A DNA stretch of 36,217 nt from Holophagaceae bacterium (lineage in GTDB: Bacteria > Acidobacteriota > Holophagae > Holophagales > Holophagaceae). The translations under genes and the position numbers were made by a program. The stretch covers positions 1 to 36,217 of the forward strand of contig JANYJQ010000192.1 of the NCBI GenBank assembly GCA_025358435.1, given 5' to 3'. The notes below the pieces were generated by a model that was not told where the DNA came from, did no database searches, and saw only the letters and a program-made list of their open reading frames with translations. Below, piece after piece: positions 1-36,217 of the stretch; the stretch's first letter is position 1, and the number at the start of each line of letters is the position of its first letter.

Positions 1-1131
1 GTGGAGATGGCCAAGCTCATGGAGGACCTGATCGGCGACCTCACGTCGGTGCCGCAGCCCATCGAGATCAAGATCTTCTCCGACGACGAGGCCACGCTCA
101 CGGCCACATCGACCAAAGTGTCAGAAGCCATCAAGAAGATCCCCGGCGTCGTGGACGTCAAGAGCGGTATCGTGCTTGCAGGTGATGCGCTCGACATACG
201 GGTGGACCGCGTGAAGGCTGGGCTGGAGGGCATCGATCCGGAGGCCGTTACCTCACTGCTGGAAGGCTACCTGGAGGGTCTAGTGCAGACCCAGATCCAG
301 AAGGGACCCAAGATGGTCGGCGTGCGCCTGTGGACGCCACCAGACATGAGGCGGAAGACCCGCGACATCCGGAACCTGCTCCTGCGGGCCCCCGACGGGC
401 ATCTGTTCCCTTTAAGTCGCGTGGCCTCGGTCACGCCCGTCACGGGCCAGCCGCAGATCATGCGCGAAGACCTTAAGCGCATGCTGGCGGTCACCGGGCG
501 CATCTCGGGACGCGACATGGGCTCCGTCGTCTCCGACGTGAAGCGCCTCCTGGCCTCGCCGGGACTCGTGCCCAAGGAGGTCTACTCGACCCTCGGCGGA
601 CTCTACGAACAGCAGCGGATCGCCTTTCAAGGCCTTATGGCGGTCTTTGCGGCGGCGGTCGCCTTGGTGTTCTTCCTGTTGCTCTTCCTCTTCGAACGCT
701 TCCGGCCCGCCCTCTGCGTCATGGCCACCGCCCTGCTCTCGCTCTTTGCCGTCTTCATCGGCCTATGGGTCACGGGGACCGAGCTGAACATTTCCTCGAT
801 GATGGGCATGACCATGGTGTTGGGGATCGTGACCGAAGTGGCCATCTTCCTGGTGTGGGAATATCAGACTCTCCCCGGCAACTTGGACACCGCGGCAGCC
901 CTAATCGAAGCGGGCAAGCACCGGATGCGCGCCATCGCCATGAGCACGCTGGCGGCCATCCTGGCCCTGATGCCTCTGGCCCTCGGTCTTGGCCAGGGCG
1001 CCGCCATGCAGAAGCCCCTCGCGATCGCCATCATCAGTGGCATGGCCTTCCAACTCCCAATGGTCTTCCTCGTGATGCCCACCCTGTTCGTGGTGCTGAA
1101 TGTGAACCGGGATAGGAGTCTTGTGGCGTAG
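1..1131 (+). CDS. Efflux RND transporter permease subunit (CusA/CzcA-type heavy-metal efflux family), C-terminal part; 5' end outside the window
   Basis: 376 aa open to the window edge; RND-type hydrophobic C-terminal helices (GLMAVFAAAVALVFFLLLFLFERFRPALCVMATALLSLFAVFIGLWVTGTELNISSMMGMTMVLGIV) and periplasmic segment IKIFSDDEATLTATSTKVSEAIKKIPGVVDVKSG typical of RND permeases. Confidence 0.85.
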   Translation: MEMAKLMEDLIGDLTSVPQPIEIKIFSDDEATLTATSTKVSEAIKKIPGVVDVKSGIVLAGDALDIRVDRVKAGLEGIDPEAVTSLLEGYLEGLVQTQIQKGPKMVGVRLWTPPDMRRKTRDIRNLLLRAPDGHLFPLSRVASVTPVTGQPQIMREDLKRMLAVTGRISGRDMGSVVSDVKRLLASPGLVPKEVYSTLGGLYEQQRIAFQGLMAVFAAAVALVFFLLLFLFERFRPALCVMATALLSLFAVFIGLWVTGTELNISSMMGMTMVLGIVTEVAIFLVWEYQTLPGNLDTAAALIEAGKHRMRAIAMSTLAAILALMPLALGLGQGAAMQKPLAIAIISGMAFQLPMVFLVMPTLFVVLNVNRDRSLVA

Positions 1132-1251
1132 TGATATACCTTCTACCCGAATGGGCTCAACCTCTCATGGCGACCGCCTGGAATCTCGAGCCTGATGTCA
1201 CCTAGTCTATAGGCGTGGCTATCAGTAGCGATTTGACCAATTTCGCCCAGA

Positions 1252-2586
1252 TCAGGCTCCGAGAATTCGCAATCCTGCGATCTTCCCGGGCTGATGAATG
1301 CCGAGCTTCGGTGCCAGGGTCCGGATCGCTTCAGCAAGAGCCGATGGGGATAGATGCCCGTAGTGTTTTTCGGTCATGCGTGTATCGGCGTGCCCCAGCT
1401 GGGCCGCCACATAGGCCAACGGAACTCCGTTATTGATGAGCAGCGAGGCGTAGGTGTGCCGAAGCTCATGGAAGGTGAGGGACTCCAGGCCTGCCGCTGC
1501 GCAAGCAGCCTGCATCGGGCGGTTCTGTTCGGATCGCTTCCAGGGGCGCAACACCTTGGCTTGCTTCCACTGACGGCCATCAAAGCCCTCGTGCAAGAAA
1601 AGCGTGTCGTCCGCCCTACGTCCGATGACCATCGCCCTGAAAAAGGCCTGCCCTTCTTCTGTCAGGACCACATGGCGCGGCTTTCCGCTTTTCGATTCAG
1701 CGATGAAAATCGTCCCTGATGTGGGGTTGAAATCCCGCGGCTGCAGACGCGTCAGCTCGCCAAAGCGGGCACCCGTGAAGAGCGCGGCCTGCACCAAGTA
1801 GCGGAGGTCCACATCCGCAGCGTTCACGAGGCGCTGGGCTTCATCGGGATCTAGGAAACGGATCCGTGAAGACGTGGTCCCTTTGAAGGGCCGTGTCTCT
1901 CTCCAGGCTTCTCCGCTGGCCTGAGTGAGGCGCCGGGCCTTAGCATGGCTCAACATCGCCTTCACAATCGACAGTACCCGGTTCGCAGAATCCCTCCGCG
2001 CGCGCACCTCATTGGGCGTGGAAGGGGCCGGCCGGAACGCTTCCTTCTCCCCGGCCTTCGGCCTCATCCGCGCGGATTCCTTCGCTAGAGCCTCGTGCCA
2101 GCGCTCGATGTGCAGGCGCGTCAGCTTGGTCACTTCGATCCTTCCCAGGGCTGGAAGGATATGAAGTTTCACCGCGCCAATGGTGCGGTCCATGCTCTTG
2201 ATGCCCCGGCGCTCACAGTCCAGGCGGTAGGCCTCCCATGCCTGTGTGACGGTGAACGGTCCCCGATGGATCACCTCGCCTGTGGATTGTTGGTGCGCCA
2301 CATCGAACCATTCCCGGGCTTTGGCCTGAGCCTGGGCGAAGCTGAAAGAGAGAACCCCATCGGCATCGGCGTAGTCGTCCGCCGTTCCCAGAGCGGTCTG
2401 CAAACGGCATCGCGTGTCGGCGCTGTAGAACCGTGCCCGCCAGGTTCCAGGACCCTTCGCTGGGCGAAAATATCCGAGCTGCAGGCCCACCCCAAGAGAC
2501 GACCAGTAGGGTGCTTTGCGTGGCTTCAATCTCGACAAGCGGGAAGACCGGGTGTCCAGGTGCGCGTCTCTCTGGGACCGGGACAT
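1252..2586 (-). CDS. Site-specific tyrosine recombinase / phage-type integrase
   Basis: 444 aa; catalytic motifs TGARFGELTRLQ, HELRHTYASLLINNGVPLAYVAAQLGHADTRMTEKHYGHL (R...HxxR...H...Y). Confidence 0.93.
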   Translation of the reverse strand: MSRSQRDAHLDTRSSRLSRLKPRKAPYWSSLGVGLQLGYFRPAKGPGTWRARFYSADTRCRLQTALGTADDYADADGVLSFSFAQAQAKAREWFDVAHQQSTGEVIHRGPFTVTQAWEAYRLDCERRGIKSMDRTIGAVKLHILPALGRIEVTKLTRLHIERWHEALAKESARMRPKAGEKEAFRPAPSTPNEVRARRDSANRVLSIVKAMLSHAKARRLTQASGEAWRETRPFKGTTSSRIRFLDPDEAQRLVNAADVDLRYLVQAALFTGARFGELTRLQPRDFNPTSGTIFIAESKSGKPRHVVLTEEGQAFFRAMVIGRRADDTLFLHEGFDGRQWKQAKVLRPWKRSEQNRPMQAACAAAGLESLTFHELRHTYASLLINNGVPLAYVAAQLGHADTRMTEKHYGHLSPSALAEAIRTLAPKLGIHQPGKIAGLRILGA

Positions 2587-2708
2587 TTTGAGCCTCCAAA
2601 GATGTTCCCGAACGGCTCCGAAGTCAAGAGAACAGAAAATGCTTAAACACTTGATTCATTAGTGTTCTAGCACGTTCGCCAGAGTTCGCCAAAGTAGTTA
2701 CGGCATCG

Positions 2709-2749
2709 CTTTCACGGCGGCAGCACGGGTTCAAATCCCGTTGGCGCGC
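2709..2749 (+). other. 3' fragment of a tRNA-Glu gene (anticodon loop CTTTCAC to acceptor strand); probable att site of the adjacent integrase
   Basis: ctttcacggcgg (TTC anticodon loop plus 3' anticodon stem) + cagc + acggg-ttcaaat-cccgt (canonical 5-bp T stem and TTCRANY loop) + tggcgc acceptor; no matching 5' tRNA half upstream; lies 122 nt upstream of the integrase start codon. Confidence 0.7.
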
Positions 2750-2894
2750 AGGTAGGCCAAGGCGAAGGGCGCGAGAGCGACCGCAGACGGTCCGCGTAGC
2801 GGATGGCCGTGCGCAGCCGGGCGCGGCCCGGAGGGAAATCCCGTTCACCATGTAACTCCACCCTACAACGGAGGAGGCCAACGGGATTTGAACC
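2728..2894. repeat. 18-nt perfect inverted repeat (ggttcaaatcccgttggc 2728-2745; gccaacgggatttgaacc 2877-2894) flanking 131 bp
   Basis: Direct reading; the repeat unit is the T-loop/acceptor portion of the tRNA-Glu fragment. Confidence 0.8.
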
Positions 2895-2990
2895 GCTCCG
2901 GCGCGGGCGCAGCCCAATGTTCCTTGACCTCGTCCGACGAACTGCAGAACACTGCAATTGCCTACAATTTCACCAAACCAAGGGAGCAGG

Positions 2991-4127
2991 ATGCAAACCG
3001 CCGTCATGCAGATTCTCCGCTGGGCCCTATCCTCGGCGCTGGGCTTGGCCCTCGCCGTCGCGGCCTCCGCGCAGCCGACCCAGCGGACCCCGGTCCTCCC
3101 GCGCAACCCGAAGGTCCTGGGGCAGACCAGGATACTGTTCGTCGGAAACCAGGCGGTCCCCCCCTACGGCTCGCAGCGGGACATTTTCCTCATCAACCCG
3201 GATGGGACCGGCCTGCTCAACCTCACTCATGACGCTTCGACCGACTTCAAGCCGGTCTGGTCACCGGACGGTTCCAAGATCGCCTTCGTCACCCTGGACG
3301 GGGGGTACTGCTATCTGCGCATGGTGCATATGGACGGGAGCGGTCTGAGTCGGGTCATGAATGACCACATTGAGTCCACCGCACCGATCGCCTGGTCGCC
3401 AGACGGCAGGGCTCTGGCGTACATCGCCTCCCCTGGACTGCACCTGTGGCGCGTCAACGTGGATGGGACCCAGAAGACCGAGTTGACCCATTTCAAGGTG
3501 GGCGGGATGGACTGGGGAGCAAACAACAAGCTGGTTTTCAACAAGACCGAAACAGGGGGGGAGGGATGGATGCAGCTCTACTCCCTCAACCCGGATGGAA
3601 CGGGGCTCACGCTCCTGTCGCGGGGCTTCCGCAAGGTAGCGCCCCTCTGGTCGCCGAATGCCCAGAATCTGGCTTACGAGGACCTGAACACTGGCAACCC
3701 CACGGGCTATGTGGCGCTCTCCAAGGCCAACGGTGCGGAACCGAATTCGATCGGCGGGGGGTGGCATCCTGCCTGGTCCAGGGATGGCCGGAAGGTCGCC
3801 TTCATCGAGTCGGCCCGAAATTCCGTGGCGGTCAGCGTGGATGGCGCGATGGGCATGCGGATCCAGACGACCGGTCTTTCGGACTGCCCAAGCTTCTCGC
3901 CGGATGGGCAGTCCATCGCCTATGGAAACCGGGACCCGGGGCCGAACAAGGGACAGTTGATGGTGATTCCTGCCAGTGGCGGGGCGCCCCGACCGATCCT
4001 GCCGATAGGGGTCACCCTGGGGCCGGAGTCCATGCCTCCGGGCTACACTTGCCCGCGTTACCTCGCCTGGTCCCCAGTGGTCTACTTCCTCCCGATCCGG
4101 ACACTTCCGGTAAAACGTTCCATGTGA
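2991..4127 (+). CDS. TolB-like/PD40 (WD40-like beta-propeller) secreted protein
   Basis: Signal peptide MQTAVMQILRWALSSALGLALAVAASAQ; repeated NPDGTGL..LT...... PVWSPDGSKIAF motifs; start chosen at 2991 (ggagcagg upstream); ORF open from 2958. Confidence 0.8.
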   Translation: MQTAVMQILRWALSSALGLALAVAASAQPTQRTPVLPRNPKVLGQTRILFVGNQAVPPYGSQRDIFLINPDGTGLLNLTHDASTDFKPVWSPDGSKIAFVTLDGGYCYLRMVHMDGSGLSRVMNDHIESTAPIAWSPDGRALAYIASPGLHLWRVNVDGTQKTELTHFKVGGMDWGANNKLVFNKTETGGEGWMQLYSLNPDGTGLTLLSRGFRKVAPLWSPNAQNLAYEDLNTGNPTGYVALSKANGAEPNSIGGGWHPAWSRDGRKVAFIESARNSVAVSVDGAMGMRIQTTGLSDCPSFSPDGQSIAYGNRDPGPNKGQLMVIPASGGAPRPILPIGVTLGPESMPPGYTCPRYLAWSPVVYFLPIRTLPVKRSM

Positions 4128-4321
4128 ACGCTTCCACCGCCCCGGTCTGGTACTCGAAGGTCCGCGCGGAGGATGTCGCCGAGATCGTGCGTGAGCACTT
4201 TGGCGAGGGAAAGCCCCTTGCGCGGCTGTTGTCAGGCGACGAGTCAGAGCTACGCGCTGAGATCCTCGAGAACAAACACCGGGACCTCGCACACCTTGCC
4301 GCTCAAAGGGCGGGCAAGTAG
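4121..4321 (+). pseudogene. 3' remnant of a thioredoxin-like (2Fe-2S) ferredoxin / NuoE-NuoF N-terminal-like gene
   Basis: Only the tail of ORF 3446..4321 looks protein-like: PVWYSKVRAEDVAEIVREHFGEGKPLARLL resembles the C-terminal part of small 2Fe-2S ferredoxins; the upstream Cys-containing portion is absent. Confidence 0.5.
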
Positions 4322-4334
4322 GGACCGCTTGCTG

Positions 4335-4448
4335 TCAATTCTTTTTCTTAGGCTGCTTTTCCAACTTGGTTTTTGATTTCTCCTTCTGCTTCTCGGACGT
4401 CTGCTTCTGGGCTTTCTCCTTGTCCTTCTTGCCGCCCTTGTCTCCCAT
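4335..4448 (-). CDS. Small Lys-rich basic protein, 37 aa (MGDKGGKKDKEKAQKQTSEKQKEKSKTKLEKQPKKKN)
   Basis: Not in the ORF track because of length; ATG at 4448, TGA at 4335; strong RBS on the minus strand (aaggaggaaggtcATG); resembles short MGDKGGKKDK-type proteins I recall from other bacteria. Confidence 0.65.
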   Translation of the reverse strand: MGDKGGKKDKEKAQKQTSEKQKEKSKTKLEKQPKKKN

Positions 4449-4742
4449 GACCTTCCTCCTTGGTTCTAGAGTCTTTCACCCCGGCCTTGATGCGTCTACG
4501 GTGCCAGTTTCGCATCGTTTCAAATAAACGGATGGCTGCTCCAGTTTCTCGATGTCATCGCCAGCCGTTTGACGCACCAGAGCAAGGTGGGCAGAAGGTT
4601 CATCCTGAAAGACACCGGCAAGGGCGGCTGGAAGCATGATTGCGTGGAAACCGTAGATGGGACTTGTGTAACAATCCGCAAACGCTTCAGGTTGCTTCTC
4701 CCCTTTGCGTCCAGCCGATATAAGGCCTCGCCAGGAGTATTC

Positions 4743-7700
4743 ATGCTTCCTCTACGCCATATCCTCTGCACATCTGGACTGATGATTCTCGCTTCCATCC
4801 AGGCAGCCGCGGCCGATCCAGCCCTGTTCCAGGATCTACGCTGGAGATTGCTCGGGCCTTTCCGAGGGGGAAGGGTGCTCGCGGTCAGCGGCGTGCCGAA
4901 GGAGCCGCTGCATTTCTATTTCGGCAGCGTGAACGGAGGCGTCTGGGAAACGCTCGATGCAGGGCGCACCTGGCGCCCCATCTTTGACGCTCAACCGATC
5001 GGCTCCATTGGAGCGCTGGCGGTTGCGCCCTCGGCGCCGAAAACGATCTATGTCGGCAGCGGCGAAGCGGACATGCGGTCGGATATTTCGCAAGGCAACG
5101 GTGTCTACAAAACGGTGGATGGTGGCGCTACCTGGCGCCATATCGGATTGACCGATTCGCAACAGATCGGCCGTGTCCTGGTGCATCCAGAGAATGCCGA
5201 CATCGTCTATGCCGCCGCGCTCGGCCATCCCTACGGCCCGAATGCCGAGCGGGGACTGTTCCGTTCCATCGATGGCGGGAAGACCTGGAAGAAGGTGCTG
5301 GGGAAGAACGATGACACCGGCGCCATCGATGTCGCCTTCGAACCCGGCAACCCGCACGTCATGTACGCCACTCTCTGGCAGACGCGTCGGACGCCGTGGA
5401 GCATTTATCCACCTTCCAACGGCCCGGGCAGCGGGCTCTATAAATCGATGGACGGTGGCGATACCTGGCACGAGTTGAAGGGCAACGGGTTGCCCGACAA
5501 GCCGGGAAGGATCGGGCTGGCGGTGGCGCCGACGAAACCGCAGCGTGTCTACGCGATCATCGATGCGGAGAAAGGCGGGCTGTACCGCTCCGACGATGGC
5601 GGGGCCAACTGGATCCGCACGAGCGACGATGCCCGGATCTGGGGCCGGGGCTGGTACTTCGGGGGCATCAGCGTCGAGCCGAAAAACGCTGACATCGTCT
5701 ACGCATGCAACACCAATCTGCATCGGTCCGTAGATGCCGGCAAAACCTTCGTTCCCATCAAAGGCGATCAGACCGGAGATGATTACCATCAGCTGTGGAT
5801 CGACCCGGAAAATCCGGAGCGGCGCATGCTCGGGGTCGACCAAGGGGCCCTGGTCTCATTGAATGGCGGGGGCACTTGGAGTTCCTGGTACAACCAGCCG
5901 ACCGGGCAGTTCTACCACATCATCACCGACAACCGGTTTCCCTACTGGGTCTACGGCTCGCAGCAGGATTCCGGCGCGGTCGGCATTCCCAGCCGCACCA
6001 ACACGTACAACGGCATCAGCACGATGGATTTCAGGGAGGTCACAGCGGGAGGAGAGAGCGACAACATCGCTCCCGATCCAACCGATCCCGACATCATCTA
6101 TGGAGGCCGCGTCGAGAAGCTCAACCTGCGGACGCAACAGACGCAGCCGATTGACCCGACCTTGGCCTATCCCGCCTTCGATCGCCGTACCTGGACCCTG
6201 CCGCTGGTCTTCTCGCGGCGGGATCCGCACGTTCTCTATTTCTCCAATCAGCGGCTATACAGGACCGCCGACGGAGGCTCGCACTGGACCGTGATAAGCC
6301 CCGATCTCACCCGCGAAAATCCCGGCACTCCGCCGAATCTCGATCCGATCACCGCTGATCTTCATCCCCACTCCGGACCGCGGCTGGGGGTGATCTACAC
6401 GATCGCGCCGTCGCGGCTGGCCGACCGCGATATCTGGGCCGGCACCGACGACGGCCTGATCTGGCGCACCAAAGACGAGGGGGAGCACTGGGAAGACATC
6501 ACGCCCTCGGGCCTTGGTGCCTGGTCGAAGGTCGGCATCATCGACGTCTCCCATTTCGATGCGGAAACGGCCTACGCGGCCATCGACCGGCATCGCATCG
6601 AAGACACCCGCCCATACATCTACCGCACCCACGATGGCGGGAAAACCTGGAAGCTGGTGTCGTCGGGAATTCCCGATGGCAGCTTTGTGAACGCGGTTCG
6701 CGAGGACCCGGTGCGGAAGGGCCTCCTGTACGCTGGCACTGAGCGCGGCTTGTACGTCTCCTTCGATGATGGCGATCGCTGGCAGCCGCTGCAGCTGAAT
6801 CTCCCGGTGACCTCCGTCCGCGATCTCAACGTGAATGGCGATGATCTCGTCATTGCCACGCATGGCAGGGGTTTCTGGGTCCTCGACAACATCACCCCCC
6901 TGCGGCAGGTGAATTCCATGGTCGCAAGCGCAAGCGTGTGGCTCTTCCCAACGGCCACCGCGGTACGCGAACGGCAGGCCGGATTCACCGGGACACCGCT
7001 GCCCAAGGATGAGCCCATGGCTCAAAATCCGCCTTTCGGCGCCTGCATCGATTACTTTTTACAGTCGGCGGCGAGTTCTCCAGTCACGATCGACATCCTC
7101 AACAGCGACGGGAAGGTGGTGCGCCGTTACAGCAGCGCGGACCCGACCCCGAAAGCCGTTCCGGCAACGTTGAGGACCGCGCCGGAGTGGTTCGTCACGC
7201 CGTCGACACTGGCCACGACTCCGGGGATGCATCGCTTCATCTGGCCGCTCCGTTATGCGGCGCTTCCCGCGCTGGCGGGCTCGCACGGAACCTGGGCTGA
7301 TGGCGTCTGGGCACCACCAGGCGACTACAAGGTCATCTTGAGGGCCAATGGACAGGAACGCATGCAACCGCTCAGGGTCGTGCCCGACCCGCGATTGCCC
7401 TTTCCATTGACGGCCTACGCGGAGCAGTTCGCCTTTGCCACGGAAGTCATGGCGCTGCGGGCACGCGTCACGACGGCGCTCGAAGAGGCCATCTCACTGA
7501 CCACCAAGATCCTGAAGAGACAGGCAGCAGGCGACGCGGCAGACGCGGCAGATGCTGCAATGTCCTCCGATCTCGAGGCGGTCCGCCGGAACGCGATGGC
7601 TATCGCCGAACCCATGTCGTCGGCTACGTGGTGGATTGCCCCGAAGCACACGACGAGCCTTCAGTTTCTCGACGGAGCTTTGGAAAAATTGGAAATGGCG

Positions 7701-7871
7701 GCCGATGGCGCCGATGGCCCGCCCACTCAGGACGCTCGCACGTCCCTGGAAAAACTTCGGCCATCCGCCGAGGGGGCCATGCGTGCCTGGAAAGCTTTCA
7801 AGGAGAACGATCTTGCCGATCTTAACAGGAGGTTGAAGGCGGCCGCGCTGCCGGCATTGGTGCTTCCGTAG
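4743..7871 (+). CDS. Secreted VPS10/sortilin-like BNR-repeat (glycosyl-hydrolase/exo-alpha-sialidase-like) protein
   Basis: Signal peptide MLPLRHILCTSGLMILASIQAAAAD; LRWRLLGPFRGGRVLAVSGVP start; many SxDGGxTW Asp-box repeats (KTVDGGATWRHI, RSIDGGKTWKKV, KSMDGGDTWHEL, RTHDGGKTWKLV). Confidence 0.85.
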   Translation: MLPLRHILCTSGLMILASIQAAAADPALFQDLRWRLLGPFRGGRVLAVSGVPKEPLHFYFGSVNGGVWETLDAGRTWRPIFDAQPIGSIGALAVAPSAPKTIYVGSGEADMRSDISQGNGVYKTVDGGATWRHIGLTDSQQIGRVLVHPENADIVYAAALGHPYGPNAERGLFRSIDGGKTWKKVLGKNDDTGAIDVAFEPGNPHVMYATLWQTRRTPWSIYPPSNGPGSGLYKSMDGGDTWHELKGNGLPDKPGRIGLAVAPTKPQRVYAIIDAEKGGLYRSDDGGANWIRTSDDARIWGRGWYFGGISVEPKNADIVYACNTNLHRSVDAGKTFVPIKGDQTGDDYHQLWIDPENPERRMLGVDQGALVSLNGGGTWSSWYNQPTGQFYHIITDNRFPYWVYGSQQDSGAVGIPSRTNTYNGISTMDFREVTAGGESDNIAPDPTDPDIIYGGRVEKLNLRTQQTQPIDPTLAYPAFDRRTWTLPLVFSRRDPHVLYFSNQRLYRTADGGSHWTVISPDLTRENPGTPPNLDPITADLHPHSGPRLGVIYTIAPSRLADRDIWAGTDDGLIWRTKDEGEHWEDITPSGLGAWSKVGIIDVSHFDAETAYAAIDRHRIEDTRPYIYRTHDGGKTWKLVSSGIPDGSFVNAVREDPVRKGLLYAGTERGLYVSFDDGDRWQPLQLNLPVTSVRDLNVNGDDLVIATHGRGFWVLDNITPLRQVNSMVASASVWLFPTATAVRERQAGFTGTPLPKDEPMAQNPPFGACIDYFLQSAASSPVTIDILNSDGKVVRRYSSADPTPKAVPATLRTAPEWFVTPSTLATTPGMHRFIWPLRYAALPALAGSHGTWADGVWAPPGDYKVILRANGQERMQPLRVVPDPRLPFPLTAYAEQFAFATEVMALRARVTTALEEAISLTTKILKRQAAGDAADAADAAMSSDLEAVRRNAMAIAEPMSSATWWIAPKHTTSLQFLDGALEKLEMAADGADGPPTQDARTSLEKLRPSAEGAMRAWKAFKENDLADLNRRLKAAALPALVLP

Positions 7872-7902
7872 GTTAAGGCGTCATCTCAACGATCGAAGAG
7901 TT

Positions 7903-8250
7903 TTATAATGGCGCGGGCTGCTTCCGGCCTATGAATACTGCGACCAGGATCAGCACCAAACCAATCGGGCGCAGGACCGCTCCCGCCATTGCCACCAGGG
8001 ACATGACCTCCCCGTACCGCGCCATCGGCCACATTCCGCTCTGCCGGGCTCCGAAGAGCCAGGCCTGGATCCCGGTGAGGGCGAGAATCGTCATGAGGGC
8101 AACCACACAACCGATCAGGCACAACACCGATGAGGCACGCTGACGTCTCAGGTTCACTGCCGCGGCGATGCCGCCCCCGACGTAGATGAACAGGGCAGGC
8201 AGCTGATAGGCAAGCTGCTGCAGGATGTAAGAAACCGTCTCATGGGTCAT
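7903..8250 (-). CDS. Small integral membrane protein of unknown function
   Basis: MTHETVSYILQQLAYQLPALFIYVGGGIAAAVNLRRQRASSVLCLIGCVVALMTILALTGIQAWLFGAR...; several hydrophobic segments; ggaggagcgagtcgATG RBS. Confidence 0.6.
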   Translation of the reverse strand: MTHETVSYILQQLAYQLPALFIYVGGGIAAAVNLRRQRASSVLCLIGCVVALMTILALTGIQAWLFGARQSGMWPMARYGEVMSLVAMAGAVLRPIGLVLILVAVFIGRKQPAPL

Positions 8251-8444
8251 CGACTCGCTCCTCCATGCCAAGTGCTCGGACACAGAAAGATATGCCCAAT
8301 CCATGCACTGGAAACATCTTTTGTCGCCGGACCGCCGCGTGAATACAATCAAGCCGATCTTCAGGGAATGACAGGCGGTTCACCACCCTTTCAGAAGGCT
8401 CCAGCTGTTTTGTCCAAACTGTCCGCTCAAGCGGGGAGGTACTG

Positions 8445-9338
8445 ATGAGGTTTCTTCTGTCGCCTTTCATCGCGCGTTCACGGTTCGCGCTTGTCGTTCT
8501 CGCTTCGATCATGGCGGCGGCCGGATCTGCGGCCGCGCAGGACATCCTGTGCGGATGCAGTGAAAGGCGCTTCTCCCGGCCTGGAAACTGCCTACGGGAT
8601 TGCCGCAAGCGGATCAGTTGCAGCGCGTGCATGATTGCACCTCAGTGTGCGGCCATGCAGGTGCAGGGCTTCAAGCAGATTTACAACCAGGCGCTGTTCG
8701 GAATCGGCATCGGAATGGTGGGCGTGCCGAGGGGAGCCACCAATACGGCGCTGGTGGCCTGGATCATCAACAATTTCTGGCGACCGAACCGGGTCACCGA
8801 TTTCAATATGGTCTGGGGAGCGCCGGAGAACACTTCGGACTGGGCGCACGTGGAACCGGCGGCGTCCAGCGGCGGGAAAATGACGCTGACCATCTCGCCA
8901 GACGCGATCTGGCTCTCTCCCGCAGGGCTGGTGACCTCGCTGGGCCATGAAATGATCCATGTCGAGCAGCTCAAGCGCAGGAGCACCGTTCGGATGGCCG
9001 GCCTCAACAGCGTGCTCACGGCTTTCCGCGAGCTGGAAGCTTCCTCCTGGGAAACGGGATCAAGCTCGCTAGCTTGGAGCATCAAGGCCAACGAATTCTA
9101 TGACTGCCAGGCGGAGGACGAAAAAGCGGGGTCGCAAGCAACCCTCTCGTGCCGCCAGTGGCAGGTCCGGAAGTCCATCGAGAATGTCCGCACGGGCCTG
9201 CGCTCGGCTCAATTCATGGGTGCGCTGGAGAAGTATATGAATGAAGACCCCTGGATCAGCCAGGTATGGCTGAAGCAGAACCCGAACTGGAAGACGGCCG
9301 CCGCGGGTCCCGCCCCTTCCGATTGCGGAAACCCGTGA
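8445..9338 (+). CDS. Secreted protein with Cys-rich N-terminus and zincin-like HExxH motif, unknown function
   Basis: Signal peptide ...ALVVLASIMAAAGSAAAQ; seven Cys in the first ~33 mature residues; SLGHEMIHVEQ at nt 8946-8969, then RELEASSWE. Confidence 0.75.
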   Translation: MRFLLSPFIARSRFALVVLASIMAAAGSAAAQDILCGCSERRFSRPGNCLRDCRKRISCSACMIAPQCAAMQVQGFKQIYNQALFGIGIGMVGVPRGATNTALVAWIINNFWRPNRVTDFNMVWGAPENTSDWAHVEPAASSGGKMTLTISPDAIWLSPAGLVTSLGHEMIHVEQLKRRSTVRMAGLNSVLTAFRELEASSWETGSSSLAWSIKANEFYDCQAEDEKAGSQATLSCRQWQVRKSIENVRTGLRSAQFMGALEKYMNEDPWISQVWLKQNPNWKTAAAGPAPSDCGNP

Positions 9339-9495
9339 ACTGCCTCGCAGGCACGAGTCTCATTTTGCTACACGGCGCTCTCGGCTTGCTCATTTCGCAA
9401 CGGCCTTGATTCAGCATGCTCATCGGTTCATGTTGAATTGAAACGACTTGCTCGTTGGCACGATCCATGTGTCTTTCCCCTCGAAGGAGATTCAC

Positions 9496-9918
9496 ATGCG
9501 AACCCCATTCAAACACCTCGCCATCATGCTGATCATGGTCCTGGCGGGAGGAATGACACTCAGCGCGCAGCACAGAGGAGGAGACCGCCTCCCCAAAATC
9601 CTGGACCCCTTGGGCATCCTTCCCTCTCCCCGACAAGTCATAAGGACCCTCGACCGCGTGACCCGGGTTCTGCCTCCTGTCGTCATCGAAACCAGGAACA
9701 ATCCAGTCTACGATTACGACTACGACTATCGGAGTTATCCGATTCGGAACCGCTACTACCCCGCTCCCCTGCAGCCTTTTTATTGCGAGGATGAACCCTA
9801 CCCGGTCCATTACTACGGCAGGAACCATAGGTTCGAACGGTTCGAGCACCGGAGCCATTTTCCCGCCCCGATCATTTCTTATGGCCAGGAAGGCACGAGA
9901 TCCAGAGGCAGACGCTAG
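9496..9918 (+). CDS. Secreted hypothetical protein, Tyr/Arg/Pro-rich C-terminus
   Basis: aaggagattcacATG RBS; signal peptide MRTPFKHLAIMLIMVLAGGMTLSAQ; followed by a strong hairpin. Confidence 0.6.
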   Translation: MRTPFKHLAIMLIMVLAGGMTLSAQHRGGDRLPKILDPLGILPSPRQVIRTLDRVTRVLPPVVIETRNNPVYDYDYDYRSYPIRNRYYPAPLQPFYCEDEPYPVHYYGRNHRFERFEHRSHFPAPIISYGQEGTRSRGRR

Positions 9919-9932
9919 GTGCCATCCCGACC

Positions 9933-9964
9933 ATGGAGAAACCCCCGCAAGGGGGTTTCTCCAT
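9933..9964. terminator. Intrinsic-terminator-like hairpin, perfect 14-bp stem with GCAA tetraloop
   Basis: atggagaaaccccc-gcaa-gggggtttctccat, followed by ataaaa; just downstream of CDS 9496..9918. Confidence 0.75.
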
Positions 9965-10171
9965 ATAAAACTAGCCTGACAGGCCCAGGCGGTTGAAAAA
10001 TGATCAACTGAACCACTGAGTCCGATCGTTTCCAAACAACGCTGCGCTAGGAATTGCCGCCTCAACTGATCTGCAACGGAAAACCGACCTCGGGTATACA
10101 TTGCGGATAGGCGGGGGGAACGTACACTTCCGTCGGTTGCTCCTGCTGAAATCCTGATCCGGGAGGTTGTC

Positions 10172-10894
10172 ATGACAAGGCCACTTCCATCCTTGACGCC
10201 AGACATTGAGCGAAGGTTCGATGGCTGGATGAAGATCCAGGAGCGGCACATTTCGCCTTCAGAAATCAAGCTCCGCCCCGGTATCACTCTGTCCCGCCAA
10301 TTCGGTTGCCAGGCCTACCCGCTCGCAGAACGCCTGAAAACCCTCTTTGAGGCCGCCTCCGGGGAACATTGGAACATCCTCGACAAGTCCCTGATCGAGT
10401 TGGTGGCCAAGGAAGAGGGCATCTCATTAAGCCTGCTGAAGCGGCTGGGGGACATGTCCCGGGTCATCGAGACGTTCGGCCTGCATTCACCTGGGCTCGT
10501 GACCCATGATCTGGCCTTCGACAAGGTAGCGCACTACCTTGTCGAAATTGCGAAGCTGGGCAACTCGATCATGGTGGGAAGAGGGGCAGCCATCTTATGC
10601 AAGGGCTTTCCAAACTGCTTCCACTTCCGATTGATCGGGAGCCATGAATGGCGGGTCTCCACCTACGCCCGGCGTATGGGGCTGAGCCACACGGAGGCAG
10701 AAGCCGAGGTGACGGAGAACGAGGAGCGCCGGGAAAAGTTCGTGAACCATTGCCTGGGCGAGAACGTGGCCGATCCCCAATTCTATGACGCGACTTTCAA
10801 CAACGAGCGGCATGGCGTAGAGGACATTTCCTGCGCAATCCTGGCCTTCGTCCGCAACTCCTGGGAAGACAAAAAGTATTTCAAGCCGGGCTGA
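10172..10894 (+). CDS. Cytidylate kinase-like family protein
   Basis: ITLSRQFGCQAYPLAERL ... WNILDKSLIELVAKEE ... SIMVGRGAAILCKGFPNCFHFRLIGSHEWRVSTYARRMGLSHTEAEAEV; P-loop-like pattern of the cytidylate kinase-like family. Confidence 0.75.
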   Translation: MTRPLPSLTPDIERRFDGWMKIQERHISPSEIKLRPGITLSRQFGCQAYPLAERLKTLFEAASGEHWNILDKSLIELVAKEEGISLSLLKRLGDMSRVIETFGLHSPGLVTHDLAFDKVAHYLVEIAKLGNSIMVGRGAAILCKGFPNCFHFRLIGSHEWRVSTYARRMGLSHTEAEAEVTENEERREKFVNHCLGENVADPQFYDATFNNERHGVEDISCAILAFVRNSWEDKKYFKPG

Positions 10895-10895
10895 G

Positions 10896-11948
10896 TCAGC
10901 GTATTTCTCCGACTACCACGATCTGGAAACTTTCCGGCAGCATCGGTGGGCGCGAACGCTGGCCAGGCTGGACTTCCGGGGCCGGGCCGAACACAGCGGT
11001 GGGGAGGTAGAGCAGGTGCGTCTTCTCATCCACGGCGAGAGTCCTGGCAGCCTTCCGGGTGGGGATGGTGCCTGCAACGGCAAAATGGTCCTTCCCATCG
11101 TTTCGCACGATCGTGAGCGACCCTTCGCCATTGGAAGCGTAAGCGCATCCCGTGCCCGGATCGAAGGCCACGCCATCGCAGCCTTCGCCGATGGGCAGGG
11201 TCGTCAGGACTTTCCCACTGGCTGCATCCACGATGGCCATGAGCTTGTTGCGGCCCACCGCGAACAGGCGCTGATGCGCCGCATCGATGGCCAGACCTGA
11301 GGGTTCTTCCAGCGGCTTCAAGGACCAGCGCGAAAGGACTCTCAAGTTCCTGGCGTCAATTGCCAGCAGTTCGTGGGTATCTTCCACGTTCACAAAGACG
11401 CGGCCTTTGCCATCGGTGGCCGCGAACTCGGGCTTGCCGCCCATGGGAATGGTTCCAGCCACATCCAAGGTTTCCGCATTGAAGACAGTCGCGTTCTTGC
11501 CTCGACCGTTGAAAGTGAAGACCTGCTTGGTGGCGGGATCATAGAGGATGGCATCAGGGTTCTCCCCCGTGGTCTTCACTTCCTTGATCACTTCGAGGGT
11601 GGAGAGTTTGAAGGCTGTCATGGTGTTCGCGCGGCCGTTGCTGGTGTAGCCCCGGTCCAGATCACGAGCGACGGCCACGCCATGAACACCTGCGGTGTTG
11701 GGAATCTCGCCGACCTGCTTGCCTTCGAGATCGAGCACCATCACCCGGGTCGAGCGCGGCAGATAGATGCGCTTCGCCTGGGAATCCAAGGTCACATAGT
11801 CCCAGCCTCCGTCGCCACCGATCGGAAGCGTGCGCAGGACGGCGAGCTTGGTTGATGGCGTCGTGGCGATTTTGGGCTTTGCCGCCGGAGCGGATTGGGC
11901 CGACGCATCCATACCGAGGGCGAGCAACAAGGGCAACAGAAAGGGCAT
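10896..11948 (-). CDS. YVTN/YncE-like beta-propeller secreted protein
   Basis: Signal peptide MPFLLPLLLALGMDASAQS; repeats such as LDSQAKRIYLPRSTRVMVLDLEGKQVGEI, YDPATKQVFTFNGRGKNATVFNAETLDVAGTIPMGGKPEFAATDGKGRVFVN. Confidence 0.82.
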   Translation of the reverse strand: MPFLLPLLLALGMDASAQSAPAAKPKIATTPSTKLAVLRTLPIGGDGGWDYVTLDSQAKRIYLPRSTRVMVLDLEGKQVGEIPNTAGVHGVAVARDLDRGYTSNGRANTMTAFKLSTLEVIKEVKTTGENPDAILYDPATKQVFTFNGRGKNATVFNAETLDVAGTIPMGGKPEFAATDGKGRVFVNVEDTHELLAIDARNLRVLSRWSLKPLEEPSGLAIDAAHQRLFAVGRNKLMAIVDAASGKVLTTLPIGEGCDGVAFDPGTGCAYASNGEGSLTIVRNDGKDHFAVAGTIPTRKAARTLAVDEKTHLLYLPTAVFGPAPEVQPGQRSRPPMLPESFQIVVVGEIR

Positions 11949-12020
11949 GGGGACTCCTAGGGAACTCCACCAGACTAGCCAGGAAAATGCGCTGGGCTCG
12001 TCAGGTGTGATGTCGTCAGT

Positions 12021-14135
12021 CTATCCCTTCGCTTTCAGAGCCGCCTTCACGCTTACTGGGTTCATGGGCAGGTGGGTGAGTCGTGCGCCTGTGGCATCGT
12101 GGATGGCGTTGGCCAGCAGCGCACCCACGATGATGATCGGGGGCTCGCCGCCGCCCTGCGCGGGGACCTGCGGATTGTCGATGAGGGTGATGTCGAGCTT
12201 GGGCACCCAGGAAAAGCGTGGGATTTCGTACGTGTCGAAATTCTTCGCCAATACATCGCCGCCTTTGAACGGAATCTCTTCGGTGAGGGCGTAGCCGAGT
12301 CCCATGATGAGGCTCCCTTCGGCCTGCTGCCGCGCGCCGTCGGGATTCACCACCACGCCCATGTCCTGCACCAGGGTGATGCGCTTGACCTGCACCTGGC
12401 CTGAGGCGCGGTCCACCGCCACCTCCGCCATGGCGGCCACGTAGGTACCGCGGTAGTGGCCGCAGGCTACGCCGACGCCGCGCCCGCTGGGAGCGGGCTT
12501 CGCCACCCAACCGAAGCGCTTCGCGGCTTCCGTTAACACGCGGAGCATGCGGGGTTCTTCAAGATTCAGCAGGCGGAAGGCCACGGGATCCATCCCCAGC
12601 TTCGCAGCGAGGCTGTCCACGTGGCTTTCGTGGGCGAAGTTGTTGCTGTTGGCCGAGGGCGCCCGCCAGGGACCCACGGCGAAGGGATGCATGTCCTTCG
12701 GATTACCTCCCTGCCAGCTTCCCGCACTCAAAGTGCGCTGGTTGGGAACCGCGTAGAAGGTCACGGCTTCGCGGTCCCCCGCGCCCACGACGTTGCAGTT
12801 CCAAGCAGTGATCTTCCCCTCACGGGTGGCACCCGACCGAAGCTTGATCACCGCGGCGGGACGGAAGGTATCGTGGAAGAATTCCTCCTCGCGGTCCCAT
12901 TGCACCAGTACGGGCGCGCCTGCCAGCCGGGCCAGCCGGGCGGCGGTCACGGCCTGGGGGCCGCCGCTCTTGCCGCCAAAGCCGCCGCCCACGTAGGGCG
13001 TGATGATCCGCACCTGTTGGGTCGCGAGACCCAAAGCTTCGGCCACCTGGGATTTCACCATGAAGGGAGCCTGGGTGCTGGCCCACACGGTGACCTTATC
13101 GCCCTCCCAGGCGGCCAGGGCCGCGTGGGTCTCGATGGGGGCGTGAGCGACGTAGGCGTTGGTGTAGGTGGCTTCCACGACCTGGGCCGCGGCTTTCTCA
13201 CCCGCGGCCAGGTCGCCCATGGCCGCCAGGCTCCGGGCCTTCGGCGCGGTCTTGGGCAGGTGTTCGAAGATGTTGTTGTGGTCCAGATCGGAAACGGGAT
13301 TCTTCCATTTGGCTTTCACCTTCGACAGTGCCTCCGCGGCGCCGTCGGGACGGGCATGGAGCAGCGCCACCAGTTCCTTGTCGCGGACCACCTTAACGCC
13401 GGCCATTGCCTCGGCTGCGCTCGTGTCCACGGATTCCAGGGCCGCGCCATGGACCGGCGCCCGCAGCACCCGAGCATGCAGTAGACCAGGCAGCTTCATG
13501 TCGGCGGCGTACATCGCCTTCCCAGTCACTTTCTCGCGCGCGTCCTTGCGTGCCGTATCCCGGCCCACCAGCTTGAAGGCCGACACGGGCTTGGGCGCGA
13601 CCTTTTCCAAATGCCGCTCGATCTTCTTGCCCGCCACCAGTTCTCCGTAGCTGACATGCATCGAGGTGTCGCCCTTCCTGGAGACGATGCCTTTCACCAC
13701 CACGAGTTGCTCGACAGGAATTTTCAACCGTTCCGAGGCCATCTGCACGAGCACGGCACGAGCTTCGGCACCGGCGCCCCGCAGCACGGGTCCGAACTGC
13801 CAGATGCTCAAGGAACCGAAGGTGCCCATGTCCCAGGGGCACAGGTCCGTGTCGCCCATGACCATGTCCACCTGCTCCAGGGCCACATCCAGCTCTTCGG
13901 CCAGCAGCATGGCCAGGGCGGTCATGCTGCCCTGCCCCAGTTCCACCTTTCCCACCAGGCATGTGACGCGGCCATCAGGCGCGATGCACAGATAGGCGTT
14001 GAAGTCCGAGGGGTAGCCTGGCCGGGCATTGGGGCGATCGGGGCGATCGCGTTCCTGGGCGAACCCCTGATCGGCAGAAAAGAAAAGCACCAGGCCCGTG
14101 ATGCCGGTTCCCTGGAGGAAGTCGCGGCGTTTCAT
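12021..14135 (-). CDS. Xanthine dehydrogenase-family molybdopterin-binding subunit (isoquinoline 1-oxidoreductase beta-like)
   Basis: MKRRDFLQGTGITGLVLFFSADQGFA signal; GKVELGQGSMTALAMLLAEELDVALEQVDMVMGDTDLCPWDMGTFGS; TPYVGGGFGGKSGGPQAVTAARLAR; start at 14135 overlaps the upstream subunit stop by 4 nt (ATGA). Confidence 0.92.
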   Translation of the reverse strand: MKRRDFLQGTGITGLVLFFSADQGFAQERDRPDRPNARPGYPSDFNAYLCIAPDGRVTCLVGKVELGQGSMTALAMLLAEELDVALEQVDMVMGDTDLCPWDMGTFGSLSIWQFGPVLRGAGAEARAVLVQMASERLKIPVEQLVVVKGIVSRKGDTSMHVSYGELVAGKKIERHLEKVAPKPVSAFKLVGRDTARKDAREKVTGKAMYAADMKLPGLLHARVLRAPVHGAALESVDTSAAEAMAGVKVVRDKELVALLHARPDGAAEALSKVKAKWKNPVSDLDHNNIFEHLPKTAPKARSLAAMGDLAAGEKAAAQVVEATYTNAYVAHAPIETHAALAAWEGDKVTVWASTQAPFMVKSQVAEALGLATQQVRIITPYVGGGFGGKSGGPQAVTAARLARLAGAPVLVQWDREEEFFHDTFRPAAVIKLRSGATREGKITAWNCNVVGAGDREAVTFYAVPNQRTLSAGSWQGGNPKDMHPFAVGPWRAPSANSNNFAHESHVDSLAAKLGMDPVAFRLLNLEEPRMLRVLTEAAKRFGWVAKPAPSGRGVGVACGHYRGTYVAAMAEVAVDRASGQVQVKRITLVQDMGVVVNPDGARQQAEGSLIMGLGYALTEEIPFKGGDVLAKNFDTYEIPRFSWVPKLDITLIDNPQVPAQGGGEPPIIIVGALLANAIHDATGARLTHLPMNPVSVKAALKAKG

Positions 14136-14608
14136 TTGCCACCTCCCTTGCCGGTGGCCGCGTCCATCACGGCGTCGAGGATCCGCGGATGCGAGCCGCA
14201 TCGGCACAGGTGGCCCTCCAGATGATGGGCAACGTCCTCGCGGGTGGGTTTCGGCTTGCCCTCCAGCAAGGCCGCCGAGGCGAGGATCATCCCGGAAGTG
14301 CAGTAGCCGCATTGGAAGGCGTGGTGCTTCATGAAGGCCTGCTGCACGGGATGCAGTCCGTCCTTGCGCTCAAGTCCTTCAATGGTGGTGACCTTGCGCC
14401 CCGCGACCGCCTTCAGGCTCGTGGAGCAGCTGCGCACGGGCTGGCCGTCCACGAGCACCGTGCAGGCGCCGCACTGGCCCTGGCCGCAGCCGTACTTGGT
14501 GCCCGTGAGCCCCAGGTCGCTGCGCAACACCCACAGCAACATGCGGCCTTCATCGGCGTCGACCTTCACGGCCTTACCGTTGAGCGTGAAAGAGAGGCTT
14601 CGCACCAT
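14132..14608 (-). CDS. (2Fe-2S)-binding subunit of molybdenum hydroxylase (IorA/CoxS-like)
   Basis: MVRSLSFTLNGKAVKVDADEGRMLLWVLRSDLGLTGTKYGCGQGQCGACTVLVDG ... FQCGYCTSGM ... HLCRCGSHPRI. Confidence 0.93.
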   Translation of the reverse strand: MVRSLSFTLNGKAVKVDADEGRMLLWVLRSDLGLTGTKYGCGQGQCGACTVLVDGQPVRSCSTSLKAVAGRKVTTIEGLERKDGLHPVQQAFMKHHAFQCGYCTSGMILASAALLEGKPKPTREDVAHHLEGHLCRCGSHPRILDAVMDAATGKGGGK

Positions 14609-14820
14609 GAAACACCTCTGAGAACCTCTGCTGGATCCGCATCCACGCTCCTCCCGGGACACTGCCTTGTCAAGTGGATGGCAAGCGTGGCTGGTCGCCG
14701 ATCCCGCAGGTACTTGTAACTCCCGTCTATTTGCTCGCTGAAATCCATGGATAAGGAACGCAGAAACAGGCCGGCCTGAGGCCACCATGGGACACTGGCT
14801 TATTCGTTCCGGAGTCCTCC

Positions 14821-15977
14821 ATGAAGACCCTCTGCCTGCTCTTGGCCCTGCCCGCCCTCACGCTGCTAGCCCAGGCGCCGGATGTGCACCAGCAACTGGC
14901 GAAGGAGATCCTTTCGGAACTCATCTCCATGGATACCACCGGCGAGCATGGCGACACCACCCCCGCCGCCAAGACCATGGCGAAACGGCTGCTCAATGCG
15001 GGCTTTCCCGCGGCGGATATCCAAATTGTGGGACCCGAAGGCAGGATCTGATCCTCGCCCTCACCACGGGCGAAGAGGGTTCCACCTTCTACAACGGCAT
15101 CGAATGGCTGCTCGCGCATCGGCGGGATCTCATCGAGGCCGAATACTGCCTCAACGGCGATGGCGGCGGACCCGTGGCCACCAAGGGCCTGCCCCGTTTT
15201 CGCGCCTTCCAGACCTGCGAAAAGGCGTTCTACACGTTCACGCTGGAGGCCAAGGATTCCGGCGGCCACAGTTCCCTACCCCGGAAGGCCAATCCCATCC
15301 ATGCCGTTGCCGCAGGAATCGCACGCATCGCCGATTACACCTTCCCGGTGGACCTCAACGAGACCACTCGCGCCTTCTTTGCCCGCATGTCCAAGATTGA
15401 AGGAGGCCCGCTCGGCATGGACATGTCGGCGCTGGTGCAGAGTCCCCCGGATTCCACTCCGTGGAGGGCTGGGGTTGAGCGTCTTTCAGAAGATCCCTAT
15501 TGGAACGCCCAGATGCGCACCACCGCCGTGGCGACCCTGGTCAGCGGTGGCCACGCTTCCAATGCCCTGCCGCAAACGGCCAAGGCCAACGTGAATTGCC
15601 GCCTGCTGCCGGGTGAAGACATCCTGGCCGTGAAAGCCAGGCTCGAGTCCCTGGTGAACGACCCGCGCGTCAAAGTGACAATGGAGGGAACACCCCAGAA
15701 GAACCTGGCCTCGCCTTTGCGGCAGGACCTCATGACGGCCCTGGAGAAGACCACGTTGATGGTGTGGTCCGGCTGCCCGGTGATCCCGGCCATGGAGACC
15801 GGCGGCACCGATGGCGCGAAGCTTCGGATAGCGGGCATCCCCACCTATGGGATCTCCGGCGTGCCCATCGACCAGGACGATGTCCGGGCCCACGGCCAGG
15901 ACGAGCGCATCCGGGAAACAAACTACTACGAGGGCTTGCGGGCTTTTGAACTGCTGATCAGGGAACTGGCCAAGTAA
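14821..15977 (+). pseudogene. M20-family metallopeptidase, disrupted by internal deletion/frameshift
   Basis: N-terminus MKTLCLLLALPALTLLAQAPDVHQQLAKEILSELISMDTTGEHGDTTPAAKTMAKRLLNAGFPAADIQIVGPEGRI* in frame 1 (14821..15051) continues in frame 3 as DLILALTTGEEGSTFYNGIEWLL...METGGTDGAKLRIAGIPTYGISG; the segment expected to hold the metal-binding HxDVV and GRGxxDDK motifs is absent. Confidence 0.8.
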
Positions 15978-16208
15978 AGTTATTAATAATTGAGGAACAC
16001 AGGAGTGCCGCCAGGCTTGGTTCTTGAGGCTTGCTGCTTCGGGCAGAGATTCCAGTTGTGCCATTTTGACTGACCCAGGATCCGGACCCTGGGCTAGGCT
16101 CAATGGAGGACCGGGGTATGGAGATCGTTGGTGTTGCTTCAACTTTGAGAGTGCCCATACTCTGAAGGCGAAATATCAGGGCCAGGCATTTTCATCGAAG
16201 GAGCGTAT

Positions 16209-17396
16209 ATGAGCGGACGATTCCGCCTTCAATCAGCGCGGGCCAATCTGAGCAAACGGATCGTGATTCCAACCGCCGCCATGTTTGCAATCGCTTCAGC
16301 CACGGCCCAGGTCCCAACGGCAAGCAGGGAGTCGCTCGCCATAAAGGAGCTGGTGGGTTGCCTCAAGGATATGGGGCATGAAACCGAAGCTCTACGCCTG
16401 GATGCGGAATATAGAAACAAGAACAAGGACATTTCGTTTGGCACCCCCAGCAAGAATGCCCAAGCCGACACCAAGGTGGGAACCAAGCGCACCCTGTTCA
16501 ATAAAAATGCGCTGGATCAGATCTTCCCCACCAATCTGAATGGGAAGCCCGATCGAAAAGCCCTTCTGGATTGGTCCACCACGGTGCTGCATGAGTTCAC
16601 GCATCAGGACCAGGATTGGTGGGCCTGGGAAGGCGATGTGTGGACTGAATTTGTGGGCCGGAACCGGTGTGAACAGCAGGCTTGGGGAACGGGCTTCCAG
16701 GCGCTCTACAATTACGCCCGGCGGCTCCAGGAGAACCTCAGCCGGGCACCCGGTTCAAATGAAAAGGCAAGGCTGGGCCGGGAACTGGCGGATGTGTGCA
16801 AGAGCTATGAGGTGTATCTCAATTCCCTTGCGGATCGTGGCGAAATCGGCGAAGTCCGGATCGAGAATCGTGAGGGTTTGCAAGTCCTGGTGGGTTCGCT
16901 CAGGGAAGAAATCGCCGGGATGGGAAAAATCGGAAAGGATTCAGCCGCCAACGCCGACGTGATGCTGGGGGTGAGGGGCAATGTGGTCGGGACCTGGGAC
17001 GTAACGGTGCGATATGAACACACCAAAACCCCATGGACTTCCAGGGGGGAATGGATCCTGGGCCAAAACATGCGCTCTGTCTTTGGTGAAGCACGGATGA
17101 CCAATGCTTCAGGGAAGGCGGTGAAAGGCACCGTGCGGGGAAACCTGGTCGGCGATGTGCTGAGAATCGAGGTCCGGACCGGAAATCTCATTGAACTCTA
17201 CGAAGCCAAAGTGGAGTCCGACTTTGCCTTGGCCATGGGCACGACCCTGCAAAGCAATTGGGCGGTGATCATCGCCGATACGCTGGTATCGGGCCTCACG
17301 GGCCTCGATGGAACGAAGATTGGACCTGTGAAAGAGGAACAACTTCGGAAATTCCAGACCATCAAAGCGACATGGACCGCGAAGGTGAGGCGATGA
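16209..17396 (+). CDS. Exported protein with zincin-like HExxH motif, unknown function
   Basis: gaaggagcgtatATG RBS; N-terminal hydrophobic stretch IVIPTAAMFAIASATAQ; VLHEFTHQDQ at nt 16590-16613 followed by CEQQAW. Confidence 0.75.
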   Translation: MSGRFRLQSARANLSKRIVIPTAAMFAIASATAQVPTASRESLAIKELVGCLKDMGHETEALRLDAEYRNKNKDISFGTPSKNAQADTKVGTKRTLFNKNALDQIFPTNLNGKPDRKALLDWSTTVLHEFTHQDQDWWAWEGDVWTEFVGRNRCEQQAWGTGFQALYNYARRLQENLSRAPGSNEKARLGRELADVCKSYEVYLNSLADRGEIGEVRIENREGLQVLVGSLREEIAGMGKIGKDSAANADVMLGVRGNVVGTWDVTVRYEHTKTPWTSRGEWILGQNMRSVFGEARMTNASGKAVKGTVRGNLVGDVLRIEVRTGNLIELYEAKVESDFALAMGTTLQSNWAVIIADTLVSGLTGLDGTKIGPVKEEQLRKFQTIKATWTAKVRR

Positions 17397-18433
17397 AAAA
17401 ACCTTTCGAGTTCCCCCTGATTGGCGCCCTTGCGCTATTTTTCGCTCCTCCTTCATTTGCGGGGGACACCAGGCCATCTGTTCCCCGACAGGGAGAGTTG
17501 ATTCACACGGCCACTGCTTCGAGGGATGGCTGGAAATATTTCATGACGTTCTCCGTCGAAAACAAAGGGCGTCAGCATGTCCAGTTCTTCATGCCGCCGG
17601 GCACCCCCATGGTGTCCCAGGGCTCGACGGGATTGACCCTGGTTCTAGTGGATGCGGTGGATCTGGATCTGAAACCCGGCGCATCGGGGAAGGCCACGGT
17701 GTTTGCGATCCCTGCGGAGGACAAAGGAGCAGCTTCCACCGTCGGGTCCAGATACGAGCCATCCCGCGATCGGAACGCCTTCCAGGGCGCGACCAAGGCC
17801 GCGGTCGTGTCCTTCAGCCGGAAAGATAAAATGCAGTTCCGCATTCCGGGGCAAGGGGACGCGGGAAGGATGCTGACCACGCGCTGGGCGATGGCGGAAC
17901 TGCAGCAGGGCAGCAGGGGTCTGTCACCTGACATGAGGAAAAAAGCGGAGGCCGAGGTGGCTGAGGCCTATTCAGCATCTGGTCATGCCGGTCAGGCCAC
18001 CGCAGCCCTGTCCGCCTTCTGGAGGGATGTGGAAGCGACTGCGGACCCCACCGGAAAGAGCCGGATAGATACCCAGACAAGCCAGGAAAGGATCATTTTC
18101 GACAACACCAACATTCAAGGGGTGCTTGGGGGTGGCGAACCCGCGGGATTCACTCTGGATCGCCCGACGTTCATCACGGCCATCCGGACCTATCACTGGA
18201 ACAAAGGAAGGGGACAGCCCGAGGCCACCTGGATCCGCATCCGCGGTACGCAGGGTGGACAGTTCAAAGCCCATGCCGAGACTCCGCCCACGTGGTGGAA
18301 GGTGGCCCCCATGATGCTCCTGCAGCCCGGGAAATACCTGATCGAGGACGGCGATCCGGGAAGCTGGGCACGGAATCCCGATTCAGGAGGGAAGGGATTC
18401 GTCCAAATTTCCGGCAGGCCTGCCGAGCGTTGA
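17393..18433 (+). CDS. Secreted protein with C-terminal beta-sandwich-like domain (IFDNTNIQGV...GFTLDRPTFITAIRTYHWNKGRG...PGKYLIEDGDPGSWARNPDSGGKGFVQISG)
   Basis: ATGA overlap with upstream stop; signal peptide MKKPFEFPLIGALALFFAPPSFAG. Confidence 0.7.
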   Translation: MKKPFEFPLIGALALFFAPPSFAGDTRPSVPRQGELIHTATASRDGWKYFMTFSVENKGRQHVQFFMPPGTPMVSQGSTGLTLVLVDAVDLDLKPGASGKATVFAIPAEDKGAASTVGSRYEPSRDRNAFQGATKAAVVSFSRKDKMQFRIPGQGDAGRMLTTRWAMAELQQGSRGLSPDMRKKAEAEVAEAYSASGHAGQATAALSAFWRDVEATADPTGKSRIDTQTSQERIIFDNTNIQGVLGGGEPAGFTLDRPTFITAIRTYHWNKGRGQPEATWIRIRGTQGGQFKAHAETPPTWWKVAPMMLLQPGKYLIEDGDPGSWARNPDSGGKGFVQISGRPAER

Positions 18434-18521
18434 AGATCTTAGCCAGTTTGGTTCATCTGCATCGAACCATGGGGTCACACTTCCTATTTCGTGGCGTTGG
18501 TCAGCCTGTCCACCTTGACCC

Positions 18522-19766
18522 TCAACCCGGCAAAGCGATTTTCTGATCGAGGCTGAATTGGTAATCGTGAAAAACATGTTCCGCGGTCAGCGTCTGATAA
18601 CTGCCATCTTCCAGCCGGCGCGTGGTGTCTTTCAGGCGGTAGGTGGTCTGCCCGCAAGTCCAGCAGGTGTAATTCCGCATGTGCGTGCATAGGCAGGTTT
18701 TGTCCATGACGGAGATGGACTTCTCGTTCGGATGCGCCTGTACCTCGCGGTTGTAGGCATTTATGTAAGAGCATCTGCCTTTGCCGTCGAGCAGATAGCC
18801 ATAGGCTTCACAGTTGGGACGAAGCCCCGAGCCGATGGCAGGCGTGTTCTTGAGCATGCGCATCGGATAGCCGGTGGGTGAGATCGTGTTGACGACAATG
18901 TCTTCTTCGCTGGCCTTGAAATATTCCTGCTTTGCCTTGGCGGGCAGGCCGCATTCATTGGACACGGTAAAACGGGTTGCCACCTGCACGCCCGCTGCTC
19001 CATTTTCCAGAAAGGCGACCGCATCCGTCCCGGTGAAAATTCCACCAGCCGAGATCAGCGGGATATCGAGCTGTTCGGCTTTCAGGAACAGTGTGATCTC
19101 GGCCATGATCGTCGCCAGATCGTACTTCGCCCAATCCATGCCGAACCCGAGGTGGCCGCCGGCCAATGGTCCTTCCACCACGATGTAATCCGGCAAACGA
19201 TTAAGCCTGTGGTTCTTGCGCAGGAAGATCTGCAGGACCCGCATGGACGACACAATGATGCCAAGCTTGGCGTCGCGGAAGCGCGGATGGCCTTCGATCA
19301 ATCCGAAGGAGCTCAGGTGCAGACCAGCGCTCAGGGTGATGCCGTCAGCCCCGGCATCCAACGCCGAGGCCAGACGCACACGCAGGGTCTCGCGCGGCGC
19401 ATTCATGGTGAGTTTCTCCATGCAATTGACCCAGATTTCGCCATCGCCACGCTTGGCTTGCATGGTGTTGCCAACGTGCAGTCTGGTCGCCTCGGCCAAA
19501 TGCCCGAGGTCGAAATGGATATCGGCCTTGTCCGGATTGTTGATGTTGTGCTTGTACAGCCTGCTTTTGTCTTTGACAAAATCAGTGTCGAAGTGCCGGT
19601 CGGAAACATCATTGACCATCGCGTCAGAAATATGGCCGACACCGCCCAGGCGGGCCGCTTCCAACGCCAGCGCTGCCGTCGAAATATCCACGCCCATGCC
19701 GCCGACGATGATGGGAACCAGTTCTTTTTTTCCGAATTTCAGTCGGAAATCATCAACGCATTTCAT
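18522..19766 (-). CDS. Nitronate monooxygenase / 2-nitropropane dioxygenase-like flavoprotein
   Basis: ELVPIIVGGMGVDISTAALALEAARLGGVGHIS; ADGITLSAGL; YIVVEGPLAGGHLGFG; IPLISAGGIFTGTDAVAFLENGAAGVQVATRF; start chosen at MKCVDDF. Confidence 0.85.
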   Translation of the reverse strand: MKCVDDFRLKFGKKELVPIIVGGMGVDISTAALALEAARLGGVGHISDAMVNDVSDRHFDTDFVKDKSRLYKHNINNPDKADIHFDLGHLAEATRLHVGNTMQAKRGDGEIWVNCMEKLTMNAPRETLRVRLASALDAGADGITLSAGLHLSSFGLIEGHPRFRDAKLGIIVSSMRVLQIFLRKNHRLNRLPDYIVVEGPLAGGHLGFGMDWAKYDLATIMAEITLFLKAEQLDIPLISAGGIFTGTDAVAFLENGAAGVQVATRFTVSNECGLPAKAKQEYFKASEEDIVVNTISPTGYPMRMLKNTPAIGSGLRPNCEAYGYLLDGKGRCSYINAYNREVQAHPNEKSISVMDKTCLCTHMRNYTCWTCGQTTYRLKDTTRRLEDGSYQTLTAEHVFHDYQFSLDQKIALPG

Positions 19767-20088
19767 CAAAATCCTTAGGTTGCTGAATTCATCTTCGGTT
19801 TTCGACCGTGCTGTATTGAATCCGGCGGAGGACTGCCCTGAACCGCTCGATTTTTTTACAGCGGATCGAATGTATTCACAAAACGGCTCCATGGCCGAAG
19901 GGCTTGTCGGAATTATGGAGGAGGCTGGAGGTCGTGGCGTTGGACCGGCCAGCGGTAGTTTTAGATGTCTCGGAAATCCTGAAGGGCCGCCGAGCCTCCA
20001 TTTTACGACATGGATCGCTGGTTCAGTGAAAAAGCAATTCTCCGATCATCGGTATTGGCCATCGGCCAACGCAAGACACGCTGAAGAA

Positions 20089-21270
20089 TCAGGCACGCCC
20101 CAATGTGAGAGCCCGCCTCACCTGCTTCTTGAGCCGGCTGGCCACAAAAGGACCAAGTCGGCCCTTCTCCCGCAGGATGCGAACGAAGAGATCGCGCTTC
20201 TTGTAGGGCGGGAGCATCCGGTTTTCGGCCGGGACGAGCCGCAGCGCTTCCTTTTCGCAGGCGGAAATGCAGGCCGCGCAACCCAGGCAGACCGCCCCTT
20301 TTACCTCAGCAAAGCGGTCCTTCGGGGAAGCGAAGGTCCGTCCTTTCGCTAAGCCGATGGCCTTCACGTTGCACGCGGTGAAACAGGTGCCGCAGTAGTC
20401 GCAGCGCTCCGGATCGATGACCGCGGTGAAGCCGGTCTTGGCGATGCCTTCGTGGAAGCCCATCTGGACGCCCGCCATGAGCTCGCAACAGCAGCGGCAG
20501 CAGTTGCAGATGAAGGAGGGCTTCTCGCGGATGTTGTCGGTGACGTGCGTCAGGCGGAGGTCCCGCGCCCGGTCGATGACTTCCAGTAGTTCCGCGTCTG
20601 TTTTCAATTCGGCGAAGCCCCGGCGGGCAAGGAATTTCGCACCGCTCCCGAGAGAGATGCAGATGCCCTCCATGGGCGCGCCCTTGGCACAGGTTTTTCC
20701 CTCGTGCGACTTCTTGTGGCGGCAGTAGCAGATACCCACGGCGCCGATTCCCGCCTCGTGGATGATCTCGCGGGCCCGTTCGTAGGTGGCGATCTCCGAG
20801 GTCACGGGGATGTGCTCCTCGTAGGCCAGGGCGCGGGTGAGTTGGGTCTTGCTGCCGAAGAATTCCTTGGCCTGGCTCTCCACCAGGTATTCGCCCATCA
20901 GCGTGGCCAGCCGTTCCAGCGGCAGATCGGTGCGGTGCTTCATGAAGCTGAATTCGAAGAAACCGATGAGCCCGGGCATCAGCAGGTAATACGTGGTGCC
21001 GGCATAGGGCATATCCAGGACCAGGCCCTTGTCAGCCATGGTTTCGAGCAACGGAAGCAGCTCATCGCCGGTCATCCCCGTGGCCCGGACGAGTTCAGCA
21101 AGCGTGGATTCTTCCAGCGGGAAACACGAGGCCACGAAGGCCTCCCGCTCATCGAAAAGCAGGGCGAGGATTTCTCGCAGCTTCTCACTGTCCACCAGTC
21201 CGATGGGGTACTTGTTCAGCCGGTCGATCAGCGGAACCAGGCTGTCCTTGGTACCCAGGTGATGGCCCAT
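20089..21270 (-). CDS. 4Fe-4S dicluster-domain protein (ferredoxin-like, with N-terminal winged-helix-like region)
   Basis: CDYCGTCFTACNVKAIG and CLGCAACISACEKEALRL cluster motifs; CNCCRCCCEL; N-terminal LAELVRATGMTGDELLPLLETMADKGLVLD. Confidence 0.85.
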   Translation of the reverse strand: MGHHLGTKDSLVPLIDRLNKYPIGLVDSEKLREILALLFDEREAFVASCFPLEESTLAELVRATGMTGDELLPLLETMADKGLVLDMPYAGTTYYLLMPGLIGFFEFSFMKHRTDLPLERLATLMGEYLVESQAKEFFGSKTQLTRALAYEEHIPVTSEIATYERAREIIHEAGIGAVGICYCRHKKSHEGKTCAKGAPMEGICISLGSGAKFLARRGFAELKTDAELLEVIDRARDLRLTHVTDNIREKPSFICNCCRCCCELMAGVQMGFHEGIAKTGFTAVIDPERCDYCGTCFTACNVKAIGLAKGRTFASPKDRFAEVKGAVCLGCAACISACEKEALRLVPAENRMLPPYKKRDLFVRILREKGRLGPFVASRLKKQVRRALTLGRA

Positions 21271-21486
21271 CGTCGGCCTCCTGTCCTGAGTATAGGAATA
21301 TCGGCGGGCGGTAGGGTGCACATCAGGTTCAGGCTTCCTTAGTTTTTATTGAAGGAATTCAGATGGAGTTTTTGAATTACCTGTCCTCACTGACCGCCGC
21401 GGCCCAAAATGAGATGCTTGAATTCCCTATCTTCTGTCCTTCCACAACACTGAAAATTCATCAGAACTACCATTTCTGGATCCAAG

Positions 21487-23559
21487 ATGCGCATATCGCC
21501 CCTCATCTTTGCAGTCGTCGCCATGTCCGGACTCCACGCCGATGAAGGCATGTGGACCTTTGACAACATCCCGGCCAAGGTCATCAAGGCCAAGTACGGC
21601 GTCGAGCTGGATGCGGCCTGGCTGAAACGGCTGCAACTGGCCACGCTGCGCTTTCCGGGCGGCACCGGGGCTTTTGTCAGCGCCGACGGCTTGGTGGTGA
21701 CCAACCACCACGTGGGTCGCAGTGCCATCGCCCAGGTATCCACAGCGAAAGCGGATCTGGTGAAGGATGGCTTCGCAGCGGCCTCCCGCGAGCAGGAGAT
21801 AAAAGTACCGGGCCTTGAACTCATGATGCTGGTGTCCATGGAGGATGTGACCGCGCGTGTGAACGGCGCCGTGAAGCCCGGCACGGCGGACAAGGACGCG
21901 CTCACAGCCCGCCGCAACGCCCTGGGCGAGCTTCGCAAAATGGAAGAGGCTAAGACCGGCCTCACCTGCGAACCCGTGACCCTTTACCAGGGCGGCGAGT
22001 ACTGGTTGTACCGGTATCAGAAATTCACCGACGTGCGCCTGGCGGCCGCGCCGGAACTCCAGGTGGCGGCCTTCGGCGGCGATCCGGACAACTACTCCTA
22101 CCCGCGCCACAACCTGGACTTCTCCCTTTTCCGCGTCTACGAAAACGGCAAGCCCTACCGGCCCGAGGCCTTCCTGCCCTTCCAGCCCAAGGGTGCCGCC
22201 ATTGGCGAGCTCACCTTTATTTCGGGCCATCCAGGAACCACCTACCGGCAGCAGACCCACGCTCAGATGGTGTATGCGCGGGACATCGGAATTCCCTTTC
22301 AGTTGAAGTCCATGGAACGCCACAAGAAAGCCCTGCAAGCCCTTGCGGCTTCTTCGCCCGAGGCCCGGCGCCTGGCGGCCGATGCGATCTACGGCATCGA
22401 GAATGGATTCAAGCGGCTGTCGGGCCAGTTGCTGGGATTGGCCAAGCCCGAGAACCTGCACAAGGTGAAGGAAGCTGAGGAAACACTGCAAGCCGCCGTG
22501 GCCAAGGACCCGGCCCAGCAAGCCAGGACCGGCGCGAGCTGGTCGCGCGTGGCGCAAGCCGTGGAGCGCCAGAAGGCCTTGCTAAAGGACTATACGTTTG
22601 TGGGTGCCCGCAGCGTGGCCTTGCTGGGCCACGCCCTGACGCTGGTGCGCCTGCCGGACGAAGCCGCCAAGCCTTCGGATATGCGCCTCACGGAATTTTC
22701 GGACGGAAACCTGAAGGCCACCATGGCCAAGCTGACTTCGCCTCGGCCCATGGAAAAACCGGTGGAGGCCGCGCGTCTTGCGGCTGGATTGCGGGAGGCT
22801 CTGGATGAGCTGGGAGCCGGCCATCCCTTCGTGAAGACCCTGCTGGGCAGCCAGTCGCCCGAGGCCGTGGCCAAGGTCGCGGTCGAGGGCACGAAGCTGG
22901 ACGATCCCGCAGTACGGAAGCAGCTCGCGGACGGCCACAAAGCTGCCATCGAAGCCAGCGCCGATCCCATGATTCTCCTCGCGAAAAAACTCGATCCCCT
23001 TAACCGGGCCATAAGGAAACAGTGGGAGGACGAGGTCACCAGCATATTCAGCGAACAGGGCAGCCACATCGCTGAGGCCCGCTTCAAGGCCTTTGGCAAA
23101 TCGCTGTACCCCGATGCCACCTTCACGCTGCGGCTGGGATTTGGCCCCGTCGCCACCTACGCGAACGGCACCGGCACCAAGGCGCAGCCCTTCACCACCT
23201 TCATGGGGATGTACGACCGCCACCTGGGCTGGGGCGGCAATGCACTGGCTGCGGAAGATGGCGCGTGGACGCTGCCCCAGCGCTGGCTGGACCGGCAGTC
23301 CAAACTCGACCTGAGCACACCCTTCAACTTCATCTATGCCTGCGACACCGTGGGCGGGAACAGCGGCAGCCCGGTGCTGAACGTGAAGGGCGAATTCGTG
23401 GGCATCAACTTTGACAGCGTGTACGAGGGACAGGGCGGCTACTACGTCTACGACGCCGACACCAAACGCGCCGTGGCCACTGATGCCCGCGCCATCCTGG
23501 AGTCTCTGCGGAAGATCATGGATGCCGGCAACCTGGCGGATGAGCTGACCGGAAAATAG
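21487..23559 (+). CDS. S46-family dipeptidyl-peptidase
   Basis: Signal peptide then DEGMWTFDNIPAKVIKAKYGVELDAAWLKRLQLATLRFPGGTGAFVSADGLVVTNHHVGR; CDTVGGNSGSPVLNVKGEFVGINFD. Confidence 0.92.
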   Translation: MRISPLIFAVVAMSGLHADEGMWTFDNIPAKVIKAKYGVELDAAWLKRLQLATLRFPGGTGAFVSADGLVVTNHHVGRSAIAQVSTAKADLVKDGFAAASREQEIKVPGLELMMLVSMEDVTARVNGAVKPGTADKDALTARRNALGELRKMEEAKTGLTCEPVTLYQGGEYWLYRYQKFTDVRLAAAPELQVAAFGGDPDNYSYPRHNLDFSLFRVYENGKPYRPEAFLPFQPKGAAIGELTFISGHPGTTYRQQTHAQMVYARDIGIPFQLKSMERHKKALQALAASSPEARRLAADAIYGIENGFKRLSGQLLGLAKPENLHKVKEAEETLQAAVAKDPAQQARTGASWSRVAQAVERQKALLKDYTFVGARSVALLGHALTLVRLPDEAAKPSDMRLTEFSDGNLKATMAKLTSPRPMEKPVEAARLAAGLREALDELGAGHPFVKTLLGSQSPEAVAKVAVEGTKLDDPAVRKQLADGHKAAIEASADPMILLAKKLDPLNRAIRKQWEDEVTSIFSEQGSHIAEARFKAFGKSLYPDATFTLRLGFGPVATYANGTGTKAQPFTTFMGMYDRHLGWGGNALAAEDGAWTLPQRWLDRQSKLDLSTPFNFIYACDTVGGNSGSPVLNVKGEFVGINFDSVYEGQGGYYVYDADTKRAVATDARAILESLRKIMDAGNLADELTGK

Positions 23560-23583
23560 GCCTATGGTACGTTTCCGCCAGGA

Positions 23584-25479
23584 GTGTTCATGAAGACCGC
23601 AACCTCAACCCCGTTGGCCGAACTCACCTGGAAGGCTGTGGCGGCGGGGGTGGTCCTGGGGGTCGTTTTCGGTGCCGCCAACGCTTACATCGGTTTGCGC
23701 GTGGGCCTCACGGTGGCCGCCTCCATCCCTGCCGCGGTGCTGACCGTAGCCCTCTTCAAATTATTCGGCGCCAAGGGCACGATCCTCGAAGCGAACCTCT
23801 CCCAAACCATCGGCTCGGCTTCCACGTCGCTCGCCACGGGCACCATCTTCACGATTCCAGCGTTGTTCCTTTGGGGCATGGCCCCGCCCTATTTGCAAGT
23901 GGTGGCCTTGTGTTTCCTGGGGGGCGTGCTGGGGCTTTCAGCCATGATTCCCCTGCGGCGCTTGCTGATCGTGGAATCCCACGACGAACTGCCCTATCCC
24001 GAAGGCACCGCCTGCGCGGAAGTCCTGCGGGCTACCGCGGAAGGGTCCAGCGATGGCGTCTGGATCTTCCGTGGCATGGCCGTGGGCGCGGGTGTGAAGC
24101 TGCTGGTGGCCCTGCTGTTCCTCGTGCCATCCGAGATGAGCCTGTCACTCGCCCGTGTGCTTCCCAACGGCTCCCTGGCTCTGGAATTGGCTCCGGCCCT
24201 GCTTGCCGTGGGCTACATCCTGGGCTACCGCCAGTCGGGCGTCATCGTATCCGGCGCCCTCATCTCCTCCATCGTGCTCATCCCCCTCATCACCTTTTTC
24301 GGGTCATCGCTTTCGGCCCCGCTTTATCCCGAGACCACGCGCCTGGTTTCGCAGATGGATGCCGGCGCCATCTGGTCGAAATATGTGCGCTACATCGGCG
24401 CCGGCGCCGTGGCCACGGCGGGCATCCTGACGGTGCTCAAGAATCTCCCCTCCATGGTCGGGGCCTTCGCGGCCATCGCCAAGGGCGTGTCCCGCGATTC
24501 GACAGGGGTGGAAATCGCTCGTTCGGAGAAAGATCGCGACCTGCCGGGGTCGTTCGTGATTGGAGGCATCGCCTTCGTGGTGCTGATCGCGGCCTTCGTG
24601 CCTGGAATCTTCGCGGGCAACATGGGCCTCGTTCCCCGCATGGTCTGTGCGGCCGGAGTCGGTGTTTTCGGCGTGCTCTTCGTGGCCGTGGCGGCCCGCA
24701 TCGTGGGCATCGTGGGGGTTTCCTCCCAGCCGACCTCGGGCATCACCTTGGTGACGCTGCTAGGCGTGGCCTCCATCTTCGCGGCGGCGGGCTGGGTGGA
24801 TGGCAACGCCCGGGCCGCGGTGCTCACGGTGGGCACCATCGTCGCCATCGCGGCCTCCAAGGCCGGAGACATCTCCCAGGATCTGAAGACGGGTTTCCTC
24901 GTAGGCGCCACCCCCGCCAAGCAGCAGTTCGGCCAGCTCATCGGCGCGTCCGTGGCCTGCTGGGCCGTGGCCGCCACGGTGATCCTGATGGGCCATGCCT
25001 TCGGCTTCGGCAGCAAGGAAATCCCCGCGCCCCAGGCCATGTTGATGAAGACCATCATCGAAGGCGTTCTATCCGGCGCTCTGCCCTGGACGCTGGTGCT
25101 TTCCGGCGCGGGACTCTCCCTGGGAGCCATGCTCTGCGGCGTGTCGGGCCTCGCCTTTGCTATCGGCGTCTATCTGCCTCTGTCCTCCATGGCGCCGATC
25201 TACGTGGGCGGCTGCGTGCGGGCCCTATTGGACCGAGGCAGGAAGGACAGCGAGGGCAAGACTGAAAGCGATCCAGGCATTCTCGCCGCATCAGGGCTTG
25301 TGGCGGGAGAAGGCCTCGCGGGCATCCTGGTCGCCGCGCTGGTGGTCAGCGGCGTGGCCCCGAAATCCATGGCCCCACGGATCGTCGGCCTCACTGGTGA
25401 GTTGGGGACCGTGGCGTTAGTATTGGCCGTCTGCGGTTTTCTTTACATGGCCGGGCGGGCAAGGAAGAAAACCGTGTGA
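23584..25479 (+). CDS. OPT-family oligopeptide transporter
   Basis: ELTWKAVAAGVVLGVVFGAANAYIGLRVGLTVAASIPAAVL; ESHDELPYPEGTACAEVLRAT; many transmembrane segments; alternative start at 23590. Confidence 0.93.
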   Translation: MFMKTATSTPLAELTWKAVAAGVVLGVVFGAANAYIGLRVGLTVAASIPAAVLTVALFKLFGAKGTILEANLSQTIGSASTSLATGTIFTIPALFLWGMAPPYLQVVALCFLGGVLGLSAMIPLRRLLIVESHDELPYPEGTACAEVLRATAEGSSDGVWIFRGMAVGAGVKLLVALLFLVPSEMSLSLARVLPNGSLALELAPALLAVGYILGYRQSGVIVSGALISSIVLIPLITFFGSSLSAPLYPETTRLVSQMDAGAIWSKYVRYIGAGAVATAGILTVLKNLPSMVGAFAAIAKGVSRDSTGVEIARSEKDRDLPGSFVIGGIAFVVLIAAFVPGIFAGNMGLVPRMVCAAGVGVFGVLFVAVAARIVGIVGVSSQPTSGITLVTLLGVASIFAAAGWVDGNARAAVLTVGTIVAIAASKAGDISQDLKTGFLVGATPAKQQFGQLIGASVACWAVAATVILMGHAFGFGSKEIPAPQAMLMKTIIEGVLSGALPWTLVLSGAGLSLGAMLCGVSGLAFAIGVYLPLSSMAPIYVGGCVRALLDRGRKDSEGKTESDPGILAASGLVAGEGLAGILVAALVVSGVAPKSMAPRIVGLTGELGTVALVLAVCGFLYMAGRARKKTV

Positions 25480-25756
25480 TGCGTTTTTTGCGACTCGCTT
25501 TTGCACCTTTGATCTTCTGGTTCAGGGGACATTGAGACAGTCGAGTCGATCCTCGATCTCCCAACTCCACTCCAGGGCCGATCCAGTTGCTTCAGAGACT
25601 CCGTTCCGTTGTCACTCCACGGCTCGTTTACGGGCGTGCTCACTGCCGCTATCCTGCCCTCACCGCCGTACATTCCTGCTCCCGTACTGTGGATCACCGC
25701 ACCAAGCGTCTGCTGTGCAATCGCCAAGCAGCCCTCGCACTAGCCAAGGGGCCCAA

Positions 25757-26713
25757 GTGAGCAAGATATTGCCCTCGTCCGATTGCCCGTCGAACTACGG
25801 ATATTCGCGGTTCGCCCCGGCGCCGTGGAAGACGCTGACTCCTGTCTTGACTGCGTTCCTCATGGTTGTCACCACCCCTTCAGAGCTGAGGGCTCAAGGG
25901 AAAGACCCAAAGCCACCGCAATCCGTTGCTGGCCCCCAGGAACTCGTCCCGATCCCTCCAAGCATTGAAGCCATCGCAAAGACTCTGGAATCCATGCATC
26001 AAACCAGAACAGCAAGTGCCCTGCGGACCGACTTCCAGCAACGCAGAGTGACGCTTTCTGATGGTCTTGGTGAGGACAACGCTTCCACCGGCCATCCCAA
26101 CGCGGCGTTGAGGGTCCTCCGGGTTCCGACGGATCCAAAAGAAAACGTCATGGAATTGAATCGGACGAATGTCAATACCCATGAGCCTCTATCTCTGGCT
26201 CTTACGGTCGTACACGAATATGTCCACATGGGTCAAAGTAATCCCATCCAGACGAAACAGTATGAAGACGCCGCATGGAGAGAGACCATCAAGACAAGTC
26301 TCAAATGGATGGTCACGGTCAGGGACGCGATCAATCGCAGCATCGACGCTTTTGCCGACCCCGTGGTGAAAAAGATTGTTCCTGAAAATGCGCAGGAGCG
26401 ATTGGCAATTGCGCGGAAGTTGAAAGCCGCCGGGCTCCCTCCTACGGCCCCGACGCCACCAACTGCCGCGACGCCGCCAGTGGCTAAGCAGGCCTTGCCG
26501 GCATCGACTGGCCTGCCGGCCGTGGCCGGGTTTCTCACCTTCAGTATGTTGGTCCAGGGACCAAGCGTCGAGACCGGCACAACCATGAACCGTACCGATG
26601 CTCCCGCCACAGCCAGCCTCCAACGTCACGGCTCCCGGGGATGTTTCGCTTCAAATCACGGGGCTGAGCTTCACCGGAAAGACGACCGAAGTCTGGACCA
26701 AAGAAGGTCGTGA
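25757..26713 (+). CDS. Exported protein with zincin-like HExxH motif (N-terminal portion; probably continues in +3 frame)
   Basis: GTG start after aaggggcccaa; hydrophobic TLTPVLTAFLMVVTTPSELRA; LTVVHEYVHMGQ at nt 26213-26236 then YEDAAWRE; last ~40 codons look out of frame. Confidence 0.6.
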   Translation: MSKILPSSDCPSNYGYSRFAPAPWKTLTPVLTAFLMVVTTPSELRAQGKDPKPPQSVAGPQELVPIPPSIEAIAKTLESMHQTRTASALRTDFQQRRVTLSDGLGEDNASTGHPNAALRVLRVPTDPKENVMELNRTNVNTHEPLSLALTVVHEYVHMGQSNPIQTKQYEDAAWRETIKTSLKWMVTVRDAINRSIDAFADPVVKKIVPENAQERLAIARKLKAAGLPPTAPTPPTAATPPVAKQALPASTGLPAVAGFLTFSMLVQGPSVETGTTMNRTDAPATASLQRHGSRGCFASNHGAELHRKDDRSLDQRRS

Positions 26714-27074
26714 TGTTCGATCTGACATCACGATCGCTGGGACCTTCAGCGCAGACCTTAAGATGATCGAAGAGATGGCGGTGAGTTGTGCTGAAACCTG
26801 GAACGGTTTTGGGCGAAAAGATGAAAAGACATGGGAGTTCGGGGCGCACAACATCCCCTTTCTATACACCCGTTCAGACAATAAGCGGGACTACAGCCTG
26901 AGTGCCCCGACACCAGCAAAACGTCCTCCGGCTTTTTCCATCACGAGAGCGAACTACCTTGAGACGAAATTCAACGGGAATCCAAACAAAGAAGGCCAAG
27001 TGATCGGATACGAGTATCGCAAGGACCGTTTCGACGTGTCCAAGGCGAGCTCAATCGGTCTATTGTTTTACTAG
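26589..27074 (+). pseudogene. C-terminal portion of the preceding HExxH protein in a shifted frame (frameshift or sequencing error)
   Basis: Frame 3 open from 26589: ...SNVTAPGDVSLQITGLSFTGKTTEVWTKEGRDVRSDITIAGTFSADLKMIEEMAVSC...; overlaps the end of 25757..26713 with no obvious own RBS. Confidence 0.55.
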
Positions 27075-27108
27075 CCGTACCCTTTCCATCCACCCAAAGG
27101 GGGAAGAT

Positions 27109-28014
27109 ATGCAGGCACGCGCCGCGGAAATCAGCAAGGTCCTTTGGCAGATCCTCGCCCTGAATATCCTCGTGGCCATTGCCAAGGTCGCCTGGGGAGT
27201 CGTCAGCGGATCCACGGCCATGCTGGCCGACGGCATCCACTCCTTCACCGACGGCTCAGGAAATATCGTCGCCCTGATCGCCATGAAAGCCGCCAGCAAG
27301 CCCCCTGATGAGGACCACCCCTACGGGCACCACAAGTACGAATCCTTCGCAAGCGCAGCCATCGGAATCATGTTGTGCCTGGCGGCCTGGAGGGTCGTCA
27401 GCGGTTCGGCATCAGCGCTCATGGCTTTCGCCAAGAGCGGCATCCATCCGAAAGTCGAGGTCACTGCCACTTCCTTCGCCGTCATGATCATCACGCTCGG
27501 CATCAACATCTTTGTGGTGTGGTTCGAATCCCGCCGCGGGAAGGAACTCGGCAGCGATGTGCTGCAGGCCGACGCGAAGCACACCCTGTCAGACATCTGG
27601 GTGACCCTTGGGGTCCTTGTCTCTCTCGTCCTGGTCAAGTTCGGCGTGCCCATCGCAGACCCGATCGTGGGGCTGTTCGTTGCTTTTGCCATCGTCTGGG
27701 CGGCCCTCGAGGTATTCAAGGGCGCTCATACGACTTTCTCGGACCAGCAGAGGCTCGACCCCTTTGATGTCATGAAAAAAGTCATCGCCTTCGAGGGCGT
27801 GCAGGGCTGCCACAACATCCGGTCGCGGGGGACAGGTGCGATCGTCCACATGGACATGAGCATCCTGGTGGATCCTGTCATCACCGTCGAGAAAGGGCAC
27901 GCCATCGCCCGTGATCTTGAGCTCTGGCTGTGCGGACAGTACGAGGGCCTCGCCGACGTGGTCATCCATGTGGAACCCGACGATGAGGACCAGAGAAGCA
28001 GGTCCACCTTTTAG
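27109..28014 (+). CDS. Cation diffusion facilitator (CDF) family transporter
   Basis: AKVAWGVVSGSTAMLADGIHSFTDGSGNIVALI; DEDHPYGHHKYESFASAAIG; DAKHTLSDIWVTLGVLVSL; RBS aagggggaag. Confidence 0.95.
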   Translation: MQARAAEISKVLWQILALNILVAIAKVAWGVVSGSTAMLADGIHSFTDGSGNIVALIAMKAASKPPDEDHPYGHHKYESFASAAIGIMLCLAAWRVVSGSASALMAFAKSGIHPKVEVTATSFAVMIITLGINIFVVWFESRRGKELGSDVLQADAKHTLSDIWVTLGVLVSLVLVKFGVPIADPIVGLFVAFAIVWAALEVFKGAHTTFSDQQRLDPFDVMKKVIAFEGVQGCHNIRSRGTGAIVHMDMSILVDPVITVEKGHAIARDLELWLCGQYEGLADVVIHVEPDDEDQRSRSTF

Positions 28015-28067
28015 CTTTTTGAACGGCCAGCACTTGTATCGCTGCCAGAAATGGAGATACTCGGCCT

Positions 28068-28979
28068 ATGTTAAATAAACTTTCCTCATTCATTGCCCTC
28101 TGTTGCGTACTCCTGCTCACCGGTTGTCTGGACTACGGCCAGCAGACCCTCACCTACCGGTACGATGCGAAGACCGACACGCTTCGGGTTTTTCAGCTCT
28201 ACCAGGGGATCTTCGGCGAGGATAAGCAGGATGGCCTCTCCGAAAAGGAGCTGGAGCAACTTCAGTCTGTCCTGTCCGGCCAAAGGACCTTTTTCTTTGC
28301 GAACTGGATCTGGGAATACGATCGCAGCGAGGTGAGCAAAGCGCTCGTCAACCTCGACAAACCTGATGCGGCGTTGGACTCCTCCACATGTACCAGGCGG
28401 GAGGGTTTTTTAAAATTGCTCATGGGAAATACGCGGGTGGACAACGGGGCGTTCTACATGGATGAACAAGGCCGGTTGTGCGCCATGCAATCGGTCACTG
28501 TTTCGCGATTTTCAAATCTCGTCGCAGCCGGCAACCTGCAAATCCGGGATCTCCTGAAGCTCGAGTCAAACCGGGAGGATGCATCCCCTGAGGAGCATGC
28601 GCTCTATCTCAAGTCCGCGAAAAAGCCGAAGCCCTACATCAGGGTCGAGGGGAACCAGCTCCGCTTCCACCTACCCATAACCCGCGCCGCTTTCGAAAAA
28701 TCCTATGGGCCGAATTCCAGCTCTGCCAAGCAATTGGAGGAATTCAAACGGCAGGGGGGCCAGCTCGCCTTCGCGAACAATGAAATGAAGTGGGGCCTCG
28801 GCGCGCCGTCGGACCAGGCGACCACGCTCACCCTTCCGGTTTCAGAAAAGCCGTATATCGCCAACGCATTGGATGCAGTGAAAAGCCGAGTCGCGGTTCT
28901 TGAAAAAATGGACGTGGCCGCAGCAGCGAAAGCATTTATTGGCGGAACGAGCCAGAATCGGAAGTCGCGAAAACCCTGA
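28068..28979 (+). CDS. Hypothetical lipoprotein
   Basis: Lipobox MLNKLSSFIALCCVLLLTGCLDYGQQ; 303 aa. Confidence 0.75.
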   Translation: MLNKLSSFIALCCVLLLTGCLDYGQQTLTYRYDAKTDTLRVFQLYQGIFGEDKQDGLSEKELEQLQSVLSGQRTFFFANWIWEYDRSEVSKALVNLDKPDAALDSSTCTRREGFLKLLMGNTRVDNGAFYMDEQGRLCAMQSVTVSRFSNLVAAGNLQIRDLLKLESNREDASPEEHALYLKSAKKPKPYIRVEGNQLRFHLPITRAAFEKSYGPNSSSAKQLEEFKRQGGQLAFANNEMKWGLGAPSDQATTLTLPVSEKPYIANALDAVKSRVAVLEKMDVAAAAKAFIGGTSQNRKSRKP

Positions 28980-29002
28980 CTTTTCGTGGGTCTGGCCTCA
29001 TG

Positions 29003-29053
29003 CGGAATCCACCAGGAACCGACGGGTTTCCCCTACGATTCTGGTGGATTCCG
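29003..29053. repeat. Long hairpin/inverted repeat downstream of the lipoprotein gene
   Basis: cggaatccaccaggaa (29003-29018) vs ttctggtggattccg (29039-29053), complementary except for one bulge; no clear T tract. Confidence 0.7.
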
Positions 29054-29117
29054 ATGTATGGAAGTTCTTGAAATTTAGCGCCAGTGCTGCATCTGCGGGT
29101 TATTGATGACCGATTGA

Positions 29118-29339
29118 TTACCTTCTGCGCTCGTTGTGCTTCAGTTCCGAAATATGTTTTTCCAATCGGCTCAATTCCCGTTCAAGGCGTTCGGTTTCTT
29201 TATGGGTGAGCCTTCCGTCGGATCTCATCCGGGCTTCGTCATCGCGCACGGCATCCAGCTCACGTTTCAGCCGACGGGATTCCTGCCGGTTCAGGGCTCC
29301 GGATCTGATGCCTCTTTCGATGCTAGCAAGGCCAGGCAA
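29118..29339 (-). CDS. Small charged helical protein with two degenerate G-x-L-(N/T)-x-x-E repeats
   Basis: MPGLASIERGIRSGALNRQESRRLKRELDAVRDDEARMRSDGRLTHKETERLERELSRLEKHISELKHNERRR. Confidence 0.55.
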   Translation of the reverse strand: MPGLASIERGIRSGALNRQESRRLKRELDAVRDDEARMRSDGRLTHKETERLERELSRLEKHISELKHNERRR

Positions 29340-29453
29340 ATGTTGGCATTTGTTAAGGGACCATAAACATCAACCGGACACACAGGGGTTAGAATTGGGG
29401 AAATCACCTTTTAGACAACACTTCCCCTTGGGCGGGAAACGAAAGGATTCGAG

Positions 29454-31493
29454 ATGACAAAAATCAAGGCGCTGCCTGCTCTTCGTTCGAACTTCCTATG
29501 GATTGGGGCAAGGGTCGCGATGCTCCTCCTGACCGCCAACATGCTCGTGCTTCATGCGGAGCAGGATCGGGACAAAGAAAAGGAGAAGGAGAAGCGCGGG
29601 AAGCCGGAAGCCAATGATCAAGCTCCAAGTCCTCCGCCCAAGCGCGAGTCGAAGCCTGAACAAGCTCCAACACCCACACCCCCCCATGAACAGAGGAGAG
29701 AAAAAGATCCGGCCCCCTCGCCCCGTCTGGACCGAAAGCGCGAATCTGCTCCCGAACCACGTCCTGAGTCCAATCGTCGGGATTCCGCTCCTCAGCCCAA
29801 GCCAGTTCTGAGACGCGAGCCGCCTCCGCCGGATCCCGCACCCCGCCCAGACCCAAAACCGGAATTCAAAGGCAATCCAAAAACTGAAACGCCTAACCAG
29901 CGCCAGCCGTTGGATGCAGAACGAAGACGCGACAACAATCCGGCCCAACCAACTCCCACTCCTGGACCCAAGGACCCCGGTCCCATTACTCGGGAGATTC
30001 CCAGGCCTTTCGGGCCGTCTGGACGCCGGGATTCCAACCAGCGGCGTGAATCAAACAAGGATTCCCATCCAATAACTCCCACGCCTGGACGCAACGAAAA
30101 CCTGCGTCAGGATCCGCGACAGGACACCAGTGCGATGGGGCACCCTGCTTCTGATCGCTCCCGGCCGTCTGGAAGTCCGGGCGACAGGCGGGGCCCAGAG
30201 CTGCACGTGGTCAGCACCCGCAACGGCGGGGAGATCCGGCGAACCCAGACCGGAGCGATCCGCGAAGTCCACACACCAGGCGGGGCCGTGATCCAGCATT
30301 CTCCAAGCGGGGTCCGGCACATCGAGATGGCTCGTCCGGGTGGTCGGGTCATCGTAGCCAACGCCACAGGCCGAACCGGGTACATACAGAAACCGCTGGT
30401 CTCGCACGGCCGCACCTTTGTACAGCGCACCTACATCCGGAATGGGATTGTGGACGCCAGGCTTTACCGGCCATGGTCCTACGGTGGCAGGGAGTATCAC
30501 ATCTACACGCCCAACCATTACTATCGGCCCACGTTCTACAACTGGGTCTACACACCTTGGGCCCGCCCGGTCAGCTACCGCTGGGGTTGGTATTCCCGCC
30601 CATGGTACGGGTATTACGGAGGATATTTCAGGCCTTACCCCACCTATGCGAGTCCCTCCTTCTGGCTGGCCGACTTTCTGATCGCAACCACCCTCGAGGT
30701 GGCCTATCTGGCCCAGAATAGCTCCAGCAGCGCTCCTCCGGTGAGGTACAACTCCTCGACCGCCCTGACCCCGGAAGTCAAACAGGTCATCGCGGACGAA
30801 GTCCGGCGGCAGATGGATCAGGCGCAAGCAGATCGGGCAGCTTCGCAGGACACTGGGCAGGTTTTTGCACCACCTCCGATCTTCTCGGATAACGGCCCCC
30901 GCGTGTTTCTGGTGTCCAGCAGCCTGATGGGTTATTCCGGAAACCAGGAATGCCCTTTGGTGGAAGGGGATGTTCTTCAAATCACCCAGACGCCTTCCCC
31001 GAGCTCTGAATGGGCGGAAGTCAAGGTGCTGGCCAGCCGTGGATCGAGTTGCCCGAAAGGCAGCTACATTTCGGTGAGAACTTCGGATCTGCAGGAAATG
31101 CAGAACAACATGCAGGCGACCATTGACCAAGGAATGGCCAAACTCCAGGCCGAACAAGGCAGGGATGGCATCCCTTCGCTTCCGGCTCAAGCTTTGGGAG
31201 CGGAAGATACACCCTACACTGACGATGTCCGGCCTGACACGAATGCCCAGGATGACCTTTCCATGGCGGTGAGGGAAGCCAACCGATCGGAACAGGACAT
31301 CATCAACCAAGGGGGGCAGGAACCCGTTGAATCAGGTTCGGATGCAACCATTTCCTTGGGGATGACCCCGTCTCAAGTGGAGAACGTTTTGGGCCGGCCC
31401 AAAAACACAGTCGATCTCGGGTCGAAAAAAATCTACGTCTACCAGAACCTGAAAATCACCTTCCTGAATGGCCGGGTGAGCGACGTTCAATAA
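29454..31493 (+). CDS. Large exported protein: Pro/Arg/Lys-rich low-complexity N-terminus, Tyr/Trp-rich middle, SmpA/OmlA-like C-terminal segment
   Basis: N-terminal hydrophobic segment; PSPPPKRESKPEQAPTPTPP low complexity; YNWVYTPWARPVSYRWGWYSRPWYGYYGGYFRPYP; C-terminal ISLGMTPSQVENVLGRPKNTVDLGSKKIYVYQNLKITFLNGRVSDVQ. Confidence 0.75.
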   Translation: MTKIKALPALRSNFLWIGARVAMLLLTANMLVLHAEQDRDKEKEKEKRGKPEANDQAPSPPPKRESKPEQAPTPTPPHEQRREKDPAPSPRLDRKRESAPEPRPESNRRDSAPQPKPVLRREPPPPDPAPRPDPKPEFKGNPKTETPNQRQPLDAERRRDNNPAQPTPTPGPKDPGPITREIPRPFGPSGRRDSNQRRESNKDSHPITPTPGRNENLRQDPRQDTSAMGHPASDRSRPSGSPGDRRGPELHVVSTRNGGEIRRTQTGAIREVHTPGGAVIQHSPSGVRHIEMARPGGRVIVANATGRTGYIQKPLVSHGRTFVQRTYIRNGIVDARLYRPWSYGGREYHIYTPNHYYRPTFYNWVYTPWARPVSYRWGWYSRPWYGYYGGYFRPYPTYASPSFWLADFLIATTLEVAYLAQNSSSSAPPVRYNSSTALTPEVKQVIADEVRRQMDQAQADRAASQDTGQVFAPPPIFSDNGPRVFLVSSSLMGYSGNQECPLVEGDVLQITQTPSPSSEWAEVKVLASRGSSCPKGSYISVRTSDLQEMQNNMQATIDQGMAKLQAEQGRDGIPSLPAQALGAEDTPYTDDVRPDTNAQDDLSMAVREANRSEQDIINQGGQEPVESGSDATISLGMTPSQVENVLGRPKNTVDLGSKKIYVYQNLKITFLNGRVSDVQ

Positions 31494-31513
31494 CGGTTTA
31501 ATCAGCATGGCTC

Positions 31514-33412
31514 CTAACGATCTGCGTCCATCATCCGCAGGGGCCTTGGCTGGGTCATGGCTTCCAGGCTGAGCGCTTCGTCGAGCTGGGCGATATTGAG
31601 GTATCCCTTTTCCAGGATGATTTCCCGCACGGAAGCCCCTGTTTCGAGGGCGATCTTGGCGACTTCGGTGGCGCGCTTGTAGCCGATGGCAGGCATCACG
31701 GCGGTGACGATGCCGATGCTATGTTCCACCAGGTCGCGGCAGCGTTCGCGGTTCGCGGTGATACCCGTGATGCACTTGGTGGTGAGCACGTTCACGGCTG
31801 CGGTCAGCATGCGCAGGCTGGTGGCCAGGCTGTAGGCCAGGATGGGTTCCATCACATTGAGCTGGAGCTGGCCAGCTTCGGCGGCCAGTGTGATGGTCAA
31901 GTCGTTGCCGATGACCGAGAAGGCCACCTGGTTGACCACCTCGGGGATCACTGGGTTCACCTTGCCGGGCATGATGCTGCTGCCGGGCTGCATGGCGGGC
32001 AGGTTGATCTCTCCGAAGCCGCAGCGTGGGCCGCTGCTCAGCAGGCGCAAATCATTGCACATCTTGCTGAGCTTCACCGCGGCGCGCTTCACGACGCCCG
32101 AGAACATCACGAAGGCGCCGGTGTCCGGAGTCGCTTCGACAAGATTCTCGGCAAGCACGATCTCCAGGCCGGTATTCCGGCGGAGTTCCTCCACCACGAT
32201 CTTGGGGTAGCGCGGATCGGCGCAAATGCCCGTGCCGATGGCCGTTCCGCCCATGTTCACTTCCAGGAAAAGGCGGGCGGTCTCCCTCAACCGCTCGATA
32301 TCCTCGCCGGTGGTGATGGCATAGGCTTCGAATTCCTGGCCCAGGGTCATGGGTACCGCGTCCTGCAATTGAGTGCGGCCCATCTTGATGACATCGCTGA
32401 ATTCCCGTCCTTTGGCATGGAGCGCGGTCTTCAGCTTCTCCATGGCTTCCAGCAATGTCTTTAGCATGAAGATGGTCGAAAGCCGCAAGGCGGTCGGGTA
32501 TACATCGTTGGTGCTCTGGCCCAGATTGACATGGTCATTGGGGTGGCACTTGGCGTAATCGCCGCGGCTCTCCCCCATCAACTCCAGGGCGCGATTGGCG
32601 ATCACTTCATTGGCGTTCATGTTGGTGGAAGTGCCCGCACCGCCCTGCACCATGTCCGTGGGGAAATGGCCATGCCAGTGGCCGTCAATGATTTCGCGGC
32701 AGGCAGCATCAATGGCCTTCGCAATGACGGGGTCCAGCAGGCCCAAGCGGGCGTTGGCCCTGGCCGCGGCCTGCTTGACCAGGGCGAGCGCCCTCACCAT
32801 GGCGGGAAAGTGGCTGACGGGTGTACCCGTGATGGGAAAATTCTGAACGGCCCTTAACGTCTGCACGCCGAACAGGGCATCGCTGGGCACTTCCATGGGT
32901 CCGATGAGATCCGACTCGGCCCGGGTCGAGCCGCTGGCATAGGCCTGCTCGCGGCCCACCACGGAACTGCCCGTATAAACCAGGCGGCGATGGAGCACGT
33001 TCGCAACTTTGCTGAGAATGGCGATGGCGGCACCGCCATCCTGGCCCAAACGCTCCAGCATCAAATCGCGGTCGAGTTCCAATAGCACCGCATCGGCGTG
33101 CACCTGGGCCGAAGCTGTGTGAGCGGTCGCAGTAAGAAAGGCTTGTTCTCCAGCAGCGTCTCCGGGCCCCAACAGGATGAGCGGCTCAGGACCATCGCCA
33201 TTGTCCCGGGTGATCTCGACACTGCCCTCGGCGAGGACGAAGCAAGCCCGGCGGACATCTCCCTGTTGAAACAGGTAGGTCCCCGCCGCGATTTCACGAA
33301 TCTTCGTGGCACTGGCTACCAGATCCAAATGGGATTCCGACAGCCCAGAGAAAATCTCCGAACGACGCAGAATGGATTTCACCGCTTCCATGACAGACCT
33401 CCCGCCGGGCAC
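31514..33412 (-). CDS. aspA: Aspartate ammonia-lyase with N-terminal cyclic-nucleotide-binding-like domain (alternative start 33391)
   Basis: N-term ILRRSEIFSGLSESHLDLVASATKIREIAAGTYLFQQGDVRRACFVLAEGSVEITRDNG (cNMP-binding fold); then aspartase: GGAGTSTNMNANEVIANRALELMG, HPNDHVNLGQSTNDVYPTALRL, signature GSSIMPGKVNPVIPEVVNQV. Confidence 0.93.
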   Translation of the reverse strand: MPGGRSVMEAVKSILRRSEIFSGLSESHLDLVASATKIREIAAGTYLFQQGDVRRACFVLAEGSVEITRDNGDGPEPLILLGPGDAAGEQAFLTATAHTASAQVHADAVLLELDRDLMLERLGQDGGAAIAILSKVANVLHRRLVYTGSSVVGREQAYASGSTRAESDLIGPMEVPSDALFGVQTLRAVQNFPITGTPVSHFPAMVRALALVKQAAARANARLGLLDPVIAKAIDAACREIIDGHWHGHFPTDMVQGGAGTSTNMNANEVIANRALELMGESRGDYAKCHPNDHVNLGQSTNDVYPTALRLSTIFMLKTLLEAMEKLKTALHAKGREFSDVIKMGRTQLQDAVPMTLGQEFEAYAITTGEDIERLRETARLFLEVNMGGTAIGTGICADPRYPKIVVEELRRNTGLEIVLAENLVEATPDTGAFVMFSGVVKRAAVKLSKMCNDLRLLSSGPRCGFGEINLPAMQPGSSIMPGKVNPVIPEVVNQVAFSVIGNDLTITLAAEAGQLQLNVMEPILAYSLATSLRMLTAAVNVLTTKCITGITANRERCRDLVEHSIGIVTAVMPAIGYKRATEVAKIALETGASVREIILEKGYLNIAQLDEALSLEAMTQPRPLRMMDADR

Positions 33413-33506
33413 AAAACCGGCTTGACCATGCTAACTCGGCGCCATCGCGACAAAATCACATGCTCTCTGCAATGGAGAGAAGCAGGGGAAATTCGAGGCC
33501 TGAAAA

Positions 33507-33522
33507 TGTGACGGGAGTCATC
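33507..33522. promoter_or_regulatory. CRP/FNR-like dyad TGTGA-N6-TCATC in the aspA/malic-enzyme divergent intergenic region
   Basis: tgtgacgggagtcatc read directly; right half imperfect relative to TCACA. Confidence 0.25.
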
Positions 33523-33632
33523 GACACGCCTGCGCTGGAGCCATGGGCAGGAGTACATTCGAGAATGTCGTGAGTGTCGGGCCAGGCTCAGCCATCGGAG
33601 CCAGGAGATGCCGGCAGAATCCTGGAGCCTCT

Positions 33633-35360
33633 ATGAAGACCTTCGATTTCAAGATTGATCCCCTGACCGGCGAGGAATACTGCGAGGTCTACCTGACAGG
33701 CCGGCAGCTCCTGAATGATCCACACCTGAACAAGGCCTCGGCCTTCACCGAAGAGGAACGTCTCAGCCTGGGCCTGGACGGCCTGGTGAGCTCGGGCGTT
33801 TCCACCATGGAAATCCAGTTGGACCGGGCCCTGGAATCCTTCCGCCGGAAACCCGACGACCTTGAACGCTACCTGTACCTGATCGGCCTCCAGGACCGCA
33901 GTGAGCCGCTGTTCTACCGCCTGCTGGTGGACAATCTTATCGAGATGGTGCCCATCATCTACACCCCCACCGTGGGCCAGGCCTGTCTGCAGATGAGCCA
34001 CATCCAACGCCGGTTCCGCGGCGTCTACATCACGCCGGACAACATCGCCAACATCGATCAGATCTTCCAGGGCATCTCGCTGCCCCACGTCTACTTGATC
34101 GTGGTGACGGATGGCGAGCGCATCCTGGGCCTGGGCGACTTGGGTTCCGACGGCATGGGCATCCCCGTGGGCAAGGTGAGCCTCTACGTCGCCGCCGGTG
34201 GCCTCCACCCCGCGATTTGTCTACCCATCAGCCTGGATGTGGGCACGAATACCGAGCGTCTGTTGAACGACCCGCTCTACCTGGGCTACCGGCACCGCCG
34301 TCTTGAAGGCGAAGCCTACGATGAGATCGTGGAAAAATTCGTGTTGGGCGTGCGGCGTAATTTCCCCGATGCGCTGCTGCAATGGGAGGACTTCGCGAAG
34401 CACAAAGCCTTCAACAATCTTGAACGCTACCGTGACCGCATCCTTTCCTTCAACGATGACATCCAGGGCACCGGCGCCACGGCTCTGGCCGCGCTGATGA
34501 CTGCGATGCGCATCAAGGGCGAGTCCTTCAAGGACCAGCGCTTCCTCATCGTGGGCATGGGCCAGGCAGGCACCGGCGTCGGCCTGAACATCCGCGCCCA
34601 GTTGAAAGAAGAGGGACTGAACGAAGAGGAAATCCGGGCGCGCATCTTCGCGGTGGAACAGCAGGGACTATTGGTTGAAGGCGATCCCAAATTGGAGGCA
34701 CCGCAGATTCCCTTCGCCCAGAGCCAGAACAACCTAGGTGGATGGAAGCCAACGGAATCCGGCTTCTTTGCGCTGGCCGATGTCGTCCACAACGCCAAGC
34801 CCACGGTGCTGGTCGGCGTCACCGCCCAGCGCGGACTCTTCAGCGAAGCTATCCTGGCCGAAGTCGCCCGGAATACCGAAAGACCCGTGATCCTGGCGCT
34901 TTCCAACCCAACCTCAAGGACCGAATGCACCCCCGGAGAAGTCGCCCGCGCCACCGATGGAAGGGGACTCATCGCCACGGGAAGCCCCTTCGATCCCATC
35001 GAATGGAAGGGCGCCACCCTGCGTGTCTCCCAGTGCAACAATTTGTACGTCTTCCCCGGCATGGGCCTAGGCGCCCTGGTATCCAAGGCCACAAAGATCA
35101 CCGACGGGATGTTCCTGGCAGCCACCCGCGCCATCAGCGCCATGGTCACCCCGCCACAGGAATCCGAAGGGATGCTGCTGCCGCCCATGCAGGACATCCG
35201 CGAAGTGTCGGTGGCGGTCGCGGTGGCGGTGGGCCGCGAAGCCCGGGACCACGGCTTGGCCCGGCGCGTGGATGACATGACACTAGAAAAGCTGGTCCGC
35301 AAAGCCCAGTGGAATCCAGCCTACGCGCCCTACCGGCCAGGCCCGAATTCGCACAGATGA
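33633..35360 (+). CDS. maeA: NAD-dependent malic enzyme
   Basis: MKTFDFKIDPLTGEEYCEVYLTGRQLLNDPHLNKASAFTEEER; MVPIIYTPTVGQACLQMSHIQRRFRGVYIT; FNDDIQGTGATALAALMTAMRI; ILALSNPTSRTECTPGEVARATDGRGLIATGSPF. Confidence 0.93.
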   Translation: MKTFDFKIDPLTGEEYCEVYLTGRQLLNDPHLNKASAFTEEERLSLGLDGLVSSGVSTMEIQLDRALESFRRKPDDLERYLYLIGLQDRSEPLFYRLLVDNLIEMVPIIYTPTVGQACLQMSHIQRRFRGVYITPDNIANIDQIFQGISLPHVYLIVVTDGERILGLGDLGSDGMGIPVGKVSLYVAAGGLHPAICLPISLDVGTNTERLLNDPLYLGYRHRRLEGEAYDEIVEKFVLGVRRNFPDALLQWEDFAKHKAFNNLERYRDRILSFNDDIQGTGATALAALMTAMRIKGESFKDQRFLIVGMGQAGTGVGLNIRAQLKEEGLNEEEIRARIFAVEQQGLLVEGDPKLEAPQIPFAQSQNNLGGWKPTESGFFALADVVHNAKPTVLVGVTAQRGLFSEAILAEVARNTERPVILALSNPTSRTECTPGEVARATDGRGLIATGSPFDPIEWKGATLRVSQCNNLYVFPGMGLGALVSKATKITDGMFLAATRAISAMVTPPQESEGMLLPPMQDIREVSVAVAVAVGREARDHGLARRVDDMTLEKLVRKAQWNPAYAPYRPGPNSHR

Positions 35361-35650
35361 GCCTCGAAGTGGAGGTCGAAGGCATGAAAGCCGAAGTGGC
35401 CGCCCTGAAAGCGGCCAGTCACTGACGGCACCATCCATGAATTCACGGTTCATGGCTGGCCTAGCCCGAAGTGTGACTTTCGTCCCAAGCCCTCTGGGAT
35501 ATCGTTGAAAACATTGAAAACCTTGATGCGCCGCCCCAGGCAGGCCTGTTCGGGCCTTCAAAACCGTATTCAAATCTACGGATGCGGCGTTTTTAACCAT
35601 CTGATCGTGATACTTGTGGATGGATGCTGCAATCTTCTAGGGAGTGGACA

Positions 35651-36172
35651 ATGGCCAAAGCATTGGATTACGCGAGCCTCAGCCTGATGGATGCCCTGGA
35701 CTTGGCGATTCTGGTGGAAGAAGAAGCCCAGGAGCGATATGAGGAATTCGCACATCAGCTGACCACCCACCACACGCTTGAGGCCGCCAAATTCTTCCTA
35801 TTGATGGAGCAGAATGAAGCTCTGCACAGGGTCATCCTGGGCACACGCCGGAAGAAGCTGTTCGGCACCCTGCCTCGCAACGTGACCCGGGAGATGCTGT
35901 GGGATGTCGAAGCCCCGGAGTACGACGGAGCCCGCGCCTTCATGTCGCTGCGGCAAGCGCTCGAAGTGGTGATGGCTGCCGAATCCAAGGCCTATGAATT
36001 TTATGACACGAACCTGAAGCACATAACGGATCCGGAAGTCAGAACCCTGTTTGAAGAACTGCGGGAAGAAGAAGGCGAGCATCAGGCGGCCGTCCGGGCT
36101 GAAATGGAAAAGCTCCCGCCCGGCCCCGACCCCGATCCCGAAGACTACGCCGACGAACCCAACGCGATGTGA
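35651..36172 (+). CDS. Rubrerythrin/ferritin-like diiron protein
   Basis: LDLAILVEEEAQERYEEFAHQL...FFLLMEQNEALHRVIL...ALEVVMAAESKAYEFYDTNLKHITDPEVRTLFEELREEEGEHQAAV; RBS gggagtggacaATG. Confidence 0.85.
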   Translation: MAKALDYASLSLMDALDLAILVEEEAQERYEEFAHQLTTHHTLEAAKFFLLMEQNEALHRVILGTRRKKLFGTLPRNVTREMLWDVEAPEYDGARAFMSLRQALEVVMAAESKAYEFYDTNLKHITDPEVRTLFEELREEEGEHQAAVRAEMEKLPPGPDPDPEDYADEPNAM

Positions 36173-36217
36173 TCGGCCATTGAAGCCACTGCGCTAAGGC
36201 AGCCGCGGATTCCAGGT

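Follow-up and report, generated by a model that had tools for sequence, protein, structure and literature searches.

What does a sensor domain of the CRP type do on an aspartase, and what could it bind when the Arg that normally contacts the phosphate is missing from its phosphate-binding cassette? These questions are raised by one gene in the 36,217-nucleotide stretch of Holophagaceae DNA that was analyzed (the window). According to the original prediction, this gene encodes a cyclic-nucleotide-binding-like (CNB) domain fused to a complete aspartase, with a His in place of the cassette Arg.

Architecture of the fusion and identity of the lyase

The fusion is encoded on the (-) strand at 31514..33391 (625 aa plus stop). 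The open reading frame itself spans 31514..33412 (-) and gives 632 aa, but the start is likely the internal ATG at 33391, which is preceded by GGGAGG and falls in the start region shared by the orthologues; residue numbers below are those of the 625-aa protein. A single frame holds the Pfam domains cNMP_binding (PF00027, 58.8 bits against a gathering cut-off of 27.5), Lyase_1 (322.5 bits), and FumaraseC_C (67.9 bits), so the predicted fusion is borne out at the level of domains. The CNB (cNMP-binding, CRP-like) domain, delimited by PF00027, AlphaFold2, and Foldseek, comprises residues 1-144 (32960..33391, (-)) and includes a C-helix at residues 119-144. It is followed by a linker (residues 142-153; 32933..32968, (-)), predicted to be flexible with pLDDT < 50, and by an aspartase of the class II fumarase/aspartase superfamily at residues 157-618 (31538..32923, (-); PRK12273 and Foldseek). 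The AlphaFold2 model of the whole fusion protein (pLDDT 85) contains the CNB, the disordered linker, and the lyase. Structure prediction had been suggested as a check on the sensor domain, and the isolated CNB folds confidently (AlphaFold2 pLDDT 94.8), with GlxR, Mtb CRP, PKA, and PKG as its closest structures in Foldseek.

The lyase scores 732.5 bits against the NCBIfam model PRK12273 (aspartate ammonia-lyase, AspA; cut-off 510) and 470.5 bits against fumC_II, which is under that model's own cut-off of 664.75; a class II fumarase identity is ruled out by these family scores. The TIGR00839 aspA equivalog cut-off of 681.2 is not reached, the score of 676.6 bits being short by 4.6. The SS-loop GSSIMPGKVNP, which was already noted in the original prediction, is formed by residues 470-480, and S471, S472, M474, K477, and N479 are invariant across both a Holophagae set (n = 22) and a multi-phylum set (n = 25). 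The closest structure to the lyase in Foldseek is the aspartase 6wng_A (TM 0.93, 61% identity over 463 columns). By its sequence features, the lyase is a complete aspartase, predicted to deaminate aspartate. Aspartase splits aspartate into fumarate and ammonia.

Across ~40 flanked fusion loci, no conserved gene neighbor or operon partner was found. In the window, a malic enzyme of the NAD type (33543-35360, (+); PRK13529, 722.7 bits) is divergent from the fusion, an arrangement seen elsewhere only at two loci of the same genus (L006 and L007); since it is absent from the other flanked loci, this pairing is only local color. The same window holds an S46 dipeptidyl-peptidase-like protein beside an OPT oligopeptide transporter (21487-25479, (+)), which form a peptide-use cluster together with an M20 peptidase (14787-15977). 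The peptidases, the OPT transporter, and the malic enzyme would fit catabolism of peptide aspartate via fumarate and malate, again as local color. Two further genes were noted in the window: one for a rubrerythrin/ferritin-like protein (35624-36172, (+)), which weakly resembles MbfA and the ferritin-like cargo of encapsulins at scores below cut-offs, and one for a proline- and charge-rich 679-aa protein (29454-31493, (+)), which has no Pfam or NCBIfam match and is accompanied by a long antisense ORF at 30051-31310.

The putative binding site of the CNB domain

The segment GEQAFLTATAHTASAQ (residues 81-96; 33104..33151, (-)) is aligned by phmmer with the phosphate-binding cassette of PKG and PKA, which puts H91 (codon CAC; 33119..33121, (-)) on the phosphate-binding Arg. 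The proposed exchange of this Arg for His is confirmed by the alignment and extends far beyond the source genome. His is found in 22/22 Holophagae fusions and in all 15 further acidobacterial fusions, and the 25 members of the multi-phylum set comprise 22 with His and 3 with Tyr at position 91. Among the 89 readable of 91 pooled rows (L161 and L167, both His in a separate alignment, are outside the count), 86 have His, 3 have Tyr, and none has the Arg typical of canonical cAMP/cGMP-binding CNBs; many of these rows are close relatives, and the 25-member set gives the fairer count. The control CNBs, 36 domains from 13 genomes of one phylum that were aligned with a profile of the fused CNBs, have Arg in 22 cases, Tyr in 5, Thr in 4, His in 2, and other residues in 3 (Fisher p 2.5e-11 for fused vs control). 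These alignments support the cassette His as a hallmark of the subfamily and not a quirk of one genome, and it would fit a different ligand or binding mode. The Glu of the cassette is retained as E82 (33146..33148, (-)), at the position that contacts ribose in cAMP sensors, in 24/25 members of the multi-phylum set.

A second change, absent from the original prediction, is found at a position that would face the cassette. R47, in the beta2-beta3 loop (33251..33253, (-)), is equivalent to G169 of PKA RIalpha and aligns to the PKA/PKG Gly without gaps. In place of the Gly or Ala of canonical CNBs, it is Arg in 24/25 members of the multi-phylum set, and Arg occurs at this position in 0/35 control CNBs, which mostly have Gly or Ala. 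The combination of R47 with H91 is likewise absent from all 36 other CNBs of related genomes. A published structural comparison describes a CH-pi interaction between G169 of PKA RIalpha and R209, the cassette Arg, and holds that any bulkier side chain at this place would collide with the cassette Ala (PMC2275311). We infer that the facing Gly/Arg pair of canonical CNBs is here an Arg/His pair, the Arg having in effect switched sides. With both phosphate-site residues altered, cAMP is unlikely to bind in its canonical pose.

In an alternative that we regard as unlikely, the ligand would still be cAMP or cGMP, with R47 replacing the cassette Arg as phosphate ligand in an ordinary cyclic-nucleotide-regulated enzyme with a rearranged site. 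The retention of E82 and of the C-helix Arg speaks for it, as does the R209I variant of PKA RIalpha, with which little function is lost according to work cited in PMC5359514. The clash expected from any residue larger than Gly or Ala at the R47 position (PMC2275311) speaks against it. Genes for class III nucleotidyl cyclases, a further point in its favor, are present in 28/30 fusion-bearing vs 20/30 fusion-less genomes (Fisher p 0.02, a value that ignores relatedness), but the association is weak because the comparison is phylogenetically unbalanced. Conversely, the lack of a cyclic-nucleotide synthase is untenable as an argument against cAMP, since these genomes often encode class III cyclases.

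The mean identity within the multi-phylum set is ~30% for the CNB and 64% for the lyase. Only nine of the 133 CNB columns, namely F41, G56, R47, E82, R136, V58, G81, H91, and L40, are conserved in at least 22 of the 25 members, and R136, the C-helix Arg (32984..32986, (-)), is kept in 24/25. As R47, E82, H91, and R136 are retained while the domain around them diverges to ~30% identity, the putative pocket appears to be its constrained part. The original prediction had taken the His to mean either a different ligand or a ligand-independent structural role. The former fits the subfamily-wide His; the latter is less supported, because the pocket residues are the best conserved in a fast-changing domain.

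CRP-type CNBs dimerize via the C-helix. This counts in favor of the main rival reading, in which a ligand-free CNB would serve as a dimerization, stability, or docking module of the tetramer and an internal contact between H91 and R47 would keep the empty cassette folded. Such a contact could be structural alone, and the lack of a conserved partner gene would agree with a module of this kind. Near-invariant E82 and R136 in a domain that elsewhere retains ~30% identity speak against an empty pocket, however, and a ligand-free scaffold is disfavored by this conservation; we consider it quite improbable.

Distribution and evolutionary history of the fusion

A single copy of the fusion is present in the source genome. 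Orthologues of the same genus share 92-93% identity with it, those elsewhere in the family 66-82%, and those of a second family of the class 53-55%; in the rest of the phylum, Acidobacteriota, the fusion is patchy and occurs in at least 8 further families. A search with a profile of the CNB alone found the fusion in 37/297 genomes, with fused proteins above 124 bits and all other CNBs at or below 119 bits. The one exception to this split is a stand-alone CNB ORF of 177 aa in genome G235 (L196:3849-4379, (+)), which scores 124.3 bits and has the same Arg/His pair. No lyase is found within 8 kb of it, and G235 also encodes an unfused aspartase-like lyase; this CNB may be what is left of a fusion that was split or has decayed. 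In three other free-standing CNBs selected with the profile, the pair is the canonical Gly/Arg.

Outside the phylum, full-length fusions are found, among the matches listed, in Bacteroidota, Melioribacteraceae (Ignavibacteriota), Caldithrix (Calditrichota), Gemmatimonadota, Chloroflexota, Myxococcota, Verrucomicrobiota (the isolate Chthoniobacter flavus), and one gammaproteobacterial MAG. The phylogenetic spread, which the original prediction had proposed to examine, covers at least 8 bacterial phyla, a breadth that the prediction had not recognized, although most of the multi-phylum records are MAGs, in which single taxon labels are uncertain. The same data dispose of a technical explanation. 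The source genome is fragmented (76% complete, 211 contigs), and a product of annotation, frameshift, or assembly could be suspected for this reason. The fusion is in frame, however, in the single-contig genomes G007, G034, G039, and G243, as well as in the isolate Chthoniobacter flavus and many independent assemblies, by which an artefact or frameshift is ruled out; its probability is negligible.

In a CNB tree of 60 rows, built from 139 columns only, the fused CNBs fall on one side of a branch with support 94/88, separated from 35 controls. Distances between CNBs and between lyases are correlated in the multi-phylum set (Spearman 0.64, Mantel p 2e-4). The lyase tree, a quick one with a long outgroup branch, does not group the fused proteins in one clade: five changes of state are found, at least three of them forced, and a single clade of fused aspartases is rejected by the AU test (p 6.5e-8). 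Counted as events on this tree, gains alone require 8 and a fused state at the root 6. Aspartases that lack the sensor, from Pseudomonadota, Bacteroidota, and others, are nested among the fused ones. Since the CNBs form one clade and the lyases do not, while the divergence of the two parts is correlated, the simplest joint reading of the trees suggests one old fusion followed by several losses of the sensor.

The nesting of unfused relatives within fused ones also indicates that the sensor is apparently dispensable for the aspartase, which is a further point against a scaffold that the tetramer would need. In the source family, four genomes (G017, G280, G304, and G415) have an unfused aspartase of >700 bits and no fused copy, a pattern that would fit the same job for both forms. 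The one of these unfused proteins that was placed in the lyase tree, L032 of G017, groups with Bacteroidota, which suggests that the fusion was replaced via horizontal transfer. Elsewhere in the phylum, some genomes (G216, G267, and G291) have both a fused and an unfused form.

Proposed function and comparison with known systems

We favor, as the more probable account of the protein, a putative ligand-gated aspartase, in which the N-terminal CRP-like domain would sense a small molecule through a non-canonical anion site and tune the enzyme. The ligand would bind between the cassette and the beta2-beta3 loop. With the E82/R136 side of the pocket kept, it would close the C-helix in the manner of other CNBs; this closure would be relayed via the linker to the aspartase tetramer and change its activity, although the model, with its low-confidence linker, shows no path for such coupling. 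What binds is probably a metabolite of anionic or nucleotide/nucleoside-like character, held in a non-canonical pose, and not cAMP in its standard one. In trypanosomatid PKA the same Arg is lost, the fold is kept, and nucleosides are bound (PMC10959531).

More tentatively, and with less than even confidence, the fusions of at least 8 phyla may be seen as an ancient class of aspartases gated by an orphan CNB, in which the anion-binding Arg moved from the cassette to the loop and the metabolite sensed is neither cAMP nor cGMP; the unfused aspartases of Pseudomonas, Bacteroidota, and Bradyrhizobium would then have shed the sensor from fused ancestors. The fusion looks like an old and overlooked control of nitrogen and carbon metabolism by a signal molecule. 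If this is true, a textbook housekeeping enzyme would be directly gated by a signal in many uncultured and environmental bacteria, and the new signal would sit at the junction of aspartate, fumarate, and ammonia. CNB domains are mostly taken as cAMP/cGMP switches. For PKA-type CNBs, the trypanosomatid PKA is described as the first departure from this rule, and the authors of that work anticipate that more ligands will be found (PMC10959531). A conserved CNB subfamily that spans many phyla and is attached to one enzyme with an easy spectrophotometric assay (fumarate, 240 nm) offers an uncommon opportunity to de-orphan a bacterial CNB and find a new allosteric signal. A description of a CNB-aspartase fusion was not found in the open-access literature, most subscription-journal papers being outside this search; the architecture is visible to domain databases and has probably been deposited many times.

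With known aspartases (PRK12273/AspA; PDB 6wng, 1jsw, 1j3u) the protein shares the full lyase, the GSSIMPGKVNP SS-loop, and the GRTQLQDAVPM motif, but it carries an N-terminal sensor domain that ordinary aspartases lack. With the CNBs of the CRP/FNR and PKA/PKG families (GlxR, Mtb CRP, PKA RIalpha, PKG I) it shares the fold, the GE..(L/F)L.....(S/T) frame, the Glu, and the C-helix Arg. It differs from them in the exchange of the cassette Arg for His and of the beta2-beta3 Gly/Ala for Arg, and in its effector, which is a metabolic lyase instead of a DNA-binding domain, a kinase, or a channel. The trypanosomatid PKAR, which is cAMP-independent and binds purine nucleosides, resembles the fusion in that the cassette Arg is lost, its CNB being still ligand-gated; there the Arg is replaced by Thr/Asn and the cassette Ala by Glu, whereas the fusion has His together with a new loop Arg (PMC10959531).

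The NCBIfam CNB model that matches most members is that of family 2B encapsulins (NF041163; 25/25), but this family is a nanocompartment shell protein, and no CNB was detectable in its acidobacterial matches. Mycobacterial Pat is regulated by cAMP. Like this acetyltransferase (PDB 4onu/4oll, NF058543) and the EAL enzyme Bd1971 (6hq3), the fusion places a CNB on a bacterial enzyme, although the enzyme is a different one from Pat and the Pat CNB is only distantly similar to the fused CNB. Enzymes regulated by CNBs were thus already known, and what is new here is an aspartase that carries a CNB with a conserved, non-canonical putative binding site.
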